From contig SCPD01000003.1 in NCBI GenBank assembly GCA_005502925.1, positions 62,001 through 126,000 on the forward strand: a stretch of 64,000 nt of DNA, in the 5' to 3' direction. The stretch is from Rhizobiales bacterium Y(2018) (GTDB taxonomy: Bacteria; Pseudomonadota; Alphaproteobacteria; Rhizobiales; Aestuariivirgaceae). The notes beneath the pieces are model-generated. The model was given only the letters and a program-made list of their open reading frames with translations, was not told the DNA's origin and ran no database searches. Position numbers and translations under genes: made by a program. Shown one piece after another: positions 1-64,000 of this stretch (position 1 is the first letter of the stretch; each line of letters opens with the position of its first letter).

Positions 1-1614
1 GTTGGCGCGGTCGCGGCCAATCTCGCCAAGGCACGCGAGGCCCATGCCGCCGCCCAAAAGGCCGGCGCCGATCTCGTCCTTTTTCCGGAACTCTATATCG
101 CCGGATATCCGCCGGAGGACCTCGTCCTGCGCGCCTCCTTCGTCACCGCCTGCCGCGAGGCGGTCGAGGCGCTGGCCCGGGAAACGGCCGAAGGCCCGGC
201 GGTCCTGATCGGCCTGCCCTGGCGCGATGGCAAGAAGCTCCACAATGCGGTGGCGCTGCTCAACCAGGGCAAGATCGAGACGCTGCGTTTCAAGCATGAC
301 CTGCCCAATTACGGCGTCTTCGACGAGAAGCGGGTCTTCGATGCGGGGCCTGCCCCGGGACCGATCAGTTTCAAGGGCGTGCGCCTCGGCGTGCCGATCT
401 GCGAGGATATCTGGACAGAGGAATCCTGCGAGACCCTGGCCGAGACCGGCGCCGAGATTCTGCTCGTCCCCAATGGCTCGCCCTTCGAGCAGAACAAGGA
501 CGACACACGCCTCAATCTGGTGGTGGCGCGCGTCACCGAAACGGGCCTGCCGCTCGCCTATCTCAACCAGATCGGCGGCCAGGACGAGCTCGTTTTCGAC
601 GGCGCCTCCTTCGTCCTCAACGCCGATCGCGCCCTCGCTTTGCAGATGCCGATGTTCGAAGAAGCGCTTGCCGTCACCGAATGGGTCCGCGGCCCGCAAG
701 GCTGGCGGATGAACAAAGGCGAGATCGCCCGCCTGCCGGAAAGGGAAGAAGAGACCTGGCTCGCCTGCGTGCTCGGCCTCAAGGATTATGTCGAGAAAAA
801 CCGGTTTCCGGGCGTCGTCCTGGGCCTGTCGGGCGGCATCGATTCAGCCGTCGTCGCCGCTATGGCGGTCGATGCGCTGGGGCCTGAGCGCGTCCATTGC
901 GTGATGCTGCCCTATGCCTATACGAGCCGCGACAGCCTCGTCGATGCGGAGGCCTGCGCCGAGGCGCTCGGCGTGCGCTACGACGTGGTGCCGATCAAGG
1001 AGCCGGTTGAAGGTTTCCTCTCGGCGCTCAAGCCGCTGTTCGACGGCCGGAATATCGACACGACGGAAGAGAACATCCAATCGCGCAGCCGCGGCGTGAT
1101 CCTGATGGCGATCTCCAATAAATTTGGCTCGATGGTGCTGACCACCGGCAACAAGTCGGAAATGTCGGTCGGCTATGCGACGCTTTATGGCGACATGAAT
1201 GGCGGTTTCAACCCGATCAAGGACGTCTACAAGACACAAGTCTACCGGCTGGCGCGCTGGCGCAACGCGAACCACCCTGCCGGCCTCGAAGGCCCCGCCG
1301 GGACGATCATCCCCGAGCGCATCATCACCAAGGCGCCGACCGCCGAGTTGCGTGAGAACCAGACCGACCAGGACACGCTGCCGCCTTATGACGCGCTCGA
1401 CGACATTCTCTCGGGCCTCGTCGAGGAGGAGCTGCCGGTCGCCGACATCGTCAAGCGCGGTCACACGGAAGCGCTGGTACGACGCATCCAGCATATGCTT
1501 TATGTAGCGGAATATAAGCGGCGCCAGGCGGCCCCCGGCGTCAAGATCACCCGGCGCAATTTTGGTCGCGACCGGCGTTATCCGATCGTCAATGGTTTCA
1601 GGGACAGAAGCTGA
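1..1614 (+). CDS. nadE: NAD+ synthetase, glutamine-dependent (5' end outside window)
   Basis: Converts deamido-NAD+ to NAD+ with ATP, taking ammonia from glutamine; this is the last step of NAD synthesis in the cytosol. The reading frame is open from base 1, so the extreme N-terminus is missing and 537 codons remain. The N-terminal half is a nitrilase-fold glutaminase: FPELY carries the Glu, [15 protein letters not shown] the Lys, and GVPICEDIW the nucleophilic Cys. The C-terminal half is the synthetase, with the ATP pyrophosphatase loop SGGIDSA starting near fragment residue 277, followed by [12 protein letters not shown] and the NGGFNPIKD segment. It ends one base before the gltX start codon, so the two are probably co-transcribed. 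Family assignment is secure; only the start is unknown. Confidence 0.96.
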
Positions 1615-1615
1615 C

Positions 1616-2938
1616 ATGGCTCCCATCTTACGCTTTGCCCCCTCACCCACCGGCCGCATCCATATTGGCAATGCGCGCACGGCCATCCTCAACTGGCTGT
1701 TCGTGCGCAAAGCCGACGGCCAGTTCGTGCTGCGTTATGACGACACCGATGTCGAGCGCTCGACGGCGGCTTTTGCGGCGGGCATCGCGCATGATCTCGG
1801 CTGGCTCGGCATCGTGCCGGACCGGGTCGAATATCAGTCGAAGCGCTTCGACCGCTATCGCGCCGTGACCGACGAGCTGAAGGAGGCGGGCCGGCTCTAT
1901 CCCTGCTATGAAACGGCGGACGAGCTCGACAGGCGGCGCAAGCGTCAACTCGCCCGGCATCAGCCGCCGGTCTATGACCGCGCCGCCCTGAAGCTCACGC
2001 CTGAGGAGCGCCAGGCGCTCGAGGCCGAAGGCCGCAAGCCGCATTGGCGCTTCAAGCTCGACGGCCGCAATGTCGAATGGGTCGATCTCATCCGCGGACC
2101 GCAGCATATCGACACGACCAATCTGTCCGATCCGGTGCTGGTGCGCGAAGACGGCACCTATCTCTACACCCTGCCTTCAGTGGTCGATGATATCGATTTC
2201 GGCATCACCCATGTGATCCGCGGCGAGGACCATGTGGTCAACACCGCGGTGCAGATCGAGATCTTCGAGGCGCTCTCCGGCAAGGTCCCGCATTTTGCCC
2301 ATCACAGCCTGCTCACCGGCGCCGATGGCCAGGGCCTGTCGAAACGCCTAGGCTCGCTGTCGATCGCCTCCTTGCGCGAGGAAGGCCTGGAAGCCATGGC
2401 GGTGGTGAGCCATGCGGCTCTCCTCGGCACGTCGGACTCGATCCATCCCTGCCTCGATTATCGTGAGCTTATCGAAGGTTTCGATCTCGCCAAGCTGTCG
2501 CGGGCACCGGCCCGCTTCGACGACAATGAATTGCGCGGCCTCAATGCCCGTCTTCTCCATATGACGCCCTATGCGGCGGTGAAGGAGCGGCTCGACCACG
2601 GTGATGAAGCCTTCTGGCTTGCCGTGCGCGGCAACCTCACCATCTTCGCCGATGTCAAAAACTGGTGGACCATCGTCGCCGGCGACGTCACGCCCAAGAT
2701 CGCGCCGGACGAGCGCGATTTCATCGCGGCGGCGGCCAGGCTGCTGCCGCCCGCCCCATGGACAAGCGAAACCTGGAAGGTCTGGACCGAGGCCGTCAAG
2801 ACGGAGACCGGCCGCAAGGGCAAGGCCTTGTTCATGCCGCTGCGGCTGGCGCTGACCGGCCTCGATCACGGCCCGGAGCTGGCTCTGCTGCTGCCGCTGA
2901 TTGGACGCGAGCGGACTTCCCGGCGATTGGGGACGTAA
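1616..2938 (+). CDS. gltX: Glutamyl-tRNA synthetase
   Basis: Class I aminoacyl-tRNA synthetase that charges tRNA with glutamate. At 440 residues it is at the short end for bacterial GluRS (commonly about 470). The Rossmann signature [15 protein letters not shown] at the N-terminus includes the HIGH-like tetrad HIGN (16-19). The KMSKS equivalent is SKR at 242-244 inside [10 protein letters not shown]. The ATG at 1616 follows the nadE stop (1612-1614) by one base and gives the canonical N-terminus [13 protein letters not shown]. Upstream in-frame codons would only add residues overlapping nadE. Alphaproteobacteria often carry two GluRS paralogues; which one this is cannot be decided from this window. 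Confidence 0.95.
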
Positions 2939-2999
2939 ACGGATCGGCATTGATCGCCGCCGCAAAAGCCTTAAAACATGCGGGGTTCGAGATTGGGGC

Positions 3000-3635
3000 A
3001 TGCCCATGATCCTCGTCGGTCAGTATGACTCTCCTTATGTGCGCCGCGTGGCGGTGACGCTGCACCACTATCATTTGCGCTTCGAGCGCAACCGCCTGTC
3101 GGTCTTCCATCCCGGCATGGTCGACATCAACCCCTTGATGCGCATTCCCTCGCTCGTCATCGACGGCGACGAGACGCTGCATGACAGCGGCGCCATCATC
3201 GACTATCTCGACGAGATGGTCGGCCCGCAGAAGGCGTTGACCCCGCGCAGCGGCGAGGAACGCCGCAAGGTGCTGCAGGTCATCGCCCTCGCCACCGGCG
3301 CCATCGATAAGACGCTTGCGGTGGTTTATGAGCGGCATTTCCATCTGGCCGCCGGTATCGCCCATGAATGGACGGTGCGCTGCATGGCGCAGCTTTCAGG
3401 CGCCCTCGTCCATCTCGACGCGCATGCGAGCGGGCCCTGGTATTTCGGCCGCAAGTTCACGCAAGCCGATGTCACGCTCGGATGCCTCATCGGCTATCTT
3501 AAGCTGCGGCTGCCGGAAGCCTTTCCGGCCGGACGTTATCCGCATCTCGAGAAACTGGCGGAACGCTGCGAGGCGCTCGACGCCTTTATCAAGACAAAGC
3601 CGGCGCCCGATGAGCTGATGCCGGCGAAACCTTGA
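3000..3635 (+). CDS. Glutathione S-transferase family protein
   Basis: A 211-residue protein with GST architecture. The thioredoxin-like N-terminal domain contains SPYVRRVAVTLHHY and NPLMRIPSLVIDGDETLHDSGAIIDYLDE, with the cis-Pro and the Asp/Ser glutathione-binding pair. An all-helical C-terminal domain follows, with the GRKFTQADVTLG segment. The substrate cannot be inferred; bacterial members do detoxification, dehalogenation or disulfide reduction. The start is MPM at 3000, or MILVGQYDS at 3006. The gap to gltX is about 60 bases. It converges on a second, dissimilar GST gene whose stop codon abuts this one with no spacer (see 3633-3638). Confidence 0.9.
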   Translation: MPMILVGQYDSPYVRRVAVTLHHYHLRFERNRLSVFHPGMVDINPLMRIPSLVIDGDETLHDSGAIIDYLDEMVGPQKALTPRSGEERRKVLQVIALATGAIDKTLAVVYERHFHLAAGIAHEWTVRCMAQLSGALVHLDAHASGPWYFGRKFTQADVTLGCLIGYLKLRLPEAFPAGRYPHLEKLAERCEALDAFIKTKPAPDELMPAKP

Positions 3636-4265
3636 TCAGGCGGCCGGAATCTCCGCCGACGCGTCCGGCACCTTGTAGCCCTTGATCACAGCTGGGCGCG
3701 CGGCCATGACCTGATACCAGCGCCGCACATTGGGAAAGTCCTTGAGATCGATCTTCTGCCAGGCGAAACGGGCGATCCACGGGAAGGTCGCGATATCGAC
3801 GATCGAATAATCGCCGCACATGAAATCTTGGCCCTTGAGCAGCCGGTCGAGGACACCATAGAGGCGCTTCGCTTCGGCGGCGAACCAGGCATCGGCGAAG
3901 GGCGCCTTGCCTTCATTATAGTGCAGGAAATAATGGGCGCGGCCGAGAAACGGACCGACCGCCGACATTTGCCACATCAGCCATTCATGGATGCGGATGC
4001 GCGCCTTGGCCTCGGCCGGATAGAGCTTGCCGGTCTTCTCACCGAGATACATGAGAATGGCGCCCGACTCGAATACGCTCTGGCCGTTGTCGCGGTCGAT
4101 GATGGCCGGGATCTTGTTATTGGGCGATATTTTGAGAAAGTCGGGCGCGAACTGCTCGTCCTTGCCGATATTGATCGGATGGGTCGTGTAAGCGAGGCCC
4201 ATCTCTTCGAGCGCGATCGAGATCTTGCGCCCATTGGGCGTGCTCCAGGTGTAGAGATCGATCAT
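3636..4265 (-). CDS. Glutathione S-transferase, YfcG/YghU-like
   Basis: A 209-residue GST. The N-terminus YTWSTPNGRKISIALEEMGL and the segment ISPNNKIPAIID followed by FESGAILMYLGEKTG are typical of the disulfide-bond-reductase type GSTs (YfcG/YghU), where the TPNGRK segment supplies the glutathione-contacting residues. It is the last gene of a tight minus-strand operon after the PhnD-like gene (4-base ATGA overlap, 4262-4265) and the XRE regulator. The conserved coupling suggests a functional link, but the substrate is unknown. It differs clearly from the convergent GST at 3000-3635, so it is not a recent tandem duplicate. Confidence 0.92.
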   Translation of the reverse strand: MIDLYTWSTPNGRKISIALEEMGLAYTTHPINIGKDEQFAPDFLKISPNNKIPAIIDRDNGQSVFESGAILMYLGEKTGKLYPAEAKARIRIHEWLMWQMSAVGPFLGRAHYFLHYNEGKAPFADAWFAAEAKRLYGVLDRLLKGQDFMCGDYSIVDIATFPWIARFAWQKIDLKDFPNVRRWYQVMAARPAVIKGYKVPDASAEIPAA

Positions 4266-5032
4266 AGCAGCTGCAATCCTCCCGCTTGTTCCATCTGGTC
4301 CTCCAGAACAAGGATACGGTCATAGGCGCGATCGGCAAGCACCGAATGGCCCGCGAGCAACAAGGCCTCGCGCGCGGTGGCAAGCGCCGGATCGGCGAAG
4401 GCCTTGTCCAACGCCAACCGTAAGGGTGCAAAGTCGCGGCCGGGCGCGGTTACAAAAGGAAGGCCCGGCACCTTGGGCGAACGCGCGATCTCGACCAGGC
4501 CATCGAGATAATCCGGCCGATAGCGTCGCGCCAGCGCCACACAGACGGAATCGATCGAGCATATGTCGGCCTTGCCGTCGCGCACCGCGATCATCGATTT
4601 GACATGACCGCCGCTTTCGAGAACCGAGGCGAAGAAGCCGCCGTCCTTCGCAAAGGGCGCGAAGACGAGCTTCAACGCCAGCATGCCCGACATGGAATCA
4701 GGATTATTCACTGCCGCGCGGCTGCCCTTGAATTCGGCCAGCGGGCGCTTTTCACGCGCGAAGACGAAGCTGCAATAATCGGCGCCCTCGCAACCATCGG
4801 CGCGATAATGCGGCGTCGCCAGATAGACAAAGCGGCCGCGGAATTCATGGGTGAACGGATAGCCGCAGGTCTGGCTGAAAAACATGTCGCTTCTGCGCCA
4901 GCCGGCGAAGTAGTCGGGATCATGGTCGAGCCGCGCGCCGTCCTTGCCCATATGCCTGAGGATACCGCCGCCCCATTCATCAGTCGCCGTGCGGACCTCG
5001 GGCCAGTCATACATGGGCAGCGATATCGTCAT
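4262..5032 (-). CDS. PhnD-like periplasmic-binding-fold protein without signal peptide
   Basis: 256 residues with the fold of phosphate/phosphite/phosphonate-binding proteins (PhnD-like, PF12974): PLAEFKGSRAAVNNPDSMSGMLALKLVFAP is the hinge segment and KADICSIDSVCVALARRY the second-lobe motif. The N-terminus MTISLPMYDWPEV begins directly with the first strand and shows no signal peptide, so the protein is probably cytosolic. There is no permease or ATPase beside it. It sits between an XRE regulator and a GST with 4-base overlaps on both sides, which suggests a small-molecule-binding role coupled to the regulator rather than transport. That role is inference; the ligand is unknown. Confidence 0.8.
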   Translation of the reverse strand: MTISLPMYDWPEVRTATDEWGGGILRHMGKDGARLDHDPDYFAGWRRSDMFFSQTCGYPFTHEFRGRFVYLATPHYRADGCEGADYCSFVFAREKRPLAEFKGSRAAVNNPDSMSGMLALKLVFAPFAKDGGFFASVLESGGHVKSMIAVRDGKADICSIDSVCVALARRYRPDYLDGLVEIARSPKVPGLPFVTAPGRDFAPLRLALDKAFADPALATAREALLLAGHSVLADRAYDRILVLEDQMEQAGGLQLL

Positions 5033-5874
5033 CGGACGTCCTTCATAAAAGAGCGAATGTAGTTGCCGGTCTCATTGGGCTGGATGCGGGCATTGCGAAT
5101 CAGATTGTCGAAATGCCGCGACAGCTCGCGAATATGCTCGGTCGAGGTGAAGACGAAATACATGTCGCCGACATAAAGCGCGGCGCGCATGGGACCGAAC
5201 ACCGTATAGGGAACCGAAAAGCGCTCGCGATTGTCGAACAGGAACCAGCGATAGGCGGGATAAAGCTCCTCGACGAGGCCGGCCGCCTGCTCGAGCTGGG
5301 CCAGACGCTCCGCTGCCTCGAGGCCGCGCCATATCCCCTCGCCGCGGGCGAACCCCTCCAGCCCCTGCAGCGGCGAGCATACTTCGATCTCATGTTCGGT
5401 GCGCTTGGCATGCATGATGCGGCCCCTGGCGATGCCAGCCCAGGCCTTGGCGGCGGTGGCCTCGAGCCGCCCGGTCTCATGGGCGATCACCGCCTCGGTC
5501 TTCACCTGGTCGGGCAAGGTCGCCGGCACGTAGCGCACCTTGAAGCCGCGGGCCTCCTCATGCCAGGCCAACAGGCGCTCATCGGCGGGGCTGCCGGCAT
5601 CAGGCTCGATCGCCATTTGCGAGACGATGTCGGCCGCCACCTGGTCTTGCTGCGAAAGCCCCAGAAGCCAGTCGATCGACACGGTGTGGCGGGCGGCGAT
5701 GCGCGCGATCGTCTCGGTTCGCGGCAATCTAACGTTAACGTCAGACAGAAGTTGCGACAGTGTCGAACGATCGAGCCCGGCGCGTGCAGCGAATTTCGCC
5801 CGCGACAGGCCGGATCGCTCGATCAGCGCCAAAAGCCGCTGGCGGAAGATGTCCGATGTATCCCGCTTCAGCAT
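5029..5874 (-). CDS. XRE-family HTH transcriptional regulator with ligand-binding-like C-terminus
   Basis: 281 residues. An N-terminal Cro/C1 helix-turn-helix spans about residues 8-60, including SRAKFAARAGLDRSTLSQLLS. A C-terminal domain of about 200 residues, which I do not recognise by name, includes the VPYTVFGPMRAALYVGDMYFVF segment. First gene of the XRE / PhnD-like / GST operon and divergent from the desaturase at 5978, so it probably controls both directions. The start at 5874 lies almost on top of an inverted repeat GTTTAC-N4-GTAACC (5876-5891), consistent with autoregulation. No good Shine-Dalgarno sequence is visible, so the exact start or a leaderless transcript remains open. Confidence 0.82.
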   Translation of the reverse strand: MLKRDTSDIFRQRLLALIERSGLSRAKFAARAGLDRSTLSQLLSDVNVRLPRTETIARIAARHTVSIDWLLGLSQQDQVAADIVSQMAIEPDAGSPADERLLAWHEEARGFKVRYVPATLPDQVKTEAVIAHETGRLEATAAKAWAGIARGRIMHAKRTEHEIEVCSPLQGLEGFARGEGIWRGLEAAERLAQLEQAAGLVEELYPAYRWFLFDNRERFSVPYTVFGPMRAALYVGDMYFVFTSTEHIRELSRHFDNLIRNARIQPNETGNYIRSFMKDVR

Positions 5875-5875
5875 T

Positions 5876-5891
5876 GTTTACAATCGTAACC
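5876..5891. promoter_or_regulatory. Inverted repeat at the XRE gene start, candidate operator
   Basis: GTTTAC AATC GTAACC: 6-base arms with one mismatch, ending two bases upstream of the XRE start codon. The position suits an autoregulatory operator. No protein-binding evidence is available from sequence. Confidence 0.35.
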
Positions 5892-5921
5892 AAATGACGT
5901 GGATGCGTATCAGAATAAACA

Positions 5922-5937
5922 TATTATGCGCATAATA
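5922..5937. promoter_or_regulatory. Perfect 16-bp palindrome in divergent promoter region
   Basis: TATTATGCGCATAATA is a perfect 16-base dyad in the 103-base space between the divergent XRE gene (start 5874) and the desaturase (start 5978). The A+T-rich surroundings stand out from the G+C-rich genes. It is the best candidate operator for the adjacent XRE protein or another dimeric regulator. Confidence 0.5.
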
Positions 5938-5977
5938 GCATGGTGGGTAAAGGCCGATGCGCCTATAAAATTGAAAC

Positions 5978-6895
5978 ATGTTGCCGCCCCGCGAAATCGA
6001 GACCGCCAAGCCGCTCAATATCGAGTGGCCGACGGTCGCCCTGATCACCCTCACCTATGGCCTGCTCGCCCTCCTGATGTGGTTCTTCCATGCTTTACCC
6101 TGGTGGGTGGTGGTGCCGGCCGCGGCCTATCTGGTGGCACTGCACGGCTCGCTCCAGCATGAGGCGCTGCATGGCCACCCGACGCGCAACCGCTTGGTCA
6201 ATGAGCTCCTGGTGGCGATCAGCCCGAGCCTCTGGTTCCCCTATCGGCGCTACCGCAAGCTGCATCTCACCCATCACAATGACGAGCACCTGACCGACCC
6301 GCAGCTCGATCCGGAATCCTATTATCTGCTGCCCGATCACTGGGTGCGGCTGGCGGCGCCGATGAAGCAGCTCTACACGATCAACAACACGCTCGCCGGC
6401 CGCATGATCCTGGGGCCGATCATCGCCGCGATCCGCTTCTGGTCATCGGAGCTCGTCGCCCTCCTCAAGGGCGACCGCGACATTCTCCACGCCTGGCTAC
6501 TCCATATCCCGGCCGCCGCCGTCACCCTCGTCTATGCGCTTTGGGTGTGCGGCATTCCCTTCTGGCAATATGCCCTGCTCTTCGCCTATCCGGGCGTCGC
6601 GCTCATGCTGGTGCGCTCTTTCTGCGAGCATCAGGCGGCGGCGAATGAGGGCGAGCGCACCATCATCGTCGAGGCCTCGCCCTTCTGGTCGCTCTTGTTC
6701 CTCAACAACAACCTGCATGTCGCCCATCACACGCGGCCCAGGCTGCCCTGGTACGAGCTTCCCGCTTATTACCGCGCCGAGCGCGACGCGCTCATCGCCA
6801 AAAACAACGGCTATCGCATGAACGGCTACGGCGAAATCTTCCGGCGCTACTTCCTAAAGCCCAAGGAACCGGTCGCCCACCCGCTCATCAAATAA
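5978..6895 (+). CDS. Fatty acid desaturase family membrane protein
   Basis: 305 residues with the three histidine boxes of the di-iron membrane desaturase/hydroxylase family (PF00487): HEALHGH, HLTHHND and HVAHHT. Hydrophobic segments lie around residues 20-50 and 165-205. Such enzymes insert double bonds or hydroxyl groups using O2 and reductant. The substrate cannot be assigned; it could be an acyl lipid, a carotenoid-like molecule or a small alkyl compound. It is followed after 31 bases by an FAD oxidoreductase with a good ribosome-binding site and is divergent from the XRE operon, so the two enzymes likely form one regulated unit. Confidence 0.88.
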   Translation: MLPPREIETAKPLNIEWPTVALITLTYGLLALLMWFFHALPWWVVVPAAAYLVALHGSLQHEALHGHPTRNRLVNELLVAISPSLWFPYRRYRKLHLTHHNDEHLTDPQLDPESYYLLPDHWVRLAAPMKQLYTINNTLAGRMILGPIIAAIRFWSSELVALLKGDRDILHAWLLHIPAAAVTLVYALWVCGIPFWQYALLFAYPGVALMLVRSFCEHQAAANEGERTIIVEASPFWSLLFLNNNLHVAHHTRPRLPWYELPAYYRAERDALIAKNNGYRMNGYGEIFRRYFLKPKEPVAHPLIK

Positions 6896-6926
6896 ACGAT
6901 CAATCAGTCTACGGAGAAAACAGAAC

Positions 6927-8276
6927 ATGACCACCGCGCATCTACCGAAATCAGCCGCCTATGTCGTCGTCGGCATGGGCATGCATGGCATGTCGACGGC
7001 CTGGCACCTCGCCATGGAGCTCGAGCGCTCCGGCAAAGGCAAAGGTTCGGACGTCATCCTCATCGACAAGGCCGGCCCCGGCGCCGGCGCCACCGGCATC
7101 GCCTGCGGCTGCGTGCGCAATCTCTACATGACCTCGCCGATCCACAATATCCTGCGCCATTCGGTCGATGTGTGGGAATCGGACCCGGTCAATTTCGGCT
7201 TCCAGCAAGTAGGCTACGTATCGGTCGGCGAAGGCAATCAGCAGGCCGACTACGAGAAGATGCATAAGAGTCAGAATGCCGCCGGCTACAAGTCCGACAT
7301 GTATGTCGGTAAGGAAGCGAAAAGCTTCCTCAAAAAGATCTGGCCGGACTTCAATGTCGACAAGGCCGATGTCGTGCTGCACGAGATTCCGTCGGGTTAT
7401 GCCGGTACCCATACCGCGGTGCGCGCCCTCAAGGAGAAATGCGACCAGTGGGGCGTGCGTTCCTTCACTGGCATCTCAGTCGAAGGCTATGACATGCAGA
7501 ACGGCCGCATCACCGGCGTCCTCACCGCCGAAGGCACGATCAAGGCCGATGCGGTGGTCATCTGCGCCGGCGCCTGGATCACCAAGCACTGGGACTGGTT
7601 GGGGCTGCCCAACAAGCTCGACATGCGCTATCCCGATGGCGGCGTCGTCAAGGATGCCGACATGTGGACCTACTGGCGCCTGCTCGAAGGCGAGGTGCTC
7701 CTCAAAGAGGGCCACAAATACCGCACCGGCGACGACAAGGATCCCCCGGTTCTCCATGTCGAGCTGATGAACACGCCGGTCATCACCGAGGACGGCCACA
7801 AATTCCCGGATCAACACTTCTATATGTATGTGCGCTATGCGGCCGAGCGCGCCGGCGCACCCGGTGTCCAGGGCGGCACCATCCCGATCAAGATGGGCCC
7901 CAAGGCGGTGCTCGAGCCCTATGGCCACGCCAACGACCTCTACCAGGCCGATCCGTGGTTCAAGGACTACTATATGGCGACGCTCGCCTATCTGTTCGAC
8001 CAGTTCAAGAACTATGGCAGCCACTTCAAGCAGCGCCGCAATGGCGGCATCGGCGCCTTCACGCCGGACTCGGTGCCGATCTTCGACTGGGTCGCCGAGA
8101 ACGGCTACATGATCGCCGACTCGAACCACGGCTATAAGATGATCGGCGTCGGCAAGCTCGTCGCCCGCCACCTGGTATCGGGCACCCCGGTCCCCGAGCT
8201 GTCGCCTTTCGCTTTCACCCGCTTCGCCCAGGGCAAAACCTTCGGCGACCGCAATTCCAACTGTCCTTGGGTGTAA
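6927..8276 (+). CDS. FAD-dependent oxidoreductase (DAO/sarcosine oxidase-like)
   Basis: 449 residues. The N-terminal dinucleotide-binding motif VVVGMGMHGMSTAW fits GxGxxG (about residues 13-22), followed by LIDKAGPGAGATG, typical of D-amino-acid-oxidase-like flavoenzymes. The C-terminal FAD motif region is GAFTPDSVPIFDW with NHGYKMIGVGKLVA. No signal peptide is present. The likely reaction is oxidative demethylation or deamination of an amine or 2-hydroxy acid, substrate unknown. It starts 31 bases after the desaturase, with GGAG upstream of the ATG, and is followed by a strong intrinsic terminator, so it closes the transcription unit. Confidence 0.87.
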   Translation: MTTAHLPKSAAYVVVGMGMHGMSTAWHLAMELERSGKGKGSDVILIDKAGPGAGATGIACGCVRNLYMTSPIHNILRHSVDVWESDPVNFGFQQVGYVSVGEGNQQADYEKMHKSQNAAGYKSDMYVGKEAKSFLKKIWPDFNVDKADVVLHEIPSGYAGTHTAVRALKEKCDQWGVRSFTGISVEGYDMQNGRITGVLTAEGTIKADAVVICAGAWITKHWDWLGLPNKLDMRYPDGGVVKDADMWTYWRLLEGEVLLKEGHKYRTGDDKDPPVLHVELMNTPVITEDGHKFPDQHFYMYVRYAAERAGAPGVQGGTIPIKMGPKAVLEPYGHANDLYQADPWFKDYYMATLAYLFDQFKNYGSHFKQRRNGGIGAFTPDSVPIFDWVAENGYMIADSNHGYKMIGVGKLVARHLVSGTPVPELSPFAFTRFAQGKTFGDRNSNCPWV

Positions 8277-8306
8277 GACCCCCAGATAAAATCGCAGTAA
8301 ACTGTT

Positions 8307-8346
8307 ACAGCAAGATAGAGTCCAACCCCTATCTTGCTGTTTTTTT
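8307..8346 (+). terminator. Rho-independent terminator after FAD oxidoreductase
   Basis: Perfect 12-bp stem: 8307-8318 (ACAGCAAGATAG) pairs with 8329-8340, with a 10-base loop and a following run of T residues to 8346. Confidence 0.92.
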
Positions 8347-8389
8347 GCCTGATTTCCCTGCTTTTTGCGCTCCGGGGTCCACAACGCGG

Positions 8390-8408
8390 GACCGGTCCCT
8401 GACCGGTC
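8390..8408. promoter_or_regulatory. Twin GACCGGTC palindromes upstream of HU gene
   Basis: Two copies of the perfect 8-base palindrome GACCGGTC (8390-8397 and 8401-8408) separated by CCT, giving an 11-base centre-to-centre spacing, close to one helical turn. They lie about 150 bases upstream of the HU start, in the otherwise empty 8347-8555 region. Function unknown; tandem operator sites are one possibility. Confidence 0.35.
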
Positions 8409-8470
8409 TCCACAGGAGGAGGGGGCGAATTCTACCCGCCAAATGGGCGTTTTTTAACGTGTGCAGCGCA

Positions 8471-8494
8471 AAAACCCATGAAAATAAGGGTTTT
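8471..8494. promoter_or_regulatory. Inverted repeat in HU leader
   Basis: AAAACCC (8471-8477) and GGGTTTT (8488-8494) form a 7-bp dyad with a 10-base spacer, about 60 bases upstream of the HU start codon. It could be a hairpin in the 5' leader or an operator. Evidence is limited to symmetry and position. Confidence 0.3.
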
Positions 8495-8555
8495 CACGAA
8501 TCAACGCATGCGCTAGGGCTCGATTCACAGAATTCAGCAAGCAAGGAGCAGATAC

Positions 8556-8855
8556 ATGGCTGATGATAAAGTGAAAGTGGTGACGATTCCTCTGTCGAAA
8601 GTGGCAGCGGAACTTGCCGAGAAGCACGAGATGTCGAAGAAGGCCTCCACGGAGTTCCTCGGCGCTTTCGTCGACCTCGTCGTCAAGCACCTCAAGAAGG
8701 GTAACAAGGTCCGCGTGACCGGCCTCGGCATCCTGCAGGTCCGTAAGCGTCCGGCGCGCATGGGTCGCAACCCCGCCACTGGCGAAGCCATCAAGATCAA
8801 GGCGTCGAAGAAGGTCGCCTTCCGCGCCGCCAAGGAGCTGAAGGAAGCTATCTAA
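8556..8855 (+). CDS. HU/IHF-family DNA-binding protein
   Basis: 99 residues. The HU family core is visible: VRVTGLGILQVRKRPARMGRNPATGEAIKIKASKKVAFRAAKELKEAI matches the beta-arm region, including the RxGRNPxTGE tip. The N-terminus MADDKVKVVTIPLSKVAAELAEK is about 9 residues longer than in typical 90-residue HU. It bends and compacts DNA as a dimer in the nucleoid. The ribosome-binding site AAGGAG lies shortly before the ATG. It is a monocistronic unit with its own terminator. Confidence 0.93.
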   Translation: MADDKVKVVTIPLSKVAAELAEKHEMSKKASTEFLGAFVDLVVKHLKKGNKVRVTGLGILQVRKRPARMGRNPATGEAIKIKASKKVAFRAAKELKEAI

Positions 8856-8876
8856 GCTTCCGGCAGTCTGATTTCG

Positions 8877-8913
8877 AAACGGCCCCGTTCACGCGGGGCC
8901 GTTTTCGTTTTTA
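8877..8913 (+). terminator. Rho-independent terminator after HU gene
   Basis: An 11-bp stem, 8877-8887 (AAACGGCCCCG) with 8894-8904, and a 6-base loop, running into TTTTCGTTTTT. Confidence 0.93.
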
Positions 8914-9003
8914 GACTGTCGAGCGTCGCTTATGCTTGCTTAGCTTGTTTGATTGCTCTTATGATCCTCGCCAACAAAAAAACAAAAATGGGCAAGGTGA
9001 GGG

Positions 9004-9936
9004 ATGCTGTTACTGGCTGGCCGACGCCTCGCGTCGATGCTCCTGATCATGATCGTGATCTCGATACTGCTGTTCCTTGCCTTCGAAGGGGACAAGCTGG
9101 CACTCGCCGGACGGGTGCTCGGCCAGTACACGACACTGGAAGGCAAACTCCACTGGATCGAAGAGAACGGCTACAATCGGCCGCTCGTGGTGCGCTACAT
9201 AAGCTGGCTCTATGGCTTCTTCACCGGCGACTGGAAAATCTCGGCGCAATATAACCGGCCGGTGCTCGAGTTCCTGGCCCCTCGCCTCGCCAATACGGCA
9301 ATACTCGGCCTCTGTGTCTTCATCATCACGGCGGTCATCTCGCTGATCCTCGGCGTGCTCGCCGGCATCAATGAAGGCGGCCTGCGCGACCGCGTCATCT
9401 CGGTCATCTCGGTCATCACGACGTCCTTTCCGGAATTCGCCTCGGGCACCTTTCTCGTCGCCATCTTCGTGTTCTGGCTCGACTGGCTGCCAGGCTCCTC
9501 GTCCTTCACCAATGGCTTCAGCGTGAAAGAGCTGGTGCTGCCGGTCGCCGTGCTCGTGATCTTCAATTTCGGCTATTATACCCGCATGACGCGGGCCTCG
9601 ATGGCCGAGGTCATGACCTCGCAATATGTGCGGACCGCTATCCTCAAGGGCCTTCCGCCCCGGAGCGTCGTCGTCAAGCATGCGTTGCGCAATGCGCTGA
9701 TCGCGCCCTTCACGGTCATGATCCTGCAGCTCAACTATCTCCTGTCCGGCATCGTCGTGACCGAAGTGTTCTTCGCCTATGATGGCTTCGCCAAGGCGAT
9801 GTACGACGCCGCCCTCTTCGGCGACACCTATGTCGTCTCTGCCTGCGCCATGGTCGCGGTGTTCGTGGCGGTCCTGTCGCAGTTCATCTCGGATGTGGGC
9901 TACACCTATCTCAATCCGCGCATTCGTTTCGCATAA
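9004..9936 (+). CDS. Dipeptide/oligopeptide-type ABC transporter permease (DppB-like)
   Basis: 310-residue inner-membrane permease with about six membrane segments. The first is at the N-terminus (LASMLLIMIVISILLFLAF). The EAA-loop-type segment KGLPPRSVVVKHALRNALIAP contacts the ATPase. The DppB family usually has a large periplasmic loop after TM1, seen here at about residues 30-95. Start at 9004 with GGTGAGG just upstream. First gene of a compact unit: permease, second permease 12 bases later, fused ATPase, amidase and Tat-exported binding protein. A solute of peptide, opine or amide type is likely. Confidence 0.93.
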   Translation: MLLLAGRRLASMLLIMIVISILLFLAFEGDKLALAGRVLGQYTTLEGKLHWIEENGYNRPLVVRYISWLYGFFTGDWKISAQYNRPVLEFLAPRLANTAILGLCVFIITAVISLILGVLAGINEGGLRDRVISVISVITTSFPEFASGTFLVAIFVFWLDWLPGSSSFTNGFSVKELVLPVAVLVIFNFGYYTRMTRASMAEVMTSQYVRTAILKGLPPRSVVVKHALRNALIAPFTVMILQLNYLLSGIVVTEVFFAYDGFAKAMYDAALFGDTYVVSACAMVAVFVAVLSQFISDVGYTYLNPRIRFA

Positions 9937-9948
9937 GGACAGAAGCAC

Positions 9949-10902
9949 ATGACCGTGACGTCCGTGCCAGCGACAGAGATGCCCAAGCGTCGGCCCCGTT
10001 TCCTGCGCATCCTGAAATCGATCGCGCTGCTGCGCGAATCCTATGTCGGCATGTTCGGCGCCGTCCTGGTGCTGTTCTGGCTCGTCATGGCGGTCGGCGC
10101 CGACCTCTTTCCGCTGCGCGATCCCCTGGCGCAATCGGCGCCCGATCTCCTGAAGCCAGCTTTGTCGTTGGCGCCCGACGGCACCACCTATTGGCTCGGC
10201 ACCGACGACAAGGGACGCGATATCCTTTCGCGCCTCATCTTCGGCTCGCGACTCGTTCTGTTCTGGTCGGTCCTCGCGACCGTCGTCGCTTATGCGGTCG
10301 GCATGCTGCTGGGTGTGATGGCGGGCTATCGCGGCGGCTGGTGGGACGAGGTCATTTCCTTCATCGGCAATGTGTTCCTCTCTTTTCCGCCGATGGTCCT
10401 GTTCCTCGTCATTCTCACCAACTTCGGCCCGACCTCCAGCATGGGGCAATATATCGGCAGCCTGGGCGTCGGCAGCACCGTGGTATCGGGCGTCATCATC
10501 ATCGTCGCCATCACCTTCGGCACTGCCCCGCAAGTGGCCCGCATCGTGCGCGGCCTGGTGCTCGACCTGAAGACGCGCGACTATATCGCCGCCGCCGAGG
10601 TGCGCGGCGAAAGCCCCTTATATATCATGCTGGTCGAGCTCCTGCCCAATGCGCGGGGGCCCCTGATCGTCGATGCCTGCCTGCGGCTCGGTTATGTCAT
10701 CATCGCCATCGCGGTGCTCGGCTTCCTGAGCCTCGGTCTGCCGCCGCCCGAGCCCGATTGGGGCAAGATGATCGCCGAGGTGCGCGGCTTCGGCGCCATG
10801 GGGAGCAATGCGATGATCTGGCCGGCCATGGCCATCTCATCCCTGGTGCTCGGCCTCAATCTCCTGGCCGACGCCTTGCGCGAAATCTCACTGCGTGATT
10901 GA
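9949..10902 (+). CDS. Dipeptide/oligopeptide-type ABC transporter permease (DppC-like)
   Basis: 317 residues; second inner-membrane subunit. An N-terminal cytosolic stretch is followed by TM1 (YVGMFGAVLVLFWLVMAVGAD) and the WLGTDDKGRDILSRLIFGSR motif typical of DppC proteins. The ATPase-contact segment is RGESPLYIMLVELLPNARGPL. It pairs with the DppB-like protein to form the channel. Starts 12 bases after the preceding stop and is followed by the fused ATPase gene 6 bases later, so it is clearly co-transcribed. Confidence 0.94.
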   Translation: MTVTSVPATEMPKRRPRFLRILKSIALLRESYVGMFGAVLVLFWLVMAVGADLFPLRDPLAQSAPDLLKPALSLAPDGTTYWLGTDDKGRDILSRLIFGSRLVLFWSVLATVVAYAVGMLLGVMAGYRGGWWDEVISFIGNVFLSFPPMVLFLVILTNFGPTSSMGQYIGSLGVGSTVVSGVIIIVAITFGTAPQVARIVRGLVLDLKTRDYIAAAEVRGESPLYIMLVELLPNARGPLIVDACLRLGYVIIAIAVLGFLSLGLPPPEPDWGKMIAEVRGFGAMGSNAMIWPAMAISSLVLGLNLLADALREISLRD

Positions 10903-10908
10903 GGGGGC

Positions 10909-13017
10909 ATGGCGATGAATGCAGCACAGACACCGGTCCTCGAATGCAAGGACGTCTCGATCTCCTATTTCACGCGCGCCGGCGCTATCCCCGCGGTCTA
11001 TGACTTCAACCTCACCGTGATGCCGGGCGAAGCGGTCGGCATCGTCGGCGAGTCGGGCTGCGGCAAGTCGACGGTGGCGCTCGCCATCATGCAGTATATG
11101 GGCCGCAACGGCGCCATCACCGGCGGCGAGATCAGGTTCATGGGCCGCGACATGCGCACCATGTCGCAGGAGGAGCTGCGCAAGATCCGCGGTTCGCAGA
11201 TCTCGATGGTCTATCAGGAGCCGATGGCGTCGCTCAATCCGTCGCTGCTCATCCGCACCCAGCTGACCGAGGTGCTGGTGATCCACGAGGGCATCAGCGA
11301 GAACGCCGCCTATAAGCGTGCCGTCGAGGTGCTCGACGCGGTGCGCCTTCCGGATCCGGACCGCATCATGAATTCCTATCCACATCAGCTGTCGGGCGGT
11401 CAGCAGCAGCGTGTCGTCATCGCCATGGCGCTGCTTTCCAACCCGAAGCTTCTGCTGCTGGACGAGCCCACCACGGCGCTCGACGTGACGGTGGAAGCGG
11501 GCGTGGTCGAGCTCATCAAGGATATCTCGACGCGCTTCGGGACGTCGATGATCTACATCTCGCACAATCTTGGCCTCATCCTCGAAACCTGTGACCGTAT
11601 CTGCGTCATGTATTCGGGACAGGCGGTCGAGGTCGGCGAGGTGAAGCAGGTCTTCGACCATATGCGCCATCCCTATACACGCGGGCTGTTCTCCTCGATT
11701 CCGCTGCCAGGCGCCGATCGCTTCTCACGGCCGCTGGTTCCCATCCGCGGGCAGTTGCCGCTGCCGCGCGACCGGCCGAAGGGTTGCACTTTCGGGCCGC
11801 GCTGTGATTTCTTCGAGGCCGCACGCTGCGACAAGCCGATCGCGATGCTCGACATCGAGAACGATCCCGGCCACCAGGCGCGCTGCGTGCGCTACAACGA
11901 GATCGACTGGAAGCGCTATCGGCCCAAGGGTCTCGAAGCCGAACCGATCATACCCGGACCGCCGGTGCTGCAGATCAGGAACATGAAGAAGTACTACGAG
12001 ATCCGCGACAATTCGATCGCCGCGATGATCTCCGGCACCAAATCGCGCTTCGTGAAGGCCAATGAGAAGATCGACTTCGAGGCGCGCGAGGGCGAAACCG
12101 TCGCCATCGTCGGCGAATCCGGCTGCGGCAAGAGCACCTTCGCCAAAGTGCTGATGGGTCTTGAGGAGTCGAGCGGCGGTGAGGTGCTGGTGAATGGTCA
12201 GGAGGTCGGCCACCTGCCGGTGCGCAAGCGCCCGGCTGGCCTGATATCGAGCCTGCAGATCGTCTTCCAGAATCCCTTCGAGACTCTCAATCCGAGCCAT
12301 TCGGTGGGCTCCCAGATCGCGCGCGTGCTGCGTAAATTCGGCGTCGCCAAGAACCGCGACGAAGCCGAGCGCAAGACCTATGAACTGCTCGATCTCGTCA
12401 AGCTGCCACGGGAATTCGCCGATCGTAAGCCGCGCCAGCTGTCGGGCGGCCAGAAGCAGCGCATCGGCATCGCCCGCGCTTTCGGCGGCGAGGCGGCGGT
12501 GGTCATCGCCGACGAGCCTGTCTCCGCCCTCGACGTCTCGGTGCAGGCGGCGGTGACCGGGCTCCTCACCGACATCCAGCGCAAGAAGCGCACGACCCTG
12601 GTCTTCATCAGCCACGATCTTTCGGTGGTGCGCTATCTCGCCGACCGGATCGTGGTCATGTATCTCGGCCGTATCATGGAACAGGGCACCACGGATGAGG
12701 TGTTCTCGCCGCCCTATCACCCCTATACCGAGGCGCTGCTTTCCGCCGTACCGATCGCCGATACATCAGTCACCAAGAGGCACATCGTGCTCAAGGGTGA
12801 GCTGCCTTCGCCGATGAACCCGCCACCGGGTTGTCCGTTCCAGACCCGCTGCCATCGCAAGATCGGCGCCATCTGCGAGACGGAGATGCCGCCCAACAAG
12901 GACATGGGCAACGGCCATATGATCATGTGCCACCTGCCCGACGACGTGCTGCGCGCGATGGAGCCAGTGATCAAGGTCGGCCGCGACGAAACCGAAGAAA
13001 GCAATATCGCCCACTAA
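10909..13017 (+). CDS. Fused DppD-DppF-type ABC transporter ATPase
   Basis: 702 residues containing two complete ABC nucleotide-binding domains. Domain 1 (about residues 10-335) has Walker A GESGCGKSTVA, signature LSGGQQQR and Walker B LLLLDEPTTALD. Domain 2 (about 350-690) has GESGCGKSTFA, LSGGQKQR and ADEPVSALD. Each domain ends in an oligopeptide-transporter C-terminal Cys motif (GCTFGPRCDFFEAARC and GCPFQTRCHRKIGAIC), which in this family can hold an Fe-S cluster. DppD and DppF are usually separate proteins, so this is a fusion of the pair. An alternative start is the ATG at 10915. The GGGGG run before 10909 supports the first ATG. Confidence 0.94.
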   Translation: MAMNAAQTPVLECKDVSISYFTRAGAIPAVYDFNLTVMPGEAVGIVGESGCGKSTVALAIMQYMGRNGAITGGEIRFMGRDMRTMSQEELRKIRGSQISMVYQEPMASLNPSLLIRTQLTEVLVIHEGISENAAYKRAVEVLDAVRLPDPDRIMNSYPHQLSGGQQQRVVIAMALLSNPKLLLLDEPTTALDVTVEAGVVELIKDISTRFGTSMIYISHNLGLILETCDRICVMYSGQAVEVGEVKQVFDHMRHPYTRGLFSSIPLPGADRFSRPLVPIRGQLPLPRDRPKGCTFGPRCDFFEAARCDKPIAMLDIENDPGHQARCVRYNEIDWKRYRPKGLEAEPIIPGPPVLQIRNMKKYYEIRDNSIAAMISGTKSRFVKANEKIDFEAREGETVAIVGESGCGKSTFAKVLMGLEESSGGEVLVNGQEVGHLPVRKRPAGLISSLQIVFQNPFETLNPSHSVGSQIARVLRKFGVAKNRDEAERKTYELLDLVKLPREFADRKPRQLSGGQKQRIGIARAFGGEAAVVIADEPVSALDVSVQAAVTGLLTDIQRKKRTTLVFISHDLSVVRYLADRIVVMYLGRIMEQGTTDEVFSPPYHPYTEALLSAVPIADTSVTKRHIVLKGELPSPMNPPPGCPFQTRCHRKIGAICETEMPPNKDMGNGHMIMCHLPDDVLRAMEPVIKVGRDETEESNIAH

Positions 13018-13019
13018 GC

Positions 13020-14477
13020 ATGCCCCTTCCTCTGCATCTCAGATCCGCTCTCGATCAGGCGCGCCTCCTGCGTGCCCGCAAGATCAGTGCCCGCGAGCTT
13101 CTCGATCTCGCCTGGAGCCAGGCCGAGAAGAACAACAAGTCGCTCAATGCGGTGATCGTCAGCGACATAGCGCGCGCCCGCAAGGCCGCTGCCGCCACCG
13201 ACCGGCGGCTCAAGGCGGGTGAGCCCAAGGGCATCTTTGACGGCGTGCCGATGACGATCAAGGAGAGCTTCGACTGGACCGGCACACCGACAACCTGGGG
13301 CGATCCGCGTTTTACCGGCAACATAGCCAAATCCGATGCGGTCGCCCTCACCCGCCTCACCGATCAGGGCGCCGTCATCTTCGGCAAGACCAACGTGCCC
13401 CTGATGCTCGCCGACTGGCAGAGCTTCAATGCCATTTACGGCACGACGAACAATCCTTGGGACCTGACGCGCTCGCCCGGCGGCTCCTCGGGCGGGTCGG
13501 CGGTGGCGCTCGCCACCGGGATGAGTGCGCTCGAGATCGGCTCCGATATCGGCGCCTCGATCCGCAACCCGGCGCATTATTGCGGCGTCTATGGCCATAA
13601 GCCGACCTATGGCATCGTGCCGATGCGCGGCCAGTTCCTGCCCGGCATCGTGACGCCGAGCGACATTTCCGTGGCGGGCCCCATGGCGCGCAGCGCCCGC
13701 GATCTCACCGCGATGCTCAAGCTCCTGGCGGGCCCCGACGGTGTCGAGGCGCAAGCCTTCCAGCTCAAGCTGCCGGGCGCACCGCAAAAGTCGTTCAAGG
13801 ACTTCCGCGTGGCGGTGATGCTGAGCGATCCGGTGAGCGAAGTCGACCAGCCGGTGCAGGACCTGGTCGGAAAATTGGCCCAATTCCTGTCCAAAAGGGC
13901 GAAGCGCCTGTCGATGACGGCGCGGCCCGAATTCTCGACCCGCGAGGCGATGGACGTCTATATCGAGCTTCTGCGCTCGGCGACGAGCCGGCGGCAAAGC
14001 GACCGCGACTTCGCCGCCAACCGGGCGCTGGCCGATAGCTTCGCCACGGACGACACCAGCTATTTCGCCCAGATGACCCGCGCCTATGTGCTGCCGCACC
14101 GCTCCTGGCTCATGGCCAATGAGCGGCGCCATCAGATACGCCTGCTCTGGGATCGCTTCTTCGCCGACTGGGACGTGCTCATCTGCCCGGCGGCGGCCTC
14201 GGCCGCCTTTCCACATGACCAGAAGGGCGAGCGCCACGAGCGGACGATCGAGGTGAACGGGCGGCGGGTCCCAACGACCGACCAGCTGTTCTGGGCCGGA
14301 TATTCGGGCGGCTTCTACCTGCCCTCGACCGTCGCCCCGATGGGGCTGACGCCGCAAGGCCTGCCGGCCGGCATCCAGATCATCACCCGGCAATATGGCG
14401 ACTTGACCGCGTTGCGTTTTGCCGAGCTCCTGGAACAGGAATATTGCGCTTTCGTGCCGCCGCCAGGTGCTCAGTAG
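13020..14477 (+). CDS. Amidase signature family hydrolase
   Basis: 485 residues. The Ser-cisSer-Lys triad is visible: Lys81 in PMTIKES, the GGSSGGS motif at 154-160 with the cis-Ser, and nucleophile Ser180 in DIGASIRNPA. Members hydrolyse amides to acid and ammonia. The start ATG at 13020 lies 2 bases after the transporter ATPase stop. No export signal is seen, so it acts in the cytosol, presumably on the amide imported by the neighbouring transporter. Substrate specificity cannot be read from sequence; annotations such as indoleacetamide hydrolase or Glu-tRNA amidotransferase A would be overcalls without a GatC/GatB context. Confidence 0.92.
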   Translation: MPLPLHLRSALDQARLLRARKISARELLDLAWSQAEKNNKSLNAVIVSDIARARKAAAATDRRLKAGEPKGIFDGVPMTIKESFDWTGTPTTWGDPRFTGNIAKSDAVALTRLTDQGAVIFGKTNVPLMLADWQSFNAIYGTTNNPWDLTRSPGGSSGGSAVALATGMSALEIGSDIGASIRNPAHYCGVYGHKPTYGIVPMRGQFLPGIVTPSDISVAGPMARSARDLTAMLKLLAGPDGVEAQAFQLKLPGAPQKSFKDFRVAVMLSDPVSEVDQPVQDLVGKLAQFLSKRAKRLSMTARPEFSTREAMDVYIELLRSATSRRQSDRDFAANRALADSFATDDTSYFAQMTRAYVLPHRSWLMANERRHQIRLLWDRFFADWDVLICPAAASAAFPHDQKGERHERTIEVNGRRVPTTDQLFWAGYSGGFYLPSTVAPMGLTPQGLPAGIQIITRQYGDLTALRFAELLEQEYCAFVPPPGAQ

Positions 14478-14659
14478 ACGGAAATGTGCAACCGCCTTGC
14501 CGCCCAGGGCGTAAATTCCATTCACCATTTGCGAATTCGAATAGCGGTGATAGGCTTCTCCTGGGCGCAAATGGCTCAAATAATCGACGTCCGATCCAAC
14601 GGGACGCCAAGTTCATCTTTTGCAAAGAACCCCCGCAATGGGAGGGAGGAAGAGGACAA
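14478..14659. other. Intergenic region between amidase and binding-protein genes
   Basis: 182 bases without a convincing gene. The last 20 bases hold the purine-rich ribosome-binding site GGGAGGAAGAGG of the downstream gene. No terminator-like stem with a T run was seen, so read-through from the amidase gene is possible; a separate promoter for the binding protein is equally possible. Confidence 0.5.
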
Positions 14660-16333
14660 ATGTCAGACAAAGAACATATTTGGATTCCGAAGCTCAAGCA
14701 GCAGCTCTCCGACAAGAAAATCGACCGCCGCGAGTTCGTTCGCTATGCGAGCCTGCTCGGCATGTCGTCGGGCGCGGCCTACATGTGGGCCGGCAAGATC
14801 ACCGGCCAGCCATTGGCGCCGCCGGCCATGGCGCAGGACATGCCGAAAGGCGGCGTCCTCAAGATCGCCCAGCGTATCCCTAAGGTCGACAACCCGCATA
14901 CATTCTCCTGGGTCTACGACTCGAACGTGGTGCGCCAGGTCTGCGGCTATCTCACCCGTACCGGCGTCGACAATGTGACCCGCCCGCATCTGTGCGAGAA
15001 GTGGGAAGCCTCGGAAGACCTCAAGACCTGGACGCTTCACATCAAGAAGGATGCCAAGTGGCATAAGGGCGAGGACTTCACCGCCGAACATGCGGCCTGG
15101 AACATCAAGCACTGCCTCGACCCGAAAGTCGGCTCCTCCGTCGTCGGCCTGATGAAAGGCTACATGCTGAAGGACGTCGACACCGGCACGAAGGACGACA
15201 AGGGCAATGCGGTGATGACCACCGAATTGTGGGATGCCAATGCGATCGAGATCAAGGACCCGAAGACTCTCGTCCTCAATCTCGCGCAGGCTCAGGTCGC
15301 GGTTCCGGAGCATCTTTTCCACTATCCGTTCCTGATGCTCGACCCGGCCGAAAATGGTGCCTTCATCGTCGGCTCCAACGGCACCGAATCCTTCGAGCTG
15401 GTGGAGCTGGAAGTCTCGCGCAAGGCGGTGTTCAAGCGCCGTCCCGACGCGCCCGGCTATCTCGACGAGTTGCACTTCATCGATCTCGGCGACAATCCGA
15501 CTGCGGTGGCGGGCGCGCTTGCCTCCAAACAGGTCGACGGCATCTATCAAGGCAATATCGAGCAGTTCGACCTCTATAAGGGCATGGCGCATGTCGACAT
15601 CCACCAGGTGGTGACGGCCCAGACCGGTGTCGCCCGCATGCAGATGACGCAGAAGCCGTACGACGATCCGAAAGTGCGCAAGGCGATCCGCCTCGCCACC
15701 GACCCGGCGAAATGCCTGCAGATCGCGCATAAGGGTGTCGGCGAAGCGGCGGAACATCACCACGTCTGCACGGTGCATCCCGACTACAAGAAAATCGAAC
15801 CGCTCGGCTACAAGCCCGAAGAGGCGAAGAAGCTCCTGGCGGAGGCCGGCCATCCGGACGGCATCGACATCGAGATCTTCTGCAAGCCCGATCCGTCCTG
15901 GGAACAGGCCGCCGTCGAGGCGATGGCGGAACAGTGGAAGGCTGGCGGCATTCGGGCCAAAATCAATGTCCTGCCGTCGGCGAAGTTCTGGGAAGTGTGG
16001 ACGGAAGTGCCCTTCGGCTTCACCGAATGGACGCACCGCCCGCTCGGCTTCATGGTGCTGGCGCTCGCCTATCGCACCGGCGTGCCGTGGAACGAGTCGC
16101 GCTATTCGAACAAGCAGTTCGACGAGCTGCTGAACAAGGCCGAAGGCACTCTCGACGTCGACAAGCGCCGCGAGATCCTGGGCGAGCTCGAAACGATCAT
16201 GCTGGAGGATGGGCCGATCACCCAGCCGCTCTGGCGCTCGGTCTACGCCGCCTATGACAAGCGGGTGCAGGGCTTCGAGATCCACCCGACGCTTTATATC
16301 TTCGGCGAGCAGTTGGCCGTCAAACCGGCGTAA
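14660..16333 (+). CDS. ABC transporter substrate-binding protein, Tat-exported (SBP family 5)
   Basis: 557 residues; extracytoplasmic solute receptor of the DppA/OppA family (PF00496). The N-terminus carries a twin-arginine signal: DRREFVRYASLLGMSSG with RR at residues 23-24, then a hydrophobic stretch and a likely cleavage site near PAMAQD (about 60). The family core includes VRQVCGYLTRTGVDN, WTLHIKKDAKWHKGEDFTA and KAIRLATD. The ATG at 14660, preceded by GGGAGGAAGAGGACAA, is the clear start. It is probably the receptor for the permeases and ATPase at 9-13 kb. Tat export is common among alphaproteobacterial members. A terminator follows. Confidence 0.93.
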   Translation: MSDKEHIWIPKLKQQLSDKKIDRREFVRYASLLGMSSGAAYMWAGKITGQPLAPPAMAQDMPKGGVLKIAQRIPKVDNPHTFSWVYDSNVVRQVCGYLTRTGVDNVTRPHLCEKWEASEDLKTWTLHIKKDAKWHKGEDFTAEHAAWNIKHCLDPKVGSSVVGLMKGYMLKDVDTGTKDDKGNAVMTTELWDANAIEIKDPKTLVLNLAQAQVAVPEHLFHYPFLMLDPAENGAFIVGSNGTESFELVELEVSRKAVFKRRPDAPGYLDELHFIDLGDNPTAVAGALASKQVDGIYQGNIEQFDLYKGMAHVDIHQVVTAQTGVARMQMTQKPYDDPKVRKAIRLATDPAKCLQIAHKGVGEAAEHHHVCTVHPDYKKIEPLGYKPEEAKKLLAEAGHPDGIDIEIFCKPDPSWEQAAVEAMAEQWKAGGIRAKINVLPSAKFWEVWTEVPFGFTEWTHRPLGFMVLALAYRTGVPWNESRYSNKQFDELLNKAEGTLDVDKRREILGELETIMLEDGPITQPLWRSVYAAYDKRVQGFEIHPTLYIFGEQLAVKPA

Positions 16334-16357
16334 ACAGACCTCGGACACGAAGGAGAG

Positions 16358-16388
16358 CCCGCGAGCCTTGCTCGCGGGTTTTCTCTTT
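16358..16388 (+). terminator. Rho-independent terminator after the binding-protein gene
   Basis: A 9-bp stem CCCGCGAGC (16358-16366) with 16370-16378, a CTT loop, then TTTTCTCTTT. It overlaps the stop codon of the convergent alpha/beta hydrolase gene. Confidence 0.85.
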
Positions 16389-17215
16389 CAGTCCGCCACA
16401 CGCTGATCGAAGAACCGCATTTCGAGCGCCCAGGTGTCGGGCGAGAAGATCGTGCCGTGGGTCCCGCCCGGGACGACGACCATTTGCTTGGGCTCGTTGG
16501 CGGCGGCGAAGAGCTTCCGGCCCTCAGCGATGGGAATGACATGGTCCTGGTCGCCATGGATGACGAGAAGCGGCGCGTGGACCCTGCCGATATAGGCGAA
16601 TGAATCGAACCTGTCCTTCATGAGCCAGTGCACCGGCAGCCACCAATAGTGCGCGGCAGCGATATCGGCCGCCGAATAGTACGGTGCTTCGAGCGCGACC
16701 GCGCCGACCCGGCGCTCGGCGGCAAGCTGCACCGCGACGCCGCTGCCCAGAGACTCGCCCACCAGCATGATCGTCTCGGACTTCACCCCTTGCGCGATGA
16801 GCCAGTCATAGGCGGCCCGGGCATCCTTCACCAATCCCGCTTCGGAGGGTTTTCCGGTGCTCGCGCCGTAGCCGCGATACGACACGAAGAGCACGCCGAA
16901 ATCTCCGCTTTGATAGGCGGCGAAGCGTTCGCTGCGACCGGAGATCTCACCGCCATTGCCGTGCAGATAGAGGATGACTGGCCTTCCCGGCTTGGGCGCC
17001 GCGTACCAGACCTGCAAGGTCTGGGCGTCCTCGGTCACCAGTTTCAGATCCGCCACCCCTTCGAGCCCCAAGGCGGCAGCGGACAATCCCCGATGAGACG
17101 GAAAGTACTGATAGCTCCGCTGGCTCGCATACATGAAGAGGGCGGCGAACAGATAGAGAGATATCGCGGCGATGGCGGCCAGGCGCAGAAGGGGAATCAG
17201 GCCGGCGGCGCTCAT
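16388..17215 (-). CDS. Alpha/beta hydrolase, membrane-anchored (BEM46/DUF-type serine esterase)
   Basis: 275 residues. One N-terminal membrane helix (about residues 8-28, LLRLAAIAAISLYLFAALFMY) is followed by an alpha/beta-hydrolase core. The core has the HG oxyanion motif LYLHGNGG, nucleophile elbow GESLGS, acid in HGDQDHVIP and catalytic His in GGTHGT. This layout resembles the ABHD13/BEM46-like group. The start at 17215 (MSAAGLIPLL) overlaps the stop of the upstream cupin gene by 4 bases (ATGA), implying translational coupling. The substrate is unknown; the catalytic domain probably faces the periplasm. Confidence 0.88.
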   Translation of the reverse strand: MSAAGLIPLLRLAAIAAISLYLFAALFMYASQRSYQYFPSHRGLSAAALGLEGVADLKLVTEDAQTLQVWYAAPKPGRPVILYLHGNGGEISGRSERFAAYQSGDFGVLFVSYRGYGASTGKPSEAGLVKDARAAYDWLIAQGVKSETIMLVGESLGSGVAVQLAAERRVGAVALEAPYYSAADIAAAHYWWLPVHWLMKDRFDSFAYIGRVHAPLLVIHGDQDHVIPIAEGRKLFAAANEPKQMVVVPGGTHGTIFSPDTWALEMRFFDQRVAD

Positions 17216-17829
17216 GCGCCCTCCACCAGCCGGGCGGGTGAGCCGACATCGCGCGTCCACGCCCAGACGGCGAGCAATGGGCTGGTATCGGTACGGGTTG
17301 CATGGCTCATGCGCGGCGGGTGCCAGACCGTCTCTCCAGGGGCACGGCTGACGAAGGCGCTCGTGTCCTTGCGCCAGTCGCTCGGGCCGGTCAGGAGCCA
17401 GTAAAGCTCCGGCGCCTTATGCCAGTGATCGCGATAGAGCCGTCCCGGCCCCAGAAGCAGGAGCCCCATCAGGAAATCATCGCCGGGAAAGAAGCCGTCG
17501 GGGCCGACGATCTCGGCATAGGCGTAATTGTCCATGTAGCCTTCGCCCATCACGTCGTCGGAGTAGTTCGGATTCTGTTTCCAATGCAGGAACTCGTCGA
17601 TCCCGGCGAGGGCGGCGGCGACCTCGGGGACGAGGAACATGGATGTCGCAACACATTCGGCGAAATAGCGCGTGGCAGGAAGCCGGCGCGAGCCTGGATC
17701 GACAGCCGCTGCCGGCGACAGATCCTGGGCAGCGAGGCGCGCTTTGACCTCAGCCGCTCCCTCGCCCTTGAGCGACATGCGGATGGCGTCGATGACCCAG
17801 ATGGCGGGACCGTAAATGTTGTCGTTCAA
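17212..17829 (-). CDS. Cupin-type DMSP-lyase-like protein (DddL/DddQ family fold)
   Basis: 205 residues. The central motif YRDHWHKAPELYWLLTG (His135, His137, Glu141, Tyr143) and the later His170 (VWHPP) match the metal-binding pattern known for the DddQ/DddL/DddW cupins (PF16867): His-x3-Glu-x-Tyr plus a downstream His. Those enzymes cleave dimethylsulfoniopropionate to DMS and acrylate. Many homologues in soil bacteria are untested, so a different cupin reaction is possible. No signal peptide is present. It is coupled by an ATGA overlap to a membrane-anchored alpha/beta hydrolase and lies near an iron ADH and a DddP-like gene. Family match about 0.75; the lyase function is much less certain. 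Confidence 0.7.
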   Translation of the reverse strand: MNDNIYGPAIWVIDAIRMSLKGEGAAEVKARLAAQDLSPAAAVDPGSRRLPATRYFAECVATSMFLVPEVAAALAGIDEFLHWKQNPNYSDDVMGEGYMDNYAYAEIVGPDGFFPGDDFLMGLLLLGPGRLYRDHWHKAPELYWLLTGPSDWRKDTSAFVSRAPGETVWHPPRMSHATRTDTSPLLAVWAWTRDVGSPARLVEGA

Positions 17830-18042
17830 CTACCCGCCCCCAACGACGCGGATCGGGTAAAGCGGTATCCACCCGATCGCGTCCCAGTTCTCAGACTCCA
17901 CACCCATACATCACCAAAGGCAGTAGCGTTCCCAGGTGACCCGATCCAAGCCCACCCGGATCGGATCGGCACTTTGTCCATTCTGCGTCGATTCCGAAAC
18001 GCCATTCGTGCCGGTCGGTTAACGGCACATGCTCTTCGCCCG

Positions 18043-19188
18043 TCACAGGAGGGCGTATACATTCTTCGCCAGCAGCAGGAGGTCGGCATCGCTCACATCG
18101 CGTACCGTGTTCCGCCGCATGGGTGCGTGGGCGGCCGACGCCATGCGCTCGGCCAGGAGTTCCGGCCGGTCGAGATCGAGCCCATCGCCGGCAAAGTCGA
18201 CCTTGATGCGGGAGCGCCGCACCAGCCCCTCGAAGGCCATCGCCACATTTCCGCCCGCGCCCATGGACCGCGCCACTTTGGCAAAAGCCTCCGGATTGCC
18301 GTCCTTGACCCAGTCGATCGTGGCCAGCATGGCCAGCCCGGTTGCCCGTCCATGCGGAACCGGGGCCAGTTCAGCCATGGCGTGCGAGATATTATGCGCC
18401 AGCGCCGTACCGCAATTGTCGATGCCGATGCCGGCATAGCAGCTGCCGAGCAACAAGGCTCCCCTGGCCTCGAGATCAGCCGGCGCCGTCACCGCCCGCT
18501 CCAGCGCGCCCGAGATCAGCATGATCGCTTGGTGACAATAGAGATCGTTGGCGGCATGCCGGTTACGGTTGGTGCAGGCCTCGATCGCATGAACCAGCGC
18601 GTCGAGACCGGTGGCCGCCGTAACGGCGGCCGGCACGCCCACGGTCAGCTCCGGATCGAGGAGCGCCAATATCGGCTTGAGCTCCGTCCCCCAGGCCCAA
18701 ACCTTCCGGCCTTCCTTGTCGGTGAAAATACACGTGCGCGTTACTTCGGCCCCGGTGCCGGCCGTGGTCGGCACCGCGATGAGCGGCAGAGGATCGGCGG
18801 GCAACGCCGTCTCACAGAAGCGATAGGCCTCGACCGCGCGGCCCGAGACCGCACAGGCGGCGACGAGCTTCGCCGTGTCGAGCGCCGTGCCCCCGCCCAG
18901 CCCGATCACCACTTTGGCGTGGATCTCCCGCGCCATGACGGCGGCGCGGTCGATGTCGCTGTATTTGGGTTCCCCTTTGAAACCGTCATAGAAGCTCGCG
19001 GCGTGGCCGGCTTCCGCCAGAAGTCCGACGAGCTTGGGTGCCACGCCCGATGCGGTCATCGCCGGATCGGCAATGATCATGACGGCTGCCCCTTTGCCGG
19101 CGAAGCCGGTGACGCGGCCGGGCAACTCGGCCAACCGGCCATTGCCAAAAGAGATTTCAGGAACCGGAGCGAGTGAGAAGCTTTGCAT
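18043..19188 (-). CDS. Iron-containing alcohol dehydrogenase
   Basis: 381 residues, type III (Fe) ADH family. The NAD-binding motif is GLGGGTALDTAK, the AVPTTAGTGAEVT signature follows, and metal ligands lie in GLDALVHAIEAC and ALAHNISHAMAELAPVPHG. The start ATG at 19188 gives MQSFSLAPVPEI; upstream in-frame codons look non-genic. The family includes maleylacetate reductases, 1,3-propanediol dehydrogenase and DddB, the 3-hydroxypropionate dehydrogenase of some DMSP catabolic clusters. The neighbourhood makes the last idea attractive, but sequence alone cannot choose between them. It is separated by 213 bases from the downstream cupin gene; that gap (17830-18042) holds nothing I can name. Confidence 0.9.
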   Translation of the reverse strand: MQSFSLAPVPEISFGNGRLAELPGRVTGFAGKGAAVMIIADPAMTASGVAPKLVGLLAEAGHAASFYDGFKGEPKYSDIDRAAVMAREIHAKVVIGLGGGTALDTAKLVAACAVSGRAVEAYRFCETALPADPLPLIAVPTTAGTGAEVTRTCIFTDKEGRKVWAWGTELKPILALLDPELTVGVPAAVTAATGLDALVHAIEACTNRNRHAANDLYCHQAIMLISGALERAVTAPADLEARGALLLGSCYAGIGIDNCGTALAHNISHAMAELAPVPHGRATGLAMLATIDWVKDGNPEAFAKVARSMGAGGNVAMAFEGLVRRSRIKVDFAGDGLDLDRPELLAERMASAAHAPMRRNTVRDVSDADLLLLAKNVYALL

Positions 19189-19305
19189 GTACAAGCCTCT
19201 AGATAGGCATTCCAGGGCGATCAAGCGTCAAACCGCTTCACCCTTTCACAAAGCGAAGTCCGCCTCGCGGCCCTCATCGCCATACTGCCAAACAGCGAAC
19301 CGCTG

Positions 19306-19764
19306 CTACTTAACTACATCTTGAATGGTTTCTATCTTGACGTCGAAGTTCTTGCATTCGTTGTCGTGACAGATTCCGGAAATCCATACCTGTCCATCGC
19401 CAAACATGACACCCTTGTAGTTGACGAACAGATCTCCATACTTCTGTCCGGTAACCGCCTTGGCGATGCTTGGGGTGATGATACCGCTGTAGTGTTCCAC
19501 GAATACTTTGGCAGACTTGATGTTAGTTTCCTTTCCATTGACCTTGACGCCGATCGGATAGTCAACCAGCGCGGCAACCGCCGCGGCATCCTGTGCCGCG
19601 ACCGCCTTCTGCAAGGCAACAATCACAGCCTGGTATTTCGTATGATCTCCCAGCAGTTGATCTATGCTCTGATTGACGCCCTTTTCATCGGCAAATACGG
19701 GCGTTGCACCTGCAAACAGGAGAGACATGGCGAGAAGACATTTCTGCGCTTGTTTTAGGCCCAT
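19306..19764 (-). CDS. Small secreted protein of unknown function
   Basis: 152 residues with a clear Sec signal peptide (MGLKQAQKCLLAMSLLFAGATPVFA, cleavage before DEKG). The mature part of about 125 residues resembles nuclear-transport-factor-like or DUF4440-type domains in its alternation of helix and strand: ALQKAVAAQDAAAVAALVDYPIGVKVNGK, then FVEHYSGIITPSIAKAV. That resemblance is only an impression. Two Cys near the C-terminus (ICHDNECKNF) may form a disulfide. The start at 19764 is chosen for the signal peptide and the upstream AACGGAGGAC ribosome-binding site. Base composition and codon use are visibly less G+C-rich than the neighbours, suggesting recent acquisition. Confidence 0.75.
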   Translation of the reverse strand: MGLKQAQKCLLAMSLLFAGATPVFADEKGVNQSIDQLLGDHTKYQAVIVALQKAVAAQDAAAVAALVDYPIGVKVNGKETNIKSAKVFVEHYSGIITPSIAKAVTGQKYGDLFVNYKGVMFGDGQVWISGICHDNECKNFDVKIETIQDVVK

Positions 19765-19917
19765 AATCTTGTCCTCCGTTGTTGCCATGCACGATCGTAC
19801 TGACCGCAGCCCAGTCAGTAAAGCAGGACGACTGCCATCCTTGGCATCAGTCATGTTAAGATTAATGTCTCCGAAGACATATCCATTCAGCTTCAGCTGC
19901 TGAATCAGATAGGAGCG

Positions 19918-21180
19918 TCACACCCAATCTTCGAAGGGGAAATTGTCCAGCCGCTCGGTGCCGGTCTCGGTGACGACAACCTGGATCTCGAGCTTCACCG
20001 TCTCACCGGCGCGTTTCGAGCCGGTGCAGCTTTCGACGCACAGACACATTCCGGGCTCGAAGACGCCATCATAGCCCTTGCCCTTGTCCATATCGACATG
20101 GGTCGGCACGGAGGGATATTCATCGCAGAGACCCACCCCGTGCAGCGCCACGCCGTAGCGGTTCTCGTGATACTCCTCCGGCATGCGCAGCGACTTGTCG
20201 TTGAACTCGCGGAAGCTCATGCCGGGCTTGATGATCGACCAGTTGTGCATGATCTGCTCGAGCGCGAAGGCATAAAGCTCTTTCTGCATCGGTTTCGGCT
20301 TGACCAGGCCGACGGTCCAGGCGCGCGACAGATCGGCGCAATAGCCGTAAGGCCCGATCAGATCGGTGTCGAAGGACAGCATGTCGCCCTCCTTGCCGAT
20401 GTGGCCCGAGCATTCCTTGAACCACGGATAGGTGCGCTCGCCGATCGCCAGGAGCCGCGTCTCGATCCATTCGCCACCATTGCGGATGTTCTCGTAGTGA
20501 AGCTCGGCCCAGACCTCGTTCTCGGACTTGCCGGGCAGCGAATTCTCGCGCATGCGCCACATGCCGGCCTCGCAGACCTTGATCGTCCAGCCCATCAGCT
20601 CCAGCTCGTCGGCGGACTTGATCATGCGCGCGGTCTCGGTGAGTTCCTGGCCTTCGACCAGAGTGAATCCGCGGGCGCGCAGGAGATCGACGCCCAAGGG
20701 TTCTATCTTGTCGACGGCGAGGCGCGTGTTGCCGCCGCCATGCTGGCGCATCAGATCGGCGATTTCGTCGGCCCATTTACCGGCGCTTTCGGTCAATCGG
20801 GGGCCGCTTGCAAAATAGAACCAGCTGGTGCAGGGCCGGACCTCGTCCACCATCGGCAGCCCCTCGGCCAGATGCAGGGCTTGCGCATATTCGAAGCAGA
20901 TGGTGGGACCGTCGGCGAAGATCAGTGCGTAACGCGACGGATTATGCATGGTCCAGATCTGCATGTCCGAGCAGTCGGTCGCGTAACGGATATTGAGCGG
21001 GTCATAGACCAGGATTGCCGCACAATCATGCTCGGCGAGCTTCTGCTTGATGCGGCCATGGCGATAGGCCCTGACGCGCGCCAAAGTCTCAGGGCTGATC
21101 GGGTCCTTCAGCGGCTTGCTGCCGGCGTCGAAATTCAGATAGGCCGGCTTGCGGGGATCGCTGAAGACCTTCACGTCCAT
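19918..21180 (-). CDS. M24 (creatinase/prolidase-fold) metalloprotein, DddP-like
   Basis: 420 residues with the pita-bread M24 fold. Metal ligands read as Asp271, Asp273, Asp283, His347, Glu383 and Glu398. As I recall, DMSP lyase DddP uses Asp295, Asp297, Asp307, His371, Glu406 and Glu421. The offsets here are 24, 24, 24, 24, 23 and 23, an unusually exact match, including the extra Asp two residues after the first (FDTDL). DddP cleaves DMSP to DMS and acrylate; ordinary M24 members are Xaa-Pro peptidases or creatinases. No signal peptide. It lies 10 bases upstream of no other gene but directly downstream of the OCD-like gene (10-base gap), so they are co-transcribed. Confidence 0.82.
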   Translation of the reverse strand: MDVKVFSDPRKPAYLNFDAGSKPLKDPISPETLARVRAYRHGRIKQKLAEHDCAAILVYDPLNIRYATDCSDMQIWTMHNPSRYALIFADGPTICFEYAQALHLAEGLPMVDEVRPCTSWFYFASGPRLTESAGKWADEIADLMRQHGGGNTRLAVDKIEPLGVDLLRARGFTLVEGQELTETARMIKSADELELMGWTIKVCEAGMWRMRENSLPGKSENEVWAELHYENIRNGGEWIETRLLAIGERTYPWFKECSGHIGKEGDMLSFDTDLIGPYGYCADLSRAWTVGLVKPKPMQKELYAFALEQIMHNWSIIKPGMSFREFNDKSLRMPEEYHENRYGVALHGVGLCDEYPSVPTHVDMDKGKGYDGVFEPGMCLCVESCTGSKRAGETVKLEIQVVVTETGTERLDNFPFEDWV

Positions 21181-21190
21181 GATTTTCCTC

Positions 21191-22108
21191 TCAGCTCAGA
21201 TTGCGCCAGATGAACATCGCCGTGAACAGATCGAGATGCGCGCCGCCGCCGTTCTTGAACAGCGTGATGTCATCCGGTTGGCGCTTGATCTCATATCCAT
21301 CGCGGCAAAGCTCAAACAAATCAGCTTCGATATCTTCGCGCGTTATCACGCCGCGGCGCAAGGGATCGCCCAAATCACCAGGCTGCTCGATAGCGAACCA
21401 GCGGCTGTCGACGAAGAGCCTGGCGCGGCGCACCGCCTCGTCGTCGCATTCGCGCATTTCGGGGGTGAAGCCGCCGACGAGATCCAGATGGGCGCCGGGC
21501 TTGAGCCATTCGCCCTTGATCACCGGCACGGTTGCGGACGTGGCGCAGCTGATGATGTCCGCCCGGCCGGCCACCTCCTCCAGGTCATCGGCGATCCGCC
21601 CTTTCACCTCATGCGCCAGCCTTTCGGCCTTGGCGCGGTCGCGGTTCCAGACATAGACTTTTTCTATGCCGGGGCGCACGGCGCGATGCGCGTCGATGAG
21701 ATAGGGGGCGAGGCTGCCGGCGCCAACCATCAGCAGGATGCGGGCATCCGGGTTGGATAGAAGGCGCGATCCCAAGGCGGAATCGGCCGCCGTCTTGCGA
21801 TAGGTCAGCGCGGTCCCGTCCAGCACGCCCAGCGGCGCGCCGGTCGCCCCATCGAACAATGGATAGAGCGCCTGCACCGCCGGCACATCGCGGTTCCCCG
21901 GGAACACCGTCACCACCTTTGTGCCCATGGCGACGCCCGGCTGCCAGGCCGGCAGGTTGAAATAGGTCTCCCGGTGGCCGTCGCGCTCCCAATGGATCTC
22001 GGAGCGGTCGACCTTGGGCTCCGGACCCTTATGGGCCTCCGCGAGGGCGTCACAGAGCTTCGTCCAGGCGCAGAGGCGGTGGACGTCTTCGGCAGAGACA
22101 AAACGCAT
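21191..22108 (-). CDS. Ornithine cyclodeaminase/mu-crystallin family protein
   Basis: 305 residues. The Rossmann motif is MVGAGSLAPYLIDAHRAVRP, with conserved family segments TALTYRKTAADSALGSRLL and GAHLDLVGGFTPEMRECDD. Family members include ornithine cyclodeaminase, alanine dehydrogenase, ketimine reductases and N-methyl amino acid dehydrogenases; this one cannot be assigned. The start codon shares one base with the stop of the upstream DUF1194 gene (TGATG), and the DddP-like gene follows after 10 bases, giving a three-gene unit. The role in that unit is unknown. Confidence 0.9.
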   Translation of the reverse strand: MRFVSAEDVHRLCAWTKLCDALAEAHKGPEPKVDRSEIHWERDGHRETYFNLPAWQPGVAMGTKVVTVFPGNRDVPAVQALYPLFDGATGAPLGVLDGTALTYRKTAADSALGSRLLSNPDARILLMVGAGSLAPYLIDAHRAVRPGIEKVYVWNRDRAKAERLAHEVKGRIADDLEEVAGRADIISCATSATVPVIKGEWLKPGAHLDLVGGFTPEMRECDDEAVRRARLFVDSRWFAIEQPGDLGDPLRRGVITREDIEADLFELCRDGYEIKRQPDDITLFKNGGGAHLDLFTAMFIWRNLS

Positions 22109-22815
22109 CAGGAGATTCCGGGTCCGGTGATTTCGCGCAGGAGCTTCTTATAGATCGCTTCGGAGTAGGCCGCATAGTCATCGGCCGGGATGACGAAATT
22201 GCCCTGCCCGCCGACGACATTCTCCTCGAAATATTTGTCGAGCGTCGGCCATTCATTGAGGATGGTCAGCGCGTTTATGGTGATGCCCATCTTGACCACC
22301 TTGTTGCGCGACAGGGCGACCGGCGGACCGATATTGTTGCGCCCGTCGGAAGAGACGTCGATCACCTGGCGCAGGCTCGGTGGCGCCTGCGGAAAAAGGG
22401 CCGCGGCATATTCGAGCGCCATCGAGATGGAGGTGCCGCCCTCGGCCAGGCGGCGCGGGATTTCAGCGAGCGAGGCGCCCAGCCGGTCGGCGTCCTTGCC
22501 GTTGGCGATGATCATCCAGGGGATGATCACCATCTGATTGGCCTCGTCCGACCATTGCATGGCGAGGACGGCGATGCGCCCGTTCGGCCCCTTGGTGATC
22601 GCCTCCTTGACTTCAGGGCGCCTGAAGGCGTCACCCAGCCCCTGCATCTGCAGGCGGAACTCATTGGCATCGACGCTGAAGGAGCAGTCTATCGCAAGGA
22701 TAAGAGCCAGGTCGACCTCGGGCTGCTGGGCGTAAAGGGGGGTGCGGCCGGGGCCGGCCACCCAGGTAAGGCCAAGCAGCAGGCACAAAAGCGCCAGCAG
22801 ACGACGTATGGGCAT
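22108..22815 (-). CDS. DUF1194 secreted VWA-like protein
   Basis: 235 residues. A signal peptide ([29 protein letters not shown]) is followed by a von Willebrand A-like domain: [18 protein letters not shown] carries the MIDAS-like DxSxS, later [11 protein letters not shown]. This is the DUF1194 family common in Hyphomicrobiales; its function is unknown. The start at 22815 is selected for the signal peptide. First gene of the minus-strand unit that continues with the OCD-like and DddP-like genes. It is divergent from moaA across 197 bases. Confidence 0.9.
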
Positions 22816-23012
22816 CAGAACCTCGATTCGCGGCCAATGCCACCAGCCACGCAATCTTATGGCCAGCTTTGCGGCCGGGTAAAGATACAAAGCGCTCACC
22901 CTTCCCGCTGCTGACAAAGCCGGGCGGCACCAGTCCCGGTCGGCGCCGGGCTCATGGCGGGTGTGACCAAGGTGGACTTGACGCAGGCCCGCCAAAGCCC
23001 GACATCTGGGAC
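22816..23012. other. Divergent intergenic region upstream of moaA
   Basis: 197 bases between DUF1194 and moaA. It contains a G+C-rich stretch (about 22905-22965) with short complementary arms such as CCGGG (22920-22924) / CCCGG (22935-22939) and a repeated GCCGGGC (22919-22925, 22945-22951). I could not match it to a molybdenum-cofactor riboswitch or any other known RNA. Promoters for both genes must lie here. Confidence 0.4.
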
Positions 23013-24044
23013 ATGAATACGCCCGTCACGCGTCCTGTCGTTTCCGGGCCGGCTTTGGTTGACCCCTTTGGCCGGCATGTGACCTATCTGCGCGTGTCAG
23101 TGACCGACCGCTGCGACTTCCGCTGTGTCTACTGCATGGCGGAGGATATGACTTTCCTGCCCAAAAAGGACCTGCTGACGCTTGAGGAACTCGAGCGCGT
23201 CTGCGCGGCCTTCATCGGGCGCGGCGTGCGCAAGATCAGGCTCACCGGCGGCGAGCCGCTGGTGCGCCGCAATGTCATGTCGCTGATCGAAAATCTGGGC
23301 CGGCATGTGAAAGCGGGCGCCCTCGAGGAACTGACACTGACCACCAATGGCAGCCAGCTCGCCCGTTATGCCACGGAACTCGTCGACCATGGCGTCCGCC
23401 GCATCAATGTGTCGGTCGACACGCTGGACGAGCAGAAGTTCCGTGCCATCACCCGCTGGGGCGATCTCAAAAAGGTGAAGGACGGTATCGCCGCGGCGCA
23501 GAAGGCAGGGCTCGCGATCAAGATCAATGCGGTGGCGCTCAAGGGCGTCAATGACGACGAGATCCCGGAAATGATCCGCTGGGCGCATGGCGAAGGCATG
23601 GACCTCACGCTCATCGAGACCATGCCGCTCGGTGACATCGACGGCGACCGCACCGAGCAATATCTGCCTTTGTCGGTGCTGCGCGCCCAGCTGATGGACC
23701 AGTTCACTTTCGCCGACATTCCCTACAAGACCGGTGGCCCGGCGCGTTATGTCGAGGTCAAGGAGACGGGTGGACGGCTCGGCTTCATCACGCCTCTCAC
23801 CCATAATTTCTGCGAGAGCTGCAACCGGGTGCGCCTCACCTGCACCGGCACGCTCTTCATGTGTCTCGGTCAGGAAGACGCCGCCGATCTGCGGGAACCC
23901 TTGCGCGCCTCCGACGACAATGATCTCCTCAATACGGCGATCGACGAAGCGATCTCGCGCAAGCCCAAGGGCCATGACTTCATTATCGACCGCCGGCACA
24001 ACAAGCCGGCTTTGTCGCGTCACATGAGCGTGACCGGCGGCTAG
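23013..24044 (+). CDS. moaA: GTP 3',8-cyclase MoaA (molybdenum cofactor biosynthesis)
   Basis: 343-residue radical SAM enzyme that, with MoaC, converts GTP to cyclic pyranopterin monophosphate, the first step of Moco synthesis. The N-terminal 4Fe-4S motif is CDFRCVYC (Cys34, 38, 41). The C-terminal cluster is Cys267, Cys270 and Cys284 in the CxxCx13C pattern. The protein ends in the conserved Gly-Gly (SVTGG). The ATG at 23013 gives [11 protein letters not shown] and a normal length. No other moa gene is beside it. Its stop overlaps the stop of the convergent phnM gene in the tetranucleotide CTAG (24041-24044). Confidence 0.97.
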
Positions 24045-25195
24045 CTCAAGCGCGCAGCCTGAAAGACAATCCGGCCCTTGACGATGGTCGTCTGAACGGC
24101 CGGCAGCTCAATGCGCTCCGAAGGCACAATTATCACATCCGCCCGCCTGCCGGTTTGCAGAAGCCCCCGATCGTCGAGGCCACAGGCGGCGGCAGGATTC
24201 TGCGCTACGAGCTTCCAGCTCTCGGCGAGATTCAGATGACCGTCCCGAACCAGCAGGAAGGCCGCCTGCAACAGGCATGGATAATAATAGTCTGAGGCCA
24301 GGATGTCGCATTGGCCGGAAAGGATCGCCGGGGTCGCACTGATACAACCATTATGGCTTCCGCCCCGCACGACATTGGGGGCGCCCAGCACGATGGGATC
24401 GCCCGCGCCGCTCGCACTGGCGATCGCCTCCTGCGTCATCGGGAATTCGGCTATTCCAGCGCCGATCGCCCGATAGAACTCCCTTCCCACCGCCGTCGTG
24501 TCGTCATGCGAGAGCATACGAACGCCCCAGGTCCTGGCGCTGCGGGCCACTTCGCCGATCGCCTTGTCCACCGCCTCGGCCCGCCTGGCCACCTGCCGCA
24601 GGAGATCCATATATTCATCCGAGCTCAGCGACGCCCGGTCGGCGGAGGTCTTGATCTTTGACGGTGTGCGGGCACCGTTCAGACTGGTCGTCGTGTGGTC
24701 GTTGAAAGCCAGCAGCGGCTTTCTCGCCCGTTCGAACCAGCGGAGCACGGCCGCTACCTCTGCATGGGCATAAGTCTCCCAGCGAATGTGGATGCGATGG
24801 TCGGATGTGAGGCGGTCTTCCAGATGATCAAGCGCAGCGACGATCTCTTCGGCGGTGGCCAGGCTCCGAAGTCCTGGTTCCCACGACACCGTAATGCCGT
24901 GAAAGGCCGTCGTGATCCCGTTGGCGCAGAGCTGGCGGTCCGTCTCCACAAAGGCGAGGCTCAGGGGAAAACTGGCATTCGGCCGCGGCATGATCTGCCG
25001 TTCGAATGCATCGCCATGGATATCCACAATTCCCGGTAGGACGTAAGAGCCACGCGCGTCGATGATCGTCGCCGCGGCGTGAGACACGCTGTCTGCAATG
25101 TCGGTGATCAATCCCCCTTCGATCCTGATCTCGGCGCCGGCAAGGCCGGCCTCGGGCAGGAGAACGCTTCCATTCGTAATCACTAGAGCAGTCAT
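24041..25195 (-). CDS. phnM: PhnM-like amidohydrolase (RPnTP hydrolase family)
   Basis: 384 residues of the amidohydrolase superfamily. [22 protein letters not shown] is the PhnM variant of the HxH motif; [20 protein letters not shown] and VVRGGSHNG are further PhnM signatures. PhnM removes pyrophosphate from alpha-D-ribose-1-methylphosphonate 5-triphosphate in the C-P lyase pathway. The core genes phnGHIJKL are not in this window, so they are either elsewhere or absent. It is divergent from phnDCE, with a Pho-box-like sequence 43 bases upstream of the start codon. Family call is firm; pathway completeness is unproven. Confidence 0.9.
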
Positions 25196-25237
25196 TGCGC
25201 CACCCAGATTGAATGGCGCCCCGTGTTGACCAGGTTC

Positions 25238-25255
25238 ATGACAGTCGCGTGACCG
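25238..25255 (-). promoter_or_regulatory. Pho-box-like site facing phnM
   Basis: On the minus strand it reads CGGTCAC GCGA CTGTCAT. Against the PhoB consensus CTGTCAT-N4-CTGTCAT the second half-site is exact and the first differs at the second base and has C for the last T (both T and C are accepted there). It lies 43 bases upstream of the phnM start. Confidence 0.65.
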
Positions 25256-25268
25256 GACCTACACAGCA

Positions 25269-25286
25269 CTGTCATGTCAGAGTGAT
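25269..25286 (+). promoter_or_regulatory. Second Pho-box-like site facing phnD
   Basis: CTGTCAT GTCA GAGTGAT: the first half-site is exact, the second matches 4 of 7. It lies 53 bases upstream of the phnD start, so the pair of sites would serve the two divergent transcripts. The second half is weak. Confidence 0.5.
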
Positions 25287-25338
25287 GATCTCGGTGTCTT
25301 CAGAAGGCGACTCGCCGCAGCACGGGAAGGTTACGAGA

Positions 25339-26208
25339 ATGAAGAAGATCTGGGCGTCATTCCTGGTATTGGCTTTTGCGGCGCTTGTGGCGTTCCCCGC
25401 TTCCGCCGCGGAGAAAATCCGTCTTGCCATCACGGATGTCGATGGGCTCGAGACATTGCAGCGCGACTTTGGTCCGTTCCGCGATGCCCTGGCCGCCGAA
25501 TCCGGCCTGGAGGTCGAGTTCTTCCCGGTGTCCGGCCGCACGGCGGCGGTCGAGGCGATGGCCGCCGATCAAGTCGATTTCGTGCTGACGGGACCGGCAG
25601 AATATGTCGTGTTCAACGCCCGGCTGAAAGCTCAGCCGGTGGTGAGCTGGGTCCGGCCTGATTATTATCCCCAGGTCGTGACGCTCGACTCCACCAATCT
25701 CAAGACGCTTGCCGATCTCAAGGGTAAGAAAATCTCGTTCGGCGAGATCGGCTCGACATCCCAGCATCTGGGCCCGGCGACCATTCTGGCCGAAGGCGGC
25801 CTCACCTATTCCACCGACTACGAACCGGTCTTCCTGAAGCTCAACGCCGCCGCCGAGGCGCTGATATCCGGCGATATCGCCGCCATCGGCATGAACCGTA
25901 CGCATCTTGACCGCGTCATCAAGAATTTCCCTGATCGGAAATTCCTCGTCCTTCAGAAAGGCCCGGAGCTGCCGAATGACGTCCTCCTGGCGAGTGAAAA
26001 GGTGAAGCCCGAGGTCGTGGAAATTGTCCGCAAGACCTTTGCCGAGAAGGGACCGGTCCTTCTCAAGGCCATCACCTCGGCGGAAGAGAACGCCAAATAT
26101 ATCGGCGGATCTTTCGTCGCCGACGTCACGGACGCGAATTACGATGTCGTCCGCAAGATGTACACGAATGTCGGCATCACCGAATTCACCCAGTTCGTCG
26201 GGAATTGA
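25339..26208 (+). CDS. phnD: Phosphonate-type ABC transporter substrate-binding protein
   Basis: 289 residues. The Sec signal peptide MKKIWASFLVLAFAALVAFPASA is followed by a PhnD-like binding fold: VEAMAADQVDFVLTGPAEYV, then LADLKGKKISFGEIGSTSQHLGP. The periplasmic receptor delivers phosphonate, phosphite or a related anion to PhnE/PhnC. The ATG at 25339 is chosen for the signal peptide and the upstream GGGAAGG. The operon order is phnD-phnC-phnE-methyltransferase. The ligand could also be phosphite or phosphate ester; family members vary. Confidence 0.92.
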   Translation: MKKIWASFLVLAFAALVAFPASAAEKIRLAITDVDGLETLQRDFGPFRDALAAESGLEVEFFPVSGRTAAVEAMAADQVDFVLTGPAEYVVFNARLKAQPVVSWVRPDYYPQVVTLDSTNLKTLADLKGKKISFGEIGSTSQHLGPATILAEGGLTYSTDYEPVFLKLNAAAEALISGDIAAIGMNRTHLDRVIKNFPDRKFLVLQKGPELPNDVLLASEKVKPEVVEIVRKTFAEKGPVLLKAITSAEENAKYIGGSFVADVTDANYDVVRKMYTNVGITEFTQFVGN

Positions 26209-26213
26209 AGCCG

Positions 26214-27002
26214 ATGCAGATGCGCCTCATTGAAGACGGGGCTGCGATCGCAGCCCCTGTTCTCAGGCTGACGGAGCTCTGCAAGAATTTTGGCGAGCGG
26301 CAGATCCTCAAGAATATCAAGCTGGAAGTCATCGGCGGATCGGCCGTGGCCCTGATCGGCGCCAATGGCGCCGGGAAGTCCACGCTTCTCAGGAGCCTGG
26401 TCCGGCTGGTCGAGCCGACGAGCGGCAAGATCGAGCTTCTCGGCAAGGACGTCACCGCTCTGGCCGAGCGTGACCTGGTCCGGTTGCGCTCGCGTGTCGG
26501 CGTCGTGTTCCAGAAGCACAATCTGGTGTCCCGGCTCTCGGCCCTGACCAATGTGCTGCATGGCGTACAATCGCGAAGCAATGGGCCGCAGAGCTGGCTG
26601 CAATGCCTCGCCAGCCGCAGCGATCGCGATGAGGCGATGCGCTGCCTTGCCGCCGTGGGGATGCAGAATGTGGCGCTCCAGCGGGTCGACAGCCTGTCAG
26701 GGGGACAGTCCCAGCGGGTGGCCATCGCGCGCATGCTGATGCAGCGTCCCGAAATGGTCCTGGCGGACGAACCCGATGCCAGTCTTGATCCGCAATCGGG
26801 CGAAGAGATCATGAACCTCCTCTACAAGCTGACCAAAGAGAAGAAGCTCACCCTGATTGTGAGCTCGCACCGCCTCGAGCATACGCAGCATTTCTCCGAC
26901 CGGATCATCGGGCTCGCCGATGGCCGGATAACCCTCGATCAGCCCTCGGCCACCTCAAGCTCGAAGAACCTCCGCTCCTTCTTCATCGACCGGGCCGCAT
27001 GA
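26214..27002 (+). CDS. phnC: Phosphonate-type ABC transporter ATPase
   Basis: 262 residues (from the ATG at 26214; 26220 is also possible, and an in-frame TTG at 26205 overlaps phnD). Walker A is GANGAGKST, Q-loop GVVFQKHNLVSRLSALTNVLHG is typical of PhnC, signature LSGGQSQR and Walker B MVLADEPDASLDP. It powers uptake through PhnE. The gene begins within 6 bases of the phnD stop and its own stop overlaps the phnE start by 4 bases (ATGA at 26999), showing tight translational coupling. Confidence 0.94.
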   Translation: MQMRLIEDGAAIAAPVLRLTELCKNFGERQILKNIKLEVIGGSAVALIGANGAGKSTLLRSLVRLVEPTSGKIELLGKDVTALAERDLVRLRSRVGVVFQKHNLVSRLSALTNVLHGVQSRSNGPQSWLQCLASRSDRDEAMRCLAAVGMQNVALQRVDSLSGGQSQRVAIARMLMQRPEMVLADEPDASLDPQSGEEIMNLLYKLTKEKKLTLIVSSHRLEHTQHFSDRIIGLADGRITLDQPSATSSSKNLRSFFIDRAA

Positions 27003-27802
27003 CGAGAGCTGCAACGCCCGCGGTCCGGCGCTTCGAATCGCCCGGAATTTTCGCTTTCATGGTATGGGCCCTGGTGATCGCCTTCATCGCCTGGTCCTTC
27101 GCCGAAACCGGTCCCTCGCTCGAGCGGCTGATGCGCGGCGCCAACCGGCTCATCGCTCCTGACGGCATGCTGGCCCGGATGTTCCCGCCCGAAATCAGCC
27201 GGTTGCCGCAAGTGCTGAGATCCCTTCTCGAAACATTTCAGATGGCGACGGCCGGCACGATGCTCGGCATTGTCTTGAGCTTTCCCCTGGCGATCCTCGC
27301 CGCCGAGGGGCTTTCGCCCAACCGGATTCTGCGCGGCCTGTCGCGGGGCCTCATTGCCGTTTTCCGCACCGTGCCCGATCTGGTATGGGCGATCATCTTC
27401 ATCATCACCGTGGGCTTGGGACCCGCCGCCGGCGTGTTGGCGATCATGGTCGACACGATGGGCTTCGCCGGCCGCTTCTTCGCCGAGGCCATGGAAGAAA
27501 CCGATAAAGGCCCACGCGAAGCGCTTTCCGCCATCGGCGCGACGCGGCCGGGCCTGATCTTCTCCGCCGTGGTCCCCCAGGCCCTGCCCGCCTTCACGGC
27601 CACGACGTTGTTCTGTCTCGAGAAGGCCGTACGGGGATCGGTCGTGCTAGGCCTGGTCGGCGCCGGCGGAATCGGCATCGAGCTCAAGACTGCCTTCGAC
27701 CTCTTCGACTATGATCAGGCGCTCACTGTCATCATCGCCATCTTCATCCTGGTTATCGCGGTTGAACAACTCAGCGGCTGGATTCGCCGCGAGATCATTT
27801 GA
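26999..27802 (+). CDS. phnE: Phosphonate-type ABC transporter permease
   Basis: 267 residues. About six membrane segments (first FAFMVWALVIAFIAWSFAE), the PhnE segment TVPDLVWAIIFIITVGLGPAAGVLAI and the EAA-type loop AMEETDKGPREALSAIGATRPGL that docks PhnC. It forms a homodimeric channel with PhnC and PhnD. ATGA overlap with phnC; the methyltransferase gene follows 8 bases after its stop. Confidence 0.94.
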   Translation: MTRAATPAVRRFESPGIFAFMVWALVIAFIAWSFAETGPSLERLMRGANRLIAPDGMLARMFPPEISRLPQVLRSLLETFQMATAGTMLGIVLSFPLAILAAEGLSPNRILRGLSRGLIAVFRTVPDLVWAIIFIITVGLGPAAGVLAIMVDTMGFAGRFFAEAMEETDKGPREALSAIGATRPGLIFSAVVPQALPAFTATTLFCLEKAVRGSVVLGLVGAGGIGIELKTAFDLFDYDQALTVIIAIFILVIAVEQLSGWIRREII

Positions 27803-27810
27803 GGACGACC

Positions 27811-28464
27811 ATGCTTAAGACAGACACGGCCCATCACGCCTGGGAGAAGCGCTGGCAAACACCGGAAGGACGGCAAGACTGGTTGCGGCCCGAAGCCGAT
27901 GTCGCCGACTATGCGGCGGCGCTCCATGCGCAGGGCGGCGGGCGGGCGCTTGATCTCGGCAGCGGCGTCGGGCGGCATTCGATGCTGCTGGCCGAGCTGG
28001 GCTGGCAGACCTCAGCGCTCGACGGCAGCAGCAGCGGGATCGCTCACCTGGAACGGGAAGCCGCTAGCCGGCATCTGACGGTCGACGCCCAGACAGGCCT
28101 GATGACCGATCTCCCCTTCGAGGACGGGACATTCGACTATGTGCTTGCGTTCAACGTCATCTATCACGGCGACCTGCCGGTGGTTGAGAAAACCCTGGAT
28201 GAAATCCGGCGCGTGTTGAAGCCAGGCGGCAGCTTTCAATGCACCATGCTGTCAAAGCGCAACCAGAATTATGGCAAGGGACGCGAAGTCGCGCTCGACA
28301 GCTACGTCATCGATGAGATCGACGATAAGGACCATCCGCATTTCTACTGCAATGCCGAAGGCGTCGTGAGGCTGTTCCACGGATTTGAGCTCCTTGCCTT
28401 GCAAGACAGGCTGCACAGCAAACCAGGCTCATGGCACTGGCACATTATCGCCGAACGGCTGTGA
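27811..28464 (+). CDS. SAM-dependent methyltransferase, TehB-like
   Basis: 217 residues, class I Rossmann methyltransferase. Motif I is ALDLGSGVGRHSMLLAELGW, the acidic end of strand 2 is SALDGSSSG, and motif IV-like LAFNVIYHGD and the RRVLKPGG post-motif follow. Its placement directly behind phnDCE, 8 bases after phnE and with GAGG before the ATG, suggests it acts on something related to the transported compound or on phospholipid head groups under phosphate limitation. That is inference. The last 36 bases overlap the end of the convergent acyltransferase gene. Confidence 0.85.
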   Translation: MLKTDTAHHAWEKRWQTPEGRQDWLRPEADVADYAAALHAQGGGRALDLGSGVGRHSMLLAELGWQTSALDGSSSGIAHLEREAASRHLTVDAQTGLMTDLPFEDGTFDYVLAFNVIYHGDLPVVEKTLDEIRRVLKPGGSFQCTMLSKRNQNYGKGREVALDSYVIDEIDDKDHPHFYCNAEGVVRLFHGFELLALQDRLHSKPGSWHWHIIAERL

Positions 28465-29490
28465 CGACCATTCGGTCAGCGAAGACCAGCCGCGCCACAG
28501 CTCTGGGTTCGCCTCGACACAGGGGCTGAGCCGCGCGACGAAGTCCTCGGCCGCTTCCAATATCGCCGAGCGGCGATCCGTGCCGCTCATCTTCAACGGT
28601 TCGCCGATGGTTACCGTGAAACGGGGGGCTGCGGGAGATGGCCGGATAAAGACCGGCAGGATGGGACAGCCCATCTTGAAGGCGACGGCCGGAGCGCCGA
28701 CCGCCAGGTCAAGCCCGCCGCGCATGAAGGGAGCACGAACGAGCGTCCGTCCCTCATAGGCGCAGGCGAGGAGCGAGATAAGCCTGTTTTCGCCGAGCCG
28801 CTGTTCCAGCCTGCGGCGCGTATCATCCGGCCTGTCGCGGTCGAAGACGACAAACTCGCGCACATGGCGTTTGCCCACTTTCATATGCACCGGATTGAGG
28901 CATCGCACGCCGAAGCGCGTCGCGGAGAAACCGTGCTCGGGGCGGATCACATGGGTGAGAGGATGCCCAAGCGTGTGAAACGCCTGACGGATCACCTCGC
29001 TGGCGAACACGAAATCGGCGATCCAGATGATCGCGCCCCGCCCTCCGGCAAGTGCGTCGGTGATATGCTCTCTCCCCTCGACGGCGATTTCGTTGACCGG
29101 ACTGCCACCTAGCTGCTTGATGAACAGAGCAAGGGAAATGAGCTTCTGCTCGAGCTGACGGCGGCGGAGAGCCGCCGCTTCGTCATGCGAAAGCCCGCCG
29201 AGCGCGACAAAGGTTTCGAGCGAAGCTTCCTGGCGAAAGCCGGCCGGCAACAGCCTCGCCATCCGCAGCGCCGCGGCACGAAGCCGGTCGACGGACAAGA
29301 TCGAAGCGACGGGGGTTCCCGCGAGCACACCCAACGCCAACAGGTCGCCCGGGCCGACTAGCGGACGATCGACCGGCGGGGTGGCGCGCGTGACGATCCG
29401 CGCAACTTGTGGAGTGGACAGACGAATATCGGACGGCGTGCCGCCCTTCGTACAAAGCGGGGTGTCTGCAGATACTGCAAAATTGGACAT
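28429..29490 (-). CDS. LpxL/HtrB-like acyltransferase with altered catalytic motif
   Basis: 353 residues. The C-terminal two thirds align by eye with the lauroyl-acyltransferase family (PF03279): LLACAYEGRTLVRAPFMRGGLDLAVGAPAVAFKMGCPILPVFI. Members acylate lipid A or related lipids at the inner membrane. The expected HX4(D/E) catalytic motif is not present; at that place the sequence reads IIWIADFVFASEV, with no His. It may therefore be inactive or use a different mechanism. The N-terminal 80 residues are not recognisable. It converges on and overlaps the methyltransferase gene by 36 bases. Confidence 0.75.
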   Translation of the reverse strand: MSNFAVSADTPLCTKGGTPSDIRLSTPQVARIVTRATPPVDRPLVGPGDLLALGVLAGTPVASILSVDRLRAAALRMARLLPAGFRQEASLETFVALGGLSHDEAAALRRRQLEQKLISLALFIKQLGGSPVNEIAVEGREHITDALAGGRGAIIWIADFVFASEVIRQAFHTLGHPLTHVIRPEHGFSATRFGVRCLNPVHMKVGKRHVREFVVFDRDRPDDTRRRLEQRLGENRLISLLACAYEGRTLVRAPFMRGGLDLAVGAPAVAFKMGCPILPVFIRPSPAAPRFTVTIGEPLKMSGTDRRSAILEAAEDFVARLSPCVEANPELWRGWSSLTEWSSQPFGDNVPVP

Positions 29491-29548
29491 GGTAAGGCCT
29501 CCAAGGACATAGCGATCTCGCGCAACGAAACGCCGCGCGCGGTGGATG

Positions 29549-29929
29549 CTATGCGGCCCTGGGAGGCCTCTCGGAGGGCGACTGTTCGAAGGGAATCAGA
29601 CGGTCGTGCGGCACAGCCCGATAGGAGATCGTGACCGGTATGACGAACAACGACGTCATGACAGACATCATTCCCGGGCTGGAGCAGGCTGCGGAGGCGC
29701 AGCAGGAACTCTTCGCTCCCTCTTTGTCATGATGTTCATTGCCGCTGCCGCGATGCTCGGCACTGTGCGCATGATCGGACTCAGCCGCCACAACAAGCTG
29801 CGCCGTTAAGGTCGCGTTCGCTTGCGCCATGGGCGCCGGCGAAGTTTCGAAGCCCAGCAGGCAAATCAAGGCAAGGGCCGCGACGATCCCGCCAAGCCAG
29901 GAAGGGTTCATACGGAAACGCGCCGCCAT
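29549..29929 (-). CDS. Small His/Cys-rich secreted or membrane protein, unknown function
   Basis: 126 residues. An N-terminal hydrophobic helix (WLGGIVAALALICLLGF) is followed by a stretch rich in His (SDHAHSAEHRGSGNEHHDKEG), a Cys cluster (SSCCASAACSS) and a tail RLIPFEQSPSERPPRAA. The His/Cys composition resembles small copper- or zinc-related proteins, but I do not recognise the family. The start at 29929 is supported by TTGAGG upstream on the minus strand. A gene with no close neighbour of the same strand; 58 bases separate it from the acyltransferase start. Confidence 0.55.
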   Translation of the reverse strand: MAARFRMNPSWLGGIVAALALICLLGFETSPAPMAQANATLTAQLVVAAESDHAHSAEHRGSGNEHHDKEGAKSSCCASAACSSPGMMSVMTSLFVIPVTISYRAVPHDRLIPFEQSPSERPPRAA

Positions 29930-30125
29930 AGACCTCAACCTACCACCTAAGCTCCCAAAACGACATTCGACTTACTGCGTCCTTCCGGACAGCAGCCCAC
30001 CCATGTACCAGGATGGTCCATCATGGCTTTCCGCACGCAGGAATTGTGCCAGATGTTTGTTTCTTTCCCCTTGTTCTTTAGGCAAATTGACTGACAATTC
30101 CTTCCTATTCGTGCGGTGACCGAAC
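29930..30125. other. Intergenic region between small His/Cys protein and acylase genes
   Basis: 196 bases, less G+C-rich than the genes around it. A TTGACT hexamer at 30087-30092 is a possible -35 element for the acylase gene, but no matching -10 was found. Nothing else is recognised. Confidence 0.35.
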
Positions 30126-32441
30126 GTGACGACCAAGACAGCGCGCTTTCATCTGAAAGACCTCGAACAGCCGGCCCGCATCCTGATCGACCGCTGGGGC
30201 ATCCCACATATCAAGGCCGAAACCAAGGCCGATCTGTTCTTCGCGCAAGGCTTCAACATTGCGCGCGACCGCCTCTGGCAGATCGACCTGTGGCGCAAGC
30301 GCGGCTTGGGATTGCTCGCCGCCGATTTCGGAGCGGGCTATCTGGCGCAGGACCAGGCGGCGCGGCTGTTTCTCTATCGCGGCGACATGGCGGCCGAATG
30401 GCGCTCCTATGCCGAGGATGCACAGGAAATCTGCACTGCCTTTGTCGGCGGCATCAACGCCTTCATCGCCGCCATCGACAGGGGGCAAGCGCCGCTGCCG
30501 CCCGAATTCACCGTGATGGGCACGACGCCGCAGCGCTGGGCGCCTGAAGACGTGGTCCGCATCAGGAGCCACGGTCTCACCGCCAACGCACAATCCGAGA
30601 TCGCCCGCGCGGTTCTGCTGGCGGCTGGCCAGGACGACGCCGATCGCCTGCGCCAGGAGCGCCTGCCCGATCTCCCCCTCGACAATCCGGGCCGGATCGA
30701 CCTGGCGCGGATTCCCGCCCGCATCATCGATCTGCTCAGGCTCGCCAGCGCCCCCGTCTCCTTCTCGCGCGAAAGGCTGGCGGCACGGCTCGAAGATGCC
30801 TGGCACTGGTCGACCTTCGATGATTTCGGCGTGACCCGCGACAACCGGCCGGAAGGCTCGAACAGCTGGGTTGTTCACGGCAGCAAGACGACCACGGGAC
30901 GGCCGATCCTTGCCAGCGATCCGCATCGGGTGCTGAGCCTGCCCTCGATCCGGTATCTCGCGCATCTCTCCGCGCCGGGCATCGAAGCGATCGGTGCCGG
31001 CGAGCCCTGCCTGCCCGGCATCTCGATCGGCCATAATGAGCGCATCGCCTTCGGCCTCACCATCTTCGATGCCGACCAGGAAGACGTCTATGTCTATGAG
31101 ACCGATTCAAAGGACCCGCTACGCTATCGTTTCGGCGACAGTTTCGAACGGATGACGACGAGGGTCGAACGCTTCGAGATCAAGGGCTCGGAGCCACAGG
31201 AGCAGACCCACTATTTCACCCGTCACGGGCCGGTGGTCTTCAGCGATCCCGGCAAGGCGCTGGCTATCGCGGTGCGCTCGGTCTGGGCGGAACCCGGCGC
31301 CGCGCCCTATCTCGCCAGCCTGTCCACCATGCGGGCCGGCACTTTCGCCGAATTCGACGAGGCGCTGGCGCGCTGGAAGACGCCCTCCGTCAACAAGACC
31401 TATGCCGACATCGAGGGCCATATCGCCTGGACCCCCGCCGGTTACGTGCCGCGCCGAACCGGCTGGTCCGGCATGCTGCCGGTGCCGGGGTCGGGCGTTT
31501 TCGAATGGAAGGGCAATCTCGGTCGCACCGAAATGCCGAGGCTGGTCGATCCCGAAATCGGCTTCGTCGCCACCGCCAATGAGTTCAACCTGCCGGCGGA
31601 TTGGGACCATCAGGCCAAACCCGTCGGCTTCGAATGGACTGCGGGGGCGCGGGCGGCGCGCATCCGCGAGGTCCTCAGCCGGATATCCGTCCATGGCCTC
31701 TCGCATTCCCAGGAACTGCAGACCGACATCCGCTCGATCCCGGCGCTGAGGCTCCAGCGCTTGCTGACGCCACTTTCGCCCACGGACGGCGAGGCGCGGC
31801 AGGCCCGCGCGCTGATCCTCGACTGGGAGGGCGACATGAACGCCGAAAGCACCGCAGCGGCGCTTTACGGCCTGTGGTGGCTCAAGCATTTGCGACCCGC
31901 CGCCATAGCGGCCATGGCGCCTGGGCTCGGCAGTCATATCGACCTCGTCGGGATCGGCCATACCGATGCAATCCTCGCCGCTCTGGAGGGCAACAACGCC
32001 AAACTGGAAGCAGTCATGGCAGCATCGCTCGCCGCCGCCTGGCGCGAGGCGCAGGCGCTCATGGGACCCGATCCGTCGCGTTGGCGTTGGGGACAATTGC
32101 ATCAGATGCTGTTCCGCAGCCCGGTCGCGGCCATCGCCGGCGAAAGCTTTACCGTCGGTCCCTTCCCGATGGGCGGCGACAGCTCGACGCCGATGAACAC
32201 AAGCCCGCGGGTCGCCGACTGGCGCGTCACCTCCGGCGCCTCGGTGCGCCTGGTAATGGATGTCGGCGACTGGGACAAGAGCCTCTGCATCAATACGCCC
32301 GGCCAATCGGGCGATCCCGCTTCGCCGCATTATGCCGATCTGGCCGCGCTCTGGGCCAAGGGCGACTATGTTCCCCTGCTCTTCAGCCCGGCGGCAGTCG
32401 AGGCCGCCGCCGAGACGGTCATCGAACTGGTTCCCATGTGA
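30126..32441 (+). CDS. Penicillin acylase family N-terminal-nucleophile hydrolase
   Basis: 771 residues, S45 family. In this family a precursor cleaves itself and the new N-terminal Ser becomes the nucleophile; here GSNSWVVHG places cleavage at Gly244/Ser245, giving an alpha chain of about 244 and a beta chain of about 527 residues. Beta-chain signatures include GRPILASDPHR, GISIGHNERIAFGLT and ATANEFNLP. Substrates range from beta-lactams to acyl-homoserine lactones and acyl amides. There is no signal peptide, unlike most periplasmic members, so it appears cytosolic. The start GTG at 30126 has only a weak ribosome-binding site. GTGA overlap with the EamA gene. Confidence 0.9.
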   Translation: MTTKTARFHLKDLEQPARILIDRWGIPHIKAETKADLFFAQGFNIARDRLWQIDLWRKRGLGLLAADFGAGYLAQDQAARLFLYRGDMAAEWRSYAEDAQEICTAFVGGINAFIAAIDRGQAPLPPEFTVMGTTPQRWAPEDVVRIRSHGLTANAQSEIARAVLLAAGQDDADRLRQERLPDLPLDNPGRIDLARIPARIIDLLRLASAPVSFSRERLAARLEDAWHWSTFDDFGVTRDNRPEGSNSWVVHGSKTTTGRPILASDPHRVLSLPSIRYLAHLSAPGIEAIGAGEPCLPGISIGHNERIAFGLTIFDADQEDVYVYETDSKDPLRYRFGDSFERMTTRVERFEIKGSEPQEQTHYFTRHGPVVFSDPGKALAIAVRSVWAEPGAAPYLASLSTMRAGTFAEFDEALARWKTPSVNKTYADIEGHIAWTPAGYVPRRTGWSGMLPVPGSGVFEWKGNLGRTEMPRLVDPEIGFVATANEFNLPADWDHQAKPVGFEWTAGARAARIREVLSRISVHGLSHSQELQTDIRSIPALRLQRLLTPLSPTDGEARQARALILDWEGDMNAESTAAALYGLWWLKHLRPAAIAAMAPGLGSHIDLVGIGHTDAILAALEGNNAKLEAVMAASLAAAWREAQALMGPDPSRWRWGQLHQMLFRSPVAAIAGESFTVGPFPMGGDSSTPMNTSPRVADWRVTSGASVRLVMDVGDWDKSLCINTPGQSGDPASPHYADLAALWAKGDYVPLLFSPAAVEAAAETVIELVPM

Positions 32442-33328
32442 GCGACCACGCCCTCAAGGCCGGCCTCTATATGATCCTGGCCATGGCCAGCTTCACCGCC
32501 GGCGACACGATGACCAAGCTGCTGGCGGGCCAGGTGCCGGTCGGCGAGATCATCCTCATCCGCGGCATGGTCGCCACGGCCATCATCACCGTCGTCTGCA
32601 TCAAGCAAGGTGTCCTCATCCATGCCGCCCAGGCCTTCAAACGCACCATCCTGGCCCGCAGCCTCAGCGACATGGCCGGCACATTGCTGTTCATCACCGC
32701 CCTCATGCACATGCCGATCGCCAATCTCACCGCCATCATGCAGGTGGTGCCGCTGCTGGTGATCGGCTTCGCCGCTTTGTTCCTCGGCGAGAAAGTGGGG
32801 CCACGCCGCATCCTCGCCATTCTCGTCGGCCTCACCGGCGTGCTGTTCATCGTCAAGCCATCGCCGGCGAGCTTCACCTTCTATGACGGCCTCTCGCTCG
32901 GCCTCATCGTCACCGTGGCGCTGCGCGACATCTTCACGCGCAAGCTCACCATCGACGTGCCGACGATGATCGTGGCGTTCGGCAACGCGCTCATCGTGAT
33001 GCTGAGCGGCCTGGCGCTCTATCCGTTCGAGGACTGGATCATGCCGAGCCCGCATCATCTCCTCATCATCTTTTGCGGCGGCATCTTCCTGACCATCGGC
33101 TATGTCGCGATGGTGCTCACCATCCGCCTCGGCGACATCGCCTCGACAGCCATCTACCGCTATACGGTGGTGATCTTCGCCCTCATCTCCGGCGTCTTCG
33201 TCTTCGGCGAGATGCCCGATCGGTGGGTATTCCTCGGCATTGCGCTCATCGTCATCTCCGGCATCTATGCACTCATCCGCGAGATGCGGTTCAATGATAG
33301 CGCCAGAAAGCAATCGCCGTCAGCGTGA
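32438..33328 (+). CDS. EamA/DMT-family transporter
   Basis: 296 residues with about ten membrane helices in two EamA repeats; the first repeat ends around FALFLGEKVGPRRILAILVGLTGVLFIVKP and the second around SGVFVFGEMPDRWVFLGIALIVISGIY. It probably exports a metabolite. The start GTG at 32438 lies in the tetranucleotide GTGA shared with the stop of the acylase gene, so translation is coupled. This hints at export or handling of a product of the acylase. Its last 38 bases overlap the convergent TauE/SafE gene. Confidence 0.9.
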   Translation: MSDHALKAGLYMILAMASFTAGDTMTKLLAGQVPVGEIILIRGMVATAIITVVCIKQGVLIHAAQAFKRTILARSLSDMAGTLLFITALMHMPIANLTAIMQVVPLLVIGFAALFLGEKVGPRRILAILVGLTGVLFIVKPSPASFTFYDGLSLGLIVTVALRDIFTRKLTIDVPTMIVAFGNALIVMLSGLALYPFEDWIMPSPHHLLIIFCGGIFLTIGYVAMVLTIRLGDIASTAIYRYTVVIFALISGVFVFGEMPDRWVFLGIALIVISGIYALIREMRFNDSARKQSPSA

Positions 33329-34052
33329 CGCTCCAGGCGAGGATGCCCCAGCGCACCCAGACCTGCGGCACGCTGCGCGCGACCTTGATCATCAGATAGC
33401 CGCCGAGAAAGGCGCCCGCCATCATGACGAGCGAGGGCAGCCAGCGGATGACGCCGGCATGGGCGAAGAGCGCGATGCCGATCAAGGTGATGAGGGTGAT
33501 GGTGGCATTGCGGATGGAATTCGCCTCATGGATGTCCTCATGGCCGAACATCGCATAGAGGGCGAGCAGCACGACGCCCATGCCGAGGCCGAAATAGCCG
33601 CCATAGACATAGACGATGAATTCGAGCGCGAAGGACAGCCAGAGCCAGCGCTTGCCGTCGAAATTGTGCCGCTGCTCGAGCCAGCGCTTGATCGTGGGGG
33701 CGAGCGCGAAGGAGATGGTCGAAAAGGTGAGAAGCCAGGGAATGGCGACGCGGAAGGACGCCTCGCCCAGCCCCAGCAAAGCCAACGACCCCAAAGCGCC
33801 GCCAATGCCGGCAAGCGCCAGCCTGGGTTTGAGGTGGAGCGTCGGGCGGCGCAATTCATGGCGATAGCCATAGAGGCTCGCGACATTGGCTGGCAGCAGC
33901 GCCACGAAATTCGAGGCATTGGCCTCGATCTCCGACATGCCGGCGGCGACCAGAAGGGGAAAGGTCATGAAGCCGGCCCCGCCGGCGAGCACATTGATGC
34001 AGCCGGCCAATACGCCGCCCGCGAACAATAGCGCTATTTCCTCCCAACCCAT
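33291..34052 (-). CDS. TauE/SafE-family sulfite exporter-like transporter
   Basis: 253 residues, about eight membrane helices. The family motifs are the inverted half-repeats GGVLAGCINVLAGGAGFMTFPLLVAAG and YGGYFGLGMGVVLLALYA. Members move sulfite, sulfoacetate or other organosulfur or organic anions. The start ATG at 34052 (MGWEEIALLFAGG) follows the usual N-terminus; upstream codons overlap the intergenic region. Monocistronic on the minus strand, divergent from the type III PKS gene with 163 bases between. Confidence 0.9.
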   Translation of the reverse strand: MGWEEIALLFAGGVLAGCINVLAGGAGFMTFPLLVAAGMSEIEANASNFVALLPANVASLYGYRHELRRPTLHLKPRLALAGIGGALGSLALLGLGEASFRVAIPWLLTFSTISFALAPTIKRWLEQRHNFDGKRWLWLSFALEFIVYVYGGYFGLGMGVVLLALYAMFGHEDIHEANSIRNATITLITLIGIALFAHAGVIRWLPSLVMMAGAFLGGYLMIKVARSVPQVWVRWGILAWSVTLTAIAFWRYH

Positions 34053-34215
34053 CCGGTTTACCCTGATTTTCCAAGCGCTTCCTGTCAAAGATAAACTTTG
34101 GCAAAAGACGCAAGAAGCCATGCTTCCCAAGCGTATGAGAGATGTGGCGTCGGCAAAACTTTCCGCTAGAGTAGGGCGGGAATCGCTGCACCAACCTATT
34201 GAGAAAGAGGCATAT
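34053..34215. other. Divergent promoter region between TauE/SafE and PKS genes
   Basis: 163 bases without a gene. Purine-rich GAGAAAGAGG directly precedes the PKS start codon. No clear palindrome was seen. Confidence 0.4.
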
Positions 34216-35256
34216 ATGCGCAGCCAGCTGATGGCCGTTGCGACCGCAAGTCCCCCCTTCGAATTGCGCACCGAAGATGTCATCGAGGAAGCGACGCGGA
34301 TATTCGCCGGTCGCCACCGGGATTTCGAACGCATGATGCCGGTGTTCGCCAATACCGGCATCAGGCGGCGCCAATCGGTCAGGCCCTATAGCTGGTTCCG
34401 CGCCGAGCAGGGCTGGCCGGAGCGGACCGACGCCTATATCGACGGCGCCACCGACCTCTTCCGCAAGGCGGCCGGAGAAGCGCTCGAGCAGGCCGGCATG
34501 GAAGCCGGCGAGATCGACACGATCGTGACCGTGAGTTCCACCGGCGTCGCGACCCCTTCGATCGAGGCGCGGGTGATGCACGATATGGGCTTCCAAAAAA
34601 ATGTGAGCCGCATTCCGGTCTTCGGCCTGGGCTGCGCCGGCGGCACGACCGGTCTCTCGCTCGCTGCCCGCCTCGCCCAGACGCCGGCCTCGAATGTGCT
34701 GCTCGTCGTCATCGAGCTGTGCACCCTCGCCTTCCGCCCCGACGAGATGACCAAATCCAACATCATCGCCACCGCGCTGTTCGGCGACGGCGCGGCGGCC
34801 TGCGTGCTGTCAGGCAAGAAGAAGGACGGGCTCGCGGCTATCGAATTCTCCGGCGAACATAGCTGGCCCGATACGCTCGACATCATGGGCTGGCGCATGG
34901 ACCCGCAGGGCTTCGGCGCCATTTTCTCGCAGCGCATTCCCGATTTCGTCACCCAGGAGCTGCGCGCCGCCGCCGACGGCTTCCTCAGCCGCAATGGCCT
35001 CGCCGTCGACGATATCGGCCAGTATGTTTTCCATCCGGGCGGCGCCAAGGTGATCTCGGCGCTCGAGCAGGTCTTCCATCTCGACCAGGGCACGCTCGAG
35101 ATCGAGCGCCAGGTTCTCGCCGATCACGGCAACATGTCGGCGCCGACCGTGCTGTTCGTGCTGAAGGAGGCGCTGAAGAAGCCCTTCACCGGCCGGCGCT
35201 TCGTGAGCGCGCTGGGTCCCGGCTTCACCTCGAGCTTCGCCACGATGGTGAGCTGA
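34216..35256 (+). CDS. Type III polyketide synthase (chalcone synthase-like)
   Basis: 346 residues. The catalytic triad is visible: Cys140 in VFGLGCAGGT, His273 in VFHPGGAK and Asn306 in DHGNMSAPT. Bacterial members condense acyl-CoA starters with malonyl-CoA into alkylpyrones, alkylresorcinols or phloroglucinol-type products in the cytosol. Start at 34216 with GAGAAAGAGG upstream. The following gene, 5 bases later, encodes an ICMT-type methyltransferase, the same pair as BpsA/BpsB of Bacillus and the SrsA/SrsB kind in Streptomyces. An O-methylated long-chain alkylpyrone or alkylresorcinol is therefore the likely product. Confidence 0.93.
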   Translation: MRSQLMAVATASPPFELRTEDVIEEATRIFAGRHRDFERMMPVFANTGIRRRQSVRPYSWFRAEQGWPERTDAYIDGATDLFRKAAGEALEQAGMEAGEIDTIVTVSSTGVATPSIEARVMHDMGFQKNVSRIPVFGLGCAGGTTGLSLAARLAQTPASNVLLVVIELCTLAFRPDEMTKSNIIATALFGDGAAACVLSGKKKDGLAAIEFSGEHSWPDTLDIMGWRMDPQGFGAIFSQRIPDFVTQELRAAADGFLSRNGLAVDDIGQYVFHPGGAKVISALEQVFHLDQGTLEIERQVLADHGNMSAPTVLFVLKEALKKPFTGRRFVSALGPGFTSSFATMVS

Positions 35257-35261
35257 CCATC

Positions 35262-35771
35262 GTGATCTGGCTCAATATCGCGATCCTCGCGCTCGTCACC
35301 CTGCAGCGCCTGGTCGAGCTCTATATCGCCCAGCGCAACACCAGGAAGCTCCTGGCGCGCGGCGCCTATGAGGCGGGCAGCGGCCATTACTGGGTGATCG
35401 TCGTCTTCCATGCCGCCTGGCTCATCGGGCTGTGGATCCTGGCGCGCGACAACCCGGTCAACTGGACCTGGCTCTTCATCTTCCTCGCCATCGAGGCGAT
35501 GCGCGGCTGGGTCGTGGCGGCGCTCGGCGAGCGCTGGACGACACGGATCATCGTGCTGCCCGGCGAGCCGCTGGTCGCGCGCGGCCCCTATCGCTTCCTG
35601 CGCCATCCCAATTATCTCGTGGTAGCGCTTGAGATATTCGTGCTGCCGATGGTGTTCGGCATGTGGGGGTACGCGCTCGCCGGCACCCTCATCAATGCCG
35701 CGATCCTCTATTGGCGCATCCGGGTGGAAGAAGAGACGTTCAGGGAAGCGTCACCTCCATCGGCGAGCTGA
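35262..35771 (+). CDS. Isoprenylcysteine carboxyl methyltransferase (ICMT) family protein
   Basis: 169 residues, integral membrane protein with about five helices. The C-terminal ICMT signature is GPYRFLRHPNYLVVALE, followed by RIRVEEETF. ICMT-type enzymes beside type III PKS genes methylate the hydroxyl of alkylpyrone or alkylresorcinol products. The start GTG at 35262 is 5 bases after the PKS stop and gives VIWLNIAILALVTLQRLVELYIA as TM1. Probably the second and last gene of the operon; a REP-like hairpin pair follows. Confidence 0.9.
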   Translation: MIWLNIAILALVTLQRLVELYIAQRNTRKLLARGAYEAGSGHYWVIVVFHAAWLIGLWILARDNPVNWTWLFIFLAIEAMRGWVVAALGERWTTRIIVLPGEPLVARGPYRFLRHPNYLVVALEIFVLPMVFGMWGYALAGTLINAAILYWRIRVEEETFREASPPSAS

Positions 35772-35784
35772 TCTCTCCAATTCG

Positions 35785-35876
35785 TTATGGCCGGGCTTAC
35801 CCCGGCCATCCAGCATCTAACCTCGACGAGCCGTTTCAATTGAAACACTGGATGGCCGCCTCAAAGGCGGCCATGA
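35785..35876. repeat. REP-like double hairpin element
   Basis: Two hairpins, ATGGCCGGG/CCCGGCCAT (35787-35795 with 35801-35809) and ATGGCCGCC/GGCGGCCAT (35852-35860 with 35866-35874). They are also arranged as one long dyad: GGCCATCCAG near 35805 pairs with CTGGATGGCC near 35848. This build is typical of intergenic palindromes scattered through Bradyrhizobium and relatives. It lies between the convergent ICMT and recR genes and may double as a bidirectional transcription stop. Confidence 0.75.
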
Positions 35877-35890
35877 CGGGAGCGGAAGGG

Positions 35891-36493
35891 CTAAAACGGC
35901 CGTCTCGCCCGCATCGCCTGGGTGAGCGTGCCTTCGTCGAGATAATCGAGCTCGCCGCCGACCGGCACGCCATGGGCGAGCCGCGAGGTCGCGATATTCA
36001 GGTCCTTGAGCCGGTCGATGATGTAATGCGCCGTCGTCTGACCCTCGACCGTGGCATTGACGGCAAGCACCACTTCCTTGACGCCCTCATGCCCGGCCCG
36101 CTCGACCAGGCGCGCGATCGAAAGATCCTCGGGACGAATGCCCTCCACCGCCGACAAGGTGCCGCCGAGCACGTGATAGAGGCCGCTCCAGGCGCCGGCG
36201 CGTTCCAATGCCCATAGGTCGCCCACTTCCTCGACCACGCAGATCACGCTCCTGTCGCGGCGCGGGTCGTGGCACAGAGTGCAGGGATCGCTGGTGTCGA
36301 CATTGCCGCATTCGGAGCAGACCGTCACCTTGTCGCGCGCTTCCTCCATCGCGGTGGTGAGCGGAATCAGGAGCTTCTCGCGGTTCTTGATCAGATGCAA
36401 AGCGGCGCGGCGCGCCGAGCGCGGGCCAAGCCCCGGCAATTTGGCCAGGACCTGGATCAGGCGTTCGATCTCGGGGCCGGTGGTGCGCCGCAT
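35891..36493 (-). CDS. recR: Recombination protein RecR
   Basis: 200 residues. Acts with RecF and RecO to load RecA at gapped DNA. The helix-hairpin-helix region [17 protein letters not shown] lies near the N-terminus, the C4 zinc finger is [16 protein letters not shown], and the Toprim domain starts [14 protein letters not shown], with [12 protein letters not shown] later. The ATG at 36493 gives [12 protein letters not shown], the normal N-terminus. Classic dnaX-ybaB-recR order on the minus strand; the ybaB stop is 7 bases upstream of the start. Confidence 0.97.
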
Positions 36494-36500
36494 GGGCGGA

Positions 36501-36824
36501 TCAGAACGGAAGCTGGAATCCGGGCGGCAACGGCAGGCCACCGGTGATCGCCTTCATTTCCTCGGCGACCTGCTGTTCGACGCGGTTCTTGGCGTCGGCA
36601 TGGGCGGCGCCGATGAGGTCCTCGAGGATTTCCTTCTCTTCCGGCTTGAGCAGGCTCGGATCGATATCGGTCGCGATGAGCACGCCCTTGCCGTTGAGCG
36701 TCACTTTCACCAGGCCGCCACCCGACTGGCCGGTCACGGTCATCTGGCCGAGCTTCGTCTGCATGTCCTGCATCCGGCTCTGCATCTCCTGCACCTGCTT
36801 CATCATAGAGCCAAGATTTTTCAT
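36501..36824 (-). CDS. ybaB: YbaB/EbfC nucleoid-associated protein
   Basis: 107 residues. The small dimeric DNA-binding protein of the dnaX-ybaB-recR cluster: [41 protein letters not shown] and [22 protein letters not shown] are family hallmarks. Its exact role is not settled, although it binds DNA in several bacteria. Starts within 4 bases of the dnaX stop (36821-36824 overlap, ATGA). Confidence 0.96.
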
Positions 36825-38545
36825 CGCTCGTCCGTGTCCTTCTCAATTTGCATGTCATCGACGGGGGTGACGGCGCTTTCGAAATCGCGCACATCGACGA
36901 TCTCGGCACCGGGGAAACGTTTGAGGATCGCCTGGACATCGGGATGCTCGCGCGTCTCGCGATAGATCGTATCCTTCTTGTCCTGGCGCTGCTGGGCGAG
37001 CGGCTTCTCGCCGCCGTCGCGCGAGACGAGCACCATCCAGCGCTGGCCCGTCCATTCATTGAGCTTGCGGCCGAGCTCATTGACGAGGCCCGGCGGTGCG
37101 GAGGCCTCGAGCGCTACTTCGATCTGGCCCGGGCTCACGCGGATATGCCGCATGAGATTCTCGATCTGGTTCTTGAGCCTTATGTCGCGCTTCTCGCCGA
37201 CATAGGCGGCGACATCGCTCAGATGGGCGAAAGGCCGCGTTTCGGTGCTGCGCTCCTGCGGCCGCTCGCCCGCGGGTTCTGAGGCGACCGCGAGTTGGCC
37301 GTAGTCGACCGGCGGCGGACCATTACCATTGTCGGGCTCGCGCTCCACACGCGGCGCCGGCCGCGCTTCACGCGGCGGCGGCGCGCCTTCGCGCACCATC
37401 CGCACCAGATCATCGCCGGAAGGGAGGCCTGCCGCATAAGCGAGCCGGATCAGCACCATTTCCGCCGCCATCAGCTGGTCGGAATGAAGCTCGATCTCCT
37501 TGAGCCCCTTCAGCAGCATCTGCCAGGCGCGCGTCAGATGCGGCATCGAGATCTTGGCCGCATGCTCCTGGCCGCGCTGGCGTTCGGTCTCGCTGCGGGA
37601 CGCATCGCCCGATGCCTTGGGCGCCACCTTGAGGCGCGTCACCCAATGCACATAATCGGCGAGGTCGCTCAATATCGTATGGGGATCGCCGCCCGCCTCA
37701 TGCTGGGTCTCGATCTCCTTGATGGCGGCGGCCGCGTCGCCCGCCATGACCGCCTCGAAGAGCTCGATGACGCGGGTGCGGTCGATGAGGCCCAGCATGG
37801 CGCCGACCTCGGCCGCCTTCACCGTCTCGCTGCCATAGGCGATGGCTTGATCGAGCAGCGACAGGCCGTCACGCGCCGAGCCTTCGGCGGCACGCGCGAT
37901 CATGCGCAGCGCGTCATCCTCGATGGCGACCGATTCCGCCTTCGCCACCTTGGCGAAGAGCTGCATCAGCACCTCGGCATCCATGCGGCGCAGATCGAAA
38001 CGCTGACAGCGCGACAGGATGGTGACCGGAACCTTGCGGATCTCGGTCGTCGCGAAAATGAACTTCACATGCGGCGGCGGCTCTTCCAGCGTCTTCAGCA
38101 ACGCGTTGAAGGCGTTCTTCGACAGCATGTGGACTTCGTCGATGATATAGACCTTGTAGCGCGCCTGGATCGGGGCATAGCGTACGCCCTCGATGATCTC
38201 GCGCACATCATCGACACCGGTATTGGAGGCGGCGTCCATCTCGATCACGTCGATATGACGCGATTCGAGGATCGCCTCGCAATCGGGCGTCACGTCCGGC
38301 ATCTCGATCGAGGGGCCGCCCGGGTAATTGAGAGCGCGGGCGATCAGCCGCGCGGTGGTGGTCTTGCCGACGCCGCGCACGCCGGTCAGCATATAGGCCT
38401 GGGCGATGCGGCCGGTCGCGAAAGCGTTGGAAAGCGTGCGCACCACCGCCTCCTGGCCGATCAGGTCGGCGAAGGTCCGCGGGCGGTATTTGCGGGCGAG
38501 AACGCGATAACCGTGGGCGCTCGCGCCGCTTGCTTCTTCGGTCAC
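36821..38545 (-). CDS. dnaX: DNA polymerase III subunit gamma/tau
   Basis: 574 residues from the GTG at 38545. AAA+ clamp-loader ATPase with Walker [12 protein letters not shown], Walker [10 protein letters not shown] and sensor region [15 protein letters not shown] (SRC motif). The Cys4 zinc module expected after the ALNY segment is degenerate, with only one Cys, as I recall for other rhizobial DnaX. A tau-type C-terminal region (about 380-574) ends [17 protein letters not shown]. The GTG start is inferred: the open frame continues upstream into the SRP RNA gene, where coding is unlikely. An upstream in-frame ATG at 38626 would overlap that RNA. Confidence 0.94.
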
Positions 38546-38605
38546 TGGCGAGCCTGCCGGTCTGTTCCAAGGGCGTTTTCTTGAGAACTTCTGGAAAGCG
38601 CTCAA

Positions 38606-38707
38606 GGCGGGAGGCTGGACGGGCAACCCGTACCAAACTCGTTAGGGCTGCTTCCTTCCGGACCTGACCCGGTTGGCGAGCGACACGTCCGCCGCCAACC
38701 TCCCGCC
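38606..38707 (-). ncRNA. ffs: Signal recognition particle 4.5S RNA (small SRP RNA)
   Basis: On the minus strand the highly conserved domain IV reads GGTCAGGTCCGGAAGGAAGC, with the GGAA tetraloop and the asymmetric loop that binds Ffh. The closing stem is formed by 38606-38614 and 38699-38707 (GGCGGGAGG with CCTCCCGCC), giving about 102 nucleotides. It lies just upstream of dnaX on the same strand, a location seen in many Alphaproteobacteria. With Ffh and FtsY it targets membrane proteins co-translationally. End positions are accurate to a few bases. Confidence 0.95.
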
Positions 38708-38842
38708 GCCTATATCGGGCCTCGTCAGGCAAAAGGCAAGCCTGTCGGAATTACCCTGGGAACCCAGTTGACTCACCGTCACAAAGGCCTGCTATCCTGT
38801 CGCCAGTGCGGCGCCTTAAGAGCCAATCAACAGGGGACTACA

Positions 38843-39115
38843 ATGAAACTTTCGATACTCGGACTTGCCGTCGCCGGGGCGGCGGCCATCCTGCTGCAGA
38901 CCGGTATTTCGGCCCAGTCGTCCAAGGCGGTGGCCGCTGAAACCTGCATCAAGACCAATGTGACGCTGCATGTGAAGCGCTGCGGGGCGGAAGCGGCCCA
39001 GGCCAGCGCCTCGGCCGGCGAGTCCGCGGCCGAACCGACGGTGACGCCGACGGCGGGCCCGGCGCCCTCCTGCATCAAGACCAATGTCGCGAAGCATGTG
39101 AAGCGCTGCGCCTGA
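38843..39115 (+). CDS. Small secreted protein with duplicated C-x11-C motif
   Basis: 90 residues. Sec signal peptide (MKLSILGLAVAGAAAILLQTGISAQ), then two near-identical copies of CIKTNVxxHVKRC (one in CIKTNVTLHVKRCG, one in CIKTNVAKHVKRCA at the C-terminus) linked by an Ala/Ser/Thr/Pro-rich spacer. Each copy has two Cys that could pair as a disulfide and a His that could bind metal. I do not recognise the family. Start at 38843 with CAGGGGACTAC upstream. It has its own terminator (39138-39168), so it is probably a single-gene unit. Confidence 0.8.
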   Translation: MKLSILGLAVAGAAAILLQTGISAQSSKAVAAETCIKTNVTLHVKRCGAEAAQASASAGESAAEPTVTPTAGPAPSCIKTNVAKHVKRCA

Positions 39116-39137
39116 ACGCGGCCACAAGCGATACGGG

Positions 39138-39168
39138 AGCCCTTTCCGGCCGCCGGGAAGGGCTTTTA
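39138..39168 (+). terminator. Rho-independent terminator after the small Cys-motif protein
   Basis: A 12-bp stem, 39138-39149 (AGCCCTTTCCGG) with 39153-39164, including one T-G wobble, a 3-base loop and a short T run. Confidence 0.85.
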
Positions 39169-39222
39169 CGTTTCGGGAACCGGCGCATTGACCCCTTCCC
39201 AGCCATCGCTTATCTGAGCGGC

Positions 39223-39744
39223 ATGGCCAAACGTGACCTCATCATCCTGCCCGATCCCCTGCTGCGCACCGTCTCCAAACCGGTCAAAGCGGTCGATCAG
39301 GCGACACGCAAGCTCATGGATGACATGCTGGAGACCATGTATGAGGCGCCCGGCATCGGGCTCGCCGCGGTCCAGATCGGGGTTCCCCGGCGCGTGGTGG
39401 TGATCGATATCTCCAAAGAAGGCGAGGAGAAGCAGCCGCTGTTCCTGGTCAATCCGGAGGTCGCCTGGTCGAGCCCGGAAGAGTCGGATTACGAGGAAGG
39501 CTGCCTGTCGATCCCGGAATTCTTCGACATGGTGACCAGGCCCAAGGAGGTCACGGTGCGCTATCTCGACCGCCAGGGCGAGGCCAAGGAGATGCAGTGC
39601 TCGGGCGTGCTCGCCACCTGCGTGCAGCATGAGATCGACCATCTCAACGGCGTCCTGTTCATCGACTATATTTCCAAGCTGAAGCGCGACCGGGTGGTAA
39701 AGAAATTCACCAAGGCGCAGAAGCTTGCGCGCAGCGGAGCCTGA
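39223..39744 (+). CDS. def: Peptide deformylase
   Basis: 173 residues. Removes the N-formyl group from nascent proteins; Fe2+-dependent. All three motifs are present: [10 protein letters not shown] (motif 1), EGCLSIP (motif 2, metal-ligand Cys) and HEIDHLNG (motif 3, HExxH). The CLSIPEFF segment is typical of type I enzymes. Followed directly by fmt, which begins 4 bases after its stop; the def-fmt pair is widely conserved. Confidence 0.97.
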
Positions 39745-39748
39745 GGCG

Positions 39749-40675
39749 TTGCGGCTCGTCTTCATGGGCACGCCGGATTTCGCGGTGCCCACACTTGCCG
39801 CCCTTCTCGATGCCGGCCACAAGATCATTGCGGTCTATTCCCAGCCGCCGCGCCCGGCCGGTCGCGGCATGGTGGAAAAACTGACGCCGGTGCATCACTA
39901 TGCGCTCACCCATAATCTCGAAGTCCACACACCTCTGAGCCTCAAAGGCGAGGAGGAGCAGAAACGGTTCCGCGCGCACCGGGCCGATGCGGCGGTCGTC
40001 GTCGCTTATGGCCTGCTGCTGCCCAAGCCGATCCTGGACTCACCACGCCTCGGCTGCTTCAACGTCCATGCCTCGCTCCTGCCGCGCTGGCGCGGCGCCG
40101 CCCCCATCCAGCGCGCCATCATGGCGGGTGATGCGGAAACCGGCGTCACCATCATGCGTATGGAGGAAGGCCTCGATACCGGACCGATGTGCCTCGCGGG
40201 CCGCGGACCCATCGGGGCCACGACCACCGCCGGCAGCCTGCATGACAGCCTCATGCATCTGGGAGCGGGCCTCATGGTCGAGGCGCTCAAGCAGCTCGAG
40301 GGCGGCGCGCTCGAATGCCGGCCGCAGCCCGAAGCGGGCGTCACCTATGCCAAGAAGATCGACAAGGCCGAGAGCGAGATCGACTTCAACAAGCCAGCAT
40401 TGGAAGTCCGCAGCCACATTCACGGGCTGGCACCGTTTCCGGGCGCCTGGTTCCTGCTCGATCAGGAAAGCCGCACCTTCCGCATCAAGGTGCATCTCTG
40501 CGAAATCGTGGATGGGAAGGGTCGGCCCGGTGAAGTGATCGACGACAAGCTCACCATCGCCTGCGGCGACGGCGCCGTCCGCCTCCTCAGCCTGCAGCGC
40601 GAGGGCAAGAGCGCCATGGGTACCGAGGAATTCCTGCGCGGCTTCTCGGTGCCGAAGGGAACCGTGATCGGGTAG
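39749..40675 (+). CDS. fmt: Methionyl-tRNA formyltransferase
   Basis: 308 residues from a TTG at 39749, which gives the usual N-terminus (M)[13 protein letters not shown] and has GCCTGAGGCG just upstream. The ATG at 39764 would cut the first strand of the fold. Formylates Met-tRNAfMet with 10-formyl-THF. Catalytic Asn and His are in [19 protein letters not shown], Asp in EEGLDTGP. The C-terminal OB-like domain follows ([15 protein letters not shown]). Coupled to def. Confidence 0.95.
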
Positions 40676-40886
40676 ATTATTCATCCCGTGGCAATCGCGG
40701 GCGCAATTGTGCAATTGGAGAATTCCAGGCGGGAGGCTCCGGCTGGGCACGATTACAGGGATCCAAAAATTTTCCCTGTAATTCGCTGTAAATCCCTGTT
40801 CCTTCCCTGTATTTCCGGGCACGCAAAACAGGGAATTCCCTGTTTCGGGAGTGATCGGGACAAATGGAAACCGATCGTGATCCGGA
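40676..40886. repeat. Intergenic region with short CCCTGT repeats
   Basis: 211 bases between convergent fmt and the copper chaperone gene. From about 40755 to 40846 it has at least five copies of TCCCTGT or its complement ACAGGGA (for example 40773-40779, 40793-40799, 40804-40810, and the inverted pair ACAGGGAATTCCCTGT at 40828-40843). The last is a perfect 16-base palindrome. A+T content is higher than in genes. Similar CCCTGT-rich spacers occur in rhizobial genomes; no function is known to me. Confidence 0.55.
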
Positions 40887-41354
40887 CTATTCAGGCCCAT
40901 CGGCGGCGACACCGCCGATCGGCACATCGAGCTTGACCTCACCAGCTTTTTCGAACGTAAGCGTCACCGCGAGACGCTCGCCCTTCTTCAAAGGCGCCTT
41001 GAGGCCCGTCAGCATCACATGCAGCTTTTGGGGCGCGAGCGTCACGGTCGCCCTCGGCGCAATGGTGATCGCCTCGACATGGCGCATGCTCACCACGCCG
41101 TTCTCTTCGACATTCTCATGCAGCATCGCCATCTGCGCTGCGTCGGTCTGGACCGCGGTGAGCTTGTCGGCAGCATCGCCGTCATTGCGGATGGTGAAAT
41201 AGAGGGCGCCCGCCTTGGCGGCCGGCGTGGCGGAAGCGCGCGCGAAGGCGCCGGTGACCATCATGTCACCAGCATGTGCGGCCGTCACGAATGAGACGGC
41301 GGCGGCAATGGTCAGGCCGATAGCGGCGGCAAGCTCTAAGATAAGACTGCGCAT
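40887..41354 (-). CDS. PCu(A)C-type periplasmic copper chaperone
   Basis: 155 residues. A signal peptide (to about Ala28) is followed by the DUF461/PCuAC fold (PF04314). The copper-binding motif H(M)X10MX21HXM is complete: His79, Met90, His112 and Met114. It delivers Cu(I) to the CuA site of cytochrome c oxidase together with Sco proteins. The usual partner Sco1/SenC gene is not adjacent. Start at 41354 (MRSLILELAAAIG). Monocistronic in this window. Confidence 0.92.
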   Translation of the reverse strand: MRSLILELAAAIGLTIAAAVSFVTAAHAGDMMVTGAFARASATPAAKAGALYFTIRNDGDAADKLTAVQTDAAQMAMLHENVEENGVVSMRHVEAITIAPRATVTLAPQKLHVMLTGLKAPLKKGERLAVTLTFEKAGEVKLDVPIGGVAADGPE

Positions 41355-41418
41355 GAAGCACCTCGTGCCCGGAATATGCTCCTCCGATATGGGCACGATT
41401 ATGGAAGGACGGGAGCGG

Positions 41419-43011
41419 CTAACGGTCGCGCGCCTCGAGCCTGCGGTCCTCTTGCGTGGCAGGAATCCACCATTCGCGTCCGCGCGGCGTCTCGACATAT
41501 TCGGGCCATGGGAAGTCGATGGGCGGCGCATAGTCGCACCACGGGCCGATATCGCCTGCTTTGGCGAGACGCTCGGCATGCTCAACCTTGGCGCGCCGAA
41601 GCGCGTCCTTGTCCATCATCAAATCGAGCATCGTACCGGCAATCGTCTTCGCCGCCGTCTTGACCGTCGGATCGATGGTGGCGGGAATACCGCCCAGCGC
41701 GTTCATCACCCAGTCGGGATAGGCGAAACCCGCCGGCGCCTTCAGCGTGGCGCGGCCGACATAGAAACGCACCGCCGGCGCGTGCCAGGTCATGTCGGTG
41801 TAATCGTCGGACGTATAATGCGTCTGCCAGGCCGGGATCGTCTGGCGGATCTTGCGCTCGGCCTCCTGCGGCGCAATGAGCTCCTCGATCTCGGCAATGA
41901 AAGGCCGGTCCATCGGTGCGAGCTTCAGCTCCTTCTGGATCGCCTGTGCCACCGTGATCGCATCGGCGCCATAACGCGGCGCCCCTGCCCGCTCCATATT
42001 GCGGTAGGTGACTTCGGCCATCGCATGATTGGGAAGGCCCGGCCGCGACTTCGACACCCAATGCTTGCGCACCGTGCAATGGGCGGCGAGCGCGGCGCTC
42101 TCGGCATTGCGGTCGAGCACGGAGAAGATGTTCTCCAGCATGGCCCGGTCGGGGGTACGCGCGGCATACATGATCTGCGCCATCTGGGCCGCGAGATTGT
42201 CGGCCGTCGCCTGGCCGCTCGCCAGGATCGTCTCGTTGAGCGTCCAGGTGCCGGTATGGGGCAGCATATGGTCGCGCATCATCTTGGAGAGCGTATACAT
42301 GGCGACGACCGCGTCATTGGCGCCGGGGGCGCGGGCCGCGGTATGGGCGGCCGGGATCGGCCCTTTCACGGCATCGGCGAGCCAGGTCTCCGGCCGCTCG
42401 CACAGGAACTCGTAGATCGCCGCATAATAGGGTCCGCAATGCGTGTCCCACCGGCAGGTGTTGCAGTAAGGCAGCATGTAGAAGGGGTGAAAGGACAGAA
42501 GCGCATCGAGCTCGTCATAATAACCCTTGGCCGCGTGGATGGGCTTCGATCCCCTCACCTTCTCGGCGGGCTCGCCCATGAAGCGGATGGTGCCGGTGAC
42601 GCCGTGCTTCTCCATCGCCGCCTTGGCCGCCAGCGTGCCGACAAAGGCGCCCATGCCGAGCGCCGAATGCGGATCGGTATGGCCGCCGGCGAAACGCGAC
42701 AGGCCCTTGCGTGGCGCGCGATAGGTGTCGGCGACCTGGCAGTTGCCCGGCACCGCGTCATATTCGGCATAGGCCATGATGGTCGGGCCCTTGCCATTCG
42801 ACCAGGTGGCGGAGAAAGCGGTCGGCATGCCGGCCGAACCGACCTCGACCGTGAAACCCTCGGCCCTGAGCCGCGCCACATACCATTCGGCGGAACGGTA
42901 TTCGCGCCAGGCCGTCTCGGCGAGCGACCAGATATGGAAATTCCATTGCGACCAGTCGGGCTGCCGCTCATCGACAAACGCAAAGGCGGTCCGGGTTTCG
43001 GCGGAGATCAT
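41419..43011 (-). CDS. M20-family amidohydrolase (AbgB-like)
   Basis: 530 residues. Zn-dependent amidohydrolase/peptidase fold with dimerisation domain. Likely metal-region motifs are MAYAEYDAVPG, GGHTDPHSALGMGAFVG, RFMGEPAEKVRG and SFHPFYMLPYCNT. The family includes AbgB (p-aminobenzoyl-glutamate hydrolase) and other N-acyl amino acid hydrolases. It has no signal peptide. It follows the MocR regulator gene by 14 bases on the minus strand, so the regulator may govern its expression. Substrate unknown. Confidence 0.88.
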   Translation of the reverse strand: MISAETRTAFAFVDERQPDWSQWNFHIWSLAETAWREYRSAEWYVARLRAEGFTVEVGSAGMPTAFSATWSNGKGPTIMAYAEYDAVPGNCQVADTYRAPRKGLSRFAGGHTDPHSALGMGAFVGTLAAKAAMEKHGVTGTIRFMGEPAEKVRGSKPIHAAKGYYDELDALLSFHPFYMLPYCNTCRWDTHCGPYYAAIYEFLCERPETWLADAVKGPIPAAHTAARAPGANDAVVAMYTLSKMMRDHMLPHTGTWTLNETILASGQATADNLAAQMAQIMYAARTPDRAMLENIFSVLDRNAESAALAAHCTVRKHWVSKSRPGLPNHAMAEVTYRNMERAGAPRYGADAITVAQAIQKELKLAPMDRPFIAEIEELIAPQEAERKIRQTIPAWQTHYTSDDYTDMTWHAPAVRFYVGRATLKAPAGFAYPDWVMNALGGIPATIDPTVKTAAKTIAGTMLDLMMDKDALRRAKVEHAERLAKAGDIGPWCDYAPPIDFPWPEYVETPRGREWWIPATQEDRRLEARDR

Positions 43012-43025
43012 TCTGGATGTTCCTT

Positions 43026-44468
43026 TCAGCGCAAAGCGTCGGCGAGCTTCTTGATCGAGGCGTCGATCACCGCCTCATCGAACCCCGCATAGCCAAGAAG
43101 CAATCCCTGGCGGAAGGGCTTGCCGGCGAAAAAGTCGGAGAGCGCCGGGGCGAGCAAGCCGATCCGGGCGGCGCGCTTCGCTGCCTCGCGGTCGTCCATG
43201 CCGTTTTCGAGCGTGCAGATGAGATGCATGCCGGCGGGCTCGGGGCTGGTGGCGAGCACCCCTTTCGCATGGCGATCGATCGCTTCGCGCAAGACCAGCT
43301 GCCGCTTGGTGTAGAGACGGCGCATGCGCCTGATGTGGACGGCATAGTGGCCGAGCCGCATGAAATCGGCGAGTACCGGCTGCAGGAAAAGTGAAACGCG
43401 GGCGCCACGTTCGCGCATCACCGCCGACATGTCGCCAATGAGATTATGCGGCACCACGAGATAGCCGATGCGCAGGCCCGGCAGCATGGTCTTCGAGAAG
43501 GAGCCCAGCGAGATCACGACACCCGCATCATCGACGCCCATCAAGGCCGGCAGCGGCTTGCCGTGATAGCGATATTCGCTGTCGTAATCGTCCTCGATGA
43601 TCCAGGTCCTGTGCTGTCTCGCCCAGTCGAGCAGCGCCAGGCGGCGGCTGAGCGGCATGGTCATGCCGAGCGGGTAGTGCCGTGCCGGCGTCACCACCGC
43701 GGCGCGCGCATCCTTCGGGCCCTTGGTGATATCGAGGCCATCTCCGTCCACCGGAATAGGCGCCGTCTTGAAACCAAGCTCGGTGAAGGTGCGGCGGATC
43801 AGGACATAACCCGGCTCCTCGATGATGATCTTGTCGCCGCGCCTGAGGATGCTCTGGCCCAGAAGCTCGAGGGCTTCACCGGCACCGCTGGTGATCACCA
43901 CCTGCTCGGGCGCGCAGCGCATGCCGCGAAAGGCGCGCAGGTGATCGGCGATCGCCAGACGCAAAGGTGCCCAGCCCAAGGGATCGGGCGAAGCGAGAAG
44001 CTCGCGGACCGGGTTGCGCCAGGTCTTGAGCATGAGCTTGGCCCAGATCTCATGGGGAAACAGCGCAAGCTCCGGCGCCGCCGGTTGGAACGGACGCACC
44101 TCGTCGGGACGCGGCAAAGTCGCTTCCGCCACCGGAGTCACCTGCTGAGCGGCGCGCAGCACATGATCCGGCAGATCGGGCGCCACGAAGACACCGGAGC
44201 CATGCCGCCCTTCCGCATAACCTTCGGCGATGAGCTCATCGACCGCCGCCACCACGGTGGCGCGCGACACGCCGAGTTCTTCGGCATAGATGCGGCTCGA
44301 GGGCAGCCGAGCACCTGGCGCTATGGCCTGCGCCAGGATCAGGCGCTTCAGCTCGGAGGCAAGCTGGCGATGCAATGGCTCGCGGTCGGCGCGGTCGAGG
44401 CTGATGCTCGCCAGCGCGGCTTCGCCGAAAGTGGACTGCCGCTCTCTTCTTGATGTGGCTCTTTTCAT
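43026..44468 (-). CDS. MocR-type PLP-dependent transcriptional regulator
   Basis: 480 residues. An N-terminal GntR winged helix (about 25-100, SRIYAEELGVSRATVVAAVDELIAEGY) is fused to a class I aminotransferase domain. The PLP lysine is Lys326 in SLGSFSKTMLPGLRIGY, the Asp of IIEDDYDSEYRYHG contacts the pyridine nitrogen. Such regulators sense PLP or amino compounds (PdxR, GabR, TauR). Divergent from a PNPOx-fold gene with 60 bases between, and upstream of an M20 amidohydrolase, both likely targets. The effector is not predictable. Confidence 0.92.
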   Translation of the reverse strand: MKRATSRRERQSTFGEAALASISLDRADREPLHRQLASELKRLILAQAIAPGARLPSSRIYAEELGVSRATVVAAVDELIAEGYAEGRHGSGVFVAPDLPDHVLRAAQQVTPVAEATLPRPDEVRPFQPAAPELALFPHEIWAKLMLKTWRNPVRELLASPDPLGWAPLRLAIADHLRAFRGMRCAPEQVVITSGAGEALELLGQSILRRGDKIIIEEPGYVLIRRTFTELGFKTAPIPVDGDGLDITKGPKDARAAVVTPARHYPLGMTMPLSRRLALLDWARQHRTWIIEDDYDSEYRYHGKPLPALMGVDDAGVVISLGSFSKTMLPGLRIGYLVVPHNLIGDMSAVMRERGARVSLFLQPVLADFMRLGHYAVHIRRMRRLYTKRQLVLREAIDRHAKGVLATSPEPAGMHLICTLENGMDDREAAKRAARIGLLAPALSDFFAGKPFRQGLLLGYAGFDEAVIDASIKKLADALR

Positions 44469-44528
44469 CAGACCACTTTTGGCACATGCATCGCCCCCTG
44501 AACAGAGCTATGTGGTGAAGGGCGGATC

Positions 44529-44975
44529 ATGCTGACCGAAGAAATGAAATCGATCATCGCGACCTATCCTTTGGGCTTCGTCGCCAGCGTCAATCGCGAC
44601 GGCACGCCCAATCTCTCGCCCAAAGGCACCTTCGTCGCGCTCAACGACAAACAGCTGGTCTTCGGCCATATCCGTTCGCCCGGCACCATGGGCAATATCG
44701 CCGAACGCCCGGTCATCGAGATCAATTTCCTCGACGTACTGTCGCGCAAGGCCGTGCGGATTCGCGGACGCGCTTTCATGTTCCGGTCGAGCGCGCCCGA
44801 ATTCGCCGACCTCTTCGCAGCCCTTTCCGGCTGGAAAGGTTACACCGAGATGATGAAGGCGGTAGTGCGTGTCGACATCGATACCGCCAGCCTCATTCTG
44901 TCACCGGCTTATGATCTCGGCCACACAGAAGCCCAATTGCGCGAACAGTACAAAGCGAAGTTCACATCGCTTTAG
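44529..44975 (+). CDS. Pyridoxamine 5'-phosphate oxidase-fold flavin protein
   Basis: 148 residues. Split-barrel PNPOx-like domain: LGFVASVNRDGTPNLSPKGTFVALNDKQLVFG, then RPVIEINFLDVLSRKAVRIRGRA. Family members bind FMN or F420 and rarely have true PNPOx activity. The 60-base divergent arrangement with a PLP-binding MocR regulator suggests a role in vitamin B6 or flavin-linked metabolism, but this is inference. Confidence 0.88.
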   Translation: MLTEEMKSIIATYPLGFVASVNRDGTPNLSPKGTFVALNDKQLVFGHIRSPGTMGNIAERPVIEINFLDVLSRKAVRIRGRAFMFRSSAPEFADLFAALSGWKGYTEMMKAVVRVDIDTASLILSPAYDLGHTEAQLREQYKAKFTSL

Positions 44976-44998
44976 CGCTTCCCACAGAAGGAAGCGCT
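44974..44998 (+). terminator. Stem-loop at the end of the PNPOx-like gene
   Basis: A perfect 9-bp stem AGCGCTTCC (44974-44982) with GGAAGCGCT (44990-44998) and a 7-base loop. It overlaps the stop codon end. No T run follows, so it may be factor-dependent or an attenuator before the GDPD gene. Confidence 0.5.
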
Positions 44999-45018
44999 CC
45001 AGACTATGGGGTCAGGGC

Positions 45019-46005
45019 TTGCGCAAATTCCTTCGCTGGACGGCCATTGCCATCCTCGGACTTGCACTTTTCATCTTCGCCAACAACACCAATCTGTGGT
45101 CGCCCGCCGATGACGGCAAGCCGACGCTGCTCGCCCATCGCGGCATCGCGCAGCGCTATTCGCCGGAGGGCATCACCAACGACACCTGCACGGCGACGCG
45201 CATCTTGGCCCCCAAGAGCGAATATCTCGAAAACACCATCGCCTCGATGAAGGCGGCCTATGAGGTGGGCGCCGACATCGTGGAGTTCGATATCCATCCC
45301 ACCACCGACGGGCAATTCGCCGTCTTCCACGACTGGACGCTCGACTGCCGCACCGACGGCAAAGGCGTCACGCGCGAGCACAGCATGGCCGAGCTCAAGG
45401 CGCTCGATATCGGCTATGGCTACACCGCCGATGGCGGCAAGACCTATCCGTTTCGCGGCAAGGGTTTGGGGCTCATGCCGACGCTTGATGAGGTCCTCGC
45501 GGCCTTCCCCGGCAAGCCACTGATGATCAATGTGAAGAGTAATGATCCGAAGGAGGGTGAATTGCTCGCCGCGGTGCTGGCGAAGCTACCGCCTGAGCGC
45601 CGCAAGGAATTCATCGTCTATGGCGGCGACCGGCCGGTGATGGAGGTGAAGAAACGCCTGCCGGAGATCACGGTGTTTTCGCAGCAGTCGCTGAAAGCCT
45701 GTCTCTATCCTTATATCGCCTATGGCTGGACCGGCATCATGCCGGGCGCCTGCCATGACACCGCTCTGCTGGTGCCGATCAATGTCGCGCCCTGGCTGTG
45801 GGGCTGGCCCAACCGTTTCCTCGACCGCATGGAAGATGCGGGCACCGATGTCTTCGCGCTCGGCCCGATGCGCAAGGGCGACGGGACCGCCGGCGTCGAC
45901 TCCGTCAAGGAGCTGGATCAGCTTCCCCAGGATTATTCAGGCGGCATCTGGACGAATGAGATCGGCCTGATTGCCGACAAGCTACGGACTGACGGTCGGC
46001 TCTGA
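45019..46005 (+). CDS. Glycerophosphodiester phosphodiesterase family protein
   Basis: 328 residues from a TTG at 45019; no ATG fits and this start puts a membrane helix (FLRWTAIAILGLALFIFANN) at the N-terminus. The catalytic domain begins TLLAHRGIAQR (HRG motif), followed by EFDIHPTTDGQFAVFHD, the second metal/acid-base site. It hydrolyses glycerophosphodiesters to glycerol-3-phosphate and an alcohol. The domain would face the periplasm, tethered to the inner membrane. Start is uncertain by a few codons. A 90-base gap follows, to the nitrilase gene. Confidence 0.9.
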   Translation: MRKFLRWTAIAILGLALFIFANNTNLWSPADDGKPTLLAHRGIAQRYSPEGITNDTCTATRILAPKSEYLENTIASMKAAYEVGADIVEFDIHPTTDGQFAVFHDWTLDCRTDGKGVTREHSMAELKALDIGYGYTADGGKTYPFRGKGLGLMPTLDEVLAAFPGKPLMINVKSNDPKEGELLAAVLAKLPPERRKEFIVYGGDRPVMEVKKRLPEITVFSQQSLKACLYPYIAYGWTGIMPGACHDTALLVPINVAPWLWGWPNRFLDRMEDAGTDVFALGPMRKGDGTAGVDSVKELDQLPQDYSGGIWTNEIGLIADKLRTDGRL

Positions 46006-46027
46006 ACCGATCATCAGGCTCAGCCGG

Positions 46028-46057
46028 TTGACAGTCCTCCTGAATCCGATCAGTAAT
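46028..46057 (+). promoter_or_regulatory. Candidate sigma-70 promoter for the nitrilase-GntR operon
   Basis: TTGACA (46028-46033), an 18-base spacer and AGTAAT (46052-46057). It is followed at once by the palindromic operator at 46066, which would overlap the start site. Confidence 0.4.
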
Positions 46058-46065
46058 GACCTTGA

Positions 46066-46082
46066 AAATATATTATATATTT
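46066..46082. promoter_or_regulatory. GntR/FCD operator, copy 1
   Basis: AAATATATTATATATTT, a perfect 8+1+8 palindrome, 13 bases upstream of the nitrilase start. A second copy at 47672-47688 lies upstream of the transporter operon (15 of 17 positions identical when inverted). The FCD regulator encoded at 46945 is the obvious candidate to bind both. Confidence 0.7.
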
Positions 46083-46095
46083 CTAAGGCCCTTAC

Positions 46096-46929
46096 ATGCT
46101 CATTTCGGTTCATCAGACCACCACCGGCCCTGACCTCGCCGCCAATGCGCGCGCCGTCGCCGCGGAAATCGGCCGATCCGCCGTCGCGGGAGCGAAACTT
46201 GCGTGCTTCCCCGAGGCGGTGAACATCCTGCGCGGCCACCAGCCGGATTTGCGCGAGAGCATGCCGGCCGAGGGCCATTGTCCGGTGCTCGCTGCGGCCT
46301 CGGCCGCCGCCAAGGCGCACGGGCTCCATGTCCATCTGGGCTCGATCCTCATCCGCCAGGCCTCCGGCAAGATGCTCAATCGCGGCTATCTCCTGGGGCC
46401 GGATGGCTCGACACTTGCCACCTATGACAAGATCCACCTCTTCGACGCCGATCTCGATGATGGTTCGCGGCCCGAATCGGAATTGTTCGATTGCGGCAGT
46501 GAAAGCGCCGTGGTCGAGACGCCGCTCGGCAGGCTCGGACTTTCGATCTGCTTCGACCTGCGCTTCTCGCATCTCTTCGTGGCGCTCGCCGAAGCGGGCG
46601 CCGACATCATCCTGGTGCCCTCCTCCTTCTCGACCGTCACCGGGCCCGTCCACTGGCTGCCGCTCCTCAAGGCGCGCGCTATCGAGACCGGCTGCTATGT
46701 GATCGCCCCGGCGCAATGCGGCGCCCATGAGCCGCCGCTCGTCACTCATGGTCATAGCGTCGCCATCTCGCCCTGGGGCGAAGTCCTGTGCCAGGCCGGC
46801 AACACCCCGGCCATGCTGCTTTTCGAGGCCGATCTCGCAGCGGTGTGCGAGGCGCGCCGGCGCATTCCGACATTGGCATTGCGCCGGCCGCTGACTGTGC
46901 GAAAGATCGCTGCCACCGCCACAGCCTGA
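46096..46929 (+). CDS. Nitrilase-superfamily carbon-nitrogen hydrolase
   Basis: 277 residues. The Glu-Lys-Cys triad is Glu40 (LACFPEAVN), Lys112 (YDKIHLFD) and Cys152 (LSICFDLRF). The closest family in style is Nit1/Nit2-like omega-amidase or deaminated glutathione amidase; substrate assignment needs more than motif reading. First gene of the unit with the GntR regulator 15 bases downstream, and linked to the Dpp-type transporter by a shared operator. It presumably hydrolyses an amide brought in by that transporter. Confidence 0.92.
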   Translation: MLISVHQTTTGPDLAANARAVAAEIGRSAVAGAKLACFPEAVNILRGHQPDLRESMPAEGHCPVLAAASAAAKAHGLHVHLGSILIRQASGKMLNRGYLLGPDGSTLATYDKIHLFDADLDDGSRPESELFDCGSESAVVETPLGRLGLSICFDLRFSHLFVALAEAGADIILVPSSFSTVTGPVHWLPLLKARAIETGCYVIAPAQCGAHEPPLVTHGHSVAISPWGEVLCQAGNTPAMLLFEADLAAVCEARRRIPTLALRRPLTVRKIAATATA

Positions 46930-46944
46930 GGGAGCGCCTGAAGA

Positions 46945-47610
46945 ATGCCATTGCCGGGTCCGGAAACCGCCAGCAGCTTCGCCAATGCGCAGGACCTTGC
47001 CTATAGTGCGATCCGCAACTGGATCTTCAACGGCCCGCTCAAGCCCGGCGAGATCATCCGCGACGTCGACGTCGCCACTTTGCTCGGCATCAGCCGCACG
47101 CCGGTGCGCGAGGCCATCATCCGCCTGGCGCAGGAAGGGCTCATTGATTTCGGCAAGGGCCGCAAGACGCGGGTGAGTATTCCCAATGTAGCGCGCGCGC
47201 CCGATCTCTACCGAATCGGCGGCACGCTCGACGGGCTCGCCGCCGAATGGGCGGCACCGAAGCTCACCGCCGCGCATCTCGATCAGATGCGCGCCTGCCA
47301 TGCCGCAATGAATGACGAGAAGGATGCCGGACGCCTCGTCACCCTCGATCTCGAGCTGCATGCGGTTTTCCGTGCGCTCGCCGGCGATGTGCTGAGCGGC
47401 ATGCTGGAAGGCATTGAGATGGAAATCGGCCGCTTCGAGCGCCTGGCATTCGATGATGCCGAGATCCGTAGCCTCACCTGGGGCGATCACAGCCTGATCA
47501 TCGACGCCTTCGCCTCGGGCGACCCGCAGGCGGCTGCCCAAGCGGTGAAGCAGAACTGGCTCAATGCCTGGAACAGGCTCGCGCAACGGCTGCGCTCCGC
47601 CAAAGGCTGA
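46945..47610 (+). CDS. GntR-family (FCD) transcriptional regulator
   Basis: 221 residues. An N-terminal winged helix (about 10-80; LLGISRTPVREAIIRLAQEGLIDFG) and a C-terminal FCD ligand-binding domain with helices containing DLELHAVFRALAGD and the metal-ligand-like GDHSLIIDAFASGD. Members typically repress catabolic operons and are relieved by the substrate or a product. It lies between the nitrilase and the transporter operon, and two copies of a palindrome flank that arrangement, suggesting autoregulation and control of the transporter genes. Confidence 0.93.
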   Translation: MPLPGPETASSFANAQDLAYSAIRNWIFNGPLKPGEIIRDVDVATLLGISRTPVREAIIRLAQEGLIDFGKGRKTRVSIPNVARAPDLYRIGGTLDGLAAEWAAPKLTAAHLDQMRACHAAMNDEKDAGRLVTLDLELHAVFRALAGDVLSGMLEGIEMEIGRFERLAFDDAEIRSLTWGDHSLIIDAFASGDPQAAAQAVKQNWLNAWNRLAQRLRSAKG

Positions 47611-47671
47611 TCCCCGCATATTTCGTTGGAAAAGCGATTCACGCCATGAAACAGGCTTGCCTCATCATATG

Positions 47672-47688
47672 AAGTGTATAATATATTT
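47672..47688. promoter_or_regulatory. GntR/FCD operator, copy 2 (with TATAAT inside)
   Basis: AAGTGTATAATATATTT: imperfect palindrome with two mismatches between arms. Read in reverse it matches copy 1 at 15 of 17 positions. It contains TATAAT (47677-47682), a perfect -10 hexamer, so a bound repressor would block RNA polymerase. It lies 45 bases upstream of the binding-protein start. Confidence 0.7.
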
Positions 47689-47733
47689 CATACTGAATAT
47701 TCATCAATAACACAAATCCCGAGGGAAACGCCG

Positions 47734-49371
47734 ATGGGTTATTTCAATCATATCAATAGACTGCGGAATATTTCGGCAGTCGCGGCCGTGCTGGCTCTGG
47801 GCGTCTCTCCGGCCGCTGCGGATGCGCAGAATGGCGTGCTCCGCGTCGGCACCAGCTTCAGCTGCTCGTCCCTCAATCCCTATACGACGACGCAATCTTC
47901 CTGCCTCGCCGCGCTCAGGCTCATGTATCCCTCGCTCGGCCAGGCTTCCGGCAGCGAAGTCCTGCCCGACCTCGCCACATCCTGGAGCAGCGACGACAAG
48001 GGTGCCGTCTGGACCTTCAAGCTGAAGACCGGCCAGTGGAGCGACGGCAAGCCGCTGACCGCCAAAGATGCCGCCTTCACCTTCAACATGCTGCTCAAGC
48101 ATGTGAACGGACCGACGGCGCGGCGCGCCCGCGCCATCGCCAATGTCGAGAAGGCGGAAGCCTCCGACGACCAGACGCTGGTCATCACCTTCAAGCAGCC
48201 GACCTCGAACGCCGTCGGCCGCCTGGCGCAGATCCTGATCGTCCCGGAACATGTCTGGGCGCCGCTCGCCGAAGGTGACGGCGCCAAGATCGCCACCTTC
48301 CCAAATGACGAGCCTGTGGTGGCCGGGCCGTTCAAGCTCTCCCGCTTCGCCGCCGACCAGGTCATACTGCTCGAAGCCAATGGCGATTATTTCGGAGAGG
48401 CGCCGGCGCTCAAGGGCGTCGGCATCCAGTTCTTCACCGACTCGACCTCAATGGTGCAGGCGCTGATCAACAAGCAGCTCGACCTCGTGACGCCGCTGCC
48501 CGTCACCTCCGTCGAGGCGGCCAAAAAGGCGGGGATCACCGTCGCCAGCTATCCGGGCCTGCGCTTTCACAGCTGGCTGTTCAACAGCTCGGAGAACCAG
48601 AAGGCGTCTCCCGAGATCCGCGACATCAAGCTGCGCCAGGCTTTTGCCCATGCGATCGACCGCAAGAAGATCGCCGAGGTCGCTTATCTGGGCTTCGCCA
48701 CGCCGGGCGACTCGATGGTGCCGAAGGTCACCGGCGACTGGTCCAATCCGAAGGTGGTGCCGGAGAAATTCGATCTCGATCTCGCCAACAAGCTGCTCGA
48801 TGAAGCAGGCTATGCCAAGGGCGCCGATGGCTGGCGCACCACCAATGGCCGCAAGATGAGCTACAAGGTGCTGATCCCCACCAATGTCGAAGGTGCCGAA
48901 GGCCTGCGCGCGCTCGAGATCGTCACCGCCGACTTCAAGCAGATCGGCGTCGAGCTCGTCACCGAGCAGAGCGACAATGCCACCATCGCCGCGGCGATCA
49001 CCGGACCCGACAACACATTCGCCGACTCCACCATCGCGCAATGGGGCTGGATCCCGCAAATGGATCCGGACTTCATCCTCTCGGTGGTGCTGTGCAGCCA
49101 GATCGGCGGCCTCTCCGAGACGGCCTATTGCAACAAGGACTATGACGTCCTCTACGACGCGCAGGCCAAGGAAGTCGATCCGGAGAAGCGCAAACAGACC
49201 GTATGGCAGATGCAGGAGATCCTGGAGCGCGATCGCCCCTATATCGTCACGGTCCAGCAGAACAATGTCGAGGCCTATGCGCCGGGCTGGTCGGGCTTCA
49301 TCGAGAATCCGATCGGCTTCCTCGATTACACCTCCAACCGGCCCTTCATGAGCATGAAGCCGGGGAACTGA
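47734..49371 (+). CDS. ABC transporter substrate-binding protein (SBP family 5)
   Basis: 545 residues of the DppA/OppA family. Signal peptide to about Ala32 (NISAVAAVLALGVSPAAADA). Core segments WTFKLKTGQWSDGKPLTAKDAAFTFNMLL and IKLRQAFAHAIDRKKIAEVAYLG are characteristic. Start at 47734 with GAGGG upstream. First gene of a six-gene transport and hydrolysis operon: SBP, two permeases, two ATPases, acetamidase. It has Sec rather than Tat signal, unlike the 14.7 kb homologue. The ligand is likely a small peptide or amide. Confidence 0.93.
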   Translation: MGYFNHINRLRNISAVAAVLALGVSPAAADAQNGVLRVGTSFSCSSLNPYTTTQSSCLAALRLMYPSLGQASGSEVLPDLATSWSSDDKGAVWTFKLKTGQWSDGKPLTAKDAAFTFNMLLKHVNGPTARRARAIANVEKAEASDDQTLVITFKQPTSNAVGRLAQILIVPEHVWAPLAEGDGAKIATFPNDEPVVAGPFKLSRFAADQVILLEANGDYFGEAPALKGVGIQFFTDSTSMVQALINKQLDLVTPLPVTSVEAAKKAGITVASYPGLRFHSWLFNSSENQKASPEIRDIKLRQAFAHAIDRKKIAEVAYLGFATPGDSMVPKVTGDWSNPKVVPEKFDLDLANKLLDEAGYAKGADGWRTTNGRKMSYKVLIPTNVEGAEGLRALEIVTADFKQIGVELVTEQSDNATIAAAITGPDNTFADSTIAQWGWIPQMDPDFILSVVLCSQIGGLSETAYCNKDYDVLYDAQAKEVDPEKRKQTVWQMQEILERDRPYIVTVQQNNVEAYAPGWSGFIENPIGFLDYTSNRPFMSMKPGN

Positions 49372-49418
49372 AGGATCTGCCGCTTGCACTCTTCTAGCCG
49401 GGCTTTTGCGTTCATCCG

Positions 49419-50384
49419 ATGACCAGCCGTTCGCGCTATCTTCTCGGCAAGATCGGCATCGCGGTCTTCGGTATCTTCGCCACACTGACGCTCAACTTCT
49501 TCCTGTTCCGGGTGCTACCGGGCGATGCGATCTCCAGCATGGCCCGGGTACCCGGCGGATCGGTCGAGCTCAAAGAAGCGCTGATGCGCCAGTTCGGTCT
49601 CGATAAGCCGCTATGGGGACAATATCTCGACTATCTGGTACAACTCGCACAGGGCAATCTCGGCGTCTCCTATTCCTCCCTGCGCCCGGTAACGGATGAA
49701 GTTCTGCGGGCGCTCGGCAATACCGTGCCGATGACATTGCTCGGCATCCTCATCGCCATCCTGGTCGGCGTCACCAGCGGCATCATCGCCGCCTGGAAAC
49801 ATGACACCGCGATCGACAACGTCATCTCCAATATCGCCACCGTCATCTATTCGGCGCCGACGCAATGGATCGCCATCATGCTGGTCCTGGCCTTCGCCAG
49901 CTATCTGCCGGTCTCGGGCGCCTCCGATCCCTTCGCCTTCGCCAACGACATCTGGTCGATCCTCGCCGACCGCGTGAAGCATATGATCCTGCCGTCGCTG
50001 ACGCTGGCGCTCGCCACATTCGGTCAATATACGCTCGTCACACGCTCGGCCGTGCTCGCAACTCTCGGCGAGGACTATGTCAGCGCCGCCAAGGCGCAAG
50101 GCTATCCGGTCAGCCGCGTTCTCGCTTATCAGGCGCTGCCCAATGCGCTGGTGCCGATCGTGACGCTCATCGCGCTCTCCGCCGGCACCGTCATCGGCGG
50201 CTCCGTCGTGGTCGAGACGGCGTTTTCATGGCCCGGCATCGGCCGCGCAATGTATGACGCCATCGTGCAGCGCGATTATCCGATGCTGCAGGGCGCGCTC
50301 CTCGTCGTCACCATCGTCGTGATCCTGGTCAATCTCCTGGCCGATCTCGTCAATATGAAGCTCGATCCGAGGATCGTCGAATGA
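49419..50384 (+). CDS. Dipeptide-type ABC transporter permease (DppB-like)
   Basis: 321 residues. N-terminal TM1 (KIGIAVFGIFATLTLNFFLFRVLPGD), the FGLDKPLWGQYLDYL periplasmic segment of DppB proteins, and the cytosolic loop KAQGYPVSRVLAYQALPNALVPI. It forms the channel with the next gene, whose start overlaps its stop (ATGA at 50381). The weak ribosome-binding site suggests lower or coupled translation. Confidence 0.94.
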   Translation: MTSRSRYLLGKIGIAVFGIFATLTLNFFLFRVLPGDAISSMARVPGGSVELKEALMRQFGLDKPLWGQYLDYLVQLAQGNLGVSYSSLRPVTDEVLRALGNTVPMTLLGILIAILVGVTSGIIAAWKHDTAIDNVISNIATVIYSAPTQWIAIMLVLAFASYLPVSGASDPFAFANDIWSILADRVKHMILPSLTLALATFGQYTLVTRSAVLATLGEDYVSAAKAQGYPVSRVLAYQALPNALVPIVTLIALSAGTVIGGSVVVETAFSWPGIGRAMYDAIVQRDYPMLQGALLVVTIVVILVNLLADLVNMKLDPRIVE

Positions 50385-51232
50385 AGCTCAAAGCGGCTCT
50401 CACGATCCTTGGCCTGTTTTTTCTGGCTGCGCTTTCAGGCCCGCTGCTCGGGCTCGATCCGGGGCCCATCGATGTCCAACACATCTTCGCGGCACCTTCG
50501 GCGCAGAACTGGCTCGGCAGCGACGATGCCGGGCGCGATGTGCTGATCCAGCTGGTGATCGGCGCCTTGCCGTCGCTGGTCGTGGGGCTCTCGGCGGCGG
50601 CCGTCGCCATTCTGATTGGCGGCACGGTCGGGATCCTCGCCGGCTATTCGCGCGGCTGGCTCGATCTCGTGCTTCTGCGCATCATGGACTATTTCATCGT
50701 CGTGCCGGCGCTTCCCTTCGCCATGGTGATCACCGCCATCTGGGGCCCGGGCCTCGGCCATATGATCGTGGTGATCGGCATTCTCCTGTGGTCGACCACG
50801 GCGCGTGTGGTGCGCGCGCAAGTCAAATCCGGACGCGAGCGGCTTTATGTGCAACGCGCCCGGGCGCTCGGCGCCAGCCATTTTCACATATTGACACGCC
50901 ATATCCTGCCGCAGGTGCTGCCGCTCATCGGCACTACCGGCTCGCTTGCGGTGGCGCTCGCCATCCTCACCCAGGCGGCGCTCGAATTCTTCGGCCTCGC
51001 CGGCACCGGCGTGCTCTCCTGGGGCACGATGATCCGCTTCGCCTTCCAGCGCGATGCGATGCTGAACGATGCCTGGTGGGTGGTGATCCCACCCGGCCTG
51101 TGCATCTGCCTCGTCATCACCGCCTGCTATTGGCTGGCGCAGAGCCTCGAACAGAAGCTCAACCCACGCCTCCACACCACCGACCTGCGCATTCGCTCCT
51201 TCGCTTTGCGCGCCTCAGCGGAGAAGCCCTGA
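50381..51232 (+). CDS. Dipeptide-type ABC transporter permease (DppC-like)
   Basis: 283 residues. NWLGSDDAGRDVLIQLVIGA is the DppC N-terminal signature; the ATPase-contact loop is ARALGASHFHILTRHILPQVLPL. About six membrane helices. The stop codon shares its last base with the ATG of the downstream ATPase gene (51232). Confidence 0.94.
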   Translation: MKLKAALTILGLFFLAALSGPLLGLDPGPIDVQHIFAAPSAQNWLGSDDAGRDVLIQLVIGALPSLVVGLSAAAVAILIGGTVGILAGYSRGWLDLVLLRIMDYFIVVPALPFAMVITAIWGPGLGHMIVVIGILLWSTTARVVRAQVKSGRERLYVQRARALGASHFHILTRHILPQVLPLIGTTGSLAVALAILTQAALEFFGLAGTGVLSWGTMIRFAFQRDAMLNDAWWVVIPPGLCICLVITACYWLAQSLEQKLNPRLHTTDLRIRSFALRASAEKP

Positions 51233-52022
51233 TGCCGGCGATCGAGGTCGAGAAACTCAATGTGTGGATGCAGGCGGGCGACGGCCGCATCATCCATGCC
51301 GTCAAGAATGCCAATCTTTCCCTCGGCAATGGCGGGCAATTGGCGATTATCGGAGAATCGGGCAGCGGCAAGTCTACCTTGCTGATGGCGCTGCTCGGCC
51401 TCCTGCCGCCCAATGCCAGCGTGTCGGGACGTGTCATCGTCAATGGCGTCGACGTGTTCGAAGGCCCGGAAGCAGCGCTGGCCGGTCTGCGCTGGCGCGA
51501 GGTGGCCATGGTGTTCCAGGCCTCGTCGAACCCGCTCAGCCCGGTCCATATGATAGGCCAGCAACTCACGCGGCTCCTCGTCTTTCACGGGCACGACCCG
51601 AAGCGCGCCAAGGCCCGCATGCGTGAGCTTCTCGACATGGTGCGCCTGCCCGCCCAGTGTGAGCAGCTCTATCCGCATCAGCTGTCGGGCGGTATGCGCC
51701 AGCGCGTCGTCATCGCCTTCGCCCTCGCCTGCCAGCCGAAGGTCCTGCTCGCGGATGAACCGACGACGGCGCTCGATCCGATTGTCCAGGCCGAGATCAT
51801 CGAGCTCATCCTGGCGCTGCGCCAGTCGCTCGACCTGGCGCTCGTACTGGTCAGCCACGATCTGGCATTGGTCGGGCGCATGCAAGGCGATCTGGCGGTG
51901 ATGCTGGCGGGTGACATCGTCGAATATGGACCGGTGACGCAGCTGATGACGAAGCCTAAGCACGAGCATCTGCGTACGCTGCTCGCCGCCTTGCCGGATT
52001 TCGGCCTGGTGGAGGAACCGGC

Positions 52023-52026
<4 letters not shown>
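51232..52026 (+). CDS. ABC transporter ATPase (DppD-like)
   Basis: 264 residues, one nucleotide-binding domain: Walker A GESGSGKSTLL, Q-loop VFQASSNPLSP, signature LSGGMRQR, Walker B VLLADEPTTALD and switch His in VLVSHDLA. It lacks the long Cys-containing C-terminal extension seen in the fused ATPase at 10.9 kb, so it is a short form. Overlaps the DppF-like gene by 4 bases. Confidence 0.94.
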
Positions 52027-52816
<790 letters not shown>

Positions 52817-52820
<4 letters not shown>

Positions 52821-53836
52821 CGATCAGCCGTCCGCATCCCGTCCGCGTTCCGGCGGCCGCGCATCAGTTCGTCTTCGCCCCCGACGCGGTGCCGGCGCTC
52901 CATATCCGTTCCGGCGACACGATCCTTGTCGAGACGCTCGACTGCTTCTCGGGGCGCCTCACCCCCGAAAGCCCGCTTTTGCGGGACGATCGTGATGTGC
53001 TCGATCATATTGGCGGGCGCTACAACCCGGTGAACCGGCCGATCTTCGTCACCGAGGCCGAACCCGGCGACGTGCTCGCCGTCGACATCATCGACATCGC
53101 ACTCGGCGCCCGGCAAGGCTTTGCGGTGACCCATGTGGCGGATGACTGGGCGCGGCAGTTCGGCGGTGAGGATTTCGCCGGCAGCGTGGCGCCGGCAACG
53201 GTCATCGCCCGGCTCGATGGTGGCACGGTAATGCTGCCCTTCGGTGACCGGCTCGTCGCCTGCGCCGCGCGGCCGATGATCGGCACCATCGGGACGGCGC
53301 CTACCCAGTCGATCAGCTCGCTCCTCTACGGTGCATCGCATGGCGGCAATCTCGATTGTCCGCTCATCCGCCCGGGCGCGACCGTGCATCTCCCCGTCAA
53401 TGTGCCGGGCGCGCTCCTCTCTTTGGGCGATGTCCACGCCTTGATGGGCGACGGCGAGATCACCGGCACCGCGCTCGAAACCAGCGCCGATGTAACGATC
53501 CGGGTGCGGGTGGAGAAGAACCGTCGCCTCTCCCTGGCGACACCGCGTTTGAGCGACGACGAGCGCCTGGGCTCGCTCGGCTGCGCGGCGCGTGGGAGCC
53601 TGCAGACCAATATCCAGTTCGCCGTCCGCGATCTGGCGCTCAGCCTGGAACAGACTTGCGGGCTCTCACCGGGTGATGCGCTTCAGCTCTTCAATCTCTT
53701 CGGTCGGATCACCGTCAACCAGGCCGTCGGCAGCGATGTGGATGGCTGGTCGAGCGTGCTGGCGCATATTGCCAGAAGTGATCTCGAGCGCGTGCTTTCC
53801 GTTACTTCACCATCGCCGGCATCGCGGCATTCATGA
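52817..53836 (+). CDS. Acetamidase/formamidase family amidohydrolase
   Basis: 339 residues of the FmdA/AmdA family: HIRSGDTILVETLDCFSG, NRPIFVTEAEPGDVLAVDII and the LGDVHALMGDGEITGTALE segment are hallmarks. These Zn enzymes hydrolyse formamide, acetamide or related short amides to ammonia and acid. The start ATG at 52817 overlaps the DppF-like stop by 4 bases; it is the last gene of the transporter operon, so the imported amide is probably cleaved here or by the nitrilase. Its last 35 bases overlap the convergent glutamine-amidotransferase gene. Confidence 0.92.
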
Positions 53837-54530
53837 AGCCGCGATAGAGTGTCCGCGCATTGGCGATGAAGCCGGGCATCAATGGCTCCGCCTCCTTGGC
53901 CAGGGCCTGCAACGCGTCAGGGCCGCGCACCCTGGCGAGCGCTTCCTCATAGGCCGGCACCTTGCCCCAATCGGGAATGGTCGAAGCCTCGAGCTCGACA
54001 TGATACTGCATCGAATATGTGTGACGGCCGATACGCATCGCCTGGATCGCACAGACATCGGAACGCGCCAGAATGACCGCGTCCTCGGGCGCCTGCGCCA
54101 CCTTCACGCTGTGCCACTGCAGAGCCTTCATCTGATGCGGCAACCCTGAGAAGGCCGGATCGCTCTTGCCGGCTTCAGTGAGCTCGATATCGAGAATGCC
54201 GACTTCCGGCGGACGCTGCGGTCCACAGGTGCCGCCCAACGCATCGGCGAGCAACTGGTGGCCGAGGCACACGCCAAGGAAAGGCCGTTTCAATTCCCGC
54301 ACCCATTTGCGGATGGCACGCTTCTCAGGGATGAGCCAGGGATGTTCCTCGACATCCCACACATCCATGGGCCCGCCCATGACCCAGAGCATGTCATAGG
54401 CCTCGAGCGGCGGAATGACGCCGCCCTCGTCGAGCTCGACGGCGTCCCAGCTGATGCCGTCTTCCTTCAGGAAACTGCGCAGGACAGCCGGGTGTTCGCA
54501 AGCGAGATGCTGGAAGACAAGGAGTTTCAT
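53802..54530 (-). CDS. Type 1 glutamine amidotransferase-like protein
   Basis: 242 residues. Class I GATase fold with catalytic Cys88 (FLGVCLGHQLLA), His177 and Glu179 (MQYHVELEAS). The WVMGGPMDVWDVEEHPWL segment is the oxyanion region. Stand-alone members include GMP synthase-like proteins and gamma-glutamyl hydrolases such as PuuD; here the partner and amide acceptor are unknown. Start at 54530 (MKLLVFQHLA). Overlaps the acetamidase 3' end by 35 bases on the opposite strand. Confidence 0.9.
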   Translation of the reverse strand: MKLLVFQHLACEHPAVLRSFLKEDGISWDAVELDEGGVIPPLEAYDMLWVMGGPMDVWDVEEHPWLIPEKRAIRKWVRELKRPFLGVCLGHQLLADALGGTCGPQRPPEVGILDIELTEAGKSDPAFSGLPHQMKALQWHSVKVAQAPEDAVILARSDVCAIQAMRIGRHTYSMQYHVELEASTIPDWGKVPAYEEALARVRGPDALQALAKEAEPLMPGFIANARTLYRGFMNAAMPAMVK

Positions 54531-54597
54531 GCCCAATCCCTGGCGCTCAAATGGCGATAACAAATGTCAGTCTATCGAGAAAGTCGCTAAGCGTAAA

Positions 54598-55380
54598 TCA
54601 TTTGCAACGGGCCTTATGACGGTTGATTGTCGCGAGATCGGCGACGTAGTTGCCGTTGCGATCGACACCACCCCAGGTCTCGCGCCGTATCTCGACATCA
54701 TGACGCTGCTTGAACGCCGCCAATTCGTCGCGCGGATCGATTCCCATCTTTGCGGCAAGAGCCATATTAGGGCCGCGCCCCACCGGCCGCGTGTGGACAA
54801 CAGGGCTCTCATCGATCACCGCAATCCCGCGCTCGGGATAGCCAAGCAGCTTCGGAAACAACAAATCCGGACCCCAGGAAGTGGCCGTCGCGGCAAAATA
54901 AGGGGCACAAAGATCAAGAGCCTTGCGCGAGAAACACGCAGCCATGACCTCGACGAAACTCGTATAACGCAGTCGCATATGGGGGCGGCGCACGGTGATC
55001 TCATGCGATACGTATGAGCCTTCGTCCAGAGCCGGTTGCGCCAGATCCAGATCATATTGGGCCACGATCTCGAAGAAGCGATTGATCGTCGGCAGATCCG
55101 CGGACAGATCGTCATCCGGCAGCCAGAACCAGTCATAGTGGTCTATCCGGCTTCCGAGCCTCGCCAGACACTCCGCCGTGCCGATCGCCTTGGTGCCCTT
55201 CTCAAAAGATAAGGTGATGTCTGAGGCCCGGTTCCGATAGGGTCGCCGCAGATCACCGAAATAGCTTACATGCAAATCCCAATTGCGCTTCTGCAGCGGC
55301 GGTTGCACCAGCCATTGGGGATGCAGGGATTGATCACCGGCGCGCACAATGACAAGAACGCGCCGTTCAGTTGCCGTCAT
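54598..55380 (-). CDS. DUF707-like putative glycosyltransferase
   Basis: 260 residues. The central DYDWFWLPDDDLSADL-like stretch (DHYDWFWLPDDDL) is the acidic cluster of the DUF707 family (PF05212), with GT-A-like character; SWGPDLLFPKLLGYPERGIAVIDESPVVHTRPVG follows. In this family glycosyltransferase function is suspected, not shown. No signal peptide. 60 bases downstream of the sortase gene on the minus strand; co-transcription is possible but unproven. Confidence 0.72.
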   Translation of the reverse strand: MTATERRVLVIVRAGDQSLHPQWLVQPPLQKRNWDLHVSYFGDLRRPYRNRASDITLSFEKGTKAIGTAECLARLGSRIDHYDWFWLPDDDLSADLPTINRFFEIVAQYDLDLAQPALDEGSYVSHEITVRRPHMRLRYTSFVEVMAACFSRKALDLCAPYFAATATSWGPDLLFPKLLGYPERGIAVIDESPVVHTRPVGRGPNMALAAKMGIDPRDELAAFKQRHDVEIRRETWGGVDRNGNYVADLATINRHKARCK

Positions 55381-55440
55381 ATCGTCTCTCTGGAGTGGTC
55401 CGGTGGTGGGAGACGAACCATAGACACAAAACAGACAGTT

Positions 55441-56250
55441 TCAATAGAGTTTGGCGCGGGCGATCTTCTTGCTGTCGCCGAACATCGCGGACGGCTTCAG
55501 GCGCGCATGAACGACATAACGTAACGGTCCGCCGAGCTGGCTATCGAGAGGCCAGCAGGTGGCGAGTGCCAGATTGTAGCCCGGTGCGCCGGCATCGATC
55601 TTCGACTGGTCCCAGCGCACGATCTCGGCTCCTGTCGTCTCGTAGGTAAAGGTGATGCCGTCATCGCGGGTGACCTTGATCTCGTCACCCACCTTGAGAT
55701 CACCGAGGAAACGGAAATGCGTGTCGCGATGGGCGGCATAAACCGTCGTGCCACGCTGGCCGGGCTTGGGCGTTTGCGCCAGATGACCCGGGCCGAAGGC
55801 CAGTGCCTGGCCGCTGCCGCCAGCAAGCGCAATCGCCGATGCCTGAAGACGCGGCACCGCGATGCGCGCCACCGGCCAGGTATCGGCCCAGCTCCAGGGC
55901 TTGACCGGCTTGCCGGTGGTGACGCTTTCCGCGAAAGCGCGGTCGAGCAGGATCTGCGCCAATCCCGCCTTCGCCTTGATCCACAAGCCCTCGCCGAGAA
56001 AACCGATACCGAGGACCGCACAGAGAAGAGAAAGCACCAGGAAGAGCTTGGGACTGGCCTTGCGGGTCTCAGCTTCGCTCCTCTCCCCGGACTTTCGCCC
56101 GGGGAGGGAGAGCGAGCCGACCGCCGTCCGTAGTCCGTTCTGTTCGGCGGTGGCCTTCGCCATCCGGTGTTGCAGTTCCTCGAGAGCCTTGCGGGCGCGG
56201 CGCGAGCGCCGCATCCAGAAGACCGGCATCTGGTCGATCCCGCTGCTCAT
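55441..56250 (-). CDS. Class GN-type sortase of a proteobacterial sortase/target system
   Basis: 269 residues. A membrane helix (about 69-90) precedes a sortase beta-barrel with catalytic His174 (YAAHRDTHFRFLG), Cys232 (LATCWPLD) and Arg244 (PLRYVVHA). The HRDTHF motif and the adjacent VIT/VWA gene are typical of the Gram-negative dedicated sortase systems (class GN). A sortase cuts a C-terminal LPxT-like signal and transfers the protein to another group. The acceptor in Gram-negatives is unknown. The N-terminal cytosolic linker contains an inserted palindrome (56075-56116) encoding about 14 residues. ATGA overlap with the target gene. Confidence 0.9.
   Translation of the reverse strand: MSSGIDQMPVFWMRRSRRARKALEELQHRMAKATAEQNGLRTAVGSLSLPGRKSGERSEAETRKASPKLFLVLSLLCAVLGIGFLGEGLWIKAKAGLAQILLDRAFAESVTTGKPVKPWSWADTWPVARIAVPRLQASAIALAGGSGQALAFGPGHLAQTPKPGQRGTTVYAAHRDTHFRFLGDLKVGDEIKVTRDDGITFTYETTGAEIVRWDQSKIDAGAPGYNLALATCWPLDSQLGGPLRYVVHARLKPSAMFGDSKKIARAKLY
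56075..56116. repeat. Palindromic element inside the sortase coding sequence
   Basis: CTCCCCGG (56083-56090) pairs with CCGGGGAG (56099-56106), and TCGCTC with GAGCGA further out, forming a long dyad with a small internal mismatch. This resembles intergenic palindromes found across rhizobial genomes, but it is in frame here and translates as part of residues 45-60 (LSLPGRKSGERSEAE) in a linker before the membrane helix. Confidence 0.6.
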
Positions 56251-58388
56251 GCGAGCCTCGCGCGCCGGCTGAGGACTGCGAAGATCAGCGCGAACAGCGA
56301 CAGGAGCGCACCTAGGAACATCAGCAGCTCCGAGGGCGTCGCCGTCTGCGGCAGGTCGACCGTCTTCACCGCATTCACATCATGGCTCACGGGCGTCTTG
56401 CTCATCGCGATCAGCGTGACATCGAGCTTGGCGTCACGCTGAAGCACTTCCGGTGTCTGCTCCTCGCCGAACACCTTGTCGTAGTGCCAACCGACCGGGA
56501 GATTGAGCGGGACATCGGCGCGGCTCAGCTTCTCGCCGGGCTGGCGCGACGGCGCCTTGTCGATTGCGACGAGGCTCGATACACGGCTGACCAGATGATG
56601 TTCGAGAGCGAGCGCCAGGATGCGCTTGTCGGCTTCATCGGGCTTTATCGTGCCCATGGTCTGTGCCACTTCAGCATCATCGATCTTGCGCCGCGCCCAG
56701 AGCTTGGCGATGCCGGAACCAGGCTCGGCCTTGGCAAGCGGCAAGCTCGCCTGCCAATCACGGCCGGCGACCTTGGCGGAGAGCGTCAAGGTGCCTTTGC
56801 GCTCCGGCATTTTCATCAGGAAGAGCACCGGCTCACCCTGATAGATGTCGGGCAGCATGGCGGGCGTCACTTCCGCCGAAGCCTGGTCGAAATGCGCTTT
56901 CAGATTCGTCACGGCGGGATTTTCGAGCTTGGCGAAGAGCTCGCGCATGCGGTCCTCGACCTGGCCGCCCGCGCCGATCATCGCATAGCTGCCACGGCCG
57001 AGCTCGGCGGCGCGCGTCATCAGATAGGAGTTGGGCGCCGAACCGATGCCCACCATGAAGACGCGTGAGCGGCCGCGCATGGCGCTTAATATGTCGAACA
57101 TCTCCTGCTCATTGGCGATGGCGCCGTCAGTGATGAACACGACCTGGCGGAGCGTGGTCTCGTCGTCGGGCCGCGCATCGCGCAGGGCCGCGCGCAAGGG
57201 CGGGATCATCTCGGTGCCACCCGATGCTTCAAGGCGGCCGACGAAGTTCTTCGCCGTCTCGACATTGTCGCGGCTGGCCGTGACGGTGTCGGGAAAGAGA
57301 ATGTCCATCGTGTCGTCGAAGCGGATGACATTGAACCGGTCGGCGGAATCGAGCCGGCCCAGCGCATAGAGCAGGCTTGCTTTCGCCTGCGACATCGACG
57401 GGCCGCCCATCGAGCCCGAATTGTCGATGACGAAGACGACATCGCGCGGCATGCGCTTCTCGCTCGTTGTCGCGGCCGGCGGCGTCACATAAGCGAGCGC
57501 ATAGTCGGTGCCGTTCACTCGTTCGCTGAAGAGACCGATCTCGGGGGCCGCGCCCTGTACCGGCTTCCAGGTGAGCTCGAAGTCACGATCGGCGAATTCG
57601 GACCGCGCCAGCGTGACTACCTTGCCGCCTTCGGATGCCGCTTCCGCGGTCACGTCATGGAAGGAGCTCGTGACCTCGCCCAGAGCAAAGCCGGGATTGA
57701 GATGCACGGTGAGCGTCAGGGGATTGACGGGGTCGGATTTGCGCGGATCGAGCACCGGCGGCGTGATCCGGTCACGATCCGGGATACTGTCCCTGACGGT
57801 GTAATACTGTGCGTTCTCCGACAGCACGATCTTGGGGGTGGGCACATAGCGTGGCGCGACGACGGTCGGCACCCGGAGAGAAAACACGCCACCCGACTGC
57901 GCCACCGCCTCCTGATATTCGATCTGGATGACGATGGTCTCGCCGGGGCCGATATTGGCGACCTGGTTGGTGAAGACATTGGCGCGTTCCTGGTCGAGGA
58001 GTGCCGCCTTCTGGCCTTTGGCCTTGGCCTCCTCGTAGATCTGCTTGGCTTCCTGGCGCTCCTTGATATCGCCGACGATGACGCGGTCGCCGATCACCAT
58101 CTTGAGCGTATCGACGGCAGCCTTCTCCGACAGAGGGAACACATAGGTGCCTTCGATCCAGCCATTGGTCGGATTCTTGAACTTCTGGGTGACACGCGTG
58201 CGGGCAATAGGCCCGGTCACGGTGATGTCGAAATCGGTGGCGACCCTGGGCGCTTCGACATACTTCCCGGGCTCGTTGGTGGTGAGCAGCAAGGCGCCCG
58301 TGCCCATTTGCGAGGGCGTGACAAGGCCGGCGCCGGCGCTGAGCGTCATGGCAATGACACCCAGCAGGGTCAGCAACAATCGGTACAT
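56247..58388 (-). CDS. Secreted VIT/VWA protein with C-terminal sortase signal
   Basis: 713 residues. Signal peptide (MYRLLLTLLGVIAMTLSAGAG); vault/inter-alpha-trypsin (VIT) domain at about 35-165 (WIEGTYVFPLSEKAAVD); VWA domain at about 315-490 with MIDAS DNSGS at 322-326. The C-terminus holds LPQTA (679-683), a hydrophobic helix (about 688-707) and a basic tail SRRARLA, a classic sorting signal layout. It is the expected substrate of the sortase encoded immediately downstream. VIT/VWA proteins bind other proteins or ions. Start at 58388 is set by the signal peptide. Confidence 0.93.
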   Translation of the reverse strand: MYRLLLTLLGVIAMTLSAGAGLVTPSQMGTGALLLTTNEPGKYVEAPRVATDFDITVTGPIARTRVTQKFKNPTNGWIEGTYVFPLSEKAAVDTLKMVIGDRVIVGDIKERQEAKQIYEEAKAKGQKAALLDQERANVFTNQVANIGPGETIVIQIEYQEAVAQSGGVFSLRVPTVVAPRYVPTPKIVLSENAQYYTVRDSIPDRDRITPPVLDPRKSDPVNPLTLTVHLNPGFALGEVTSSFHDVTAEAASEGGKVVTLARSEFADRDFELTWKPVQGAAPEIGLFSERVNGTDYALAYVTPPAATTSEKRMPRDVVFVIDNSGSMGGPSMSQAKASLLYALGRLDSADRFNVIRFDDTMDILFPDTVTASRDNVETAKNFVGRLEASGGTEMIPPLRAALRDARPDDETTLRQVVFITDGAIANEQEMFDILSAMRGRSRVFMVGIGSAPNSYLMTRAAELGRGSYAMIGAGGQVEDRMRELFAKLENPAVTNLKAHFDQASAEVTPAMLPDIYQGEPVLFLMKMPERKGTLTLSAKVAGRDWQASLPLAKAEPGSGIAKLWARRKIDDAEVAQTMGTIKPDEADKRILALALEHHLVSRVSSLVAIDKAPSRQPGEKLSRADVPLNLPVGWHYDKVFGEEQTPEVLQRDAKLDVTLIAMSKTPVSHDVNAVKTVDLPQTATPSELLMFLGALLSLFALIFAVLSRRARLA

Positions 58389-58599
58389 GATGATTTCCGC
58401 TCCATAACGGCCCCCCGATCCCGGGTGGTCCGTGGCTTCATCATGTGGGGCCAGAAGCGGCTGCGCCGCGAGCGGGCAATCCGCCATTCTTCCGTCGCGT
58501 CTTGCCGCTACGTGGCGGAGCTTGCCTTGTTTTGGACAGGTCCTTGTGGAAATGTACGGATTTGTACGGCCTCCCTCTCCTTAAGGTTTTGCCCGTCCG
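58389..58599. other. Divergent region between the sortase-target and HTH genes
   Basis: 211 bases without a gene. It contains the direct repeat TGTACGG (58553-58559, 58563-58569), listed separately. Promoters for both divergent genes should lie here. Confidence 0.4.
58553..58569 (+). promoter_or_regulatory. TGTACGG direct repeat upstream of HTH gene
   Basis: TGTACGG-ATT-TGTACGG, two identical heptamers with a 10-base period, 31 bases upstream of the HTH gene start and about 165 bases upstream of the target gene. Candidate binding site for the adjacent HTH protein. Confidence 0.4.
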
Positions 58600-59361
58600 A
58601 TGACCGACCAGACCCTCTCGGCTGAAGAAAACGATGCCGTGGCGGATATGGTGCGCGAGGCGCTCGCCCGCCGCCGCATCACAAGGCAATATCTCGCCGA
58701 TCAGGCTAAGATCAGCCTCTCGACACTGGAGAAGGCGCTGTCCGGACAACGCCCCTTCACGCTCGCCAGCATCGTCAGGCTCGAAGCGGCACTGGGCCTC
58801 ACCCTCAGGCGGGCGACACCCGCCAAGCTCGCCGCCGCCTCGCGCTTCACCGGCATCGCGCCTGAGGATCTGGGCTCCTATGCGAGGCCAGCGGTGTCGT
58901 GGATCGAAGGCGACTACGTGACGGTCCGCCCCTCCTTCTCCAATCCCGATTCCATCTATGCCTATCTAACCTGCATCGCCTGGAACGAGGAAAAGTCACA
59001 TCTCACTTTCAAGGAGAGCGAACGGGTCGATGCCGCCTTCACCCAGGATGGCAATGTGTCGATCCCGCATCAGTCGGGCTATATCTATCTCATCACCAAT
59101 AAGCTCGGGCAGTATCGCTTCGTCATCATCTCACGTCCGACCATCGCGGGCGAGATGTTCGGCATTTTGACGACGCTGCAATCCGGCCGCGGCATGCATC
59201 TGACTCCCGTCGCGACGCCGATCATCCTGGTTCCGGCCAAGACGCTCGGCGGCAGTCCCGCTTATGGTCGCGTCGAGAAAGGCCATTCGTTTTATGCCAA
59301 ATACAAGGCTTATGTGACACGCGCCTTGGAAGAGCCCTTCGCGCTTTTCGTCGCGAAGTGA
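58600..59361 (+). CDS. XRE/Cro-type HTH protein with unknown C-terminal domain
   Basis: 253 residues. An N-terminal helix-turn-helix at about 25-75 (ITRQYLADQAKISLSTLEKALSGQRPFTLASIVRLEAAL) followed by about 165 residues with no recognised family: WIEGDYVTVRPSFSNPDSIYAYLTCIAWNEEKSHLTF looks like a beta-rich sensor domain. No signal peptide or membrane helix. Divergent from the sortase-target gene, so control of the sortase system is plausible. The usual histidine kinase and response regulator seen near class GN sortases were not found here. Confidence 0.78.
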   Translation: MTDQTLSAEENDAVADMVREALARRRITRQYLADQAKISLSTLEKALSGQRPFTLASIVRLEAALGLTLRRATPAKLAAASRFTGIAPEDLGSYARPAVSWIEGDYVTVRPSFSNPDSIYAYLTCIAWNEEKSHLTFKESERVDAAFTQDGNVSIPHQSGYIYLITNKLGQYRFVIISRPTIAGEMFGILTTLQSGRGMHLTPVATPIILVPAKTLGGSPAYGRVEKGHSFYAKYKAYVTRALEEPFALFVAK

Positions 59362-59365
59362 TCAT

Positions 59366-60484
59366 TCAACTCCAGCCGACGAGCTCCAGCAGCCAGTGCA
59401 GGCCATAGGCCAGGCCTCCCGCTGCCGGGAAGGTCAGGATCCAGGCCCAGACGATGCGCTCGATCACCGTCCATTTGAGGGCGCGTGAGGACTTGGCGAA
59501 GCCGACGCCCATGATCGCCGTCGAGATGCTGTGGGTGGTCGAGACCGGCATGCCGAAATGCGCCGCCACGGTGAGGATCGTCGCCGAGCTCGTTTCGGCG
59601 GCGAAGCCGTGGATCGGATGCAGCTTCACCATCTTGTGGCCGAGCGTCTTGATGATGCGCCAGCCGCCAGCCGCCGTGCCCGCCGCCATGACCAGCGCGC
59701 AGGAGACGATGATCCAGCTGTCGATGCCGTCCTTGCCGGGATCGGGCTCGAGGAAACGCGCCCATTCCGGCAGCCCTTGGAGCGCTCCGGCGCTCTCGGC
59801 TCCCAGCAGAGCAAGCGCAATGATGCCCATGGTCTTCTGCGCGTCATTGCGGCCATGGGCGAGGCCCATATAAGCGGCGGAAGCGAGCTGCGCCTTGCCG
59901 AAGACGGCATTGACCCAGACCGGCCGCGCCAGCCGCCCTAAGAGGCCACCGGCTTTCGCCATGCCGGCGATGAGCGCCCACAGCCCCACCATCATGATGA
60001 TGCCGAGCGTGAAACCCGCCACCGGCGAGGTCACCATGGGCAGCAGAACTTTCCACAGGAGGCCTTCGTTCTTCGTCCAGTCACCGACGGTCCTCGACCA
60101 GATGAGCGCGCCCCAGTTGTTGTCGGCGGCGGCCAAAGCGGCACCGCACAGGCCACCGATCAACGCATGCGAGGAGGAAGACGGAAGGCCGCGCCACCAA
60201 GTGAAGAGATTCCAGATGATGCCGCCCAGAAGCGCGCAGAGGATCACCTGCAAGCTGACATTGACGACGCCGGTGTCGACCAGGCCCGAAGAGATGGTCT
60301 TGGCCACCGCCGTGCCCCAGAAGGCGCCGATCAGATTGGTGACGGCCGCCAGCATGATGGCCTGGGCCGGCGACAGGACCTTGGTGGCGACCACGGTGGC
60401 GATGGAGTTGGCCGTGTCGTGGAAGCCGTTGATGAATTCGAAGACCAGCGCTATCAGCACGACGGTCAGAACGAGGATCAGCAT
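59366..60484 (-). CDS. PitA-type low-affinity inorganic phosphate transporter
   Basis: 372 residues, about ten to eleven membrane helices with the Pit family inverted repeats: FINGFHDTANSIATVVATKVLSP in the first and GLAHGRNDAQKTMGIIALAL and GMPVSTTHSISTAIMGVG in the second. It imports phosphate (metal-phosphate symport). Last gene of a five-gene minus-strand unit, 10 bases after DUF47, the classic DUF47-Pit pair. The Pho-box-like site at 63581 may drive the whole unit. Confidence 0.96.
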   Translation of the reverse strand: MLILVLTVVLIALVFEFINGFHDTANSIATVVATKVLSPAQAIMLAAVTNLIGAFWGTAVAKTISSGLVDTGVVNVSLQVILCALLGGIIWNLFTWWRGLPSSSSHALIGGLCGAALAAADNNWGALIWSRTVGDWTKNEGLLWKVLLPMVTSPVAGFTLGIIMMVGLWALIAGMAKAGGLLGRLARPVWVNAVFGKAQLASAAYMGLAHGRNDAQKTMGIIALALLGAESAGALQGLPEWARFLEPDPGKDGIDSWIIVSCALVMAAGTAAGGWRIIKTLGHKMVKLHPIHGFAAETSSATILTVAAHFGMPVSTTHSISTAIMGVGFAKSSRALKWTVIERIVWAWILTFPAAGGLAYGLHWLLELVGWS

Positions 60485-60494
60485 AGGGGTGCCG

Positions 60495-61121
60495 TCAGCT
60501 GTTCTTCAACGCGACCTGGTAGACGATGGCGCCCGCATCGCGGCAGCGGTCGATCGCCTTCTCCAGGATCTCGAAGAATTCCTTGAGCAGGAACATGCGG
60601 GCGCCGTCGAGGTCACCCGAATAGAGCTCGCGATAGAGCTCGAGCAGCAAGCGATCGGCCTCGGTCTCGATGGCATGCAGACGGTCGTCGAGCGACTTGA
60701 TCGTCTCGAGCTTGAGCTTCGGCAATTCCCGCACCATGTCGAGGACGATGTGCGTCGCCTTCTCCAGCATGGCGGCGCGTGGCGCGAAATCGACACCTTC
60801 GAGCCGGTGAGCCGCAAAGGTATAGCGATCGGCGAAGCGCTCGACCTGCTTGGAGATCTTGTAGAGCGCGACGCGCAACTCCTCGATATCCTCGCGCTCG
60901 ATGGGCGTGATGAAACTGTCGACCAGCGCCTGGCTGATCTTGTTCGTCGCCTCCCGCTGGTGGTGGCGGGCGAGCTTGATCGCGTCCAGGCTCTTGTCGC
61001 CCGAGGCGGGATCCAGCATTTTGTGCAGGGCCGTGGCGCTGTCATGAGCCGATACGGCGGCGGCATCCAGGAGTTCGTAGAACTGCTTGCCGGAGCCGAA
61101 AATCGTCTGAAGGGAGAACAT
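60495..61121 (-). CDS. DUF47/PhoU-like phosphate-transport accessory protein
   Basis: 208 residues, all-helical PhoU-like fold (PF01865): LLDAAAVSAHDSATALHKML, DREDIEEL-like PIEREDIEELRVALYKISKQVERFADR (a metal-binding E/D motif) and FEILEKAIDRCRDAGAIV. DUF47 proteins sit beside Pit transporters and regulate or assist them. The start at 61121 with AAGGACC upstream gives MFSLQTIFGSGKQFYELLD. Confidence 0.95.
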   Translation of the reverse strand: MFSLQTIFGSGKQFYELLDAAAVSAHDSATALHKMLDPASGDKSLDAIKLARHHQREATNKISQALVDSFITPIEREDIEELRVALYKISKQVERFADRYTFAAHRLEGVDFAPRAAMLEKATHIVLDMVRELPKLKLETIKSLDDRLHAIETEADRLLLELYRELYSGDLDGARMFLLKEFFEILEKAIDRCRDAGAIVYQVALKNS

Positions 61122-61165
61122 CGCTAGGTCCTTGAAGGAGGATATTGAGGGGTCATTGGCCGTCC

Positions 61166-62095
61166 TTACTTGGCGTCGGTGAGCTTGAACAGCACGAAGC
61201 GCGTGGGTTCCACGTCTTTCTTCGTCCGATCGGTGACGATAAGGAAGAGGCTGCCGGTGAGGCGGGCCAACCCCTCGAAATTGTCGACCAGGAGGGGATC
61301 GGGCGTGGCCGACAGGTCGGGGGCGGCGCATTGACCGCCGGCCGCGCAGACCGCCAGATCAAGGTAACGCAGATGCGCCGCCCGGGCGCCGTCGGCCCCT
61401 TCCGTGCGTTCCAGCACCAGGAGATTGCCGTCAGCCATGGACTCGATCGCCTTGATCCGGCCATCGGGCTGGGCCGCCTCGAAACCCCAGGTCGCGCCGT
61501 CGCCGGCATAGATCTTGTGCAGCGTCTCGGGTTCACCGCGCAAGGGCCGCTCCGGCGCCGTCAGCACGCCATGGGTTTTGTCAAAGGCGACGGATTCGAG
61601 CCGGCTGTTCTTCTTGGCGTAGTTCTTGGCATCCGCCAGGGGGCCCGGCAGTGTGATGTCGGCAATCCACTGGCCTTGCGGCGTGAAGCGGGCAAAGGCC
61701 GGCCCGTCCTCGAAGGCGACCAGCAGCTCACTGTTGCCGGGCTTGCCGTCATCGCCATTGAGCGCCGCCAGCCCCTCGGCATTGGTCACCGTCTTGCCGG
61801 CCGCCGGCGCCGCCAGGGGAGCCGAGAAGACGTGCTCGATGGCGGTGATCCTGTCGCCTTCCAGCTGGAGGTGGAACTGATGCAGGACGCCGCCATCGGA
61901 GACCGCATAGAGAAGCTTCTCATCCGCGTCCCAGGCGAGGCCCGAAAGCTCATTGACCAGAACGCCGTCCTTGCCGGTCGCCGGGATTTCCGTCTTGCCA
62001 AGCGCCTCCAGCTTCGGCTCGGCGCCTGCGGGCGACGTCGCGACAAGAGCGGCCAGTGCGAGCCCGCCAACGATCATTTTGTGTATGGTTATCAT
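61166..62095 (-). CDS. Secreted esterase-like phytase-family protein
   Basis: 309 residues. Signal peptide (MITIHKMIVGGLALAALVATSPAGA) and a single domain with beta-propeller character (PF13449, esterase-like activity of phytase): LVNELSGLAWDADEKLLYAVSDGG, TNAEGLAALNG, SRLESVAFD and KAIESMADGNLLVLERTEG. The name implies phosphoester hydrolysis, but function in most members is unproven. Start overlaps the VTC gene stop by 4 bases (ATGA at 62092-62095), so it belongs to the same operon. Localised in the periplasm. Confidence 0.87.
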   Translation of the reverse strand: MITIHKMIVGGLALAALVATSPAGAEPKLEALGKTEIPATGKDGVLVNELSGLAWDADEKLLYAVSDGGVLHQFHLQLEGDRITAIEHVFSAPLAAPAAGKTVTNAEGLAALNGDDGKPGNSELLVAFEDGPAFARFTPQGQWIADITLPGPLADAKNYAKKNSRLESVAFDKTHGVLTAPERPLRGEPETLHKIYAGDGATWGFEAAQPDGRIKAIESMADGNLLVLERTEGADGARAAHLRYLDLAVCAAGGQCAAPDLSATPDPLLVDNFEGLARLTGSLFLIVTDRTKKDVEPTRFVLFKLTDAK

Positions 62096-62919
62096 TGCAA
62101 CAACTCCAGTTCGGGCCGAGCGGCCGGTTTCAGGCATGCCAAACCGGGGCTTGCGAGCTTGCGCAAGGCCGGCAGGAAACGATTCTTTTTGGTATCGCGA
62201 TTGAGCAACGCGGTCGCGGCACAATATTTCGAGCAATGCTTGGTCGGATGCTGGTGCAACATCCGCAACACACGGTCGGCAATACCGTTGCCGCGCGCCG
62301 ACTTCGTCTCGAGAATGAACTGCTCGTCGTCGACCGCGTAATACGAGCCCAGATCATAGAAACGCAGACGGCTGTCGATCGTCATACGCTCGCCGCCCTC
62401 TTTCGCCACCAGTGTCATGCGGACATAACGCATGTCGATCACCCGCTGCAGCTCATAGGGAAAACACTCGCCATAGAGCGCACAATAGACGTGATGCACG
62501 AAGGCAAGCGCCTCTTCATCCAGCCGGCCAAATTTCTCCGGCGCGTAAGGCAGTCTTTTCTTCACCGTCACACCGCGCTTGTCCTTGAGCTTCACCTCGA
62601 CGAAGCACAGCGCCGCATCAAGATATTTGCGGATACGCACCTTCACCCGCCGGCGCCGCCCCTGATGGTGATCGAAATAGCTCCGCCGGTCATGGTTGTC
62701 GAAGTAGCAGGTCTCGTAGGTGAAGGCGCGGCGGCCGGCGATTTCGAGGATGTCGAAGTGGCGGGCGAACTCGGCGGCGGCGGATTGCAGCACGGCGTGC
62801 TTCACCACATACTTGTTGTCGAGCCGTTCCAGCATTTCCGCCCGGGCATTGAGCGTCGCAAGGCTGATCGGATCGAAGCCTCGTTCCAGCAAGAGGTCAG
62901 CGTGTGCGATAATAGACAT
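62092..62919 (-). CDS. VTC-domain polyphosphate polymerase
   Basis: 275 residues of the VTC/CYTH-like triphosphate tunnel family (PF09359). The tunnel's basic and acidic residues appear in VKVRIRKYLDAALCFVEVKLKDKRGVTVKKR and FILETKSARG. In yeast VTC4 this domain makes polyphosphate from ATP; bacterial homologues are commonly encoded next to DUF4956 membrane proteins, as here. The start at 62919 (MSIIAHADLLLERGFD) overlaps the DUF4956 3' end by 23 bases. It acts in the cytosol, probably with DUF4956 at the membrane. Confidence 0.88.
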   Translation of the reverse strand: MSIIAHADLLLERGFDPISLATLNARAEMLERLDNKYVVKHAVLQSAAAEFARHFDILEIAGRRAFTYETCYFDNHDRRSYFDHHQGRRRRVKVRIRKYLDAALCFVEVKLKDKRGVTVKKRLPYAPEKFGRLDEEALAFVHHVYCALYGECFPYELQRVIDMRYVRMTLVAKEGGERMTIDSRLRFYDLGSYYAVDDEQFILETKSARGNGIADRVLRMLHQHPTKHCSKYCAATALLNRDTKKNRFLPALRKLASPGLACLKPAARPELELLQ

Positions 62920-63493
62920 TGAGCCTCGCCATTTCGGTGATGTAGTCGAGCTGAAGCACCTGATAGGACAGAACCGCGACGCCGAGACGTTCCGACAATT
63001 CGGCACGCATGGCGGCAGGGTTCGCGAGGAGCTCCGTATTGATCTTGTCGAGCGTGACTTTTGCGCCCGAGACCGATTGCAGGATCCTTGGATGGTCGAT
63101 GACGTAGGCGCCGGCCAGGACGAAGCTCACCGCCAACGCTGCGAATGGCACCGTCGTTCCTTGCACGGAAGTGATGACCGCGATGGCCACGGCGCCAAAG
63201 AAATAGGTCATCTCGGTCTTGCTCAAAGGCTCCGAGCGCAAGGTAAAGAGCGCCAGGATGGCGAACAGGCCGAAGCCCGCGGCTACGCTGAAATTCACCG
63301 ACGAGAGGATGGTCAGGACCGCGAAGATGAAGACGTTGAACAACGCTGCGGCGGTAACCAATTCCTTGTCGCGATAGCGGCGATAATAAAGCCCGAAGAC
63401 GAGCACGCTCATCCCGGCGAGATTCAAGCCTATCCTGACCGCTTGCGATAAAACCGGATCCTGAAGGATCTGTTGAAGCGAGGACATAGACAT
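62897..63493 (-). CDS. DUF4956 membrane protein
   Basis: 198 residues. About four membrane helices in the first 130 residues (LNLAGMSVLVFGLYYRRY, LVTAAALFNVFIFAVLTIL, AAGFGLFAILALFTL with LRSEPLSKTEMTYFF, VPFAALAVSFVLAGAYVI), then a cytosolic domain. DUF4956 proteins are linked to VTC polyphosphate polymerases. The start at 63493 with CAGGAG upstream is well supported; it is the first gene of the operon and lies 87 bases downstream of the Pho-box-like site. Confidence 0.92.
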   Translation of the reverse strand: MSMSSLQQILQDPVLSQAVRIGLNLAGMSVLVFGLYYRRYRDKELVTAAALFNVFIFAVLTILSSVNFSVAAGFGLFAILALFTLRSEPLSKTEMTYFFGAVAIAVITSVQGTTVPFAALAVSFVLAGAYVIDHPRILQSVSGAKVTLDKINTELLANPAAMRAELSERLGVAVLSYQVLQLDYITEMARLNVYYRTR

Positions 63494-63580
63494 TCAAACT
63501 CCTGTTCTTTCTCACGCGTTTCAGCCGCGCGAGGAGAAGAACGGAGCATTCAGGGTTCTATTCCCGGCCATTCACCGATT

Positions 63581-63598
63581 ATGACGGCTGAATGACAT
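63581..63598 (-). promoter_or_regulatory. Pho-box-like site upstream of the polyphosphate operon
   Basis: On the minus strand ATGTCAT TCAG CCGTCAT: both half-sites match CTGTCAT at 6 of 7 positions with the correct 4-base spacer. 87 bases upstream of the DUF4956 start. Same signal type as at 25238. Confidence 0.7.
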
Positions 63599-63670
63599 TT
63601 TTTTAAAGATGCATGCCTCAGGGATTACGTGGATTTTTCCTCCGAGGCCCAACATAACCTTGGGTCATTC

Positions 63671-63697
63671 CGGCCGTTTCCCGATTGAAACGGTCGG
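63671..63697 (-). terminator. Stem-loop after the M20 dipeptidase gene
   Basis: CGGCCGTTTC (63671-63680) pairs with GAAACGGTCG (63687-63696) with one wobble and a 6-base loop, 7 bases beyond the dipeptidase stop. No T run on the minus strand, so the call is tentative. Confidence 0.4.
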
Positions 63698-63703
63698 ACT
63701 GCT

Positions 63704-64000
63704 TCAGCGCCCGATGGCCGCCAGGATGCGCACCCAGCTTCTGATACCGCGATGGAAGCTGGTGAGATTGTATTTCTCGTTCGGGCTGTGCAACGCGTCG
63801 TCATTGAGACCAAAGCCGACCAGCACACTGTCCATGCCGAGGATGTCCTTGAAATAGCGCACGATCGGAATCGAGCCGCCGGAGCCGATAAGGGCCGTGT
63901 CGCGCTTCCATTCCTCTTTCAGCCCCTGAGCGGTCTTGCGGATCAAGGGCGACGTTTCGGCGATCTCGGTCGCCGGGCTTCCCGAGCCATAGGCGGCAAA
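63704..64000 (-). CDS. M20-family dipeptidase, C-terminal part (5' end outside window)
   Basis: The last 98 codons of a gene that starts beyond base 64000. The C-terminus GGSIPIVRYFKDILG, VLVGFGLNDDALHSPNEKYNLTSFHRGIRSW carries the conserved His of the M20/M25/M40 peptidase metal site (DDALHSPNEK). Members cleave dipeptides or acylated amino acids. The start and first 300-400 residues are not visible. Confidence 0.88.
   Translation of the reverse strand, partial: FAAYGSGSPATEIAETSPLIRKTAQGLKEEWKRDTALIGSGGSIPIVRYFKDILGMDSVLVGFGLNDDALHSPNEKYNLTSFHRGIRSWVRILAAIGR

Follow-up and report, generated by a model that had tools for sequence, protein, structure and literature searches.

A class GN sortase and its VIT/VWA target are linked to a divergent XRE-type regulator with a likely direct-repeat operator in an alphaproteobacterial clade

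Introduction

Class GN sortases are poorly known, and the accessible part of one account describes their role in Gram-negative bacteria as unknown (PMC10581121). The proteobacterial dedicated sortase system includes, besides the sortase and its target, a response regulator (TIGR03787), a histidine kinase (TIGR03785) and the protein PdsO (TIGR03789). In that system, as in the locus studied here, a TIGR03784 sortase gene adjoins the gene of a single VIT/VWA target of family TIGR03788. A strictly Gram-negative dedicated sortase with a vault (VIT/VWA) substrate likewise belongs to TIGR03784, has an LPXTG-type signal in its substrate and is encoded next to it; unlike the present locus, it is described without a named regulator in the available sections of the report (PMC3237569). 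The sortase-target pair addressed below is an already known, albeit poorly characterised system.

Results

The analysed stretch of 64,000 nucleotides from Rhizobiales bacterium Y(2018), subsequently designated the window, contains the following elements of the sortase-target pair.

55441..56250, minus strand: class GN sortase, 269 aa; above the TIGR03784 cut-off, triad columns conserved
56247..56250, minus strand: ATGA in which the stop codon of the target overlaps the start codon of the sortase, from the sequence
56247..58388, minus strand: dedicated target of the sortase, probably 713 aa with the ATG at 58388 as start; above the TIGR03788 cut-off
57915..58238, minus strand: VIT domain of the target, approximate (PF08487, 125.9 bits)
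56982..57443, minus strand: VWA domain of the target, approximate (PF13768, VWA_3, 70.9 bits)
57411-57425, minus strand: MIDAS motif DNSGS in the VWA domain, from the sequence
56256..56354, minus strand: C-terminal sorting signal of the target, from the sequence; best TIGR01167 match of the genome
56340-56354, minus strand: LPQTA motif, from the sequence
about 56265-56336, minus strand: hydrophobic helix of the sorting signal, from the sequence
56256-56267, minus strand: basic RRAR tail, from the sequence

Judged by its profile matches, the gene at 55441-56250 encodes a class GN sortase with predicted transpeptidase activity: the product scored 191.3 bits with TIGR03784 (curated cut-off 158.25) and 92 bits with the Pfam Sortase domain. 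The catalytic residues His174, Cys232 and Arg244 are encoded at 55729-55731, 55555-55557 and 55519-55521, respectively. When the window sequence was aligned with 163 homologues out of the fetched loci, the histidine column showed H in 164 of 164 sequences, the cysteine column C in 163 (one gap) and the arginine column R in 158 (six gaps). A single N-terminal membrane helix was located by eye at about 55981-56055.

The target reached 792.5 bits with TIGR03788 (cut-off 551.65). Its longest open reading frame extends to 58487, but a signal-peptide-like start, MYRLLLTLLGVIAMTLSAGAG, was recognised by eye at the ATG at 58388, and the protein is therefore probably 713 aa long. The ATGA overlap suggests translational coupling of target and sortase. 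Thus, the original prediction of a class GN sortase with a VIT/VWA target carrying LPQTA held, as both profiles were matched above their cut-offs and all features could be located. A search of the genome with the LPXTG-anchor model TIGR01167 returned 14 matches at E <= 10. Only in the target did the alignment reach the LPXT end, starting from profile position 2, while the remaining 13 begin at position 4 or later, as judged from the match table. This model search supports one dedicated substrate for the sortase in the genome.

Upstream of the target and divergent from it lies a regulatory gene.

58600..59361, plus strand: HTH regulator of the XRE/Cro type with 253 aa, its gene divergent from that of the target (PF01381 and linkage)
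58651..58806, plus strand: HTH DNA-binding domain of the regulator (PF01381, residues 18-69; AlphaFold2 model with matches resembling restriction-modification C proteins)
58852..59358, plus strand: C-terminal domain, predicted to fold as a beta-barrel (AlphaFold2 and Foldseek)

The HTH_3 domain (PF01381) scored 23.6 bits (cut-off 23), and the rest of the protein had no Pfam or NCBIfam match above cut-off. In the AlphaFold2 model (mean pLDDT 92.2, pTM 0.88) the C-terminal domain forms a barrel, for which the majority of the 50 Foldseek matches listed were lipocalins or FABPs. The best of these listed matches was weak (E 1.5e-3, TM 0.43), so that the model only weakly points to a calycin-like fold; the barrel is presumed to act as a ligand sensor.

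Of the 80 named loci, 49 have an HTH family gene adjoining the target, in 43 cases divergently and in six co-directionally. In a search of 100 relatives, it was found beside the target in 19 of the 28 sortase-bearing genomes. All 12 plasmid records with the HTH gene have it adjoining the target, and two plasmid records that were looked up are annotated with an HTH regulator, a sortase target and a class GN sortase. In a quick tree of 104 target sequences with SH-aLRT support only, all 36 HTH-linked rows fall into one 37-member set (SH-aLRT 100), whose 37th member has the HTH gene approximately 7 kb downstream of the sortase. The flanking gene layouts vary across lineages, while the trio of HTH, target and sortase is retained. 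The neighbouring phosphate transporter gene (59366-60484), the DUF707 gene (54598-55380) and the gene at 53802-54563 were rejected as system components: in the regions with gene calls, which a few regions lack, each stands beside the trio in the same genus only. The family is not exclusively linked to sortases, since five of its genes are located away from any target.

In an even sample of the class comprising 385 genomes, 44 had a sortase match and three the HTH protein, each of the latter together with a sortase (up to seven best candidates scored per genome); most sortase loci of the sample are accordingly without it. As the number of scored candidates was restricted, 39 of the remaining 41 sortase loci, all except the weak fragments G223 and G299, were scanned directly. 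No HTH gene was detected in these 39, at least five of which are pieces that stop inside the target or in the 500 bp preceding it, where an HTH gene could escape detection.

The DNA between the divergent genes carries a direct repeat.

58543..58569, plus strand: proposed operator, direct repeats with a 10-bp period (repeat comparison across loci)
58543-58549 (degenerate), 58553-58559 and 58563-58569 (TGTACGG), plus strand: operator units, from the sequence

The site at 58553-58569 reads TGTACGG-ATT-TGTACGG, and this exact pair, TGTNCGGNNNTGTNCGG, occurs a single time in the 7.1-Mb genome. Many of the loci are near-copies (e.g. 24 Nitrobacteraceae among the 80 named), and the repeat was therefore recounted on a non-redundant set. 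There, 19 of 23 linked loci have TGTNCGGNNN upstream of the HTH gene (0.33 expected), the maximum in 100 resamplings being 2. The other four score below 10; one of them, locus L118, has the repeat at the gene start, outside the 150-bp cut. Without this reduction, 60 of 74 HTH-upstream regions, including five from unlinked HTH genes, score at least 10 of 12 at period 10 (about 1.4 expected). When periods 8-23 were scanned, counts were high at 10 (60) and 20 (53) only, the next, 19, giving 12. For all these counts, and for those upstream of targets given next, the unit had been derived beforehand from the window site named in the original prediction and from the same loci, and the controls are first-order Markov resamplings rather than exact shuffles.

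The repeat was found upstream of 60 of 68 HTH-linked targets as compared to 6 of 95 HTH-less ones (3.3 expected for the latter). Among eight co-directional loci, with the HTH gene downstream of the sortase, six have the repeat ahead of the target in the same relative orientation and none of the eight has it on the opposite strand; two target upstream regions are without it. These loci are close kin, and their evidence amounts to about one event. The exact pair was found at the locus in just 8 of 20 HTH-bearing genomes searched. Over 22 genomes it occurs 26 times, including 8 times at the locus and 18 times in other places, versus 27 occurrences of the reversed control pattern, which gives no sign of further targets; a wider regulon was thus rejected as far as exact pairs are counted. 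Taken together, 58553-58569 is likely the operator of the HTH protein. The spacing between operator and target start, with a median of 124 bp over 48 divergent loci, fits activation and repression alike.

Linkage, clade, plasmids and repeat led us to reject the HTH gene as a chance neighbour. They make a tie between regulator and sortase locus well supported by comparative genomics, as the original prediction had proposed for the divergent HTH protein.

Finally, class GN loci were compared by regulator type, as had been suggested, using 68 alphaproteobacterial genomes (sortase above the family cut-off in 61, below it in 7) and 18 non-alphaproteobacterial ones (15 above, 3 below). At E <= 1e-60, the TIGR03785 kinase was matched in all 18 non-alpha genomes, 10 of which have the match no more than 10 kb from the sortase, and in none of the 68 alpha genomes. 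Among up to 14 best candidates per alpha genome, the own genome included, none of the 68 exceeded the TIGR03785 cut-off (best 184.7 versus 612.2 bits), and a dedicated kinase of this family was consequently discarded for them. PdsO was above cut-off in 10 of 18 non-alpha genomes as compared to 0 of 34 alpha genomes searched; the best candidate of the own genome reached 68.2 bits (cut-off 152.2). The comparison thus places the kinase in non-alpha genomes and the HTH protein in one alpha clade. This sharpens the original interpretation, which is supported in part; many alpha loci carry neither this kinase nor the HTH gene.

Discussion

The reading we favour, and regard as probable, is a three-gene cassette in which the HTH protein serves as dedicated one-component regulator of the sortase-target pair and meso-diaminopimelate is the most likely acceptor. 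It builds on the protein families, the single substrate of the model search, the linkage, the clade, the repeat and the one exact site. What we infer concerns binding, the sign of regulation, ligand, cleavage and acceptor, as follows. After export, the target would be retained by its C-terminal helix at the periplasmic side of the inner membrane. The sortase would cleave at LPQT|A and transfer the new C-terminal threonine onto an amine of the envelope, for which the meso-diaminopimelate side chain of lipid II or peptidoglycan is the most likely source. The XRE-type protein would bind two or three of the direct repeats, which, being about one helical turn apart, would place it head to tail on a single face of the DNA. 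It would thereby control the HTH gene itself as well as the target-sortase operon, in response to a small molecule in its C-terminal barrel.

Gram-negative peptidoglycan also contains meso-diaminopimelate. The claim that Gram-negative bacteria lack the acceptor is not supported, as the side chain of this residue provides the acceptor amine in bacilli and listeria according to the accessible part of PMC3297441. It is the obvious candidate for the anchor point, and sortase and target probably serve to attach a single protein to the envelope.

Alternatively, the target-sortase operon could be run by a general two-component system of the envelope, e.g. ExoS/ChvI, with the HTH protein as minor modulator. 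We consider this rather unlikely, although the available sections of several reports point to it for Sinorhizobium meliloti SMc01580, which was matched at 80% to an Ensifer adhaerens 'marine proteobacterial sortase target protein' (PMC6637203): its upstream region is one of three bound by ChvI (PMC3687685), it is counted in the ChvI regulon and induced at pH 6 (PMC10659215), and acid induction is also reported elsewhere (PMC2651895). In addition, an EnvZ/OmpR-like pair that scores under the cut-offs of those models is encoded close to L281, one of the alpha loci. However, the three Ensifer loci L173, L174 and L183 have no HTH gene beside them.

It is similarly doubtful that the pair acts as periplasmic protease and substrate, the target being hydrolysed off or passed to a soluble amine, and so released, instead of being anchored. 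Certain targets carry LPxGS, LPxGA or no clear motif, and the parts of the literature examined report no attachment found in Gram-negatives. On the other hand, no filled column departs from the transpeptidase triad in the 164 sortases, and LPxTA or LPxTG is present in 61 of 68 HTH-linked targets counted.

Improbable, in our view, is that regulation by the HTH protein is confined to its own gene or directed at other genes, its place beside the pair being due to shared descent. The operator in the window ends 30 bp from the HTH start and lies more than 150 bp from the target start, and the five family members apart from targets would also fit. Against this stand the persistence of the trio while flanking layouts change, its occurrence on plasmids and the second repeat in front of co-directional targets.

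If the favoured cassette operates as proposed, the dedicated regulator and its defined operator offer a way to switch on one class GN system and to find its signal, and enough processed target might then be obtained to address the anchor question. A more specific version, which we offer as speculation and think unlikely to be right as it stands, is a mobile cassette whose XRE regulator senses an envelope lipid intermediate with its calycin-like barrel and reads a head-to-tail operator of up to three units. If true, covalent decoration of the envelope would be coupled to the state of the envelope with no membrane kinase involved. Independently of this version, three modes of control appear for these systems, namely a dedicated two-component pair in non-alpha proteobacteria, XRE in one alpha clade and ChvI as reported for S. 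meliloti, which makes envelope stress a possible common theme.

With regard to known proteins, the restriction-modification controller proteins C.AhdI and C.BclI are among the best structural matches of the regulator's HTH domain; with chains of 66-77 residues and 62-65 aligned columns, they correspond to the HTH alone. MltR, described with bound myristate in the available part of PMC3406030, resembles the regulator in joining an HTH to an additional, possibly ligand-binding domain, but differs in that the extra domain of the regulator is, weakly, predicted as a calycin-like barrel. Compared with the dedicated sortase system of proteobacteria, the window locus has an XRE-type regulator and a direct-repeat operator in place of a TIGR03785 kinase and PdsO above cut-off.

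HTH regulator encoded divergently from a class GN sortase and its target

The locus comprises three genes:

55441-56250, minus strand: class GN sortase (TIGR03784, 191.3 bits, cut-off 158.25)
56247-58388, minus strand: sortase target with VIT and VWA domains (TIGR03788, 792.5 bits, cut-off 551.65)
58600-59361, plus strand: HTH regulator (HTH_3, 23.6 bits, cut-off 23)

As described in the original prediction, the sortase possesses the catalytic residues His174, Cys232 and Arg244, the target contains a MIDAS (DNSGS), LPQTA, a hydrophobic helix and a basic tail (RRAR), and the two genes overlap by ATGA. The target reading frame is open to 58487, but the gene was taken as 56247-58388 because a signal-peptide-like start is found at the ATG at 58388. 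The sortase is the only one over the Pfam cut-off in its genome. Searching the same genome with the LPXTG-anchor model gave 14 matches, of which the target ranks first and alone aligns the LPXT end. In the window the gene after the sortase encodes a DUF707 protein (54598-55380), an arrangement shared by genome G001; no such gene was seen in G002. The HTH gene converges on a PHO4-type phosphate transporter gene, with 4 bp between their ends (59361-59366).

Gram-negative peptidoglycan contains meso-diaminopimelate. Since this residue is reported to provide the sortase acceptor amine in bacilli and listeria (PMC3297441), it would be the leading candidate for the acceptor in a Gram-negative sortase system. 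An LP.[TSGN] motif near the C-terminus is missing from 2 of 68 HTH-linked and from 12 HTH-less targets (e.g. in locus pieces L130, L257, L273, L280 and L293); judged by their tails, a few of these look like frame or contig artefacts.

The HTH domain of the regulator structurally matches C.AhdI and C.BclI, and the C-terminal part gave nothing over cut-off in Pfam or NCBIfam. AlphaFold2 modelled the whole regulator with a mean pLDDT of 89.1 and the C-terminal domain alone with a mean pLDDT of 92.2 and a pTM of 0.88. OlmO is the best structural match of the latter, with a weak E-value (1.5e-3); most of the next hits are fatty-acid-binding proteins and lipocalins (TM 0.33-0.45). Judging from these matches, the domain is probably a small-molecule barrel.

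The HTH-linked form is confined to part of the sortase loci and follows target descent

Among 100 related genomes, 28 exceeded the sortase cut-off; the HTH gene lies beside the target-sortase pair in 19 of these, is absent in 8, and a contig end cuts the remaining locus (G056). A close HTH homologue is present in 24 of the 100 relatives: 19 linked, 2 linked to only part of a target, where a contig ends (G005, G049) and 3 unlinked (G008, G027, G060), with an additional, unlinked copy in G049 and G060 each. Five more relatives have remote homologues only. In the phylum sample, HTH is nearby in 14 of 19 alphaproteobacterial genomes with a sortase match, including G601 at ~7 kb distance, and it is found in none of the non-alphaproteobacterial loci fetched (17 of 18). 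An even sample of 385 genomes of the class, with at most 7 HTH candidates scored per genome, yielded HTH in at least 3 genomes, all three sortase-positive and linked. A scan of 39 further sortase loci from this sample, at least 5 of which end early, detected HTH in none. Thus, across the even class sample HTH beside the sortase is the exception.

Of the named loci (the best 80 of at least 234 relatives), 49 carry HTH, 43 divergently and 6 co-directionally; they include Bradyrhizobium, Caulobacter, Brevundimonas, Methylobacterium, Phyllobacterium, Rhizobium tropici and Sphingomonadales. In one more Bradyrhizobium locus (L159) the contig stops before the HTH place. In HTH-less loci, the commonest neighbour within four genes belongs to a protein cluster that occurs in 49 of 93 HTH-less versus 1 of 73 HTH loci; the single member scanned is a class I/II aminotransferase. 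The cassette also appears on records titled Bacillus subtilis SK6B4 (L177, JAHREI010000001.1) and Frankia sp. RB7 (L169, JAUEPE010000033.1), which are probably mislabelled or contaminated genomes; in the loci examined it is otherwise alphaproteobacterial.

Targets were thinned at 78% identity and, with the window target added, placed on a quick tree of 104 sequences, on which the HTH-linked label requires 2 changes versus ~30 for shuffled labels. One set of 37 rows (SH-aLRT 100), which mixes Hyphomicrobiales, Caulobacterales and Sphingomonadales, is HTH-linked in 36. The 37th row, G601, stands among Methylobacterium rows and has its HTH gene ~7 kb downstream of the sortase and on the same strand (locus piece L341, features at 3306-4121 and 11098-11697). 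Therefore, every sampled member of this set has HTH. On all 12 plasmid records with HTH the target adjoins it; one of the two records looked up is a conjugative plasmid. The gene layouts flanking the cassette vary by lineage.

Direct repeats upstream of the HTH gene as proposed operator

Upstream of HTH genes, we detected tandem TGTNCGG units at 10-bp spacing, which we propose as operator. Two-unit scores of at least 10/12 were reached in 60 of 74 upstream regions and of at least 11/12 in 45, where resampled sequence predicts ~1.4 and ~0.1, respectively. When periods of 8-23 were compared, 10 gave 60 regions and 20 gave 53, followed by 19 with 12. After removal of HTH proteins >70% identical, 19 of 23 linked loci still scored at least 10 (expected 0.33, maximum 2 over 100 resampled sets), as did 1 of 4 unlinked HTH loci. 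The same score was obtained upstream of targets, on either strand, in 60/68 HTH-linked versus 6/95 HTH-less loci (3.3 expected for the latter). Two of these six belong with HTH-linked kin, the HTH place lying outside the fetched piece, as demonstrated for L294 and, for the Bradyrhizobium locus L159, indicated by its cut contig.

Eight co-directional loci were testable: a minus-strand pair is located 57-196 bp upstream of the target in 6 and a plus-strand pair in none. Being close kin, these loci count as about one event. The 48 divergent loci in which a strong site is present have it on the same relative strand as these pairs, at 64-199 bp.

An exact pair occurs once in the window's own genome, at 58553-58569. 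Across 22 genomes, of which 20 carry HTH, 8 exact pairs map to the locus and 18 elsewhere, versus 27 for a reversed control pattern, and thus exact pairs give no sign of a wider regulon in these genomes. Only 8 of the 20 HTH-bearing genomes have an exact pair at the locus; the near-identical genome G003 has one mismatch in its pair.

HTH relatives without sortase or target, and without the repeat, are encoded at L112 9376-10122, L113 9815-10636 and L115 10426-11172. Genes for a DUF4153 protein and a class I lysyl-tRNA synthetase neighbour the last of these, in a layout that L112 and L113 seem to share. Remote homologues (27-30% identity, C-terminal domain in common) adjoin lepA at L119 1362-2114 and L121 2165-2977 and lie one gene away from it at L123 9329-10243.

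Relation to known systems

A S. meliloti gene, SMc01580, has been paired with the 'marine proteobacterial sortase target protein' of Ensifer adhaerens (PMC6637203). Its upstream region is listed among three bound by ChvI (PMC3687685, citing earlier work), its reporter is up at pH 6 (PMC10659215), and it is reported within an acid-induced cluster (PMC2651895) and among the genes changed in a phosphatidylcholine-less mutant (PMC8343143). HTH is absent beside three fetched Ensifer loci, S. meliloti itself being covered by these papers. Taken together, this suggests that the target may be a protein of the envelope-stress response, its control having been rewired.

Class GN sortases are described as poorly characterized and of unknown role (PMC10581121). 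The other named parts of the system occur in non-alphaproteobacterial relatives: three genes near the sortase of L307 score over the cut-offs of the models for the dedicated histidine kinase (1031 bits), response regulator (400) and PdsO (262). The TIGR03785 kinase is found at E <= 1e-60 in 18/18 non-alphaproteobacterial genomes with a sortase match, and within 10 kb of the sortase in 10. In the comparison of regulator type across class GN loci that the original prediction had proposed, the kinase exceeds its cut-off in 12 of these 18 genomes versus 0/68 alphaproteobacterial genomes with a sortase match (best 184.7 bits, cut-off 612.2). PdsO is over cut-off in 10/18 and, among the alphaproteobacterial genomes searched, in 0/34. 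In one alphaproteobacterial locus without HTH (L281, 3379-5433), an OmpR/EnvZ-like pair is encoded close to the sortase and scores under the cut-offs of those models. Among the titles and abstract starts listed from the open PMC literature, which includes few subscription-journal papers, none links class GN sortases with an HTH regulator. The class GN sortase system itself is already known, and we rate the HTH-linked form as a variant of it.
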